The translations under genes were made by a program, and so were the position numbers. 42,256 nucleotides of DNA from a virus. The notes beneath the pieces were generated by a model. It did no database searches. It had not been told where the DNA came from and saw nothing but the letters and a program-made list of their open reading frames with translations. Shown piece by piece: positions 1-42,256 of this stretch (position 1 is its first letter; each line of letters opens with the position of its first letter). The stretch lies in IMG/VR virus record IMGVR_UViG_3300047497_000067, positions 1 to 42,256 of that record; one strand, given 5' to 3'.

Positions 1-232
1 CACGCATGGCGGTGAGGCCGCAGGCGACGATCTGTCCGGCGGCGGCGAGATCGGTGCGCTCATCCTGGAAATACGGGTCCATGGCATCCATCGCGGCCTG
101 GCGGGCCTGTCCGGGGTCCTCGTTGTGTCCCGACACTTGATATTGGAATAGGCGGGATCATCCGGGACGAAGCGGGATTCCGTGGGACGGCGGCGGAAGT
201 CCTCGGCTTCAGCGGGGCCACCAAAAAATCCG
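1..232. other. left host flank
   Basis: This is bacterial DNA outside the prophage. On the minus strand a GC3-rich open frame runs from a GTG near 138 out of the window edge at 1 and reads roughly 45 residues, including QARQAAMDAMDPYFQDE and DLAAAGQIVACGLTAMR. This is probably the 5' part of a host gene, but I do not recognise the family. A second minus frame overlaps it between about 60 and 230. Nothing phage-like is seen here. Confidence 0.5.
228..232. repeat. candidate 5-bp target-site duplication (left copy)
   Basis: ATCCG lies just outside the leftmost transposase-type site and recurs at 42165-42169 just outside the rightmost one. Mu transposition duplicates 5 bp. The distance from the duplication to the site is 5 bp here and 6 bp on the right, which is consistent. 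A 5-bp match over a handful of possible offsets could still be chance. Confidence 0.4.
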
Positions 233-237
233 GGCGC

Positions 238-254
238 CGCGAGCCGGTTTTAGA
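238..254 (+). other. transposase end site L1
   Basis: This 17-bp site with core GGTTTTAGA matches 12 of 17 bases of the repeated right-end site read on the opposite strand. It is the outermost such site on the left. It is inferred to be the attL1-type binding site of the MuA-like transposase encoded at 4031-5986. Confidence 0.6.
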
Positions 255-276
255 AACAAGGATGTTCTCGGAGCGC

Positions 277-293
277 TGCCATTAGGTTTTGGA
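277..293 (+). other. transposase end site L2
   Basis: This site has core GGTTTTGGA and matches 13 of 17 bases of the right-end repeat, in the same orientation as L1 and 39 bp inward. Its core is part of a small palindrome (GGTTTT GG AAAACC, 285-298). It is inferred to be a second MuA-type site. Confidence 0.55.
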
Positions 294-352
294 AAACCAC
301 CGCTGTGCCACAGGAGACCTTTGAGGACATCTGAAAGTCTCTTAAGAGCATC

Positions 353-907
353 TTAGCGAATATAGGTGACCCGGCTGCCATCGAGGGGGAAGAACGGCGG
401 CAGCAAGCTAAAATCAAGGGCCGCGATGCGTTGCCCATGGCGATCTGCCATCACCCTTTCGGCGGGACATTCGAGATTTGACGGCCGGATAATGGGCTCC
501 ATGGAGGATTGCTGCTTAAGCACGGGAAGGAGATTAGCGGCATGCATATCCGCATAAATCGCGCCGCCGACAGTTGCTCCGAAGATCTCGTTGCGCGTTC
601 TCGGCCTGATCCTTGGCCAGGAAAAGCTCTCTTTAAGACCCCAGGAAGGCCAACATGCAGGCCAAATACTGAGGGATCGAAATTCAGCGGCACATTCATC
701 GAGCCACGCCCAGGACCACTCTACGCCTCGAAGAGCCGAGGAAATGGCCCTCTTTTCCTGCGCTGGATCGCCAGATACGATCGCTGGACGCAAAGAGGAA
801 TAGAGTTTGCGGCGAACCGCCGCAGTTAGGTTCGTTTTCGACACGATCCGTTCGATACCCGATCGAATATGGCGATCTTCGGGGGCAAAATCGGCGCCAA
901 AACTCAT
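353..907 (-). CDS. unknown protein coupled to the repressor gene
   Basis: This 184-residue protein is read leftward. Its ATG overlaps the stop of the repressor gene (ATGA), so the two are almost certainly one transcript expressed in the lysogen. It starts MSFGADFAPEDRHIRSG and is rich in Arg, Trp and Pro in the middle. There is no signal peptide, clear membrane segment or motif that I recognise. Genes placed downstream of a prophage repressor often modify the host or exclude other phages; that role is inferred from position only. It ends within about 120 bp of the left phage end. Confidence 0.65.
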   Translation of the reverse strand: MSFGADFAPEDRHIRSGIERIVSKTNLTAAVRRKLYSSLRPAIVSGDPAQEKRAISSALRGVEWSWAWLDECAAEFRSLSIWPACWPSWGLKESFSWPRIRPRTRNEIFGATVGGAIYADMHAANLLPVLKQQSSMEPIIRPSNLECPAERVMADRHGQRIAALDFSLLPPFFPLDGSRVTYIR

Positions 908-1452
908 GGCTTTGCTCCTACAAGGATGTCATAGGCGCGGGCAATCCGTTCGCAGCCGGAATCCGATAGGACAGCCTGCAAGCCGTCGAGCGAGGCAATC
1001 AGGTGAACTGCCTGTTTCAGCTTCGCCGAATCAACCGATAACGGAGATGGAGGCAATTCGGGAGGCGTTTCCCGCATTGCGGTATCCTCCGCCTCCGAGG
1101 CTTCTTCAGGGCGGACGAGATAACTGAACTCCGGTTTGATTGTTGGCTGGCTGCCTTCCTTCGATGGCGTAAAGATGCTGGTCCCCATCATTTCGCGATA
1201 CCAGTCCGGCCAGAATTCGGCTTTACCAGTGGTAATCCAATCGAGCAGTACGTCGCAGGCCCCTGCGATCGCGTGCGCGTTTGAAACCCTGATATCGGCC
1301 CCTTCCTGTAAGAGATTGTTAATAGTCCCTTTCGGAACCCCCGATTTTTCCGCGACCGCAGCGGTTCCACCAGCGTGACGAATCGCGAGGCGGAATCGGT
1401 TGATCATTCCGCGCCGATCGAACGGAACTGGGAAATTCGGCTTCACCGTCAT
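904..1452 (-). CDS. phage repressor (Mu c-like), HTH protein
   Basis: This is the probable lysogeny repressor. From the chosen ATG at 1452 it has 182 residues. Residues 16-70 form a helix-turn-helix region (AIRHAGGTAAVAEKSGV, then SGVPKGTINNLLQ) of the type found in CI/Cro-like DNA-binding proteins. The middle is Pro/Glu-rich and the C-terminal third is predicted helical. It lies divergent to Ner with an operator-like region between, as in Mu. The frame is open back to a GTG at 1563, but the residues upstream of 1452 overlap the likely operator and look non-coding. ATG 1407 is another possible start. No strong ribosome-binding site decides between them. Confidence 0.75.
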   Translation of the reverse strand: MTVKPNFPVPFDRRGMINRFRLAIRHAGGTAAVAEKSGVPKGTINNLLQEGADIRVSNAHAIAGACDVLLDWITTGKAEFWPDWYREMMGTSIFTPSKEGSQPTIKPEFSYLVRPEEASEAEDTAMRETPPELPPSPLSVDSAKLKQAVHLIASLDGLQAVLSDSGCERIARAYDILVGAKP

Positions 1453-1642
1453 ACCGGAAGGCCGTATTTCTGAATTACAATGAAAATCAATAGCTTGTCC
1501 TGTATTCCGAGTATTTTGCCGCCAAACAGAACTGGGAACTGCGTTTCCGACTTGACCGAACACCTGTATTCAGGTTTCCATCACAAAATAATGTGACGGC
1601 CGGTGCCGGGATTCCCGTCCGTGCCGACGAACGGAAAGCAGG
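1453..1642. promoter_or_regulatory. early operator/promoter region between repressor and ner
   Basis: This AT-richer divergent region carries several symmetrical or repeated elements: CCTGTATTC twice as a direct repeat (1499-1507 and 1563-1571, 64 bp apart), the second inside the palindrome ACCTG-TATT-CAGGT (1562-1575), and TCACA-AAATAA-TGTGA (1581-1596). A TTGACC at 1552-1557 could be a -35 element, but no well-spaced -10 is evident. By position this is the repressor/Ner control region of a Mu-like phage. Confidence 0.6.
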
Positions 1643-1948
1643 ATGGCACAAAAACGGCACGGTTGGCATCGGGAGGATATCAAAGCCGAGCTTCGCAAGA
1701 AGTTCGGGCCGATTTCTGACCTATCCGAAGCCTGGGACCTCGATCGTTCCGCCATTGCCAGTGCTCTCCGCCGTCCAAACAACTCCAAGCGAGTGGAACG
1801 CCTGATTTCCAACGCCCTGCAGGTGCCTCTGCACGAGTTGTGGCCAGATCGGTGGTCGCCGACTGGCGAACCGCTCCCTCGCTTCGATGCCGCCGAAAAT
1901 AGGCAGGCGGCTGAAAGCGCACACCGTCAAAAGAGAGAAGCCGCATGA
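1643..1948 (+). CDS. ner: Ner-like early regulator
   Basis: This 101-residue protein has the full Ner/Nlp winged-HTH pattern: GWHREDIKAEL near residue 7, a helix-turn-helix around residues 25-45 (LSEAWDLDRSAIASAL), and the conserved VPLHELWPDRW near residues 62-72. In Mu, Ner binds the early control region and turns down both repressor and early transcription. Mu Ner is about 75 residues; here a charged tail of about 25 residues follows. It is the first gene of the rightward early operon and overlaps the next gene by ATGA. Confidence 0.88.
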   Translation: MAQKRHGWHREDIKAELRKKFGPISDLSEAWDLDRSAIASALRRPNNSKRVERLISNALQVPLHELWPDRWSPTGEPLPRFDAAENRQAAESAHRQKREAA

Positions 1949-2760
1949 ACATCGTGACGCTCGATCTGGACAAGATCGACGATAGTGACCGCTTGCGTCC
2001 GGTGGACGAGGCCTGGGCCAAGGTCATAGCGGCCTCCATTGAAGAGCAAGGCCAACTGTCGCCGATCGAGGTCGAAGAGCCGGACGAGAATGGTATCCAC
2101 AAGCTGATCATCGGAGCGCATCGGACCTGGGCGATGCGGCATATTGGGCGCCGGACGATCCAGGCGATCGTCTCCCCCTATACCGGCGCGGAAGCCAGGC
2201 TGCGCGAGATCGATGAAAACCTCGCTCGGGCAGATCTGAACGACCTGGACCGGGCCATCTTTCTGGGCGAACGCAAACGCGCCTACGAAGAGCTTCACCC
2301 GAGCACGAAACACAAAAAAGGTAAGGGAAAACAACAAGTCGCCAACTTGGCGACGATCCTCCGCTTTACCCTGGAGACCGCTCGGCTGACCAAGGAGTCG
2401 GAGCGGACGATCCAGCGCCTGGTGCGCCGATACGAGAACATCGATCCAGCCGTCCGGGAGCGGCTGCGCGGGACCTGGCTGGCGCAGATCGGCACCGAAC
2501 TCGATGCACTGAGCCGACTATCGGCGCCGGAACAAACGCGCGTGGTCGAAATGCTTCTGCGGGAGGAGGAGCCGCAACCGAATGTGGCCACAGCCCTGCG
2601 AATGGTGCGCGGCATCACGGTGCGGCCCGAGGACGCCACAGACAAACAACTCGCTGCGCTGATGACCGCTTGGAACAAGGCGGGAAAACCGGCGCGCCAG
2701 CAGTTCCGGGATTTCCTGGCGAAACCAGCGAGCCGAAGGGGCACGCACGGAGGAGATTGA
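1945..2760 (+). CDS. ParB-like nuclease-domain protein
   Basis: This 271-residue protein has an N-terminal ParB/Srx-like domain (about residues 1-95). It contains the SIEEQGQLSPIEV segment and the GAHRTWAMR box that corresponds to the GxxR box of the family. A charged linker (KHKKGKGKQQ) and a helical region with a possible HTH (about 125-160) follow. ParB-like proteins occur near the start of the early operon in several Mu-like phages of alphaproteobacteria. Their role there is not settled; DNA binding or regulation is likely. No ParA partner is present. Its start overlaps ner by 4 bp. Confidence 0.8.
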   Translation: MNIVTLDLDKIDDSDRLRPVDEAWAKVIAASIEEQGQLSPIEVEEPDENGIHKLIIGAHRTWAMRHIGRRTIQAIVSPYTGAEARLREIDENLARADLNDLDRAIFLGERKRAYEELHPSTKHKKGKGKQQVANLATILRFTLETARLTKESERTIQRLVRRYENIDPAVRERLRGTWLAQIGTELDALSRLSAPEQTRVVEMLLREEEPQPNVATALRMVRGITVRPEDATDKQLAALMTAWNKAGKPARQQFRDFLAKPASRRGTHGGD

Positions 2761-2765
2761 TCACG

Positions 2766-3158
2766 ATGGCGACCATTGAGATCCCCGACGATGTCGCCAA
2801 GGCCCTTGAGGCCCAAGCGAAGGCGGCGAGCCGAAGCCCACAGGATGTCCTTCGCGTAATGATCGATTGGTCATCGCATCATCCCGCCGGCCCAATGCAG
2901 GAGAAGCTCCCGTCAGAATGGGTAGAGATACAGCTTATACCCAAAATCCGTGCGTATCGCGGGTCAGACGGATGGGAACTCCACTGGTGTCCAATCGGAT
3001 GGCCGTCATCAAAAAAGCCTTGGGCTGCCTTTAGCAGCTGGGCCCACACTCCATTCCGGGATGGACTTGGTCGCTTAGCAACCTTTGAGACCGCAGCTGA
3101 GGCGGTCGAAGCGCTGAAAAAACCCGAGGCGTTTAGAGCGCCAAAGAGGGGGCGCTGA
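2766..3158 (+). CDS. unknown early protein with RHH-like N terminus
   Basis: This is a 130-residue protein. The ATG at 2766 follows a GGAGGAG about 10 bases upstream and is preferred over an upstream in-frame start at 2670 that lies inside the ParB-like gene. The first 35 residues (MATIEIPDDVAKALEAQ...) resemble a ribbon-helix-helix DNA-binding or antitoxin fold. The rest contains a Trp-rich segment (WELHWCPIGWP) that I do not recognise. The stop and the next start share bases (TGATG). Confidence 0.6.
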   Translation: MATIEIPDDVAKALEAQAKAASRSPQDVLRVMIDWSSHHPAGPMQEKLPSEWVEIQLIPKIRAYRGSDGWELHWCPIGWPSSKKPWAAFSSWAHTPFRDGLGRLATFETAAEAVEALKKPEAFRAPKRGR

Positions 3159-3568
3159 TGGTCGCCTATTCCTTCCAGCGCGAGTTCAACCAGCCGATCT
3201 ACGATCACACCAAGATCGGAACGATCAGGGGATTCCGCGCCGGGAACTCTCGACACGCACGTCCCGGTGAGACGGTCCAGCTCTACAACGGCTTGCGGAC
3301 GAAGTATGTCCACAAGCTGGGCATCGCCACCTGCCGTAAAACGTTGCGGATCCTCTTGGATCTCCGGGAGGGAGTGGTTTTCTACCCCGGCGATCTCGAA
3401 ACCATCAAAGGTAACGATGAGATCAACCGTTTTGCTGTCAGGGACGGGTTCAAGAACTGGGAAAAGCTAGTCGCCTTCTGGGAGCAGAAGTATCGCTCAA
3501 TAGCGGTTTTCGAAGGTGCTCATATCATCTGGGAGGAAACGTTCCTTCCCGCGATCGGCAGCGCCTGA
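3158..3568 (+). CDS. ASCH/PUA-like domain protein
   Basis: This 136-residue protein is recognised by the layout of ASCH-type proteins: a short N-terminal strand (MVAYSFQREF), HARPGETVQLYNG near residues 34-46, a lysine/arginine-rich strand, then FAVRDGFKNWEKLVAFW near residues 92-108 and FEGAHIIW close to the end. ASCH domains belong to the PUA-like fold and bind RNA or modified nucleic acid. What it does in the phage is unknown; anti-restriction or regulation are guesses. Confidence 0.65.
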   Translation: MVAYSFQREFNQPIYDHTKIGTIRGFRAGNSRHARPGETVQLYNGLRTKYVHKLGIATCRKTLRILLDLREGVVFYPGDLETIKGNDEINRFAVRDGFKNWEKLVAFWEQKYRSIAVFEGAHIIWEETFLPAIGSA

Positions 3569-3571
3569 CCC

Positions 3572-4030
3572 ATGGCCCCGCGCAGCCGCCAGCTAGACCT
3601 TCTGGAAGATTGGACCCCGCCGGCTCCGACCGAGCGGTTCGAGGAACACAAGGTCCGCGCTGGAAGTCCTGCCGGTCGCATCAGCCGCGCCGTCGCGGCG
3701 GCCTTGAATGAGTCCCGCCTGAAACGATCCGACATCGCGAAGGCGATGTCTGAGTTCCTCGGCGAAACCGTCACCATCAACATGCTGAACGCATACGCGA
3801 GCCAGGAACGGGAGCAGCACAAGATCACGCTGCTGCGCTTCCTCGCGTTGGTGCATGCGACCCGCGACCGGCGCCTGCTGCAGCTGTTCGCGGAGCCGAT
3901 GGGCTGGGCCGTGATCGACAGCAAGCACCTGCCGCTGATCGAACTGGCGATGGTGCAGGACAAGCAAGAAGAACTGCGCCAGCAGGCCGCCGCGTTGCGA
4001 CAAAAAGCCAGGATAAGGGGAGCGCTGTAG
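3572..4030 (+). CDS. early DNA-binding-like protein upstream of transposase
   Basis: This 152-residue protein has a long helical core (about residues 35-105, RISRAVAAALNESRLK then SDIAKAMSEFLGE) that looks like an HTH, and a coiled C-terminal tail rich in Glu, Gln and Lys. Proteins of this type lie directly upstream of the transposase in several Mu-like phages. The stop abuts the MuA start (TAG then ATG), so the two are translated from one message. The exact function is not known to me. Confidence 0.6.
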   Translation: MAPRSRQLDLLEDWTPPAPTERFEEHKVRAGSPAGRISRAVAAALNESRLKRSDIAKAMSEFLGETVTINMLNAYASQEREQHKITLLRFLALVHATRDRRLLQLFAEPMGWAVIDSKHLPLIELAMVQDKQEELRQQAAALRQKARIRGAL

Positions 4031-5986
4031 ATGCTGGACAAGGAATGGTTCAGCGCGGCGGAACTGGCGGCCTTGGCGCTGCCCGGCGTCCCCTCCACCA
4101 AACGCGGCGTGCAGCTGCTGGCCGATGCGGAACGGTGGAACCGGTCCGATTACAAGGGAAAGCATTGGCGCATGCGCCAGGGACGCGGCGGCGGGGTCGA
4201 ATATCATTACACGCTGCTGCCGACCGCCGCCCAAGCCAAGCTGACGATCGACTTCATGCAGGCCGAGGAAGCCGGCGAGCGCCAGGTCAAGAAGGCCGCG
4301 CTGACCCGAGATGAAATGGCCGCTCGGTTTGAAAGGCTGCCACAAAAGCACAAGGACCAGGCGCAGCACCGGCTGACGGCCGTTACGGCCGTTGAGGAAT
4401 TGGTCCTGCGGGGCGTCGGCAAGGTCGTGGCCCGCATGCAAGTGGCGAAGCAGATGGATATCGCGGTCGCCTCGATCTGCAATTGGGAAAAGCTGGTCGA
4501 AAACGTGGCGGCTGCCGACCGGCGCTATTACCTCGCGTCCTACTACGCGGGGCGCACTGACACCGTCGAATGCAGCCCCGAGGCGTGGGAGTGGCTGAAG
4601 ACGTCCTATCTGCGGCTGGAGCCGGTCACGTTCCAGCAGTGCTATGACGATCTGGTGGAGATCGCGCCGCGGGAGGGCTGGACGATCCCCTCGCAGCGCA
4701 CGCTGCAGCGGCGGATGGATGCCCTGCCGGAGGCGCTCCGGGTGCTTTGCCGTTCCGGCGTGGAGGCGCTGAAGCGGATGTATCCGGCGCAGGAGCGCGA
4801 TTATTCGGTCCTGCACGCCATGGAAGCGGTCAACGCCGACGGCCATAAGATCGATACGTTTGTGCGTTGGCCTGGTCTGCCGAACCCGATACGGCCCATG
4901 CTGTGCGTCTTCCAGGATCTCTACTCAGGCAAGATCCTGTCCTGGCGCGCCGACGTTTCGGCGAACAAGGAATCGGTGCGGCTGGCCTTCGGCGACATGG
5001 TTGAGGCCTATGGCGTGCCGGACGATTGCTACCTGGATAACGGCCGGGACTTCGCCTCAAAGTGGCTGACGGGCGGCACGCCGAACCGGTATCGTTTCAA
5101 GATCAAGGATGAGGACCCTGCCGGCATCCTGGTATCGCTGGGGGTGAAGGTCCACTGGACGACGCCCTATCACGGCCAGTCGAAGCGGATCGAGCGCGCG
5201 TTTCGCGATTTCGCCGACAGGATCGCCAAGGATATTCGTTTCGCGGGTGCCTATGTCGGCAAGAACACGACAGAAAAACCCGAAAATTATGGCAGTCACG
5301 CGGTCCCGCTGGACCTGTTCGTCAAGGTCGTTTCGGAACGGATCGCCCAGCATAACGCCAAGACAGGGCGCGAGGCGAAGACAGCCGAGGGCCGGTCATT
5401 CGATGAAACCTTCGCGGAGAGCTACGAAAAATCGCCAATCAAAAAGGCGACGGCCGAGCAACGGCGGCTGTGGCTGCTGGCGGCGGAATCCAACCGTGCA
5501 TCGAAAACGGATGGCAGCCTGACGCTGTTGGACAACCGCTACTGGGCGGAATTTCTGCATGAGCATCGCGGCCAAAAGCTGGTCATCCGGTTCGATCCGC
5601 AGTCGTTGCACCAGCCTCTATTCGTCTACCGGCTGGATGGATCGTTCCTGGGCGCGGCGCCGTGCGTCGAAATGACGGGATTCAATGATCGTGGCCAGGC
5701 GCGGGTGCATGCGCAGAACCTGGGCGCGTTCATGAAGGCAAAGAAGGCGATGCGGGCGGCCGAGATCAGCATGTCGCTGACCGAGGCCGCCGCACTGCTG
5801 CCGCAGGCCGAGGAACCGCCGCCACCGCTTGAAACCAAGGTGGTGCGCCTGATCACGCGCGGGGCCACCGCCGTGAAACCCATCGAAGAAGAGGAGGAAG
5901 AACAGGACCTCGTGTCGAGGGCCTTGCTGCAGGCGGTCCGGGCCGGACGCCCGAACCACCTGCGAGCGGTGACTGACGACGACTGA
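4031..5986 (+). CDS. A: MuA-type DDE transposase
   Basis: This 651-residue protein (MuA has 663) catalyses the strand cleavage and joining that integrates and replicates the phage. The N-terminal winged helix (residues 1-75, with EWFSAAELAAL and GVPSTKRGV) would bind the internal enhancer. The middle contains the Ibeta/gamma end-binding part. The catalytic core shows D270 (NADGH), D336 (YLDNGRD) and E388 (SKRIERAF), close to MuA D269, D336 and E392. The C-terminal acidic part (about 560-651), with EEEEEEQ, would contact MuB. It is followed by two small genes and then MuB. Confidence 0.97.
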   Translation: MLDKEWFSAAELAALALPGVPSTKRGVQLLADAERWNRSDYKGKHWRMRQGRGGGVEYHYTLLPTAAQAKLTIDFMQAEEAGERQVKKAALTRDEMAARFERLPQKHKDQAQHRLTAVTAVEELVLRGVGKVVARMQVAKQMDIAVASICNWEKLVENVAAADRRYYLASYYAGRTDTVECSPEAWEWLKTSYLRLEPVTFQQCYDDLVEIAPREGWTIPSQRTLQRRMDALPEALRVLCRSGVEALKRMYPAQERDYSVLHAMEAVNADGHKIDTFVRWPGLPNPIRPMLCVFQDLYSGKILSWRADVSANKESVRLAFGDMVEAYGVPDDCYLDNGRDFASKWLTGGTPNRYRFKIKDEDPAGILVSLGVKVHWTTPYHGQSKRIERAFRDFADRIAKDIRFAGAYVGKNTTEKPENYGSHAVPLDLFVKVVSERIAQHNAKTGREAKTAEGRSFDETFAESYEKSPIKKATAEQRRLWLLAAESNRASKTDGSLTLLDNRYWAEFLHEHRGQKLVIRFDPQSLHQPLFVYRLDGSFLGAAPCVEMTGFNDRGQARVHAQNLGAFMKAKKAMRAAEISMSLTEAAALLPQAEEPPPPLETKVVRLITRGATAVKPIEEEEEEQDLVSRALLQAVRAGRPNHLRAVTDDD

Positions 5987-6022
5987 CCCGCGCCAACGGG
6001 CCAGCAACCATAGGAGACACGC

Positions 6023-6256
6023 ATGAACGCTATCACGGAAAAACGCACGGTAAAAGCAGATGAACTACCGGGATATAAGGTCCTGGAACGTCTGCTATTC
6101 GGGGGCAAGCTTTCTAAGCCGGAAATGACTGCTCTCAGCACCGCGTTGGGACACCTCAAAGGGCTGGCTGAATCTGGGCTCGGCAATGTCGCTGAATTTG
6201 CTCAGCATGCCCTGGGCGCTCCTGTAGAGCGGGAGGACGCCAATGAAGGGCTATAA
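6023..6256 (+). CDS. small unknown protein between MuA and MuB
   Basis: This 77-residue protein sits behind a good ribosome-binding site (AGGAG, about 8 bases before the ATG). It begins MNAITEKRTVKADELPG and is predicted mostly helical; no motif is recognised. Its end overlaps the start of the next gene by 14 bp. Its place in the transposition cluster suggests an early accessory role only by position. Confidence 0.6.
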   Translation: MNAITEKRTVKADELPGYKVLERLLFGGKLSKPEMTALSTALGHLKGLAESGLGNVAEFAQHALGAPVEREDANEGL

Positions 6257-6488
6257 CAAGCTGCACGCCGGGAAACGGCCGTCCATCACCCTCCCTGCCG
6301 GCTATCTGAAGGGGATCGAGGGGGCAATCACCCTTCTGAACACGCTGCCGCCACATGAGGTGGTCACCGGCGGCCGCAGGCCGGTGCGGCGCATTACCAG
6401 CCGCGACGACTGCATCGACTTGCTGAGGCGCTACAGCCAGCGACTGGCGCAAGCGAACCTGCAGGCTGCGTCGGAGGTCTCGCGATGA
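6243..6488 (+). CDS. small basic unknown protein
   Basis: This 81-residue, Arg/Lys-rich protein starts 7 bases after GGAGG. It contains PPHEVVTGGRRPVRRITS in the centre and a helical C terminus. No family is recognised. It overlaps the MuB gene by 4 bp (ATGA), so it belongs to the transposition operon. Confidence 0.6.
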   Translation: MKGYNKLHAGKRPSITLPAGYLKGIEGAITLLNTLPPHEVVTGGRRPVRRITSRDDCIDLLRRYSQRLAQANLQAASEVSR

Positions 6489-7459
6489 GCGGTAAATTCG
6501 ATGAGGCTCTGACGGCCGCTGGCCTGGTGAACGTCGACGCGATTAGGGAACAGTTCCTGATTGTGAAAGCCGAAGAGGAAAGGGCCGGCTACTCACTGCC
6601 GAAAATCGCGGAAAAGGCGGGTATTTCCTACGCAACCCTGCATGCCTTTTCGCAGAACAAATACAAGGGCGACAACCTCAACATCGCGAGGCAGGTCCAA
6701 CGTTGGCTCACCACGCGCGATGCGCGTGAACTGAACCACGCGACGGTCCGCAAGGCGCCGACGTTCATGCGGACGAAGACGTCGGAGCGGATTTTCGACG
6801 CGCTGGAATTCGCGCAATCGGCGCCAGACTTCGTGGTGATCTCGGGTGGACCCGGCGTCGGCAAGACGACGTCGATCGAGGCGTATCAGGCGCTGGGGGC
6901 AAACATCTGGGTGCTGACGATGGAACCGTCCATCAAGACGATCAGCAGCCTGCTGAATGCCCTCGGCGGCGAAATGGGAATGCTGCCCCGCCACTCGGAC
7001 AACATGTCGGTGACGATCCGCCAAAAGATCAGGAACACAGAGGGCCTGGTCGTTGTCGACGAAGCCCAGCACATGACGCTGGAGCAACAGGATCAGCTGC
7101 GGCAAACCGTGTTTGACAGGGGAGGCATCGGCCTTGCCTTCGTCGGTAGTGACAAGCTGAACGAAACCTTCGCCCGCGAACGGGCGGCCGGGAGGTCGGC
7201 GCAGCTGGTCAGTCGTATCGGCCAGCGCGTGAACCGTGAAAAGCCCCTCAAGTCCGACGTCGATCTTATCCTGTCTGGCTGGGGAATCGAAAATGAGGAG
7301 GTGCGGGCGAAGGCCCTGGGCATCGCCATGAAGCCCGGCGCCCTGCGTCAGATGAACAAGGCTCTACGCATCGCCTTCGCCGTGTCGGACAGGCGTGGGG
7401 ACAGCGAACCCAGCCCCGACGATCTCGATCTGGCCTGGAAACAGTTGGGAGGCTCGTGA
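6485..7459 (+). CDS. B: MuB-type AAA+ target-selection ATPase
   Basis: This 324-residue protein (MuB has 312) binds target DNA with ATP and delivers it to the transposase. An N-terminal HTH lies at about residues 30-65 (SLPKIAEKAGISYATLH). Walker A is SGGPGVGKTT (120-129) and Walker B is LVVVDEAQH (188-196, with D192 and E193). SGG and Q-rich sensor regions and a C-terminal helical domain follow. This layout matches the MuB/AAA_22 family. It overlaps the following small gene (TGATG). Confidence 0.95.
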   Translation: MSGKFDEALTAAGLVNVDAIREQFLIVKAEEERAGYSLPKIAEKAGISYATLHAFSQNKYKGDNLNIARQVQRWLTTRDARELNHATVRKAPTFMRTKTSERIFDALEFAQSAPDFVVISGGPGVGKTTSIEAYQALGANIWVLTMEPSIKTISSLLNALGGEMGMLPRHSDNMSVTIRQKIRNTEGLVVVDEAQHMTLEQQDQLRQTVFDRGGIGLAFVGSDKLNETFARERAAGRSAQLVSRIGQRVNREKPLKSDVDLILSGWGIENEEVRAKALGIAMKPGALRQMNKALRIAFAVSDRRGDSEPSPDDLDLAWKQLGGS

Positions 7460-7698
7460 TGCAGGAGGATGTCCTGTTACTGCGCGCTTCCGCCCAGCTG
7501 CTGAAGCAAATCTCCCTGCGGAAGGAAACGACGCTGAGCGTGGTCGAGCGGCTTGGCCTGGCGAAGGCGCTGAGCAGCTGCGGGTCCTTCGAATTCCTGT
7601 TCACCGATGACATGGCGTTCAACCTGGCCGGCGTCTTCGACGACATGGCGACGCAGGTTGAGTGCGTCAATCAAATCCAAGAAAGGACGGCACCATGA
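7459..7698 (+). CDS. small unknown early protein
   Basis: This is a 79-residue protein. The ATG at 7459 shares bases with the MuB stop; the GTG three bases earlier is a less likely start. It is helical, with SVVERLGLAKALSSCGSFEF in the middle, and no known motif is seen. It is coupled to the next gene by ATGA. Confidence 0.55.
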   Translation: MQEDVLLLRASAQLLKQISLRKETTLSVVERLGLAKALSSCGSFEFLFTDDMAFNLAGVFDDMATQVECVNQIQERTAP

Positions 7699-7928
7699 TC
7701 CGCGTTCTACTTGGCCGGTTCTTCCGGCATTGCATTGAACGGGCCAACAATCCGCGCCGCGTCGTGGTGCGGCAGCTGGAACCCGACTTCATGACAGATG
7801 CGGAAATCAGCCACTTCATTCATGGCCGCGTGGATCGGATCGACTGGAACCAGGTGGCGATCCGCAAACGCGCGGGCCATGTGATCCGTCCGCGCCATGT
7901 CACCGCCGCTATGGAGGTGCTGCCATGA
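7695..7928 (+). CDS. small basic unknown early protein
   Basis: This is a 77-residue, His/Arg-rich protein. ATG 7695 is preferred to an upstream in-frame ATG at 7662 because GAAAGGA lies 8 bases before it and it overlaps the preceding stop by ATGA. No domain is recognised. It overlaps the DnaA-like gene by 4 bp. Confidence 0.55.
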   Translation: MIRVLLGRFFRHCIERANNPRRVVVRQLEPDFMTDAEISHFIHGRVDRIDWNQVAIRKRAGHVIRPRHVTAAMEVLP

Positions 7929-8302
7929 TCGAATATTCCGTCGAGATAAAACATACCTCGATCGACACCATCAAACGTATGTGCGCAGCGACGTTCGGGG
8001 TGACTGTCAGGGACATCGTCTCCCAGCGCCGCAATGCCGATGCCGTCATGGCCAGGCAATGCGGCATGTGGCTGGCGCGTCGCCTCACCGAACTGTCGCT
8101 CCCGCAGATCGGGCGCCTTTTCGGCGGCCGGGACCACACCACCGTCCTGCATGCCATCAGCCGGGTCGAGCAGCGGATCATCGTCAACGATGACCGCGTT
8201 CAGCCGGTGCTGGACATCTACATGCAGTTGAAACGACCCGATCTGGCGATCCAAGGCGCGGTGCCGCAATTCCAGGTCGTAGAGGAGGGTATGCCGTCAT
8301 GA
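7925..8302 (+). CDS. stand-alone DnaA domain IV-like DNA-binding protein
   Basis: This is a 125-residue protein. Residues 10-85 are clearly DnaA domain IV: FGVTVRDIVSQRR, then ARQCGMWLARRLT, then the signature GGRDHTTV at 67-74 followed by HAISRVE. In DnaA this helix-turn-helix reads the DnaA box. The AAA+ domain III is absent, so it cannot open DNA by itself. It could compete with or mimic host DnaA, or regulate DnaA-box promoters. It lies mid early operon with ATGA overlaps on both sides. Confidence 0.9.
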   Translation: MIEYSVEIKHTSIDTIKRMCAATFGVTVRDIVSQRRNADAVMARQCGMWLARRLTELSLPQIGRLFGGRDHTTVLHAISRVEQRIIVNDDRVQPVLDIYMQLKRPDLAIQGAVPQFQVVEEGMPS

Positions 8303-8919
8303 GTCAGACCATCGAAACCGAAGAGCCGTTCCTGATCAATCCGTGGGGCAACAGAGTCCCCGAGAAGTTCATCAATGGGCGCCTTCTGCTGGAACATCAG
8401 ACGGTCCTCACGCTGATCCAGAAGGCCCAGAGGATGCGGGTCGCTATGGAGGTCTGCAAAGCGGAGGCTTTCGCCGATGTGACGGCGTTTCAGGATGCTC
8501 TGTCTGCCAACTACAACGTTACGCGAAAGGGCTCGCGCGGAGGTGTCACGCTGACAAGCTTCGACGGCCTGATGAAGATCGAAAAATCGACTGCCGACAC
8601 TATGACTTTCGGGCCGGAACTGGAGGTGGCTAAGGATCTCATCGACCAGTGCATCGCCGAGTGGGTCAAGGATGCCAACGACAACCTGCGCGTCTTAGTG
8701 AACGATGCTTTTCGGGTTGGCGCCACCGGCAAGATATCGGTTGATCGGGTAATCGGTCTCCGTCGTTTGGAGATCCCAGACGATCGCTGGCGCCAGGCTA
8801 TGAACATCATCAGCGATGCGCTGCGGGCGCAGTCCAGCCGCACATACATCCGGTTCTACACTCGCGAAAACCTCGATGCGAAGTGGGTCCAGATCGTTTT
8901 GGACATGAGCAGCCTATGA
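8299..8919 (+). CDS. DUF3164 family early protein
   Basis: This 206-residue protein has the DUF3164 layout common in Mu-like early operons: an N-terminal PWGNRVPEKFI motif, a helical middle, GGVTLTSFDGLMKIE near residues 75-90 and a C-terminal helical region with RTYIRFY. The function of the family is not established. It overlaps both neighbours by 4 bp. Confidence 0.85.
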   Translation: MSQTIETEEPFLINPWGNRVPEKFINGRLLLEHQTVLTLIQKAQRMRVAMEVCKAEAFADVTAFQDALSANYNVTRKGSRGGVTLTSFDGLMKIEKSTADTMTFGPELEVAKDLIDQCIAEWVKDANDNLRVLVNDAFRVGATGKISVDRVIGLRRLEIPDDRWRQAMNIISDALRAQSSRTYIRFYTRENLDAKWVQIVLDMSSL

Positions 8920-9098
8920 AAAGACCCAACGAAAAAGGCGGCTCTCTGCAGACCTGGCGTGCAGTGCATCCGGTGACCGCACGTCAGCTCCGCAACTCAG
9001 AAGGCGCGCGGCTCGCAGTGCAGGCTTATACGCGCCGCTCCGCTATCCATCAGTTGAAGAAACTGACCGATGAAGACTTCGAGGTTCGGCGGTCATGA
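8916..9098 (+). CDS. very small basic unknown protein
   Basis: This 60-residue protein starts at an ATG that overlaps the DUF3164 stop (ATGA). It is strongly basic, with QLRNSEGARLAVQAYTRRSA in the middle, and has no recognised motif. The next ATG overlaps its stop in the same way, which supports it as a real operon member. Confidence 0.5.
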   Translation: MKRPNEKGGSLQTWRAVHPVTARQLRNSEGARLAVQAYTRRSAIHQLKKLTDEDFEVRRS

Positions 9099-9454
9099 AA
9101 TACCTTTACAACGGCCACCTCTTCCGCGCCATCGACCCGAAGTTTCTGCCGCTGGCAGAGATCATCTACGAACCGGATGATCTCGCGCCGGCGACACAAG
9201 CTCCGGCTGCTCAGCTGCCTCTGATGCAGCTGCCTAAGACCGCTCTGAGAGCGATGAAAATCCGGGGCCATGCCGCACGGCCTGGCACTGGCCCAGCCGG
9301 CGAATGCTGCGGATCCTGTTCCAGCCTGGTCCGCCGGGAGGGAGGCGCCCGGCGGTTCTTCAAGTGCCGTCTGACCAAGGCGAAATGGACCCAGGGAACC
9401 GGCACGGACGTCCGCCAGAAGGATCCTGCCTGCATCCGCTGGGCCGCGACATGA
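9095..9454 (+). CDS. Cys-rich putative zinc-binding protein
   Basis: This is a 119-residue protein. Cysteines occur as GECCGSC, then FFKCRL, then KDPACIRW, a pattern that would suit a zinc or metal site in the C-terminal half. The N-terminal half (RAIDPKFLPLAEIIY, then Pro/Ala-rich) looks flexible. It sits directly before GemA with a 4-bp overlap. No function is recognised. Confidence 0.55.
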   Translation: MKYLYNGHLFRAIDPKFLPLAEIIYEPDDLAPATQAPAAQLPLMQLPKTALRAMKIRGHAARPGTGPAGECCGSCSSLVRREGGARRFFKCRLTKAKWTQGTGTDVRQKDPACIRWAAT

Positions 9455-9876
9455 GCGACCGGCGCGCCATGATCGCGAAGATCCATGTAGCCAAGAAGCA
9501 GCTCGGCCTGGACGACGGCGCTTACCGCGCGGTGCTGGTCCGGGTGACGGATAGGGACTCGTCCGCGGCGTGCTCGGACGCCCAGTTGGAACAGTTGATC
9601 AAAGAATTTGTCCGACTGGGATTCCGCAATACCGGCCATGCGAAAAGCAATAAACCATGGGTCCGGAAGGTCTATGCCATATGGGCTGACCTCCGGCCAT
9701 TGCTTGACGATGCAACCGATACGGTCTTGCATAGTTTCATAGCGCGGCAAACGCGCAGCCTGCGGAACCCCGCGGGCATCTCCCGTCCGGAGTGGCTGAC
9801 TGCCGAGGATGCAACCCCTGTGATCCAGGGGCTGCAAGGCTGGCTTAATAGGGCTCGGACGAAGGCGCACTCATGA
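9451..9876 (+). CDS. gemA: GemA/gp16 regulatory protein (DUF1018)
   Basis: This is a 141-residue protein. ATG 9451, overlapping the previous stop, fits the family start (MSDRRAMIAKIHVAKKQLG). DUF1018 features follow: LDDGAYRAVL, SDAQLEQLIKEF, then KPWVRKVYAIWADL. In Mu, GemA modulates host gyrase and DNA relaxation and affects host gene expression. It is placed shortly before the Mor-type gene, as in Mu. Confidence 0.92.
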   Translation: MSDRRAMIAKIHVAKKQLGLDDGAYRAVLVRVTDRDSSAACSDAQLEQLIKEFVRLGFRNTGHAKSNKPWVRKVYAIWADLRPLLDDATDTVLHSFIARQTRSLRNPAGISRPEWLTAEDATPVIQGLQGWLNRARTKAHS

Positions 9877-10112
9877 CTACCTCGCTATTGTCGCCCGAGC
9901 TGCTGTCGCTGTTGAGGGAATGCCCAATCACCTTAAACACAGCGAAAGGGCGTCGGCTCACCCCCGGCGAAATGAGGCGCGCCAGTCACCTGAAAGCCCT
10001 GTGGGCCGCCCGCTACGTCAAAGGAACGATCCTGAGGGACGGGCACGCCCTAACCTACGACCGGACGGATCGGGGAAACGAGGCGCTGGCCGCCGCCGAG
10101 GTGCGGTCATGA
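9873..10112 (+). CDS. small unknown early protein
   Basis: This 79-residue protein overlaps gemA by ATGA and the next gene by ATGA. It contains GRRLTPGEMRRASHLK, a basic helical stretch. It resembles no family that I know. Confidence 0.55.
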   Translation: MTTSLLSPELLSLLRECPITLNTAKGRRLTPGEMRRASHLKALWAARYVKGTILRDGHALTYDRTDRGNEALAAAEVRS

Positions 10113-10357
10113 TCATCAAGGTCAATGGAAGAAGGCTGACTGGGGCAGACGTCGACGAAATTCTGCGCTTCAGCGGCCATGAGGCGCTGGCGAAATTTAT
10201 GGCCGCCGACGGCTACCATCTTCAGCCATTGCGGGCACCGCGGCGATATACTGGAAATATCTGGCGGTTAAACTTGACCTGGACCCGGCGCGATCCAGGC
10301 GAAAAACATCGCGCGACTTTCCGTCTGGAAGTCAAACTGGATGTGGCACCGGCGTGA
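10109..10357 (+). CDS. small basic unknown early protein
   Basis: This is an 82-residue protein. The ATG at 10109 overlaps the preceding stop; the longer open frame upstream (from 9920) is a shadow of the previous gene. It is basic and beta-rich (NIWRLNLTWTRRD), and its role is unknown. Its stop overlaps the GTG start of the Mor-type gene. Confidence 0.55.
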   Translation: MIIKVNGRRLTGADVDEILRFSGHEALAKFMAADGYHLQPLRAPRRYTGNIWRLNLTWTRRDPGEKHRATFRLEVKLDVAPA

Positions 10358-10731
10358 GCTACCGTCCGAAACCGCCGCCGGCCGCCCAAAAGCTGATCGA
10401 GCGGATCGGTTACGACTTCGCGCTGAAATTGATCGAGGCCCGTGCCGGGGCGCATTTCTACATCACCAGCGGGGGCACCGGCGCGGCGGAACGTGCCAGG
10501 CAGCAAATGGATGCCGAGTTTGGCGCCCCCATGGCCGAGGCAATCATCGGAGCCTTCGGGGGCGACTATCTGGAGGTTCCGCTGTGCCGGGAATGGCGGG
10601 CCGAAATCTATCACCTCGATGGTGTTAACACTAACGAGATCGCCCGGCGACTTGGGGTTACACGCGCAACGGTTTCACGCTATCTGAACAAGAACCCCGC
10701 CACTAATGGTCAGATTGCATTGCCACTTTAG
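10354..10731 (+). CDS. mor: Mor/C-family transcription activator
   Basis: This is a 125-residue protein with a GTG start coupled to the previous stop. It shows the Mor layout: an N-terminal helix AQKLIERIGYDFALKLIE, then AHFYITSG (compare the YIP region of Mor), then IIGAFGGDYLEVPLC, and a C-terminal HTH at 91-113 (NTNEIARRLGVTRATVSRY). In Mu, Mor activates the middle promoter and its homologue C activates late promoters. Only one such gene is seen here, so it may do both. It is the last gene of the early operon. A perfectly placed palindrome begins 2 bases after its stop and recurs before two other late blocks. Confidence 0.9.
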   Translation: MSYRPKPPPAAQKLIERIGYDFALKLIEARAGAHFYITSGGTGAAERARQQMDAEFGAPMAEAIIGAFGGDYLEVPLCREWRAEIYHLDGVNTNEIARRLGVTRATVSRYLNKNPATNGQIALPL

Positions 10732-10732
10732 A

Positions 10733-10752
10733 TAGGTATCGGGTGATACCTG
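10733..10752. promoter_or_regulatory. late-control palindrome, copy 1
   Basis: TAGGTATCG-GG-TGATACCTG differs from the other two copies only at the outermost left base, the two central bases and one inner base. Within it AGGTATC/GATACCT is a perfect inverted repeat. It lies between the mor stop and the first late gene, the position of the Mu lys promoter. It is inferred to bind the Mor-type activator. Confidence 0.75.
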
Positions 10753-10841
10753 ATCTTTCTGGCGTCTTCTGTCGAATACTTCTCCGCGCACAGACCACCG
10801 CGACGCCATTGGGCACGCGGCATAAAGCGTGGAGCAGATCG

Positions 10842-11612
10842 ATGAATTTCAGGGACTGGATTGGCCAGCCAACGACGATCCTCGGGCTGGCAGGCTTCGC
10901 CTATGACGTCGCGAAGGGCGTCTCCGACTTCGTCGCGGCTGGCGGCCATGACGTGCCGACACTTGTCGGGGTCGCCGCCGGGTCCGCTGTTCTGATCGTC
11001 TTCAACGACAACACCTCGCTCAAGCGGGATGTCGGCCAGGCGGCGTCGGATTTCACCCAGATGGCCCTGAAGCACACGGTGAATGTGGCCACGGCGGTGA
11101 ACGATACCATGGCTGTCCTTGCCGATATCCAGGCGTCCGGCGCGAAGTCCGAGGCGCCATTGCCCGGCGCCGCGGCTGCCCCGCCCGCTGGTACTGGCGA
11201 GGCGCCCAACGGCGCAAGCACGGGCGCGCTGGCAGTAGCGGCGGGTGCTCTGATGCGCGCGACTGGCATGGTCCTGGCGGTTGTCGGGCTGCCGTTGCTG
11301 CTGGGCGCATGCGGGGCGAATGGGCAATTGACCCCCGCCGTCCAGGCGGACATCGCGAAAGCCTGCCAGGCCGACGCGGCAATCCAGCCAAAAGTTGCCG
11401 CCGACGCCACGCTCGCCTCCGGCGTGGCGACCGTTGTGGTGCCGAACCCTTCTGTCGCCGCTGGCGCCGCCGCTGTCGGCGCCGCCGTGTCCATCGACGA
11501 TAGTGTCGTGCATCCGGCTGTGCAGAAGCTCTGCACCGATTTGGCGCCAACCCCGGCGGCTACTCCGGCCGGGACGCCGGCCGCCAACGCGACGGCCCCA
11601 GCCACGAACTGA
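10842..11612 (+). CDS. membrane protein with internal lipoprotein signal (holin/spanin-like)
   Basis: This is a 256-residue protein. ATG 10842 has GGAG 7 bases upstream; a GTG at 10743 lies inside the palindrome and is rejected. Residues 10-60 hold two hydrophobic stretches (TILGLAGFAYDV and LVGVAAGSAVLIVF), then a helical part and an Ala/Pro linker. At residues 138-157 comes MRATGMVLAVVGLPLLLGAC, an ideal lipoprotein signal with the lipobox Cys at 157, followed by an Ala/Thr/Pro-rich tail. An internal ATG at 11253 could make a separate lipoprotein of 119 residues. First place in the late region fits a lysis role, which remains unproven. Confidence 0.7.
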   Translation: MNFRDWIGQPTTILGLAGFAYDVAKGVSDFVAAGGHDVPTLVGVAAGSAVLIVFNDNTSLKRDVGQAASDFTQMALKHTVNVATAVNDTMAVLADIQASGAKSEAPLPGAAAAPPAGTGEAPNGASTGALAVAAGALMRATGMVLAVVGLPLLLGACGANGQLTPAVQADIAKACQADAAIQPKVAADATLASGVATVVVPNPSVAAGAAAVGAAVSIDDSVVHPAVQKLCTDLAPTPAATPAGTPAANATAPATN

Positions 11613-11824
11613 TGGCGGACAACGCTGACTGGGCGGCTGATCGGGATGAGATGTTTCGGCAGCTCAGTCTTGCCAGCCGCCGCCGGCGCGCGATCCGCGC
11701 CGATGACGGGATCGACTGTCACGCGTGCGGCGAGGAGATCCCGGAGAGCCGGCGACGGTCCGTCCCCGGCTGCTGCCTGTGCGTGGATTGTCAGGAAGAG
11801 GCGGAAAAGGTGATGGGCCGATGA
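11612..11824 (+). CDS. TraR/DksA-type C4 zinc-finger protein
   Basis: This 70-residue protein has the four-cysteine finger CHACG ... CCLCVDC (about residues 36-60) of the TraR/DksA family, with a short N-terminal helix. TraR-like proteins act on RNA polymerase through the secondary channel, without ppGpp, and shift host promoter use. Its start overlaps the previous stop (TGATG) and its end overlaps the next start. It is a known late-region companion in Mu- and P2-like phages. Confidence 0.85.
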   Translation: MADNADWAADRDEMFRQLSLASRRRRAIRADDGIDCHACGEEIPESRRRSVPGCCLCVDCQEEAEKVMGR

Positions 11825-12153
11825 ACTGGTCAGACCTGGGAGCAATGGCGGCGTTCGGCTCCGGCGTCAGTGGCATCGTCTTCTACGCTCTACTGGGCCG
11901 GTTCGGCACACGCTTCGCGGCCAAGGGCGATCTCGCTACCCAGGCGGCCCGTCTCGATGTCCTCGAAGCGAGGATGATCAATGTCGCTACACGCCAGGAT
12001 TTCGAGAAGCTGGATGCGGCAGTCGACGACGTGAAGCTCCAGACGACGGCCCTGACGGAACGGATCTCGGGTTTGATGGGCTCCCTCACCCGGATTGAGA
12101 GGGGGATGAGCCAATTGGTGGACGCCCGGCTGCAATGGGAACGGGATCGATGA
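11821..12153 (+). CDS. DUF2730 / Mu gp25-like membrane-anchored protein
   Basis: This 110-residue protein has one N-terminal membrane segment (about residues 5-27, AFGSGVSGIVFYALLG) and then a long coiled coil (LDVLEARMINVATRQDFEKL...). This is the pattern of DUF2730 proteins found between lysis and terminase genes of Mu-like phages, where an i-spanin or lysis accessory role is suspected. ATG 11821 overlaps the preceding stop. Confidence 0.8.
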   Translation: MNWSDLGAMAAFGSGVSGIVFYALLGRFGTRFAAKGDLATQAARLDVLEARMINVATRQDFEKLDAAVDDVKLQTTALTERISGLMGSLTRIERGMSQLVDARLQWERDR

Positions 12154-12458
12154 TGAACTTGACCAAGGTGGTGACCGAGCAGCGGCGTCTGGCAATTCTG
12201 CGCACGTTGGCCGAGGTCAGCTACAACCTCAACGAGGACGTGCTGATCCAGGCTCTGGGCGAGTTGAGTGTCGCGACCGTTACCAAGGATATGGTTCGCG
12301 CCGACATGACCTTCCTGGCGCAAGGCGGCCTGATCCGGGTTGAGACGCTGCCGAAGGAACGCGGCGAACTCTGGATTGCGCATCTCTTGACGCACGGAAA
12401 GGAAGTCGCCGAAGGGCGCCATTTTCCGGGTATTGCCCAGCGCCAGCCGGACTGCTGA
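12150..12458 (+). CDS. Mu gp26-like protein (VpaChn25_0724 family)
   Basis: This is a 102-residue protein. Its winged-HTH-like pattern (RRLAILRTLAEVSYNLNE, then VRADMTFLAQGGLIRVE) and the C-terminal LTHGKEVAEGR match the small family that sits just before gp27 in Mu-like phages. The function is not established; it is probably DNA-binding in packaging or regulation. ATG 12150 overlaps the previous stop (ATGATG). Confidence 0.8.
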   Translation: MMNLTKVVTEQRRLAILRTLAEVSYNLNEDVLIQALGELSVATVTKDMVRADMTFLAQGGLIRVETLPKERGELWIAHLLTHGKEVAEGRHFPGIAQRQPDC

Positions 12459-12461
12459 CCG

Positions 12462-13058
12462 ATGGCGAACCGGCCGTCCTCGATCGACCAGCTGCCGGAC
12501 GAGATCAAAAGCGAGATCGGCCGGCTGCGAACCCAGGGATGCACGATCGACCAGATCCTTGAGCATCTACGGCTCCTGGTTGGCGGCAAGCCGACCGTCA
12601 GCCGATCCGCGCTGGGACGGCACGTGCAGGGGCTAGATAGGGTGGCGGAGCAAATCCGCCGGTCCAGGGACATAGCGACGGCGCTGGTCCAAGAGCTGGG
12701 AGAAACCCCGGAAAGCGAAACGGCCCGGCTGAACATCGAGTTGATGCACACCGCCATCCTGGATCTGCGGCTGAAGGCCGGCGCGGGTGAAGGCGTGGAC
12801 GCCGACGGCAAGGCCGCCCTGGATGGCAACCCGATGGGCATCATGATGCTGTCCAAGGCGATCGACCACCTCGCCAGCGCGCAGAAGCGGAATGCCGATT
12901 TCCAGAAGATGGTGGAGCTGCGCGTGGCCGAGAAAACAAAGGCGGCCGTCGCCGCCGCCGTTGCAAAAGTGACGAAAGCCCGCGGCATCACCGAGGAGAC
13001 ATCCGAGGCAATCAAGGCCGTGATCTTCGGGGTGGAGCTGGAGACGCCGCATGCGTGA
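12462..13058 (+). CDS. DUF3486 / Mu gp27-like small terminase subunit
   Basis: This is a 198-residue protein. DUF3486 features are visible: SSIDQLPDEIKSEI at the N terminus, TIDQILEHL, SRSALGRHV near residue 50, and a long helical C terminus. In Mu, gp27 is regarded as the small terminase subunit that recognises the pac site near the left end. It precedes the large subunit but is separated from it by two inserted genes. Confidence 0.88.
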   Translation: MANRPSSIDQLPDEIKSEIGRLRTQGCTIDQILEHLRLLVGGKPTVSRSALGRHVQGLDRVAEQIRRSRDIATALVQELGETPESETARLNIELMHTAILDLRLKAGAGEGVDADGKAALDGNPMGIMMLSKAIDHLASAQKRNADFQKMVELRVAEKTKAAVAAAVAKVTKARGITEETSEAIKAVIFGVELETPHA

Positions 13059-13443
13059 TCTGGCCACCTGGAAATCGCCGGAGCACGCAGCCCATTGGGA
13101 CAGAATGCGCCGCGCCCTTGGTAGCTGCACATTCCCGCCAGGGTCAGCGCACAAACGGTTTGCCCGAGATATTCAATTTCCGCATCTGGAGAGGATCACT
13201 GAGGCGCAGCGGCGCCACGTGATCAGGCTGGTTTATCGCTACCGGCGTCAGATCCAGTGGGACCTGGTTCCGTCAAAGGATGCGGTGAGCGCCCTCGATG
13301 CCGATTGGAACGTCCGGCGCGCGGAACAAGTCAAGGCTACCGCGGAGGCGCAGCGAGAAAAGCGAGCGAGAAAACTGCTTCGTTTGAAAGGACCGGAGCT
13401 GCCCCTCTTTCCCCAACGGATGGTGCAGTCCAATGTCGGATGA
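13051..13443 (+). CDS. unknown basic protein between terminase subunits
   Basis: This 130-residue protein is strongly basic. FPPGSAHKRFARDI is followed by ITEAQRRHVIRLVYRYRRQI (about residues 50-70). Such proteins occur near phage packaging genes, but I know no function. It overlaps gp27 by 8 bp and the lipase gene by 11 bp, so it is expressed with them. Confidence 0.6.
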   Translation: MRDLATWKSPEHAAHWDRMRRALGSCTFPPGSAHKRFARDIQFPHLERITEAQRRHVIRLVYRYRRQIQWDLVPSKDAVSALDADWNVRRAEQVKATAEAQREKRARKLLRLKGPELPLFPQRMVQSNVG

Positions 13444-14053
13444 CGATTACAGCTTGGACGCGGATCTGTGTCAGGCATCGCTCGCCGCCTATTCGGCGCC
13501 GGCATCCTTCGTCGTTTCAGACGTCCACGTCGTTGTCAGCACCACCCATGATCTGACCGTCATCGCCTTCAGGGGCACCGTCCCCACGTCCTGGCAGGAC
13601 TGGTTTCGGGACTTCGCCGCGTGGCCCGAGCAGTTGCTCGACCATCCGTCGCTCGGGCCGTGCCATGCGGGCTTCGTCAGCGGCGCCGAGGACATCCTGC
13701 CGAAGGTCCGCCCTATCCTATGGCCGTCACGGCCCTTCGCCGTCACGGGCCATTCCCTGGGCGGCGCGCTGGCGATCGCGGCCGGCGCGATGCTGATGGA
13801 CTGCGGGCTGATCCCGGCGCGCGTCACCACCTTCGGTGCGCCTCGCGTTGGGATGGCCAAGCTGGCGGAGAAGTTGCGTCAGATACCGGGTCGCCGGTAC
13901 CGGCATGGCGACGATCCGGTCCCGGAAGTGCCGACCTGGCCATACCTGACCGATCGCGGTTGGACGCGGATCGGTGACCCCGGTCCGGATCCGATCGGCG
14001 ACCACGCCATCGAGAAGTATTTCGAGGCGCTGCAGCAGGTGGCTGTGGGATGA
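13433..14053 (+). CDS. class 3 lipase-like alpha/beta hydrolase
   Basis: This is a 206-residue protein. The nucleophile elbow TGHSLGGA (S108), the preceding strand, FRGT near 46-49, TTFGAPRVG at 132-140, an acid at D160/D161 (HGDDPVPEVP) and H191 (GDHAIEKY) make a full Ser-Asp-His triad of the lipase_3 family. No signal peptide is visible, so it acts in the cytoplasm or after lysis, or is carried in the virion. It is inserted between the small and large terminase genes. It overlaps the latter by 4 bp and so is made late. Confidence 0.88.
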   Translation: MSDDDYSLDADLCQASLAAYSAPASFVVSDVHVVVSTTHDLTVIAFRGTVPTSWQDWFRDFAAWPEQLLDHPSLGPCHAGFVSGAEDILPKVRPILWPSRPFAVTGHSLGGALAIAAGAMLMDCGLIPARVTTFGAPRVGMAKLAEKLRQIPGRRYRHGDDPVPEVPTWPYLTDRGWTRIGDPGPDPIGDHAIEKYFEALQQVAVG

Positions 14054-15609
14054 CGCTGCCGTCCGTCTTCCTGCCCTACCAGCAACAGCTCTGGCGGACC
14101 ATTGAGGCAAACGGCCTAACGGTTGTCGAGAAGTCACGCCGGACTGGTTATTCCTGGGCGTTGGCCGCGATCGCCGCGGATCATGCGGCCCGCAGCCCGC
14201 GGGCTCACGGCGAAGACGTGATGTATATGGGCTACGACGAAAAGATGACCCGCGAGTTCATCGACTATGTGGCGGAATGGGCCAAGTTGATGGCAGTCGC
14301 GGCATCGGACGTTCAAGAATTCGTCTTCTCGGATCCGGACCACCCGGAGAGAGAGATCAACGGCTTCCGGGTCAAGTTCGCGTCCGGATTCGAGGTCAAG
14401 GCTTTGCCGTCGGTGCCTCGGTCTCTACGTGGCAAACAGGGTTTCGTTATCCTGGACGAAGCGGCGTTCATGGACGATTTGAAGGAAGTCTTGAAGGCGG
14501 CCCTTGCCCATTTGATGTGGGGTGGCCGCGTCATCGTCGTCTCGACCCACAATGGCGAAACGAACGAGTTCAATCAGCTAATCAACGACGTCCGTGCGGG
14601 CCGGCGGAAGGGTGTTGTGCTCCGGCTCACGCTCAATGAGGCGATTGAACAGGGCATTTACCATCGCGTCGCCATGAAGATCGGCAAGCCATGGACCCAG
14701 GAAGATGAGGATGCGTGGGCGAAGGATATCCGTGACTACTACGCCGACAATGCCGCCGAGGAACTGGACGTCATCCCCAATCCATCATCGGGAACCTGGC
14801 TGCCGGGGATCCTGATCGATGCACGCAGCCGACCGATGATTCCAGTGCTGCGGTACACCGCGCCGGATGACATGAAGCTCTGGCCCGAGCACGTGCGGGA
14901 AGCCGAGATCCGCCATTGGCTGGAAGAGAACGTCAAGCCGATCCTGGATGCGCTCAGTCCGGACGAACGCCACGCCCTCGGCCAGGACTTCGGTCGATCC
15001 CGCGACCTGACGGTGCTGTGGCTGCTGGCGATCGCGACGAGCACCGCCAGGCTGACCCGCCTGGTGATAGAGCTGCGGAACGTTCCGTTCGAATGCCAGA
15101 AGCAGATCCTCTGGTTTGTCCTGGATCGGCTTCGTTTCTCGAAAGTCCGGATGGATGCCGGCGGCAACGGCGCGCACCTGGCCGAAGTGACGCTGCAGCG
15201 CTACGGCGCCCGGATCGAGGAAATCAAGTTCACCGAGGAATGGTATCGGACGGAAATGCCACCTCTTAAGGCGGCATTCGAGGACGGGATGCTGACAATC
15301 CCGATGGACGATCCGATCCATACGGATCTGCGGCACGTGAAACTGATCCGCGGCATCGCCCGCGTCGCGGATCGCACCCGTATCGATGAAAAGGCCACGC
15401 GCCACGGCGACGCGGCAATCGCCCTGGCGCTGGCGCACTCGGCCAGCCGACAGGATCCAGAGGAGTTCGGATACGAGGCCGCCGGCGCCGCGGAGCTGGC
15501 GCGCCGGCAGGAACGGCGCTGGCGCGATCGCCCGGATGACTTCGAGGCCGATGATATCCCGCGACGCGAGGACACTGCCTTTCCGGCACTGTCCGGCGGC
15601 TGGTTGTAG
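14050..15609 (+). CDS. Mu gp28-like terminase large subunit
   Basis: This 519-residue protein is the ATPase/nuclease that packages phage DNA. A Walker A variant is EKSRRTGYSW (about residues 28-37) and Walker B is FVILDEAAF (about 133-141). The nuclease part shows LGQDFGRSRD (about 313-322), VRMDAGGNG (about 361-369) and HGDAAIALA near 455. These match the gp28 family of Mu-like headful terminases. Length is normal. Confidence 0.95.
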   Translation: MTLPSVFLPYQQQLWRTIEANGLTVVEKSRRTGYSWALAAIAADHAARSPRAHGEDVMYMGYDEKMTREFIDYVAEWAKLMAVAASDVQEFVFSDPDHPEREINGFRVKFASGFEVKALPSVPRSLRGKQGFVILDEAAFMDDLKEVLKAALAHLMWGGRVIVVSTHNGETNEFNQLINDVRAGRRKGVVLRLTLNEAIEQGIYHRVAMKIGKPWTQEDEDAWAKDIRDYYADNAAEELDVIPNPSSGTWLPGILIDARSRPMIPVLRYTAPDDMKLWPEHVREAEIRHWLEENVKPILDALSPDERHALGQDFGRSRDLTVLWLLAIATSTARLTRLVIELRNVPFECQKQILWFVLDRLRFSKVRMDAGGNGAHLAEVTLQRYGARIEEIKFTEEWYRTEMPPLKAAFEDGMLTIPMDDPIHTDLRHVKLIRGIARVADRTRIDEKATRHGDAAIALALAHSASRQDPEEFGYEAAGAAELARRQERRWRDRPDDFEADDIPRREDTAFPALSGGWL

Positions 15610-15615
15610 CACGCC

Positions 15616-15900
15616 ATGTATCAGGTCCCGGAAATCGACCAGGAAGAGGAAAAGAGGGTCCGCAAGGCGCTGGCCAACTGCGATCGTATCCTGGCCGAAC
15701 GCCTGGTATCGGCGACCAGGCCGGGTAGTTTCGAGCGGCAGTTTCTGGAGCGTGATCCCGATACCTATGACGGTTTCGATCGGCGCCTGCTGAAGAGCCT
15801 CGCCTGGCATTACCGGCGACAGTTGCCCAGCTGGTTGCGCCCGAAACTCAACCCGGACGATCCGATCGTCCGCATGATGGAGCCCAGCAATGCCCAATGA
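15616..15900 (+). CDS. small unknown protein between terminase and portal
   Basis: This is a 94-residue protein, charged and helical, with SFERQFLERDPDTYDGFDR in the centre and RPKLNPDDPIVRMMEP near the end. Its stop overlaps the portal start by 11 bp. No family is recognised. Confidence 0.6.
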   Translation: MYQVPEIDQEEEKRVRKALANCDRILAERLVSATRPGSFERQFLERDPDTYDGFDRRLLKSLAWHYRRQLPSWLRPKLNPDDPIVRMMEPSNAQ

Positions 15901-17503
15901 CCGCCGTCTGCTTGGGCCGGATGGACAACCCATCGATCCCGAGATCATCGCCGCGCTTCGCGATGAAATCAGCCCCGTCGGTGCGATCCATAACCGGCCG
16001 CCGTTCAGCGGGCACCTGGCGTTCGGCGTCAACCCCCAGCGGCTCGGGATGATCATCCGTGCGGCGGACACCGGCAACAGCCTGGATTGGATGATCCTGG
16101 CTGAGGAGATCGAGGAGCTGTATCCGCATTACTCGGCCGTGCTGGGCAAGCGGAAGCGCCAGGTGGTGCAGTTGCCGATCACGGTGAAGGCGGCCGACGA
16201 CAAAGACGCCGCCATGAAAAAGCACGCCGAATTCGTGCGGGAATGGCTTGAAACGAACTGCCTGCAACGCGCCTTGTTCGATATCGTGGACGGTATCGGC
16301 AAGGGTTACAGCGTCTGCGAAATCATCTGGCATCAGGAGCCCGGCAGGACGTGGCCCTTGGAGCTGGAATACCGTCCGCAACGGTTCTTCGAGCTGTCTT
16401 ACATCGATGGAAAGACGATCTGGCTGCGGACCGAAAGCGGCTTCCAGGATCTGATGGAGCACAAGTTCCTGGTGCATGTGCATCGGAGCAAGAGCGGTAA
16501 CATCGTCCGGTCCGGCCTGACCCGGATGGTCGCCTTCCTCTGGTGCTATGCGACGTTCACGCTGAAGGACTGGGCACTGTTCGTCCAGGCCTATGGCCTG
16601 CCGGTGCGCCTGGGCAAATACGGCCCAGCGGCGTCGCAGGGCGACAAGAACACGCTGTGGCGCGCGGTCTCCTCGATCGCCGGCGACGTGGCCGCGATCA
16701 TCCCCGACAGCATGCAGCTGGAGATTGTTTCCACGCCGGATAAGGCCGGTGGATCCAGCCTGTATGAAAAGCGCATGGACTGGCTGGACCGGGAAGTCAG
16801 CAAGCTGGTGCTGGGCGGCACCGCCGGCACCGACGCGATCGCCGGCGGCCACGCCGTGGGCAAGGAACACCGCCAGGGCGAAGACGACGTCGAAAAGTTC
16901 GATGCGTTCAACCTGTCGGTCAGCATCAATCGCCAGCTGATCCCGCAGATGGTGGCGTTCACGTTCGGGCCGCAGGAACGTTACCCGCTGGTGACGATCG
17001 GGCGCCCTGACGAGATCCCGCTGAAGGACCTGGTCGAAGCGATCGCGGATCTGGGCGGAATGGGTCTTACGGTCAAGGCATCCGAGATCCGCGACCGGAT
17101 GCAGCTGACCGCCCCGGAGGATGGCGACGAGGTGATTGGCGGCAAGCCTCCCCCGCCGCCGGATAATCCGACCATCCCCCGCCCGGCGGTGAGGCTGCCC
17201 ATGGACGGCGCCAGCCGGAGCTGGCTGGGCGGTCTGATCAGCCGCCATGCGGAGGCCCCCCCCGAGGTGCTGGACGCCCTGACGGACCGCCTGGCGGAGG
17301 ACGCCGCCGGTGCGATGGCCGGCATGACGGAAACGGTGCGGCATGCCTTCGAACAGGCGAGGGACATGCATGACCTGGCGCGGCGGCTGCGGAGCCTGTC
17401 GCTGCCTCGCGATCAGTTCGCCGAGGCGATGACGCGCGGCATGGCGCTGGCGCAGCTCGCCGGACAGATGAGTTTGGTTGAAGAACTGAGGACACGCCGA
17501 TGA
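15890..17503 (+). CDS. Mu gp29-like portal protein (DUF935)
   Basis: This 537-residue protein forms the ring through which DNA enters the head. It has family hallmarks: DWMILAEEIEELYPHYSAVLGKRK (in two parts, about 65-88), a beta-rich clip region, KDWALFVQAYGLPVRLGKY near 232-250, and VLGGTAGTDA near 308. The C-terminal tail is Pro/Ala-rich and helical. It is followed directly by a lysin rather than by gp30 as in Mu. Confidence 0.95.
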   Translation: MPNDRRLLGPDGQPIDPEIIAALRDEISPVGAIHNRPPFSGHLAFGVNPQRLGMIIRAADTGNSLDWMILAEEIEELYPHYSAVLGKRKRQVVQLPITVKAADDKDAAMKKHAEFVREWLETNCLQRALFDIVDGIGKGYSVCEIIWHQEPGRTWPLELEYRPQRFFELSYIDGKTIWLRTESGFQDLMEHKFLVHVHRSKSGNIVRSGLTRMVAFLWCYATFTLKDWALFVQAYGLPVRLGKYGPAASQGDKNTLWRAVSSIAGDVAAIIPDSMQLEIVSTPDKAGGSSLYEKRMDWLDREVSKLVLGGTAGTDAIAGGHAVGKEHRQGEDDVEKFDAFNLSVSINRQLIPQMVAFTFGPQERYPLVTIGRPDEIPLKDLVEAIADLGGMGLTVKASEIRDRMQLTAPEDGDEVIGGKPPPPPDNPTIPRPAVRLPMDGASRSWLGGLISRHAEAPPEVLDALTDRLAEDAAGAMAGMTETVRHAFEQARDMHDLARRLRSLSLPRDQFAEAMTRGMALAQLAGQMSLVEELRTRR

Positions 17504-18027
17504 TGGGAGATTTCGACACCGCCTATGATTTCATGGAACGGCCGGACGAGGACGGGCAGCCGTTCCACGTCACTGCCGGAGATCCTGGGGGCGCCACGGT
17601 CTACGGTTGGACCGAGCATGTCTGGCTCGCGGTGGCACCGCTGCACGGGATCTCGCCGGCGACGCCGGATGTGTTCAGGCAGCAGACGAAGGCCACGCTG
17701 AAGCCTCTGACGCAGGCGTTCTTCTGGAACACGATCCAGGGTGACCGGCTGACGAAGGGGGTCGACGTCTTTTGGTTCGACTTCCATTTCACGTCGGGCG
17801 GCGCGACCAAGGTGCTGCAGGAGGTCCTGGGCGTGACGACGAACGGTGTCGTTGATGTGGTCGAGACGGTGCCAGCCGTGCTGCGCGAGGATCCGTTCAG
17901 GTTGTTGGACCGGTTCCTGGCCGCACGCATCGCCTACTACGACAAGCTGGGCTTCCGGGGGCGGTGGGACGGTCTGTATCGACGGTCCCAGGCTTGCCAT
18001 GACCTGGCTGTTTCGATGCTCAATTAG
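17500..18027 (+). CDS. GH108-type endolysin (muramidase)
   Basis: This 175-residue protein begins with a GH108 domain. AGDPGGATVYGWT (residues 26-38) matches the DPGGATxYG signature, with E17 aligning with the catalytic Glu of the usual EGG motif. The EGG here reads EDG and the loop is longer. The C-terminal half (DFHFTSGGATKVLQ..., then RIAYYDKLGFRGRWDGLYRR) fits the PG_binding_3 domain. It has no signal peptide and so needs a holin. It sits between portal and MuF, not in the lysis cassette. ATG 17500 overlaps the portal stop. Confidence 0.82.
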   Translation: MMGDFDTAYDFMERPDEDGQPFHVTAGDPGGATVYGWTEHVWLAVAPLHGISPATPDVFRQQTKATLKPLTQAFFWNTIQGDRLTKGVDVFWFDFHFTSGGATKVLQEVLGVTTNGVVDVVETVPAVLREDPFRLLDRFLAARIAYYDKLGFRGRWDGLYRRSQACHDLAVSMLN

Positions 18028-18036
18028 GGGGCCGAG

Positions 18037-18876
18037 ATGAACAGTCTCGTGATCCCGCGTTCGATCGCTCGCCAGATGACGGGTATCGAGTGGACCGATT
18101 TCACCGGCAACGGCTGGATTGGTTGCACCCGGATCATGGCTAATTCAGGAGGAAGATCGGGCTGCGAAATCTGCTACGCAGCGACCTTCGCCGAAACGCG
18201 GTTAGGCTTGACATGGGGACCGGGCCAACCGCGCAGACCAGTCTCCAGTTTCTCAGCGAGGATGCGGCGCCTCGATCGCTTGGCTGAGACGACAGGCCTG
18301 CCATTTTCGGTATTCAGCCTGTCCCTTGGCGACTGGCTGGATCCTGAAGTCGATGCAGCCATGCGCGACAATCTCATCGAAACGGTTGAGAGCTGCACGC
18401 ACCTGACTTGGTTATTGCTGACGCATAGGCCACATCTCGCCAGAAAACTGCTGCCGTCCTCGTGGCGGACGCATCCACCGGTGAACATCTGGTCTGGCGT
18501 AACGATCGACCACCCTTTACACAACCATCGCTGGATCCCGCATTGCGAATATTGGGCGCACACCGGGCGCGCATGGATCTCGGCAGAGCCTCTGGCTGCG
18601 TCGCTCAACCCAGTTGTATTTGGCGGCTTCGCCACGATCATTTTCGGTGGCGCTAGCGGAACGTCTGATCCGACCTGGGAATTCAATCCAGACTGGGTTC
18701 ACGAGGCCGTCGATCGCTACGGCGAGGATAAGGTTTTCTTCAAGCAATACGGGGATTTTCGCGACGGCAAACGGGTGGGCAAAAGGGCAGCCGGCCGCGA
18801 TGTTCAGGGCCACATATATGACCATACCCCATGGCCGCGGCACCGCGAGGTCTTAAAGCTGGCGGCGAATGCCTGA
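18037..18876 (+). CDS. phage Gp37/Gp68-family protein (DUF5131)
   Basis: This is a 279-residue protein. GIEWTDFTGNGWIGCT (about 16-31) and SGCEICYA (41-48) match the family start (IEWTD..WNP..GC..vS.GC.nCYA). Later RAWISAEPL, WISAEP-like loops and KVFFKQYGDF near 226-235 are also family features. The family is distantly related to radical-SAM proteins, but here the cysteines are C30, C43 and C46, wider than usual. A role in nucleic-acid or small-molecule modification is possible and untested. It is inserted between lysin and MuF and overlaps the latter. Confidence 0.85.
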   Translation: MNSLVIPRSIARQMTGIEWTDFTGNGWIGCTRIMANSGGRSGCEICYAATFAETRLGLTWGPGQPRRPVSSFSARMRRLDRLAETTGLPFSVFSLSLGDWLDPEVDAAMRDNLIETVESCTHLTWLLLTHRPHLARKLLPSSWRTHPPVNIWSGVTIDHPLHNHRWIPHCEYWAHTGRAWISAEPLAASLNPVVFGGFATIIFGGASGTSDPTWEFNPDWVHEAVDRYGEDKVFFKQYGDFRDGKRVGKRAAGRDVQGHIYDHTPWPRHREVLKLAANA

Positions 18877-20032
18877 CGAAATCCTTGAGGGAATCAGTCT
18901 ACCTTTCAACGAAGCGATCGACTTTTTCCGCCAGAAAGCACGCGTCCCGACAGACCACTGGACGGATGTCTGGCGCACGGCGCACAGCCACAGCTTCATG
19001 GTCGCCGGGGCAGCCTCCGATGCGCTTCTCGCGGATTTTCAGAAAGAGATCAGCCGGGCTCTCCGCGACGGAACCACGCTGGCCGATTTCCGCAAGAGCT
19101 TCGACGATATCGTCGATCGGCACGGCTGGTCCTACAACGGCACGCCAGGCTGGCGATCGCGCATCATCTATGAAACGAACCTCAGCACCGCCTACAGCGC
19201 CGGCCGATACGACCAGCTCACCCAGCCGGACACGCTGAAGGCGTTTCCCTACTGGACCTACATCCACTCGGGATCCCGCCATCCGCGCCTGCAGCACCTG
19301 GCGTGGAACGGCCTGACACTGCGCGCCGACGATCCGTTCTGGGACACGCACTACCCGCCGAACGGCTGGCGCTGCGGCTGCCGGGCATCCGCCACCAGCC
19401 GGGGCGGCCTGGGCCGCATGGGCAAGGATGGCCCTGATACCGCGCCACCGATTGAATACCGCGACTGGGTGAACCCCAGGAACGGCACGGTGCATAAGGT
19501 CCCGGCCGGGATCGACCCCGGCTTCGATTACAATCCCGGCAAGGCGTGGAAGCAGGGTGCCGATGCGCTGCCGGTAAAGGCGTCACCGCTCCGGCCGTTG
19601 AAAGCGAATGCGCAAGACGATGTCTGGCGCAAGGCGATGCAGGACTTCGTTGAATCCCCCACCAGGTCGACGTCGATGACCGTCGGCAACCTGGACAAGG
19701 ACATGCGCGATGTCCTGGGCACCGAAACGCCGGACGTCCTGCTTTCGGCCGATACGATGGAAAAGCAGCTGTTCCGTCATCCGGAGCTGAAGCCCGAAAC
19801 CTACCTGTCGTTGCCGGAGCTGTTCGACAAGCCCGACGCCGTCATCGACTATGGCGATCGCCGGATACTGTTGCTGCGCGCTGGCGGTAAGGCTCTGGCG
19901 GCCGTGGTCAAGGCAACCAAGGATTCCGGCGCGAACTACCTGGTCAGCCTGCACGAGGCACGCCCCAAGAGCGTGCGTTCCATGCTGCGCAAGGGGCGCC
20001 TGGTCAAAGGGGATGTGGATTGGGCCGAATAA
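18869..20032 (+). CDS. F: MuF head morphogenesis protein with probable C-terminal nuclease
   Basis: This is a 387-residue protein. The MuF domain covers about residues 25-175: YETNLSTAYSAGRY at 101-114, SRHPRLQHLAWNGLTL at 136-151, and HYPPNGWRCGCRA at 161-173. A linker follows, and then about 285-380 (LLSADTMEKQLFRHP, LSLPELFDKPDAVID, NYLVSLHEARPKSV) resembles the phage Barnase-EndoU-ColicinE5/D-RelE-like nuclease domains fused to many MuF proteins. The MuF part helps head assembly; the tail may be an injected toxin. The catalytic residues cannot be named from sequence alone. Confidence 0.88.
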   Translation: MPDEILEGISLPFNEAIDFFRQKARVPTDHWTDVWRTAHSHSFMVAGAASDALLADFQKEISRALRDGTTLADFRKSFDDIVDRHGWSYNGTPGWRSRIIYETNLSTAYSAGRYDQLTQPDTLKAFPYWTYIHSGSRHPRLQHLAWNGLTLRADDPFWDTHYPPNGWRCGCRASATSRGGLGRMGKDGPDTAPPIEYRDWVNPRNGTVHKVPAGIDPGFDYNPGKAWKQGADALPVKASPLRPLKANAQDDVWRKAMQDFVESPTRSTSMTVGNLDKDMRDVLGTETPDVLLSADTMEKQLFRHPELKPETYLSLPELFDKPDAVIDYGDRRILLLRAGGKALAAVVKATKDSGANYLVSLHEARPKSVRSMLRKGRLVKGDVDWAE

Positions 20033-20169
20033 AACGGGTGCGCCGATGGGGCCTACCGGAACCCCACATATCGCTCCGACCGAAACGGTCGTGCTACGGC
20101 GGGTAGATTGATCACCGTGTCGCGACGCACCCAAATCCTATATAGGCCCGGCGCGGGGAGATTGCCAGC
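20033..20169. other. non-coding gap between MuF and gpG
   Basis: This 137-base gap holds a short hairpin (CGACCG-AAA-CGGTCG, 20077-20091) and the palindrome CCTATATAGG (20137-20146), whose TATATA could be a -10 element with no clear -35. Only a 21-codon frame is open. No immunity-protein gene follows MuF here. The late-control palindrome is absent. Confidence 0.5.
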
Positions 20170-20700
20170 ATGAGTGGCGCGCGGATCCATTTCACCCTGG
20201 ACGACAAGCGGTTCAGCGATGCCGTGCAGCGCCTCGGCGGCGTGCTTCACGCCGGCGTGCTGAAGGCGATCGGCACCGGATTGGTCGAAGTGGTGCATCA
20301 CCGGTTCGACCGGGCGCGTGAGCCTTTCGGCGCCCGCTGGCATCCTCTGCTGCCGGCCTATGCCGCTATCAAGAAGGGACCGGGCATCCTTCGGGAATCG
20401 GGCATGCGCGGCGGCCTGATGGGATCCATCACGTTCCACGTCTCCGGCAGCCAGGTCACCATCGGCAGCAACAAGAAATACGCCGCCGTCCATCAGTTCG
20501 GCGCCACGATCAAACCCGTGAACGCTCGATCCCTCGTCTTCAAGCTGGGCGTGGCCGGGCCGAAGGGCGGGACCAAGTCGGGAATCGTCCGCGCGAAGTC
20601 GGTGACGATCCCGGCGCGGCCCTATCTGGGCTTCGGTCCGGAGGATCAGCGCGCGGTCCTGGAAACGGTGGGCAGCTTCATCGACCGGGCGCTATCCTGA
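20170..20700 (+). CDS. G: virion morphogenesis protein gpG (tail completion)
   Basis: This 176-residue protein belongs to the phage_tail_S / gpG family: HFTLDDKRFSDAVQRL at the N terminus, EPFGARWHPL near residue 55, ILRESGMRGGLMGSIT near 75-90, YAAVHQFGATI near 106-116, and IPARPYLGFG near 148-157. In Mu it takes part in head-tail completion. A GGGGAG about 10 bases before the ATG serves as ribosome-binding site. Confidence 0.9.
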   Translation: MSGARIHFTLDDKRFSDAVQRLGGVLHAGVLKAIGTGLVEVVHHRFDRAREPFGARWHPLLPAYAAIKKGPGILRESGMRGGLMGSITFHVSGSQVTIGSNKKYAAVHQFGATIKPVNARSLVFKLGVAGPKGGTKSGIVRAKSVTIPARPYLGFGPEDQRAVLETVGSFIDRALS

Positions 20701-20859
20701 CGCCGCTCCGCCGTGCGCACCCGCGCCGTCAAAATTAAGAGGCTCCTAAGAGATTTTAAGAGGGGGTCTGGCGGCTTCAACGCTACTAGACGTCGGATTG
20801 GGGCGGCGGCAATGTGACCCCGCTGTACGCCCATCCAGGCGCCCCGAGGGAAAGGCGGT
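20701..20859. other. central G-I gap, candidate strong gyrase site
   Basis: No gene is seen here. AT-rich repeats TTAAGAG (20735-20741), CTAAGAG (20746-20752) and TTAAGAG (20756-20762) recur every 10-11 bp, followed by a G-run. Mu carries its strong gyrase site exactly between genes G and I at the genome centre, and this gap is at about 49% of the prophage. The equivalence is inferred from position. Confidence 0.45.
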
Positions 20860-20879
20860 CAGGTATCGGACGATACCTG
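20860..20879. promoter_or_regulatory. late-control palindrome, copy 2
   Basis: CAGGTATCG-GA-CGATACCTG has perfect 9-bp arms. It lies 33 bases before the ATG of gene I, where Mu has its C-activated PI promoter. No canonical -35 or -10 is evident around it, as expected for an activator-dependent promoter. Confidence 0.78.
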
Positions 20880-20912
20880 TAACCCCATCGGGCCACGCGG
20901 CAGGTTTCCCCC

Positions 20913-21947
20913 ATGCTGATTGCCCGCCACACCGTCCTGCTGACCGGCGGTGCGCCCGAATGGGTGCATCTGGTTCCAGCCGGCACTTTCAAAGGTGCCG
21001 ATGGGCGCGGCCCGTATCGTCTCGCCGATGCCCAGGGCGTCATCCAGGCGAGCATGGCCGCCGGCAAGCTGGTGCTGGACGAAAACCATTCGACCGACGT
21101 GGCAGCGGTGGCCGGCCAGCCCGCGCCCGCGCGTGCCTGGATCGTCGAGATGCAGGCACGCGACGACGGCATATGGGGCCGCGTGGAATGGACCGAAGCC
21201 GGCAGCGCGTTGATGGCCGACAAGGCCTATCGCGCCATCAGTCCCGTCTTCCGGCACCAGAAAGACGGCACCATCACGCAGCTGCTGCGGGCGGCGCTGA
21301 CCAATGACCCGAACCTGACCCAGCTTCAATCTCTGCACACACGGGAGCACGAAATGGACCCTGCCAAACTCCGGCAGTTGTTGGGCTTGCCCGACACTGC
21401 CGACGAGGCCGCGATCCTGGCCGCCGTCACGGCGAACAAGGACGCGGTTTCCGCCCACGCGACGCAGCTCGCCTCGATCGCCACGGCGGCCGGCCTGGAT
21501 GCCAAGCTGGCGCCAGACGCGCTGGCGACCGCGCTGCAGACGGCGCGAGCCGGTGCGGGCGACGTGGCCCGGATGGCGACCACCATCGCGGGGCTGGAAG
21601 GTCAGATCGCCACCATGCGCGCGGAAACGTCGCTGCATGCGGCCAAAACCTACGTCGACGCACAGATCAAGCTGGGCAAACCGATCAATGCGCTGCGCGA
21701 CCACTACATTGCCCGCCACCAGGTCGATCCGGCGGCCGTCGAGAAAGAGATCGCCGGCCTGCCCGTCATCAACGCCGGGGGTGTCAGCCTGAACGCGGCT
21801 GGCGGAGGCGGCGGCGCGCCCGACGCCGACGGCCTGGACGACATGGACAAAACCGTCGCCCACAAGATGGGGCTGGATCCGGCGAAGTTCGCCAAAACCA
21901 AGAAGGCGTCGGCGCCCTTTGGCGCGACTGACGGGAGGGCCGCGTAA
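20913..21947 (+). CDS. I: Mu I-like prohead protease/scaffold
   Basis: This 344-residue protein is the Mu-like prophage I protein. The N-terminal protease domain (about 1-145) has VLDENHSTD with H59 and AISPVF near 110 as the likely catalytic His and Ser. The C-terminal two thirds are helical and Ala-rich scaffold with a Gly-rich hinge (GGGGGAPDADG). There is no Shine-Dalgarno match before ATG 20913, which lies 33 bases after palindrome 2. An internal start at 21354 probably yields the separate scaffold Z. Confidence 0.9.
   Translation: MLIARHTVLLTGGAPEWVHLVPAGTFKGADGRGPYRLADAQGVIQASMAAGKLVLDENHSTDVAAVAGQPAPARAWIVEMQARDDGIWGRVEWTEAGSALMADKAYRAISPVFRHQKDGTITQLLRAALTNDPNLTQLQSLHTREHEMDPAKLRQLLGLPDTADEAAILAAVTANKDAVSAHATQLASIATAAGLDAKLAPDALATALQTARAGAGDVARMATTIAGLEGQIATMRAETSLHAAKTYVDAQIKLGKPINALRDHYIARHQVDPAAVEKEIAGLPVINAGGVSLNAAGGGGGAPDADGLDDMDKTVAHKMGLDPAKFAKTKKASAPFGATDGRAA
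21354..21947 (+). CDS. Z: internal-start scaffold Z
   Basis: This has the same frame as I. ATG 21354 is codon 148 and is preceded by GGGAG with 6 bases spacing, far better than the start of I itself. It would give 197 residues beginning MDPAKLRQLLGLPD, matching the way Mu makes scaffold gp33 (Z) from within I. Expression is inferred from the ribosome-binding site and the family precedent. Confidence 0.65.
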   Translation: MDPAKLRQLLGLPDTADEAAILAAVTANKDAVSAHATQLASIATAAGLDAKLAPDALATALQTARAGAGDVARMATTIAGLEGQIATMRAETSLHAAKTYVDAQIKLGKPINALRDHYIARHQVDPAAVEKEIAGLPVINAGGVSLNAAGGGGGAPDADGLDDMDKTVAHKMGLDPAKFAKTKKASAPFGATDGRAA

Positions 21948-22630
21948 TGGCGTTGACCGCGGGTATCACACCCAACCGGCGCGGCGCACCGCCGACCTCC
22001 GGCATTTTCGGTGGCCCCGTCGCCGCCGGCGAGAAGATCTGGCGTGGCGGCATGCTGGGCTTCACCATCACCGGCGCGCTGCAGCGCATCCAGACGGCAG
22101 GCTGCGTTTCCTTCGCGGGTATGGCGTCGAAGGATTACGACAACACCGCCGGGTCCGCCGCCGCGTCGGTGGGCATGGAGGCGCTCAAGGGCACCTTCGC
22201 GCTGACCGTGCCGGGCGCGACCTATGCGAACCTGTACGATCCCGTGTACGCCACCGACGATGGCACCTTCACCCTGGCGGATGCCAAGGCGACGGTCTAC
22301 ACGCGCGGCGCCACGGATACCGGCAACGGCACCGTCGCCGGCATGTCCGCGTCCTCGGCCGCGAAGGATGGTGTCTATACCGTCACGATCCTGGCCGGTG
22401 CGGCGACCTTTTCCGTGACCGATCCCACCGGCGCGGCGCTGCCGAATGGCACGCTGGGGTCCGCCTACAGCCAGAGCGGTCTGTCTTTCACCCTGTCGAA
22501 CGGGGGCGTCAACTTCGTTGCCGGCGATACCGCGACGATCGCCGTCGATGACGCCACCGGCGGCATGCAGGTCGGGACGCTGGCCGGGATCGAGAACGGC
22601 CAAACCTACGTCAAGCTCTTGGGGGGCTAG
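21947..22630 (+). CDS. capsid decoration-like protein
   Basis: This is a 227-residue, Gly/Ala/Thr-rich beta protein. The first part (MALTAGITPNRRG, then GVSFAGMASKDYDN-like stretches) and the last part (TATIAVDDATGG, then IENGQTYVKLLGG) resemble head-decoration proteins between scaffold and capsid genes. A middle module (about 115-205, DGVYTVTILAGAATFSVTDP) looks like an inserted beta domain that may face outward. It starts on the stop of I (TAATG). Confidence 0.65.
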   Translation: MALTAGITPNRRGAPPTSGIFGGPVAAGEKIWRGGMLGFTITGALQRIQTAGCVSFAGMASKDYDNTAGSAAASVGMEALKGTFALTVPGATYANLYDPVYATDDGTFTLADAKATVYTRGATDTGNGTVAGMSASSAAKDGVYTVTILAGAATFSVTDPTGAALPNGTLGSAYSQSGLSFTLSNGGVNFVAGDTATIAVDDATGGMQVGTLAGIENGQTYVKLLGG

Positions 22631-22635
22631 TCTCT

Positions 22636-23568
22636 ATGGAAATCACCTTTCCGGCGCTTGCGTCGATCAACTACGGCGTCTCCACCGCCTACAACGACCA
22701 GCTCTGGTCGGCGAAGACGCGCTATCCGGCGTTCACCTACGAGGCGTCGTCCACCGGCGCCGCCGAGGTCTATCCGCGCCTGAACATGCTTTCCGGCCTG
22801 CGCGAGTGGGTTGGCGATCGCCTTGTTCAATCCCTGTCCCAGTCCACCTTCCAGATCCTCAACAAGCTGTTCGAGCAGACGATCAGCATCGCGCGGACCG
22901 ACCTGGAAGACGACAAGTTCGGGTTGCTGACCCCGGCCGCGGCCCAGCTGGGCGCCAATGCCGCACACCACCCGGATCTGCTTGTCGCGCAGTTGTTGAA
23001 GGCGGGACACACCACGCCCTGCTACGACGGGCAGAATTTCTTCGATACGGCGCACCCCGATTACACCGGCACGGGCGCCCCGACGACGAGCCCCAACTTC
23101 GTGGCTGGGGCTGGGCCGGCCTGGTATCTGTTCGACGTCTCCAAGGTGTTGAAGCCCGTCATCTTCCAGAAGCGGCGGCCGTACAGCATCGTTCCGAAGT
23201 TCTCGATGACCGATCAGCAGGTCTTCTGGAACAAGGAATTCGAGTGGGGCGTCGATGCCCGCGTCAATGCGGGCTTCGGCATCTGGCAGCTGGCCTTCAT
23301 GAGCCAGGCGCCGCTGACGATCGAAAACCTGCAGGCCGCGCGCACGCAAGGGGCGAGCTACCACCGTCCCGACGGGGCGCCGATGGGCATCAATCTTTCC
23401 CTGCTCGTGGCGCCATCCACGCTTTACCCGACGGCAAAAGCGCTGGCGGAGAACGAGATGGTGCCGAGCAACTTCTCGAACGCCTATGTCAACGGGACGG
23501 CGATCGGGCTGTTGGCGAACCCTGTGCGCGGCATGTTCACCGCGCTCGAAGACGAGTGGCTGAACTAG
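22636..23568 (+). CDS. T: major capsid protein gpT (Mu gp34)
   Basis: This 310-residue protein has family features: YPRLNMLSGLREWVGDR (about 46-62), TISIARTDLEDDKFG (about 82-96), CYDGQNFFDTAHP near 133-145, and PLTIENLQAAR near 222-232. HK97-type fold is expected. It forms the head shell and is the most abundant late product. Length agrees with Mu gpT (305). Confidence 0.95.
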   Translation: MEITFPALASINYGVSTAYNDQLWSAKTRYPAFTYEASSTGAAEVYPRLNMLSGLREWVGDRLVQSLSQSTFQILNKLFEQTISIARTDLEDDKFGLLTPAAAQLGANAAHHPDLLVAQLLKAGHTTPCYDGQNFFDTAHPDYTGTGAPTTSPNFVAGAGPAWYLFDVSKVLKPVIFQKRRPYSIVPKFSMTDQQVFWNKEFEWGVDARVNAGFGIWQLAFMSQAPLTIENLQAARTQGASYHRPDGAPMGINLSLLVAPSTLYPTAKALAENEMVPSNFSNAYVNGTAIGLLANPVRGMFTALEDEWLN

Positions 23569-23583
23569 TCCCAGAGGGAACCA

Positions 23584-24018
23584 ATGACCAAAATCCATGT
23601 GATGGCGCTGCGCCCCGGCATGCACCGGGGCGGCCGTTCCAATCCCCAGTATGCCGCGTATGAACTGGGGGAACACACCGCCGCTCAGCTGCTGGATCTG
23701 CTGAACGATCCGAACTTCACCGTCATCGTCGGCGGCGGCCCGCTGACCGGTGAGCATATCAAGGCCGCGGAAACGCACGAGGCCTATCTGGCCGGCGCCG
23801 AGGCGCGGGCTGCCGGCAAGTCCACGAAGGACAATCCCTGGGCCGAGGGCCACCAGGCCGAGGGGGGGGACGAGGGTTTTCATCGCGGGGGCGGCGACGC
23901 TGAGCTGGAGCACGGTGAAGGCGCGGACAACTCCTCCGCTCCGGGCGGCGGAGAGATTCAGAAGTCCACGGAGGCCAAACCGGCGACCAAGCCTGGCAGC
24001 ACCAAGGCCAAGAGCTAA
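23584..24018 (+). CDS. Mu gp35-like protein
   Basis: This is a 144-residue protein. The N-terminal half (IHVMALRPGMHRGGR, then LLDLLNDPNFTVIVGG) follows the HI1506/gp35 pattern placed between capsid and DUF1320 genes. The C-terminal half is low-complexity, acidic and Gly/Lys-rich and is probably disordered. A GAGGGAA stands before the ATG. Function in the head is not established. Confidence 0.75.
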   Translation: MTKIHVMALRPGMHRGGRSNPQYAAYELGEHTAAQLLDLLNDPNFTVIVGGGPLTGEHIKAAETHEAYLAGAEARAAGKSTKDNPWAEGHQAEGGDEGFHRGGGDAELEHGEGADNSSAPGGGEIQKSTEAKPATKPGSTKAKS

Positions 24019-24021
24019 GCC

Positions 24022-24429
24022 ATGGCCTATGTAACCGTCGATGACCTGGTGCGCCGGTTCGGTGAGGTGGAAATCATCCGTCTCTCGACGCCGGCTGACC
24101 AGGACGTCGACGGCATCGTCCTGCCGGTGATCGAGCAGGCGGCCGAGGGCGCCAGCGCGGTCATGGATTCCTACATCCGCAAGCGGTATCGCACGCCGCT
24201 GGACGTGCCGCCTCCCGAGGTGGTGCAAAAATGCTGTGACATCGTTCGCTTCGAACTGGCCACCGGCGACGGCAAAACCTGCAGCGACGAAATACGGGCG
24301 CGTCAGAAGGACGCCATGGGGTGGCTACTGGAGATAGCCAGGGGCAACGTCCTGCTCGACCTGGAAGAAGTGTCGATCGGCGATGAAAGCTATGCCCAGG
24401 CTACCACACGCCGGGCGGTGTTCGAATGA
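24022..24429 (+). CDS. Mu gp36-like head-tail connector (DUF1320)
   Basis: This 135-residue helical protein contains YVTVDDLVRRFGEVEI, VMDSYIRKRYRTPL (about 48-61) and CCDIVRFELATGD (about 73-85), hallmarks of DUF1320. Proteins of this family form a connector ring below the portal. It overlaps the next gene by ATGA. Confidence 0.9.
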   Translation: MAYVTVDDLVRRFGEVEIIRLSTPADQDVDGIVLPVIEQAAEGASAVMDSYIRKRYRTPLDVPPPEVVQKCCDIVRFELATGDGKTCSDEIRARQKDAMGWLLEIARGNVLLDLEEVSIGDESYAQATTRRAVFE

Positions 24430-25019
24430 GCGGCACCCTTGGCACGGTCATCAAGCCAGGACCGCTGGAACGTGTCGGCCTGGGCATTGAAGAGCATCTC
24501 GGCCGTGTGTTCCCGGCCAACAGGTTCGCATTCGAATGGTTGCCGGCGAAAGTGACCAAATCGGTCTGGCAAAAGTTGATGCGGCGCGCGCCGGTGATCG
24601 GCCTTGGTTTCAATCGCATCGGCAATGTCGAGACGTCGAGCGGTTTCGGCGCGACAACCGAGTGGTCCGTATACCTCGCGGTTTCGAACGAACGATCGGC
24701 GAAGGACCGCCTGGTGGGCGACCCGCTGGGCATCGGGCTGCTGCCGATGATGGCCGTCGCCGGCGCGGTGCTGAACGGCAGGACGTTGCCGGACCTGGGC
24801 ACGATCAGTGTGCGCGAGATCACGCACGCCTTCACCGAGGATTTCGAGGACGACAGCGTGGCGATCGGCGCGCTGGAGCTGCATGTGAAGTTGGACATGG
24901 CGCCGATCAACGTCTTCGCGGGCGTGCCCGCCACGGCCATGACCGCCGACAGCTACCAGATCGAGTGGCTCAGCGGCGGCGAGGCCCTTCTGACAGACAT
25001 CATTGCGGGGGAACCATGA
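24426..25019 (+). CDS. Mu gp37-like protein (DUF1834)
   Basis: This 197-residue protein has the DUF1834 pattern: a short N-terminal helix, beta-rich centre (EWSVYLAVSNERS), LPMMAVAGAVLNGRT near 100-114 and a C-terminal beta region. It is located between connector and sheath genes, where gp37 of Mu acts in tail-head joining. It overlaps its neighbours by 4 bp on both sides. Confidence 0.88.
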   Translation: MSGTLGTVIKPGPLERVGLGIEEHLGRVFPANRFAFEWLPAKVTKSVWQKLMRRAPVIGLGFNRIGNVETSSGFGATTEWSVYLAVSNERSAKDRLVGDPLGIGLLPMMAVAGAVLNGRTLPDLGTISVREITHAFTEDFEDDSVAIGALELHVKLDMAPINVFAGVPATAMTADSYQIEWLSGGEALLTDIIAGEP

Positions 25020-25321
25020 AACGCATTTGGGTTCAGCCTGGCGACAAGGACCGGCGCGTGCCGGATGAGCAGCATCCGGGAACGTATTTCCCGCAGGGCG
25101 TGCCGCAACTCGTCCGGCTCACGCAATACATCCAGAACCGGTTGGACCAAAAGGACCTGGTCGAGGTGGATGATCCAGGTCCGGCCGACGCAAGAGCCGA
25201 AGAGGCACCTGCCGCGCCAGCCCAGGTCGTCGCCGATGCCAAGCCGATCGATACGGCGGCGACCAAAGCGGTTCCGGCCGCTGCCGAAGTCGCCGCGGTC
25301 AAGTCTGAAGGGAAGAGCTAA
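25016..25321 (+). CDS. Mu gp38-like protein (DUF2635)
   Basis: This is a 101-residue protein. WVQPGDKDRRVPDEQ (about 5-19), then YFPQGVPQLVRLTQYIQNRL, is the DUF2635 core. An Ala/Pro/Glu-rich tail of about 50 residues is added, longer than in Mu. The ATG is 5 bases after GGGGGAA and overlaps the gp37 stop. Role unknown; probably tail assembly. Confidence 0.85.
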   Translation: MKRIWVQPGDKDRRVPDEQHPGTYFPQGVPQLVRLTQYIQNRLDQKDLVEVDDPGPADARAEEAPAAPAQVVADAKPIDTAATKAVPAAAEVAAVKSEGKS

Positions 25322-26841
25322 TGTCGGGCTCGCAATCCAACACCAACGCGCCGCCGACCATCGATTTCAGCGAGATCCCGGCGAACTGGCAGGTTCCAGG
25401 ATCCAACATCGAGGTGAAGGCCGGCTACGGCAGCCTTGGCCTGCTGCCGTTCCCCGCCCGTATCCTGGTGATCGGCCAGCTCGGGCCGGGCTCCACTGCC
25501 GCGGCTGGCGTCATCATTACCAACGTGACGAGCGCGCTGAGCGTGCGCGGCCTGGTCGGCCCCGGCAGCATGCTGGATCGCATGCTGACCTTGCTGCTGC
25601 CGGTCAGCGGCGATGTCCCGGTTGATGTTCTTCCGATCGCGGACGCCAACAGCTCGACGGCGGCGCAATGGGCAATCTTGGCGTCGGGGACGGTTTCAAG
25701 CGCCAGCGGCGGCACGTTAGCCTTCAACGTCGCGGGCACCCGCGTGACGCAAGGCTGTCTGCCGGGTGACACAGCCGCAACCGACGCAACGGAACTGGCC
25801 GCTTCCATCAACGCCAACCCGCTTCTGCCCGTCACGGCCGTCTGGACAGGCCCGACCGGTCTTGTGACCGTCACGGCAAAGAACAAAGGTCTCGCGGGCA
25901 ACGATATTCTGATCGTTCCCAATCCGCTGCCGGGCGACACGACGCCGCCAGGGCTCACGGTCACTGTCACGCAAACGGTGCAGGGCGCCACGAACCCGGC
26001 GCTGAGCGGGCTTCTGACGGCCTTCAGCAACGCCTGGTACACGGACATCGTGATGCCCTGGCAGGACAGCGCCAACGTCGCGTCCGCCTTGGCGGAATCC
26101 GAACGCCGTTTCCTGGCGATGATCCGCAAGGATGTCCGGATCCATTATGGGATCACCGGGACCTACAGCCAGCAGCTCTCGGCGGCCGCCAACGCCAATG
26201 GGCGTTTCCTGTATGCCAGCCCGATGTATCTGCCGCAGACGGAACCCTATGTCATCGCGGCGGTAGCGGCTGGCATTTGCGCAAGCCAGCTGACGAACGA
26301 CCCGTCGCTGCAGCTGGACCAGATCGCCATGCCGGGCGTGGTCGGCCCGATGCCCGCCAACTTGCCCGACGACAACGAAAAGCAGATGCTGCTGGTCGGC
26401 GGCTGCAGTGTGTTCCGGGTCGAGCGCAACGGCACCGTCACGATGGAACGCTACGTTTCCACCTATACGACCAACGCCCAGGGCATGGCGGATACGGCAT
26501 GGCACGATGTCATGGAACAGGCCGTCGCCAGTCGCATCCGTTATGACTGGCGGGTTTATTTCCGGACGCTCTACCCGGCGAACAAGCTGGCGCCGGACGG
26601 CAGCCTGGCGGCGCAGAACGCCAACGTCGTCACCCCCAAGCGGGCGGCGGCGTCCTGGGCAGCCAGGCTGACCTTCTACGCCAGGCTTGGCTGGGTGGTG
26701 AACGAAGCCGCCGATGCGCAGACGTCTTCGTCGACGTTCCAGATCGACCCGAACGATCCGAACACGCTGCAATACCAGCTGTATTACACCCGCATCGGCA
26801 ACCTGATCGACGATGCGGGCCAGCTGATCTTCAACCAATAG
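25321..26841 (+). CDS. L: contractile tail sheath protein gpL
   Basis: This is a 506-residue protein (Mu gpL 495). It starts with SEIPANWQVPG and YGSLGLLPFPARILVIGQLG in two parts, and has a C-terminal sheath domain with ARLTFYARLGWVVN and LQYQLYYTRIGNLID near the end. It makes the contractile sheath and so shows a myovirus tail. It starts on the gp38 stop. Confidence 0.95.
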   Translation: MSGSQSNTNAPPTIDFSEIPANWQVPGSNIEVKAGYGSLGLLPFPARILVIGQLGPGSTAAAGVIITNVTSALSVRGLVGPGSMLDRMLTLLLPVSGDVPVDVLPIADANSSTAAQWAILASGTVSSASGGTLAFNVAGTRVTQGCLPGDTAATDATELAASINANPLLPVTAVWTGPTGLVTVTAKNKGLAGNDILIVPNPLPGDTTPPGLTVTVTQTVQGATNPALSGLLTAFSNAWYTDIVMPWQDSANVASALAESERRFLAMIRKDVRIHYGITGTYSQQLSAAANANGRFLYASPMYLPQTEPYVIAAVAAGICASQLTNDPSLQLDQIAMPGVVGPMPANLPDDNEKQMLLVGGCSVFRVERNGTVTMERYVSTYTTNAQGMADTAWHDVMEQAVASRIRYDWRVYFRTLYPANKLAPDGSLAAQNANVVTPKRAAASWAARLTFYARLGWVVNEAADAQTSSSTFQIDPNDPNTLQYQLYYTRIGNLIDDAGQLIFNQ

Positions 26842-26854
26842 CGGAGGCGCAGCC

Positions 26855-27214
26855 ATGCTGCTGGGCATCATCGACGCCATCTGGGGCGGGACGAACATTC
26901 CGCTCAAGCCAGGCTCAACCGTGGACCTCGGCGGCGTCGTTTCGATGCCGCAAGTCGTTGGCACAAACATCGACTACAGCAACAAGATGACCGAGAGCAC
27001 GGTCACGCTGAAGGTCGCCGTGAAGAAGGGGATGTCGATTACCGGCACATTCCCGTCTGGTGTGCAGCAGGAGCTGCAGATCCAGTGCGACACGGGTCAG
27101 TCCTTCACCTGGCCCGATGCGTTCCGCAGCGACAAGATCAAGCTCACCACCGGCGAGGATGCCGAGGCCGAGGTGACCTTGAACGCCGGAACGCCTACGG
27201 AGCTGGTGGCATAA
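26855..27214 (+). CDS. M: tail tube protein gpM
   Basis: This is a 119-residue protein (Mu gpM 118). TVTLKVAVKKGMSITG and DTGQSFTWPDAF fit the phage tail tube family of Mu-like phages. It forms the inner tube inside the sheath. The start follows GGAGG by 8 bases; its stop overlaps the next ATG (ATAATG). Confidence 0.93.
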   Translation: MLLGIIDAIWGGTNIPLKPGSTVDLGGVVSMPQVVGTNIDYSNKMTESTVTLKVAVKKGMSITGTFPSGVQQELQIQCDTGQSFTWPDAFRSDKIKLTTGEDAEAEVTLNAGTPTELVA

Positions 27215-27906
27215 TGGAACCGCGCGAAATCATCGTCGGCGATCCGCAGCCGGATCTTTCGCTGCCGATCCTGCAGGAGGACCTGGCGCTCGACCTGCCG
27301 TCAAACGCGGTGCTGAACCCGGACGGCACCGTCACCGTCACCTTCGATTATCCAGCTGTGCTGAAGTTTCGCCAGGTCGGATCGGAAGCGATCGCGCGGG
27401 AGGAGACCATCGCGTCGTTGACGCTGCGCCGCCTGAGCGGCGTGGACGTGCGGAAGATGATCGCGGCGAAGAACCCGACCACCATGGCACTGGCGCTATC
27501 GTCCGGTCTCAGCCTCGGCAAGCTGTCGCTGCTGCAGCAAAGGATGGACGCCCGCGACGAGGCCTCGGCCAACGACGTCGTCGACCAGATGCTGGGCGGC
27601 CTGAAGATGGGGCTGCCGGACCATGCGACCGATACCGAGGACGGCGTCACGCTGCCCTTGCGTGTCCCGGCCGTCGCCGGCGACGGAACAGTGTTCAACG
27701 AACTGAAGTTCGGCCGTTTGACGGCGGCGCAGCGGCGCCAGGCGGCAGAGGCGGCGAACATTCTGGACTGGGGAATGGCGCTTGCCACCGGGATGACCCC
27801 GAAACAGGCCCAGGAACTGGTGGACGGAATGGATGGCGCGGACGCCATGGCCGTGAACATGGCGGTCCTTTTTTTGTTGGGGAGTGGCCGAAGGACTGGT
27901 CGGTAA
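27214..27906 (+). CDS. tail assembly chaperone gp41
   Basis: This is a 230-residue protein. The FluMu gp41 features are a beta N-terminal part (NPDGTVTVTFDYPAVLKF, about 37-54), LRRLSGVDVRKMIAAK (about 71-86) and a helical C terminus. ATG 27214 overlaps the tube stop. The last 10 codons after the T-run at 27869-27875 are an alternative to a -1 shifted extension that continues into the gp42-type frame. Confidence 0.88.
   Translation: MEPREIIVGDPQPDLSLPILQEDLALDLPSNAVLNPDGTVTVTFDYPAVLKFRQVGSEAIAREETIASLTLRRLSGVDVRKMIAAKNPTTMALALSSGLSLGKLSLLQQRMDARDEASANDVVDQMLGGLKMGLPDHATDTEDGVTLPLRVPAVAGDGTVFNELKFGRLTAAQRRQAAEAANILDWGMALATGMTPKQAQELVDGMDGADAMAVNMAVLFLLGSGRRTGR
27869..27876 (+). promoter_or_regulatory. 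-1 ribosomal frameshift site
   Basis: A T7 run followed by G reads in the gp41 frame as T-TTT-TTG, a canonical slippery heptamer. Slipping back one base continues in an open frame for 53 codons, whereas the unshifted frame stops at 27906. Tail assembly chaperones of long-tailed phages commonly use such a shift. Confidence 0.8.
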
Positions 27907-28037
27907 TCCTGGCGGCCATTGCCTATAACACCGGTTTCACCAAGACAGAGCTTGAGGGTCTGACGCTACAGGAGATGCGTTACTGGCACTCGGCGATTGG
28001 CGAGCATCTTAAACGAAGGGAGCCACGCCGCCGATGA
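27876..28037 (+). CDS. gp42-type tail assembly chaperone extension (-1 frame)
   Basis: This frame opens after the slippery T-run and ends at TGA 28035-28037. It encodes VGEWPKDWSVILAAIAYNTG, then TKTELEGLTLQEMRYWHSAI, the pattern of the downstream chaperone (T) part: Trp-rich start, GF/TG turn and EM-RYW helix. It has no usable start of its own, so it is made only as a gp41-gp42 fusion of about 274 residues. The fusion would bind the tape measure during tail assembly. Its stop overlaps the tape-measure ATG (ATGA). Confidence 0.82.
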   Translation, partial: VGEWPKDWSVILAAIAYNTGFTKTELEGLTLQEMRYWHSAIGEHLKRREPRRR

Positions 28038-29902
28038 GTGGAGCGCTGAAAGCATCCTTCACCCTCACGCTGGAAGACAAGCTCTCCAGCGGGCTGAAGG
28101 AAATCAAAAGCGCGCTGCAGGACCTTCGTGACGTCGGCAAGGACCTGACGTTGGGCAAGCTGGATGGCGGCCGGGCGGTTGAATCCATCCGAACGGTGAC
28201 CCGCGAAGTGAAGGCCCTGACTGGCAGCTTCGATATGCTTCAGGCCACGGCGTCGCGTGCGTGGAACGGTATCAAGAACGCATCGCGCCCGGTGATGAAC
28301 TGGGGTGCGAAGACGTTCGGGCCGCAAAGCAGGCTCGGCGTGTTTGCCGCGGCGGCGGCGGGATATTCGGTGGTCGAACCGATTAGATCTTATGCCGCGT
28401 TCCAGAACATCGCGTTGCACAGCGCCATCACAAAAGGACTGTCTGGTCCGGCCGCCACGGCGGAGGCCAACCGGCTGATGCGGCTGTTCCAGACCGATGC
28501 GCTTGCCACGGGACAATCCAGCACCAGCATCGGTCAGGCATATCAGGATCTGATCCAGACGGGCATGTCGTCGGAGTTGGCGGAAAAGTTGCTGCCGATC
28601 CATTCGCGTGCGGCCACGGCCTATAACATTTCGCCCGAGGCGTTGGGCCACGCGGTGTTCGCCCTGTCCGATAGTTTCAAGATCGGCGAAGGCGACATGG
28701 GCGGCGCACTGGCGTCGATGGCTCTGGCCTCAAAGGAAGGCCGGTTCAAGGTCGAAGACTTCAGCCGGTTCTTGCCCTCGATCGGCGCCAATATGGCCAA
28801 GCTGGGAATGACCGGTCGTGGATCCGCAGACCTCGCATTCGCGGCGCTCGAAACGGTGATGAAGAACAGCGCCGATCCAGGATCCGGCGCGGCCAACTTC
28901 ACCGACTTCCTGAACTATCTGACATCCCCCCACGCCGCCCGATCTTTCGCGCTCGATAGCCGTGGCATGGCGCCGGAGACCCGCGCCATTCTGAACCAAT
29001 ATGGCATCCGCGGCATCAACATGCCGAAGCTGCTGGAAAACGCGCGCAAGCTGAACATCGACCCGATCTCGGCCGTCATCGGAACGTTGCAGGCGAAAGT
29101 GAAAAACCTGCCGCCAGAAGTCTTGGCGGAGGTTTTGGGAGCTTTCTTCACCAACCAGCAGTCGCGTGACGCGGCCCTGGCGATGCTGTTGCATGCCCCT
29201 GACCTGGTGAACATGCGCGGCCATCTCGCCGGCGCCGACAGCAATATGCTTGGAAGGGATTTCGATACCGGCTTCAACGCCCCCCAGGTGCAACTGCAGG
29301 TCATGCACGAAAACCTGGATCAGTTGGAAAACCGGTTGGGCCAAGGGTTCTCCCCGCTGATCGGACCGTTGAACACTGCTCTTGAAGGAGTGCTGAGCGG
29401 TATCAAAGCGCTCGACGATCATCTGCCAGGCCTTGGAGACGCGGTGATTTCCGTCACGGGAGCGCTGCTCGCCGCCGCCGCTGCCATCGGCGCAATCGGG
29501 TTCGTCGCGCCGGCGTTCAAAGCTGGCGGCGCACTTTTGGGCGGCGTCGTTGGCGGGGGCGCCAGGCTGCTGGGTGGACTGGCGGCTGCCAATCCGTTGG
29601 GAGCCCTGGCGATCGGCACGGGCCTCGTCCTGAAGCTTGGTTCCGACGCCGAAACGCCGGAAAACCGCAAGGCACTCGATCAGCTCGCGAAAGAGAGGCA
29701 GAGCCTGGAAGGCGGTCCGCAAGGTCAGACCTATGACGGTTTCAACGTCGACGGCACGCCAAAGTCGTCGCCTGCTCCGGCGGAGCCCGCCAAGGCGGAG
29801 CTGACCATCCGCACGGAACCGGGCACCACCGCGACCGTCAACAGCGCGTCGCCGGGGTTGAAGGTGACGATCAACCCTGGGCAGTCGGTCAACAAGCCAT
29901 GA
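28034..29902 (+). CDS. tail tape measure protein
   Basis: This 622-residue protein fixes tail length and passes DNA through the membrane. An N-terminal coiled coil (SSGLKEIKSALQDLRD, about 18-33) is followed by a TP901-like tape-measure domain (about 90-420). Hydrophobic Gly/Ala-rich segments at about 470-540 (LLAAAAAIGAIGFVAP, then GGVVGGGARLLGGLAA) are predicted membrane-active. The C-terminal Pro/Thr-rich beta tail is unusual for a tape measure. Confidence 0.92.
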   Translation: MSGALKASFTLTLEDKLSSGLKEIKSALQDLRDVGKDLTLGKLDGGRAVESIRTVTREVKALTGSFDMLQATASRAWNGIKNASRPVMNWGAKTFGPQSRLGVFAAAAAGYSVVEPIRSYAAFQNIALHSAITKGLSGPAATAEANRLMRLFQTDALATGQSSTSIGQAYQDLIQTGMSSELAEKLLPIHSRAATAYNISPEALGHAVFALSDSFKIGEGDMGGALASMALASKEGRFKVEDFSRFLPSIGANMAKLGMTGRGSADLAFAALETVMKNSADPGSGAANFTDFLNYLTSPHAARSFALDSRGMAPETRAILNQYGIRGINMPKLLENARKLNIDPISAVIGTLQAKVKNLPPEVLAEVLGAFFTNQQSRDAALAMLLHAPDLVNMRGHLAGADSNMLGRDFDTGFNAPQVQLQVMHENLDQLENRLGQGFSPLIGPLNTALEGVLSGIKALDDHLPGLGDAVISVTGALLAAAAAIGAIGFVAPAFKAGGALLGGVVGGGARLLGGLAAANPLGALAIGTGLVLKLGSDAETPENRKALDQLAKERQSLEGGPQGQTYDGFNVDGTPKSSPAPAEPAKAELTIRTEPGTTATVNSASPGLKVTINPGQSVNKP

Positions 29903-31200
29903 GTCTGTTCAGCATCATCGGGCTGTATGAGGAGCTGCTGCTGGAAGGCAGCTATCGCGGAATCGGTTTCGCCTATGTTTCCTCCGAAGACGAACCCGGC
30001 CGACGTATCCTTGCCTTCCTATTCCCAGGCCAGGATGTCACCGACTTTCAGGATGTCGGACAATGGGACGGCGATATCGTCGTCAATGGCATCCTTTCCG
30101 GCGACGACTACGCGCACCAGGCCGATCGGCTGCGCACGGCGTTTCAGACGCCTGGTCCGGCCACCCTGGTCCATCCCTGGCTGGGGACGCTGCAGGTGGA
30201 GCTGGCGCCGAACCGGCAGCCACGCATCCGGTTCGACCATGAAACGCTGCGGATCTGCACCTTCACATTAGTGGTGCGCCGATATACGCCACGCCAGCCG
30301 CCGGCGGTCGACACGCTGCAGGCGCTGCTGGACGGGCTGTCGGATCTCCGCACCCAAGCCTATGCGCTGCTGGCATCCGTCCTGGCGCCCGTGGCGCTCA
30401 CGCTGTCGTCCGTCACCCAGGTCGAAGCGCTCGCCGGCGAGATCTTCACCACCTTCAGCACGCTGGTCCAATCGGTGGTAAACCCCGATGTCCTTGGCGT
30501 CCTGGCCGGCCCGCTGGCGGCGCTGGGCACGATCGGCGACCTGACGCCCGATGACACCTATGCGGGCAATGTCGGCGCCATGCTGGCAGCCCCCAGCGCG
30601 GCGGTGGCCGCCACCAGCATGCCGCTGATCCCGGCGGCCGTCGCGCCAGGCGGCAGTGTCACCACCCCTACGCCCGTCGACGCCGTCACCACCACGAACC
30701 TGCTGCTGTCGGCCATAACCGCGACCGGCGCCACGACACTGACCTCGGCGCCGATCGTCATCCCGCCCGGCCCGTCGCTGATCCTCTGCGCCCAGACGTT
30801 GATACTGGCGGACGCCATCACGACGGCATCGGACATCGCGTTCGACAGCGCCCAGGGCGCCGTGACCTGGCGCGATACCATCGCCGCCGCACTCGATGCC
30901 GCCGCCTCGGCCGCCGCCGCCCAGGCACCGTCCTACCCCGCCGCGGCGGCCATTCTCTGGCAATCCCTGACGCGGTGCCGGGCGGCCTGGATGGCGGATA
31001 TGAATGCGCTGATCGGTCGGCTGCCCAGCGTGGCGACGTTCACGCCGCCGGCGACGGTGCCGATCTGGCTGGTCGCGCAATACCTCTCGGGTGACGATCC
31101 CAGCACCGTCGTCGCGACCTATATGGACCTGGTCCGGCGGAACGACATTTTCCATCCGGGGATCCCGCCGGCAGGGCCGCTGGAGATCCTGGTGGCATGA
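29899..31200 (+). CDS. N: Mu gpN-like DNA circularisation/baseplate protein
   Basis: This is a 433-residue protein. The N-terminal domain (about 1-135) is conserved: ELLLEGSYRGIGFAYVSSED, then HPWLGTLQV and LRICTFTLVV. The centre is very Ala/Thr-rich and low-complexity. A C-terminal helical domain (AEYLSGDDPSTVV-like, here VAQYLSGDDPSTVV) ends it. gpN of Mu is a baseplate or circulation protein. It overlaps both neighbours by 4 bp. Confidence 0.9.
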   Translation: MSLFSIIGLYEELLLEGSYRGIGFAYVSSEDEPGRRILAFLFPGQDVTDFQDVGQWDGDIVVNGILSGDDYAHQADRLRTAFQTPGPATLVHPWLGTLQVELAPNRQPRIRFDHETLRICTFTLVVRRYTPRQPPAVDTLQALLDGLSDLRTQAYALLASVLAPVALTLSSVTQVEALAGEIFTTFSTLVQSVVNPDVLGVLAGPLAALGTIGDLTPDDTYAGNVGAMLAAPSAAVAATSMPLIPAAVAPGGSVTTPTPVDAVTTTNLLLSAITATGATTLTSAPIVIPPGPSLILCAQTLILADAITTASDIAFDSAQGAVTWRDTIAAALDAAASAAAAQAPSYPAAAAILWQSLTRCRAAWMADMNALIGRLPSVATFTPPATVPIWLVAQYLSGDDPSTVVATYMDLVRRNDIFHPGIPPAGPLEILVA

Positions 31201-32399
31201 ACCTGATTTCCGTCAAGATCGCCGACCAGACCTTCACCCAGATCGTGGCCATGCAGGTCGAGCGGGATCTGCAGGAGATCGCCGGCACGTTCGAACTGAC
31301 GATCGTCGATGAAGCACGATTGAAGGCCTGCCTGCCCAACGCCATTGGCATTCCCACCACGAATGCTCCGGTCAAGGCGGGACAGCCCATCACAATAATG
31401 GTGGATGCCGAACCGATCCTGGTGGGCTGGATCGAACGGCCCCGGCTGATCTGGAAATCGGGTCAGATCGGGATGGTGGTGCGTGGCCGGGACAAGACGG
31501 GCGACCTGGTCGAGTGCGCGGCGCTCCCCACCGGTCCGACTGAGTTCCATGGCCTGGATCTTCTGGCGGTCGCCAACAAGGTTTGCTCCCCCTTTGGTAT
31601 TCCGGTGAAGAAGGACGTCGATATCGGCGCGCCGTTCGAACGGCTTTCCAAGTTCAAGCACCAGACGGCCTTGACGTTCCTGGAGAGTGCTTCCCGCCAG
31701 CGGTCTGTGCTGCTGACCAGCGACGGGGTCGGCGGCCTGGTGCTGACCAGGGGCGGTTCGACCCGAGCGCCGTCGGACCTCGTGATCGGCGATAATATCC
31801 AAGAGGTCGACGCCGAGTTCGACTGGACGCATCGTTTCAGTCACTACTACGTCACCCAGGATAGCGCGAAGGTCCGCACGGGCAGTCCGGCGCTGGACAG
31901 CACCGTTGTTCCGCTTGGAAGCACCACTGTTTCGTCCACCCCTGGGAATGCCAGTGCCGCGGAGGCGCCGTCGATCGGCGCCGTCGGGTTGGCCATCGAT
32001 CCAGAGGTCACCCGCTATCGGCCGACAGTCCGTTTAACACGCTCTCAGAGCGGTATGAGCACGGTCCAAGAGCAGGCTGAATGGATGGCGCGCGTCTCCA
32101 AGGGACAGAGCGAGCAAATCAAGCTGACCGCCCTGGAATACCGCACCGGCCCGAAGAACACGCTGTGGCGGCCGAACCAGGTGGCCAACGTGTCGGAACC
32201 CTATTCCGGGCTCAACAAGGACATGCTGATCGCCGGCGTGCGGTTCGTGCTCGATGAACAGGGGCGGAGGACCATCATGCGCATCTGTGGTGTGACCGCC
32301 TATGACCGCATCAACGAAGCTGATCGGCACCGCGGTCATAAGCAGCAGACGGGCAAGCAAGCCTTGGACAGCACACCGCGACAGATTCAGGTGCCCTGA
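31197..32399 (+). CDS. P: Mu gpP-like baseplate hub protein
   Basis: This is a 400-residue protein (Mu gpP 379). It has the late-control gpD-like hub fold: MNLISVKIADQTFTQI at the start, VRGRDKTGDLVECAA (about 98-112), TFLESASRQRSVLLTSD near 160, and PNQVANVSEPYSGL near 325. It forms the trimeric hub above the spike. Its stop shares a base with the gp45 ATG. Confidence 0.92.
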   Translation: MNLISVKIADQTFTQIVAMQVERDLQEIAGTFELTIVDEARLKACLPNAIGIPTTNAPVKAGQPITIMVDAEPILVGWIERPRLIWKSGQIGMVVRGRDKTGDLVECAALPTGPTEFHGLDLLAVANKVCSPFGIPVKKDVDIGAPFERLSKFKHQTALTFLESASRQRSVLLTSDGVGGLVLTRGGSTRAPSDLVIGDNIQEVDAEFDWTHRFSHYYVTQDSAKVRTGSPALDSTVVPLGSTTVSSTPGNASAAEAPSIGAVGLAIDPEVTRYRPTVRLTRSQSGMSTVQEQAEWMARVSKGQSEQIKLTALEYRTGPKNTLWRPNQVANVSEPYSGLNKDMLIAGVRFVLDEQGRRTIMRICGVTAYDRINEADRHRGHKQQTGKQALDSTPRQIQVP

Positions 32400-32899
32400 T
32401 GAGCGACGACGTCTACGACCCCAGAGCGATCGTCCGGCGGGGCTTGGTGCTGGGGATCGATGACACCGGTCCGGTTCAGACCGCGACGGTGCAGACTTCG
32501 GACGGTGATATCTACTCGGGCATCGAGGTCTATCAGGCCGCGGGAGACGCCGGCGTTGCACCCGTCGACGGTGCGATCGTTATACTCCTCGCTATCGGCG
32601 GCGACCCGGCGAATTTGGTGGCGCTGATCTCCAACCCATCAAGCCGGCTGGGCAAAATGGGCTTCGGCGACAAGGGCATCTACGCCGCCGACGGGACACG
32701 CGTCGTGGCCCAGGCCAGTGGCACCGTCGCGGCAATCGCGGGTCTGACCATCAACCTGATCGCGCCGAACATCACGTTGCAGGCGACGGGTGCCGTCGTC
32801 ATCGACGGCCCCGGCGGCATCACGCTGAACGGGTCGACGACTGTGAATGGACCGCTGCAGGTCGACGGCAACATCCATGCGACGGGCACCATCACCTAA
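32399..32899 (+). CDS. gp45-like baseplate spike protein
   Basis: This is a 166-residue protein (Mu gp45 197). An N-terminal OB-fold (GLVLGIDDTGPVQTATVQT) is followed by a beta-helical spike of short repeats (INLIAPNITLQATGAVVIDG, then TLNGSTTVNGPLQVDG). The C terminus GNIHATGTIT lacks a visible HxH iron-binding tip. It is the cell-puncturing tip. It is the last gene of the second late block; a palindrome starts right after its stop. Confidence 0.92.
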   Translation: MSDDVYDPRAIVRRGLVLGIDDTGPVQTATVQTSDGDIYSGIEVYQAAGDAGVAPVDGAIVILLAIGGDPANLVALISNPSSRLGKMGFGDKGIYAADGTRVVAQASGTVAAIAGLTINLIAPNITLQATGAVVIDGPGGITLNGSTTVNGPLQVDGNIHATGTIT

Positions 32900-32919
32900 C
32901 AGGTATCGCCCGATACCTG
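32900..32919. promoter_or_regulatory. late-control palindrome, copy 3
   Basis: CAGGTATCG-CC-CGATACCTG has perfect 9-bp arms, identical in both arms to copy 2. It begins at the base after the gp45 stop and ends 34 bases before the gp46 ATG, the only sizeable gap within tens of genes of tightly packed tail DNA. It is likely the promoter control site of the third late block. Confidence 0.78.
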
Positions 32920-32953
32920 ATGTTGGCCTTCGCGCGCGCGCATCCTCTGCGCC

Positions 32954-33415
32954 ATGGCATACATCGACAGCGCCCTGGCTTACGACCCGGCGTCGCGGCG
33001 GTGTGACCTGGTGTTCGACGGCACCGATGAGGTGTTGGACGACACGCCGGTCACCCCCGTGCTGATGGCTGTCATGGGCGACAGGCGCGCGCATTCGGAC
33101 GACACGCTGCCCGATGTTTCCCCCGAAAATTATGCGCCCGCCATCCTGAACGCACGTCGCGGCTGGTGTGGCGACGCGCTGGACAGACTGGGGCGCCTGT
33201 TCGGCAGCCGGATGTGGCTTCTGAAACGCCGAAAGCAGGACGAACCGACGCGGCTGCTTGCTGAAAGCGCGCTGCAGGAGGCCCTGGAGCCACTGGCCAA
33301 TACGCGCGGCTGGGCCATCACCGTGACCGTTCGCTGGATCGCTGCCGGCGTCCTGGGCTGGCGCGTGAAGGCCGATGCCGTGACCGTCGCGATCAACACA
33401 CCGGTGACCGGCTGA
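32954..33415 (+). CDS. gp46-like baseplate wedge protein
   Basis: This is a 153-residue protein. It matches the phage GP46 family: VFDGTDEVLDDTPVTPVLMA (about 20-39), SPENYAPAILNARRGWCGDA (about 56-75), SRMWLLKRRKQ near 85, then ALQEALEPL. It belongs to the baseplate wedge. It has no Shine-Dalgarno match and starts 34 bases after palindrome 3. Its stop overlaps the gp47 ATG. Confidence 0.9.
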   Translation: MAYIDSALAYDPASRRCDLVFDGTDEVLDDTPVTPVLMAVMGDRRAHSDDTLPDVSPENYAPAILNARRGWCGDALDRLGRLFGSRMWLLKRRKQDEPTRLLAESALQEALEPLANTRGWAITVTVRWIAAGVLGWRVKADAVTVAINTPVTG

Positions 33416-34518
33416 TGCCCTGGCCCGTTCCCGCACCTGGCGTCGTCACTGACCGCGCCGCCGGCGTCTACGAGGGCGAATATGCCCGCATCTACCTGCT
33501 GAAAAATCCTGGCGCCAAGGCGCCGATCGTTGACGCGCGTTCCCCTCTTTCCACGCTGGCGGTCCATGGCCGTGTCCTCGATATGGCGGTGCAGGATCTC
33601 TGGTTCTATCAGGGGCGGAACGCGCTGGAGCTGATGGTCGATACGGCCGAGGACTGGCTGCCTCGCCATGCGGCGATCTGGAACGTTCCGCAGATCCTCG
33701 CGACACCGGCGGTTGGAAACGTGATCTTCACCGGCGTCGCCGGCACGCCCATCCCTTCGGGTCTGGAGTTGTCGATCCAGGGTGGCCTGACCTACGTCAC
33801 CACATCCGCCGAGACGATCGCCGTCGGCCAGACGAATGTCACCGTGGCGGTCGAATGCACCAGCGCCGGATCCGTCGGCTCGCTCGCCGCCAGCACCGTC
33901 CTGACGGTTGTCTCGCCGGTGTCCGGACTGACATCGCAGACCGCGACCGTCGATCCCAACGGATTGACCGGCGAGGATGCGGAAACGATCGACAGTTGGC
34001 GCCAGCGCATCCTGGCGGCCATCCGCGATCCCGGCAGCGGTGGCAACGGGGCCGACTTCCAGAAATGGACGAAGAACGCGGCGCCCGGTGCGATCGTGTC
34101 GGCCACATCTCCGGGCACCGGTTTCATTACCGTCATCTTCGCGATGCCGAACGGCGAGACCTGGCGCGCGCCGACGACGCCCGAGGTCAATACCGTCACC
34201 GCCTATCTGAACGATGCGCAGAACCGCAAGCCCCTCGGCGCACCCGTCGTTGTCGTTGCGGGCGCCACCTTGGCCCCGGTCAACTTCACGATCCACCTGG
34301 TCAACGACACGACGGCCAATCGAACCGCCGCGACGAACGCGCTGGCCCTGCAGATCCTGGCGGATGCAACGATCGGCGGCACAATCTACTTCAGCCGGCT
34401 GGAAGCCGCCTTGCAGAATGCCGGTGGGTCCGTGGCCTATGAAATGACTGTGCCGTCGGCCGATGTGACCACGGCGGCCAATGCGATCGCCGTGATGGGC
34501 ACGGTGACCTGGGTATGA
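33415..34518 (+). CDS. gp47-like baseplate protein (baseplate J)
   Basis: This is a 367-residue protein. The Baseplate_J pattern is visible as AEDWLPRHAAIWNVPQ, then ATPAVGNVIFTGVAGTPIPSG (in two parts, about 97-125), and DAETIDSWRQRILAAIRDPG near 187-206. It connects wedge and hub and transmits the contraction signal. Length is normal for Mu gp47. It overlaps gp48 by 4 bp. Confidence 0.93.
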   Translation: MPWPVPAPGVVTDRAAGVYEGEYARIYLLKNPGAKAPIVDARSPLSTLAVHGRVLDMAVQDLWFYQGRNALELMVDTAEDWLPRHAAIWNVPQILATPAVGNVIFTGVAGTPIPSGLELSIQGGLTYVTTSAETIAVGQTNVTVAVECTSAGSVGSLAASTVLTVVSPVSGLTSQTATVDPNGLTGEDAETIDSWRQRILAAIRDPGSGGNGADFQKWTKNAAPGAIVSATSPGTGFITVIFAMPNGETWRAPTTPEVNTVTAYLNDAQNRKPLGAPVVVVAGATLAPVNFTIHLVNDTTANRTAATNALALQILADATIGGTIYFSRLEAALQNAGGSVAYEMTVPSADVTTAANAIAVMGTVTWV

Positions 34519-35123
34519 CCATTCCCTTCCCCCGTCCCGCTGACCAGGTTCGCGAGGAGCTGATCGCGCTGCTGCCGGATGGCGCGGCGACGCCGCATGA
34601 CTTCGACAATTACTGGAGTGCGAGGCTCAGCGCGCCGGCGGCGGAAATCGCGCTGATCGAGGAATCCGCCTTCAGCATGCTGCCCCAGATCGACCCGCGC
34701 CAGGCGCCGGATCTGCTGCCGGACTGGGAGCAGATGCTGGGGCCGGATCCCTGCCAGGTCTCCGACCAGGTCACCGACACGGTCACGCGCGGCCAGATCG
34801 CGTATCAGCGGCTGACCAACCGGGGAACGATCTGCGCCGGCTATTTCGAGCGCTATGCCTTGTCGATCGGCGAAACCATCACGATCGAGGAATTCCCCGC
34901 CTACATGCTTGGCCTAGCGGTTTGTGGTGGTTCGATGCTGGTCCAACCGCCGGAGCATTGTTCGTTTCAGGTGAGCCTGCCGGCGAGGGACGTCGTCTAC
35001 TTCATTTGCGGTGCATCGCAGTGTGGCGATGCCCTCGGGTCGTTTCAGCCGTCGGTGATGGAATGCGTCATCCGCAACGGCGCGCCGCTCTATGCCACCC
35101 CCTATTTCAATTACACGAGCTGA
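34515..35123 (+). CDS. gp48-like baseplate protein (DUF2313/YmfQ)
   Basis: This is a 202-residue protein. DUF2313 features are REELIALLPDG at the N terminus, LLPDWEQMLGPDP (about 72-84), and RGQIAYQRLTNRG (about 92-104). In Mu, gp48 ends the wedge toward the fibres. A Cys-containing C-terminal part (GSMLVQPPEHCSFQVSL) is typical. Confidence 0.92.
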   Translation: MTIPFPRPADQVREELIALLPDGAATPHDFDNYWSARLSAPAAEIALIEESAFSMLPQIDPRQAPDLLPDWEQMLGPDPCQVSDQVTDTVTRGQIAYQRLTNRGTICAGYFERYALSIGETITIEEFPAYMLGLAVCGGSMLVQPPEHCSFQVSLPARDVVYFICGASQCGDALGSFQPSVMECVIRNGAPLYATPYFNYTS

Positions 35124-35129
35124 GGCCGC

Positions 35130-36323
35130 ATGGACCGTATTTCCGGAGCCAATTACCTTACCCTCGGCGGCATCAGGGTTTTCCAGGACCTGAATCTCGG
35201 GACAGGCCAGCTGGGGACGGTGCCGAATGCCCTTTGGTTCACTGGTGCGCAGGAAAGCATCCTTGCGCCCGTAACCAAGATCGGGCTCGTGCCGACGGAC
35301 GCCGATAATACCCAGCTGCTGCAGGCGATCAGCCTGATCGGCGGCGGTGGGATGACAGTGGTGAGCGCGAACGCGGTTCTCACTGCCGCGGAAGCCGGCA
35401 TCATCGAAGTCAATGCCGCCGCTGGTCCGATCAATATCACGCTGCCAGCGGCCGCCGCCGCAAATAGTCAGAAATTCGGCTATAGATTTTTCCGGATCGA
35501 CAGCACGTCGAACACCGTGACGATATCGCCGCCTGCCGGAACGTTTTCTCCCGGTGCCAACGCCAGCTTTCAGCTACCGCCCCGGACAGCCGGACTTCTT
35601 ACCTTCAAATCCATTGAGGTGATTTCCGACGGCACGACCTGGTTGGTGGTGGGGCTTCCGTCCACGGTGCAGACGTCCTTTAGCTGGACCGCCGCTGGGT
35701 CCTATAGCTGGACTTGCCCCGCGGACACCTATTCTGTGCCCTACTATGTCACGGGCGGCGGCGGAGGGGGTGGCGCCAGCACCGCGACCAGTTCAAGCCA
35801 GTCCTCGGCGGGGCCGGGAGGTAACGGGGCACCGCTTTGCTTCGGCATTGCGACGACCGTGCCGGGGACAACCTACACAATCACCGTGGGCAGCGGCGGC
35901 GGCGGCGGCGTCACCGGGGGGGCGCCCGGCGGCAATGGCGGCGCGAGTAGTTTCGGATCCTTTGGGGCTTCCCCTGGCGCGCATGGCGCTCAGAACGCTC
36001 CCGCCACCACGCCGCCTTATGCGAGCGGCTTCACGGGGCCTTCGAACGTGTCGACGGGCGGCCTGATCAATGGCGGCGAGGAACCCGGCGGCCTTGGAAT
36101 ATTTTTCCAATCGACGTTGAACGGTCAGGCGGGCAACGGTGGTCGCGGCCCCTGGGGCGGCGGTGGTGTCGCCACCGGCGTCGGTGGCTCCGGCGGTGCG
36201 GCGCCCGGCGGCAATGGCCTGGCGCCCGGCGCCGGCGGCGCTGGCGGGATCTCGGGTCCCAGCCAGTCGGGGCAGAACGGCGGCCGCGGGGCCGACGGCG
36301 GCGTCTATTTGATAAAGCAATAG
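35130..36323 (+). CDS. tail fibre / glycine-rich tip protein
   Basis: This is a 397-residue protein. The N-terminal beta part (1-180) has a fibre-like module with NITLPAAAAANSQKFGYRFF. The second half is extremely Gly-rich: YYVTGGGGGGG, VGSGGGGGVTGGAPGGNGG, GNGGRGPWGGGGVATGVGGS (about 205-390). It ends in DGGVYLIKQ. Such Gly-rich ends are known from receptor-binding adhesins in which the Gly motifs pack as polyglycine helices with variable loops between. It is the first fibre gene after the baseplate, so a receptor-binding role is likely. Confidence 0.78.
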   Translation: MDRISGANYLTLGGIRVFQDLNLGTGQLGTVPNALWFTGAQESILAPVTKIGLVPTDADNTQLLQAISLIGGGGMTVVSANAVLTAAEAGIIEVNAAAGPINITLPAAAAANSQKFGYRFFRIDSTSNTVTISPPAGTFSPGANASFQLPPRTAGLLTFKSIEVISDGTTWLVVGLPSTVQTSFSWTAAGSYSWTCPADTYSVPYYVTGGGGGGGASTATSSSQSSAGPGGNGAPLCFGIATTVPGTTYTITVGSGGGGGVTGGAPGGNGGASSFGSFGASPGAHGAQNAPATTPPYASGFTGPSNVSTGGLINGGEEPGGLGIFFQSTLNGQAGNGGRGPWGGGGVATGVGGSGGAAPGGNGLAPGAGGAGGISGPSQSGQNGGRGADGGVYLIKQ

Positions 36324-36335
36324 GGGGGCGATCGG

Positions 36336-36881
36336 ATGACGACATATGCATTTGGCGCTGCCGGTCTCGTATTCGAGATTTTCACGCCCCCCGCTGGTCA
36401 AGCGATCGGCGACTGCTTTCCGGCCTCGATGCCATGGGTAGAGTGCCCATCGGACGTGGCGGTCGGCTGGACCATGACGGAGGTCAACGGCGCCTGGACC
36501 TTCGCCGCGCCTGTCGTGGTGCCCCCTTCCGCGGCGGCCGTCGCGACCGCTTCATTCACCGCCGCGATCGCCGCCGGCGTCACCATCAGCAGCACGTCGA
36601 CGCCGGCGCTGAACGGGATCTACGGACTGGATGACGTCTCGCTCAATCGCATCACGGCGGAGCAGGTCTATATCGCAACGAAGGGGACGTTCACCAACGG
36701 TGGGGCGACCCGGTCCTGGAAGGACATGGCCGGTGCTCCGCATACTTTCCCGTCGACGGCTGCATTCACCTCGTTTGCCGAGGCTGTCGCGCAGTATGAG
36801 GACGCGCTGATCGCGGCATATGACGCGGCGATCGCCGGGGGCACCTGGACCGCCCCAACCCAGCCGGCCGCGCTGCCATGA
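36336..36881 (+). CDS. fibre-associated protein (tail-fibre assembly-like)
   Basis: This is a 181-residue protein. The C-terminal part (ATSWKDMAG-like, here TRSWKDMAGAPHTFPST, and FAEAVAQYEDALIAAYDAAI) resembles the DUF4376-type domain found in fibre-assembly proteins. The N-terminal half is a short beta domain. A GGGGCGAT precedes the ATG. It probably helps fold or decorate the preceding fibre. Confidence 0.6.
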   Translation: MTTYAFGAAGLVFEIFTPPAGQAIGDCFPASMPWVECPSDVAVGWTMTEVNGAWTFAAPVVVPPSAAAVATASFTAAIAAGVTISSTSTPALNGIYGLDDVSLNRITAEQVYIATKGTFTNGGATRSWKDMAGAPHTFPSTAAFTSFAEAVAQYEDALIAAYDAAIAGGTWTAPTQPAALP

Positions 36882-37183
36882 GGGAAGTCAGCATCAAGCA
36901 AGGCGAGAGCCTGAACGTTGCCCTGTATTTCAAGGACGACGGCGATGCGATGGATATCTCGCATGTGGCGCTAGCTGCCCAGGTTCGCGACGCAAAGGAT
37001 GTCCTGGTAGCCAATCTGCCGATCATCATGGGTTCGGAAATCGGCCTCGCCTACATCCAGATTGTCGATACCTGCCGATGGCCCGATGGGCGATTGCGCT
37101 GCGACGTAAGGGCCGCGTGGCCCGGTCAGATCCAATTCACGGAAACCTTCGCCATCCACGTGAGAAGGGCGGTAACGCAATGA
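36878..37183 (+). CDS. small beta-sandwich fibre/baseplate accessory protein
   Basis: This is a 101-residue protein. REVSIKQGESLNVALYFKDD at the start, DISHVALAAQVRD in the middle and TETFAIHVRRAVTQ at the end follow the pattern of small beta-sandwich proteins (similar to N-terminal BppU domains) that accompany phage fibres. Function in this phage is unknown. It overlaps both neighbours by 4 bp. Confidence 0.6.
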   Translation: MREVSIKQGESLNVALYFKDDGDAMDISHVALAAQVRDAKDVLVANLPIIMGSEIGLAYIQIVDTCRWPDGRLRCDVRAAWPGQIQFTETFAIHVRRAVTQ

Positions 37184-37524
37184 TGTCCGTAATCATCGAG
37201 CAGATTGGTGCGATCCCTCCGCCGAGCGGCGTTGTGAAAACCAACATCATTGCTCAGGCCGGTGGTCAGGGGGCCGCGACGCTTCTGACGGCACGAAAGA
37301 ATATCATCAAGGTCTGCCCGGTTGGGGGCGGCGTGCTGCTTCAAATACTTCCGGATAACACGATGAAAGTCTTCAATCGCTGCGGCACCGGCCAGGTCCT
37401 TACGGTCTATCCGCCGTTTGGAACAAGTTTCGAAGAGAACGGCACCAACGTTCCTGTCACCATCGGTGATGGAAACCAAGCCGAATTCACTTTCGACAAC
37501 ATCCTGACCTGGGCGATTTCATAA
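37180..37524 (+). CDS. small structural-like fibre protein
   Basis: This is a 114-residue protein. Start ATGATG at 37180 overlaps the previous stop. The segment from TLLTARKNIIKVCPVGGG to the end (VFNRCGTGQVLTVYPPFGTS) is a beta module whose outline (nucleus of hydrophobic strands, then VYPPFG) recurs in the next protein as LAVYPFSGAQIE. It is probably a fibre or knob component. No enzyme motif is seen. Confidence 0.55.
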   Translation: MMSVIIEQIGAIPPPSGVVKTNIIAQAGGQGAATLLTARKNIIKVCPVGGGVLLQILPDNTMKVFNRCGTGQVLTVYPPFGTSFEENGTNVPVTIGDGNQAEFTFDNILTWAIS

Positions 37525-37532
37525 GGAGGCTG

Positions 37533-38165
37533 ATGTCAATGGAACGGCTTTTTCGCTATGTCGCCGGCTTCCTGCTGATCGCAGGCATCGCCATCGCCGG
37601 CAATGTCGGCCCGATGATGATCCAGAAATACGGCGCCGACATCGATAACCCCTCGGCATTCTGGGCCAACATCGGCGGCGGCGCTGTCGGGAAACTCAAC
37701 CTCGGCGCCGGCTGCGCGAATGATGGGAGCGGCAACCTTACCTGTGCCGGCGCCGTCGCCAGCGTGCAAGGCCACACCGGCGCAGTGACCCTCGGTCAGA
37801 GCGATATCAACGGGGCGCTCGGTTATACCCCGCTGAACAAGGGCGGCGACACAGCTACCGGTCTGATCGGCTTCACCCAGACCAACGGCGCAACGGCCGC
37901 AGGCACGACACAAGGCACCGCGACGGCGATAACGGCTCAGGTCACGGTCTTCACGACGGTTCCCGCCGGCTCTGGGACAGTTCTCAATACGACCGCCGGT
38001 GTGCGCCAAGTGATCTACAACCGGGGCGCCAGTACGCTGGCAGTCTATCCGTTTTCCGGGGCGCAAATCGAGGCCTACGGCGCTAACACCGCTGTCGGGA
38101 TCGCCGTCGGCGGTTCGGCGGTGTTCGAGTGCGTTAGCTCCACTCAATGCTACGTCGGGATCTGA
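37533..38165 (+). CDS. fibre protein with N-terminal membrane/signal segment
   Basis: This is a 210-residue protein behind a strong AAGGAGG. Residues 1-24 (MSMERLFRYVAGFLLIAGIAI) form a membrane or signal-anchor helix. Then come a fibre-like repeat (VQGHTGAVTLGQSDINGALG, then YTPLNKGGDTATG) found in tail-fibre shafts, and a C-terminal beta module (LAVYPFSGAQIEAYGANTAV). A membrane segment in a tail-fibre-like protein is odd: it could be exported, displayed on the envelope, or simply a membrane-active tip. Confidence 0.65.
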   Translation: MSMERLFRYVAGFLLIAGIAIAGNVGPMMIQKYGADIDNPSAFWANIGGGAVGKLNLGAGCANDGSGNLTCAGAVASVQGHTGAVTLGQSDINGALGYTPLNKGGDTATGLIGFTQTNGATAAGTTQGTATAITAQVTVFTTVPAGSGTVLNTTAGVRQVIYNRGASTLAVYPFSGAQIEAYGANTAVGIAVGGSAVFECVSSTQCYVGI

Positions 38166-38179
38166 TGGGGGTAAGCATC

Positions 38180-38560
38180 ATGAAACGTATTGGTCTCTTG
38201 GCTTTTCTCATTGTTCTCGCCGCGACTGACGCCAAAGCTGACCCACCGCTGGTTGGCTTTGCGCCCGGCATTGCTGTAAATCCGACCGTCTCGGGCGTCA
38301 CTTCTCTGACGGCGGGATCCTCCTCCCAGATATTTGGCGCGGGGAACCGGAATGCCTACCGGATCGCCAACACGACCGCCTCAAGTGGGGGCGATGTCCT
38401 TTGCACCGACGACGGGAGCACGCCATCATCGACCAACTACTCTTTTAGGGTCTATGCGACGACTGTTGATCTTGAAGCTCTCCCCAATCCGCTGAGCAAT
38501 CAGGCATTAAACTGCACCTGCTCCACAGGTAATTGCACAATCAAGGCGGAGCAATACTGA
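38180..38560 (+). CDS. small exported fibre-region protein
   Basis: This is a 126-residue protein from ATG 38180. A clear Sec signal peptide (MKRIGLLAFLIVLAATDAKA, cleaved before DPP) is followed by a beta domain with two Cys-rich spots (DVLCTDDGS and LNCTCSTGNC). ATG 38165, which overlaps the previous stop, is another possible start and would keep the signal. Related beta modules are in the neighbouring fibre genes. Export would place it in the periplasm, unlike a normal tail protein. Confidence 0.6.
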   Translation: MKRIGLLAFLIVLAATDAKADPPLVGFAPGIAVNPTVSGVTSLTAGSSSQIFGAGNRNAYRIANTTASSGGDVLCTDDGSTPSSTNYSFRVYATTVDLEALPNPLSNQALNCTCSTGNCTIKAEQY

Positions 38561-41500
38561 TGTCCTCGGTTGGCCGCCGCAGCGCGCTGATGGGTGCTGC
38601 GAGTGTTCTCGCACTTCTTAACATCAACGCGAAGGCGTCGAATTTGCCGCCCCTCATCGCCCAGGGGGGTCGGAAGAAATTAGGTGTCCTTCTCAACTCG
38701 GTCGATGTCACCGACTATGGCGCGATCGACGACCTGCTGCGCGGCTACTACACCTGCACCTGGTCGAGCAGCAGCCCGACTATCACCAGCGCATATACAT
38801 ACGTGGGCCAGGTGACCGTCCAGAACAATGGCACCTATAACGGTCAGACGGTCGCTACCCTGCAATTTCCCAACCAGATCGCCTCGACGGGGCTTGGATT
38901 TGGCGAGGACTGGATTGGCAAGCCGATCGCCATCACGGGGGCGGGAACCTCGGGCGGCACGTTTATCGCAGTCGTGACAGACTTCGATTATCTACCACGC
39001 ACATCTAACCAGGTGCCCACCTGGACACTGGATCGCGTGGCGCCGACGACAGTGACGGCTTCGTCTCAAAGCATGGCTTGCCCGTGCTTCAGTACCGGCA
39101 GCGACGGCTCTGGATTCCCGTCGGATGTGGGCAAGACCATCGTTGTCAGCGATGCGCTGAACGCCTCGGGAAACGTCATTGCCGCGAGCGGTCTGTTCCC
39201 GAACATCGCCACGATATCGGCGGTCAACTCGCCCTTTTCCGTGACGCTCTCAGCTAATTCTTCGGGCAATAACACGGCCAACTTTTCGACCGCTAAGAGC
39301 AGTTTTCCGGGCGTATTTATTCGCTGGTTCACGGATAATCATTCGGCGATGGTCAATGCCGGTTTCGCCGCGCGCGGTCAGGGGCGAACGTCGCTGTTGT
39401 TCAGCGGTTTTCGCTATGCGCAGAGCACCGGTGTATTTGGTGCGATCGGGCTTAACACGAGTGGCATCTTCAATGATGCTTCGGCGCAGTTCGCGCACGT
39501 TGCCTCGCAGCTCGACTGGTGGACCAGCGGCGGCGAAACGGAAACTGATGTTATCAGTTCGCAGGCGACCAGTTCGCCGGCCAGTATCCAGGAAGTGTCT
39601 TGGTGGCGTCAGGCTATCCCATTCAACGCCCCGCCGCCGTCTTCCCCCGCCGATGATTGCGGAGGAACCGCGTTTCCGGTGTCGGCCACGCTGGCCTCCG
39701 TGCCAGTCGTCATCACCGGCGACAGCTGGACGGTCGAAGATCCGTCGGGCGATGGAAACAACTCCATCACCCTGTATCAGCGTGCGTTGCAGCGAAAGAA
39801 CAAGAGCAAAAAGGTAAATGTCCAGACGCGGGGGATCGGAGGCACGCGGTGGTTGGACCTGTATTCCTCGGCGAATGTCGGCGGCACGGTCAATGTTCCG
39901 CCCTGGAAAACAAGCACCAGCGTGAACTGGCTGAGCAACTATGTGCTCTCGATTCCAGACCCGAACGCGAATGGGACCGGCAGTGTTGTCCCCGGCCTGG
40001 TGATTATCGCGGAAGGTTCGAATGACACTTCGGCGTTGCACCCGACTCATGTCTGGGGTGTGCTGAACCGGATCAAGAGCGTGACGGCGGCGAATGGGCT
40101 GCCACCTGATATACTTTTGGTCACTGAAGGCACGAAGGGTTCGGACCTCTTCTCCGCGGGAGGCGAAGAGGGAATCGGTATCGGCTGGAATGATTATGAT
40201 GCCGGTTATGTGCGATCGGTGGCCCGAGCCAACAAACTGCCGCTGATCGATTTTGCGACGCGCGCGACGCAAGCGCAGTATGGTTTCAATCCCTGGAATG
40301 CTGTGCGCAAGATCGTCCCGCCGCTATCGTCCGGTTCCGCCGCGGCAACCGCGCCTTATACCTTCCCCGGCGGCTACAAGAGCAGGTCGCACCGTTTCAT
40401 GCTGCAGCTCGGTAACGGGACGAGCACCACGGGCGCTCAGTTCTGGACTGCGATAAAGACACTGGAGATCCAGCTTTCGCCGAAACCGGACAACAGGCTC
40501 GTGCTTTCGACGGATCAGACCATCACGGGGGACGCTGGCGGCAATCTCTACGTCTATCACCGCTCCTGGGGCTATATCATCAGCACGCCCTGCACAATCT
40601 CGAACGGCAGCAATGCGCTCGCGACCAGCGGTCAGACCAACATCGGTACTGCCGTGGGCGGGTTCATCAACAATGGAGGTATCAATTTCATCCTCGCCCC
40701 GAACGGTGGTTATTCGGGCTTCGCGTCGGGACAGGTGGGTAGCTGCTTGAGAGTTGTTGCCGCCGATGTGACAGGCGAAGATTATCGAACATCCATCACT
40801 GCTTTTACCAATAGTGGTATCATTGGTGTGACCGATGATAACATCAATGCGACGGCATTGACCTCTAGCAACGTCTTCTGGCAGGGCGGCTGGATGTTCA
40901 CGCCGCGCGATGCGGTGGCGCAGGCGAACATCCGCATCACCGATGGCAGCGGGAACACGCTGCGATCCTCTCTGACGGCCTACACCGATTTTCAGCACGT
41001 GACGCTCAAGGATAACTGGACCTTCACCGGGTTGTCCGCGTCCAGCGTCACTGTTGAGTTTGGCCGCTTCACCGCCCCGGCCTGCATTGCCCAGGTCGCC
41101 GCGGCGAGCGATGCGGGGATTGCGCCACTGCTGATTGTCGACATTAACGACGCGCACGTCCGCGTCAGTTATATGCTGGGATCTGGCGCTCCCTCTGACC
41201 CGCGCAGTTCGGCGCAGACAGCTGAGCAAATCATCTGGGAAGGCGACGTCGAACAGTTCGGCGGCGCCTGGTCGCCGCAAATCTGGGCCACCGGCGGGAC
41301 GGTCAATCTTCAAGCCGTTTGGTGCGAAATCGAGGATCGCCGGCGCGTTTATACTCGCCCCTTGTTGAGCGTGCGCGATGCGATGGCAGTCGGCGACACA
41401 AAGACGACCTTTCCCCTGGGTGGTGACACCTCTCACTACAGCCGGCGGTATATGGACGTGGTTATGCGCCCCGTCATCGAGGCGCAGAATTTGACCTTCA

Positions 41501-41805
41501 AGGACGATTATTCTCACAACGCCGGCACGAACACGCCGACCACTGGCTTCACTTACACGATCCCCCCCAATCAGGCGTTCACCGGGCTGACTCCGGCCGG
41601 CACGTTGGCGACGGGCGCCATCAATCTTCCCTCCGTCTTCCCTCAAGGCACCGAGCTGATCGTCTCGTCCAGCCAGACGATCACCGCATGCACCTTCAAC
41701 GCGCCATCCGGAACGACATTTGCCGTTTCCGCCCCGACCAGCTTGAGCGCGGGTGTGGCAGTTGGCTGGGTTCTTGAGGGCACGACGTGGTTCCGGTCGA
41801 AATAG
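38560..41805 (+). CDS. large tail fibre with SGNH-hydrolase domain
   Basis: This is a 1081-residue protein. ATG 38560, with AAGGCGGAG 8 bases upstream, overlaps the previous stop. Residues 1-27 (VGRRSALMGAASVLALL) look like a Tat-type signal. About 380-620 is an SGNH/GDSL hydrolase: GDSW with S389 as nucleophile, RGIGGTRW (block II) and AEGSND with N488. The usual DxxH block is not obvious. The rest is beta-rich fibre, ending in a module with SSSQTITACTFNAPSG. It probably removes acyl groups from host surface polysaccharide during adsorption. It is the last gene of the phage. Confidence 0.82.
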   Translation: MSSVGRRSALMGAASVLALLNINAKASNLPPLIAQGGRKKLGVLLNSVDVTDYGAIDDLLRGYYTCTWSSSSPTITSAYTYVGQVTVQNNGTYNGQTVATLQFPNQIASTGLGFGEDWIGKPIAITGAGTSGGTFIAVVTDFDYLPRTSNQVPTWTLDRVAPTTVTASSQSMACPCFSTGSDGSGFPSDVGKTIVVSDALNASGNVIAASGLFPNIATISAVNSPFSVTLSANSSGNNTANFSTAKSSFPGVFIRWFTDNHSAMVNAGFAARGQGRTSLLFSGFRYAQSTGVFGAIGLNTSGIFNDASAQFAHVASQLDWWTSGGETETDVISSQATSSPASIQEVSWWRQAIPFNAPPPSSPADDCGGTAFPVSATLASVPVVITGDSWTVEDPSGDGNNSITLYQRALQRKNKSKKVNVQTRGIGGTRWLDLYSSANVGGTVNVPPWKTSTSVNWLSNYVLSIPDPNANGTGSVVPGLVIIAEGSNDTSALHPTHVWGVLNRIKSVTAANGLPPDILLVTEGTKGSDLFSAGGEEGIGIGWNDYDAGYVRSVARANKLPLIDFATRATQAQYGFNPWNAVRKIVPPLSSGSAAATAPYTFPGGYKSRSHRFMLQLGNGTSTTGAQFWTAIKTLEIQLSPKPDNRLVLSTDQTITGDAGGNLYVYHRSWGYIISTPCTISNGSNALATSGQTNIGTAVGGFINNGGINFILAPNGGYSGFASGQVGSCLRVVAADVTGEDYRTSITAFTNSGIIGVTDDNINATALTSSNVFWQGGWMFTPRDAVAQANIRITDGSGNTLRSSLTAYTDFQHVTLKDNWTFTGLSASSVTVEFGRFTAPACIAQVAAASDAGIAPLLIVDINDAHVRVSYMLGSGAPSDPRSSAQTAEQIIWEGDVEQFGGAWSPQIWATGGTVNLQAVWCEIEDRRRVYTRPLLSVRDAMAVGDTKTTFPLGGDTSHYSRRYMDVVMRPVIEAQNLTFKDDYSHNAGTNTPTTGFTYTIPPNQAFTGLTPAGTLATGAINLPSVFPQGTELIVSSSQTITACTFNAPSGTTFAVSAPTSLSAGVAVGWVLEGTTWFRSK

Positions 41806-42119
41806 CGATGCATTGCGTCAAAGATCGATTGAAATAGTCCCTTGCGGGGGTTGGGCTGCTGGAACAGCCCAAGCCGTGCAGCGCGAACTGCACACGGATA
41901 AACCGCCCCGCCCCCTTGGTGAGAGGGCACGGGGAGTAGTGGATGCAATGTCGACATGGATTCCAGAGCTGATCTGATTACGGCTGTACCGGTACGGCCA
42001 GTGGCGGCCTATTCGGTCTCCAGAACCGTCACTCGATCGGTTGGAGAGGTGCTTATTAGCTCCGCCTTATAGAGGTCTCAGATGTGCCTGAAATGGCTGT
42101 TATCGGTCCCTGAATGGTG
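41806..42119. other. non-coding right-end region
   Basis: No convincing gene is seen between the fibre stop and the end sites. Two adjacent hairpins follow the fibre gene. The near-palindrome GGCTGTACC-GGTACGGCC lies at 41982-41999. In Mu this place holds com and mom; nothing like them is seen, and the longest open frames (under 110 codons) are antisense or shadow frames. Confidence 0.6.
41851..41893 (+). terminator. tandem hairpins after the last fibre gene
   Basis: Stem TTGGGCTG/CAGCCCAA with a 6-base loop (41851-41872) and stem GTGCAG/CTGCAC with a 6-base loop (41876-41893) lie 45 bases after the fibre stop. They lack a T-run, so intrinsic termination would be weak. By position they may end late transcription or stabilise its 3' end. 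Confidence 0.4.
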
Positions 42120-42136
42120 TCTAAAACCAAGTGGCG
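42120..42136 (-). other. transposase end site R2
   Basis: TCTAAAACCAAGTGGCG is identical to the outer copy at 42142-42158, exactly 22 bp away, the same pitch as R1-R2 in Mu. On the minus strand it reads with the GGTTTTAGA core shared with L1. It is inferred to be a binding site for the MuA-like transposase. Confidence 0.65.
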
Positions 42137-42141
42137 GTGCT

Positions 42142-42158
42142 TCTAAAACCAAGTGGCG
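42142..42158 (-). other. transposase end site R1
   Basis: This is the outer copy of the 17-bp direct repeat TCTAAAACCAAGTGGCG and lies 6 bp from the proposed right end. It is in inverted orientation relative to L1 and L2, as required for synapsis of the two ends. Confidence 0.65.
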
Positions 42159-42164
42159 CCCTAT

Positions 42165-42169
42165 ATCCG
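42165..42169. repeat. candidate 5-bp target-site duplication (right copy)
   Basis: ATCCG matches 228-232. Joining the flanks through one copy would restore the host sequence before insertion. Confidence 0.4.
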
Positions 42170-42256
42170 CCGCGGCGAGATTGCCGGCGTCAATGGCGGC
42201 GCTGAACGCGCTGCTGGTGGAGGAGTAGCTGAGCCGCGTCTTCGTCAATTCCGGCG
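42170..42256. other. right host flank
   Basis: Host DNA lies here. On the minus strand a GC3-rich frame is open through the flank (STSSAFSAAIDAGNLAAAD). On the plus strand another frame ends at TAG near 42227 (LPASMAALNALLVEE). Either could be a host gene; the flank is too short to identify. Confidence 0.4.

Follow-up and report, generated by a model that had tools for sequence, protein, structure and literature searches.

Export signals on the last three genes of a Mu-like phage

The last three genes of the phage represented by the window (the whole 42,256-nucleotide stretch of IMG/VR record IMGVR_UViG_3300047497_000067), here called p1, p2 and p3, each encode a protein with a predicted N-terminal export signal, and long spike- or fibre-like genes with such signals recur in the tail regions of other phages. 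In our proposal, which we regard as about evenly balanced, p1-p3 are members of a class of secreted, disulfide-bonded tailspikes that recurs among phages and would encounter virions, or surface glycans, when the cell lyses.

The Mu-like identity of the phage is evident from MuA, MuB, Mu portal, F, baseplate J and gp48, all of which were found in the window, and the closest detectable relatives (58-67% identical in baseplate J) were IMG/VR contigs and Acetobacteraceae genomes. At the tail end, gp48 (34515) is followed by the glycine-rich fibre gene (35130) and three small genes, and then by p1, p2 and, as the final gene of the phage, p3 (Table 1). The preliminary description had spoken of a lysogen; the IMG/VR record of the window is linear and contains a Mu transposase, and nothing in it indicates integration.

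Table 1. Features at the tail end of the window and within p1, p2 and p3
Feature	Position in window	Strand	Basis
Baseplate wedge resembling Mu gp48, used as anchor in the comparative survey	34515..35123	+	
Ordinary glycine-rich tail fibre, signal-less	35130..36323	+
Small gene without a signal, paralogous to the C-terminal domain of p1	37180..37524	+
p1, small fibre-like protein, 210 aa (208 aa from ATG 37539), predicted Sec signal	37533..38165	+
p1 predicted signal peptide, MERLFRYVAGFLLIAGIAIA^GN	37539..37598	+	rule-based test and sequence
p1 segment SVQGHTGAVTLGQSDINGALGYTPLNKGGDTATG	37761..37862	+	sequence
C-terminal beta domain of p1, a paralogue of the 37180 gene; Cys200/Cys206 flank the last hairpin	37869..38162	+
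p2, 126 aa, predicted Sec signal MKRIGLLAFLIVLAATDAKA^DPP, 4 cysteines	38180..38560	+
p3, spike-like protein of 1081 aa with a Sec/Tat-like signal, motifs of SGNH esterases and a phage C-terminal domain	38560..41805	+
p3 predicted signal peptide, MSSVGRRSALMGAASVLALLNINAKA^SNLPP	38560..38637	+	rule-based test
p3 SGNH block I motif GDS, residues 387-389	39718..39726	+
p3 SGNH block III motif GSND, residues 486-489	40015..40026	+
p3 candidate SGNH block V motif DTSH, residues 956-959	41425..41436	+	position after an insert of about 300 residues
p3 C-terminal domain, residues 990-1070	41527..41769	+	47% identity to a signal-less 854-aa spike of prophage L130

The three open reading frames were as previously described, and all three proteins passed a rule-based signal-peptide test (basic n-region, hydrophobic h-region and AxA-type cleavage site; both the predictor and the gene caller were home-made), with scores of 4.7 for p1, 6.0 for p2 and 5.2 for p3. 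Among the called genes of the window, the test flagged these three only. Because the rate obtained with shuffled N-termini was about 1.4% per gene, three signal-bearing genes in a row are not expected by chance. The N-terminus of p1 reads MSMERLFRYVAGFLLIAGIAIA^GNVGPM, with the ribosome site TAAGGAGG; the helix, which had been called a membrane or signal helix, is of the cleavable signal type and not merely a membrane segment. The test agreed with the classical Sec signal with AKA cleavage proposed for p2. The signal of p3 (ribosome site GGAG) also ends in an AKA cleavage site, and the twin arginine noted previously is present (GRRSALM). Compared with the Tat consensus S/T-R-R-x-F-L-K, however, the residue at +2 is A and not F or L, so that the motif should be regarded as only Tat-like, and p3 may use either Sec or Tat. 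Ribosome sites adjoin most of the chosen starts.

The gaps to the neighbours across p1-p3 are 8, 14 and -1 bp, and a search with the sigma-70 consensus found no promoter-like site between 36800 and 42256 of the window. Given this tight packing within the late operon and the lack of a sigma-70-like promoter in that interval, p1-p3 should be expressed late, together with the tail. The hallmark of a lysogenic-conversion moron, namely its own promoter and terminator apart from the late operon, was not found for p1-p3.

Phage modules in p1 and p3

Both p1 and p3 are composed of phage fibre and spike modules and, as judged from these modules, are phage-type proteins, not the host-derived envelope proteins suggested previously. 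The segment SVQGHTGAVTLGQSDINGALGYTPLNKGGDTATG of p1 resembles tail-fibre repeats, of which we take it to be typical. The C-terminal domain of p1 has 34% identity (E 1e-8) to the protein of the directly upstream 37180 gene and 40% identity to a gene of prophage L128. An AlphaFold model of this domain, built from a five-sequence alignment, had good confidence (block-mean pLDDT about 72-96), and the proteins matched by Foldseek among viral models were nearly all phage proteins.

The pattern GDS, GxND and DxxH of SGNH esterases is present in p3, with block V assigned as a candidate across the 300-aa insert. The match of p3 to Pfam Lipase_GDSL_2 (E 5.4e-3, 17.7 bits) was below the gathering cut-off of 32.9, as was that of the excised domain (E 5e-4, 21.1 bits). 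Because AlphaFold without an alignment gave a pLDDT of 32 for residues 376-665, the putative SGNH fold rests on the motifs and the sub-threshold Pfam match. Residues 383-654 also matched weakly (23.5% identity, E 1e-3) gene 262 of Escherichia phage anhysbys, an SGNH-domain gene which lies close to tail-fibre and tail-spike genes and is annotated only as hypothetical.

When p1, p2 and p3 were searched one by one against viral and genome contigs, none gave a match, and no relatives of p2 were found in these contigs. A profile of the p1 N-terminus (A3) gave only chance matches in 397 Acetobacteraceae genomes, apart from the known relative.

Recurrence in Acetobacteraceae phages

Using gp48 (PF10076) as an anchor, we surveyed the 397 Acetobacteraceae genomes with the home-made gene caller and obtained 80 tail regions. 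With a minimum gene length of 200 aa, non-lipoprotein signal peptides were predicted in 22 of 181 genes downstream of gp48 versus 0 of 292 upstream (Fisher 3e-10). Flagged genes occurred in 20 of 71 regions, and five of the flagged cases were, by inspection, membrane proteins or lipoproteins. Long signal-bearing spike- or fibre-like genes (220-970 aa) were present in about 17 regions, a tally that includes L079 and L135, which the filter had overlooked. Many of the signal-bearing proteins have a tailspike pectate-lyase N-cap, and there were PHROG tail-spike matches among them. In 22 gp48 regions from outside Acetobacteraceae, we found no spike-like case with a signal; the only flagged gene there resembles an ordinary transporter protein.

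The layout of the window is shared by prophage L128, which has a small domain gene, a p1 homologue with a signal and a 968-aa spike with a signal. In the syntenic phages L002, L004 and L005, the place of p1 is taken by a fibre (645 aa where complete) with a signal ending in AANAFA^Q, and a motif behind the signal, VGPM..Q..GADI.NPS.F, is common to p1 and these fibres. In phiAO1, a mitomycin-induced Acetobacter phage, the signal-bearing spike is gene 380, an 820-aa protein with a pectate-lyase cap and a signal ending in AGAEAKA, encoded behind the baseplate genes; it is not homologous to p3, and the content of the virion is outside the scope of PMC8566455.

Another big spike, without a signal, was present in 5 of 16 prophages with a signal-bearing spike versus 33 of 52 others, as if signal-bearing spikes replaced the signal-less ones. 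The replacement is only partial, because five signal-bearing prophages have a big signal-less spike as well.

Signal-bearing spikes in IMG/VR contigs and Burkholderia phages

A second set was obtained by scanning IMG/VR with PGQ[IV]LTAAQLN, the mature N-terminal module of one subgroup. The pattern was found in 29 contigs, and 27 of the 29 proteins bear a signal (26 by rule, and L199 after correction of its start). A search of annotated phages found the same gene in Bcep781, Bcep43, Bcep1 and BcepNY3. In fact, Bcep781 gp49 and Bcep1 gp51 are annotated as 'possible tail fiber; possible signal peptide domain', and the signal was confirmed at the annotated start of the Bcep781/Bcep1 gene. We had first supposed that the trait occurs only in Acetobacteraceae, a view abandoned once the IMG/VR scan had led to these Burkholderia phages.

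The genes of these virulent naesviruses (Bcep781 gp49, Bcep1 gp51 and BcepNY3 gp50) are similar to p1-p3 in that a long tailspike-like gene of the tail module has a Sec signal, although no sequence homology was detected and both the phage type and the host are different; Bcep781 gp49 adjoins the tape-measure module, whereas p1-p3 lie at the Mu right end. The description of Bcep1, Bcep43 and Bcep781 in PMC3765740 is that of obligately or putatively obligately lytic phages, so that modification of the lysogen does not appear to be the general purpose of signal-bearing spikes.

In several of the IMG/VR spikes (L179, L187, L188, L195, L201 and others), the spacing of recurring cysteines is fixed, at 17 and 35 residues, which may reflect rung-to-rung disulfides.

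Evidence that the signals are used

In pairs of related proteins, the signal was less conserved than the adjoining mature part: 38% versus 100% identity for L084/L132, 32% versus 73% for L085/L092 and 38% versus 69% for two L128 proteins. The last two are adjacent exported-type proteins on the minus strand (L128:7849-8460 and L128:4946-7849), and the 69% identity covers about the first 30 mature residues, which suggests a common docking or capping module.

The number of mature cysteines is even in 22 of 24 signal-bearing spikes of the first set and in 13 of 18 of the second (35 of 42 together), compared with 63 of 130 signal-less genes of the same regions and 107 of 223 upstream genes. For 35/42 versus 63/130 the Fisher test gave 4e-5, with a spike set that was partly hand-curated and whose members are not phylogenetically independent. 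An initial tally over all signal proteins, in which single-cysteine lipoproteins were mixed in, gave 51% even. Cysteines lying at most 36 residues from another made up 86% and 89% in the two sets, compared with random values of 49% and 55% and with 51% for signal-less genes; the 36-residue window was picked after inspection of the data, and a pairing within 15 residues seen in the first set was not repeated in the second. Four mature cysteines are present in p1 and four in p2, and p3 with nine is an exception. The parity and the pairing together would constitute a disulfide signature, which cytoplasmic proteins have no reason to show. Because the signals diverge while the mature part is conserved, and because of this disulfide signature, the export of the signal-bearing spikes looks genuine, as far as sequence comparison can indicate. 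The remark in the preliminary description that export signals are unexpected on tail fibres was to the point, and the unexpected feature turned out to be a recurrent pattern.

Proposed pathway and alternative explanations

Tailed phages are, according to the textbook view, assembled entirely in the cytoplasm. In the pathway that we propose, p1-p3 would be synthesised from the end of the late tail operon and exported via Sec, or possibly via Tat in the case of p3; signal peptidase would cleave the exported proteins, and oxidation in the periplasm would yield disulfide-stabilised spikes. Lysis would then release the spikes along with the cytoplasmically assembled virions, and the spikes might dock on the baseplate or the fibre, which is the least certain step. 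Docked spikes would serve in receptor binding, and p3, if its SGNH motifs reflect an active enzyme, might also deacetylate glycans. The broader proposal, a widespread class of tailed phages in which the receptor-binding spike is exported, acquires its disulfide bonds in the periplasm and joins the virion only at cell burst, so that the last maturation is extracytoplasmic, seems to us plausible but somewhat short of an even chance. If true, it would give tailed phages a second assembly compartment and account for the maturation of cysteine-rich spikes; phage yield or adsorption would be predicted to depend on host Sec/Dsb, and spikes expressed as depolymerases should be produced in the periplasm. 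The export of endolysins is already known (PMC6116005). Single annotated cases such as the 'possible signal peptide domain' of Bcep781 are already known; in the literature searched, to which the original Bcep781 paper did not belong, exported tailspikes were not described as a class, and neither a generalisation nor an explanation of such cases was found.

The main alternative is that the signal-bearing proteins are free exported glycan-active enzymes (depolymerases or deacetylases) that are never parts of the virion and remove polysaccharide made by the host itself, either at lysis or between cells. A precedent is WceF of Pantoea stewartii, a trimer with a tailspike fold and a Tat signal that cuts exopolysaccharide (PMC7949094), although WceF is a chromosomal, non-phage enzyme of an EPS operon and p3 has SGNH motifs and not a proven beta-helix. 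The pectate-lyase and SGNH domains of signal-bearing spikes (the latter, in p3, by motifs and the sub-threshold Pfam match) would suit such enzymes, as would the ordinary signal-less fibre that most inspected prophages keep beside gp48. However, the modules are shared with signal-less spikes of the same genomic slot and the two kinds of spike are in part mutually exclusive, suggesting a role in the virion, and p1 and p2 have no enzyme domain; we therefore consider free enzymes a serious but rather unlikely explanation. Lysogenic conversion, in which the proteins would alter the lysogen envelope (superinfection exclusion or surface change) as also suggested previously, is compatible with the temperate nature of Mu-like phages and with lambda Lom, an exported protein from a tail region. 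It is nevertheless improbable, and unlikely as a general role because virulent Burkholderia phages share the trait and the genes lie inside the late operon, with the short gaps and the lack of a separate promoter-like site described above; moreover, p1-p3 have no recognised outer-membrane anchor.

The comparison of signal and mature parts given above bears on the suggestion that the hydrophobic N-termini are uncleaved helices for fibre trimerisation or for plugging into the baseplate. Fibres do attach to baseplates by their N-termini, but here the helix is the least conserved part and the sequence past the AxA site is highly conserved, the n-, h- and c-regions are those of textbook signal peptides, and the disulfide signature would have no place in this explanation, which we consider quite improbable. 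Wrong starts or chance hydrophobic stretches are barely credible: alternative starts do exist (37533/37539), but the ribosome sites by most starts and the tight operon spacing argue against misassigned starts, and the shuffled rate together with the 0 of 292 upstream genes argues against chance.

Other observations

Acetobacter phage phiAX1, which is of a different phage type, encodes among its head-tail structural genes a signal-bearing protein of 321 aa whose mature part has four cysteines (L148:26418-27383). A Tat-type lipoprotein of about 190-200 aa (TRRAFLRG...LTAC) recurs at the end of Acetobacteraceae prophages (L066:11203-11808; L069:11449-12036; L070, L071, L073, L079, L084, L085, L091, L092, L093 and L096) and is also encoded by phiKM1 (L147:44759-45367) and phiKX1 (L149:48190-48765); the one member searched had no Pfam match, and a lysis or conversion protein is possible.

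In the window, a DUF5131 gene lies between the portal and F-like genes (18037-18876). Near the right end, CTAAAACCAAGTGGC occurs in two exact direct copies 22 bp apart (42121-42135 and 42143-42157), with a weak inverted copy at 278-292, and these copies possibly represent a Mu-like end or a host junction.
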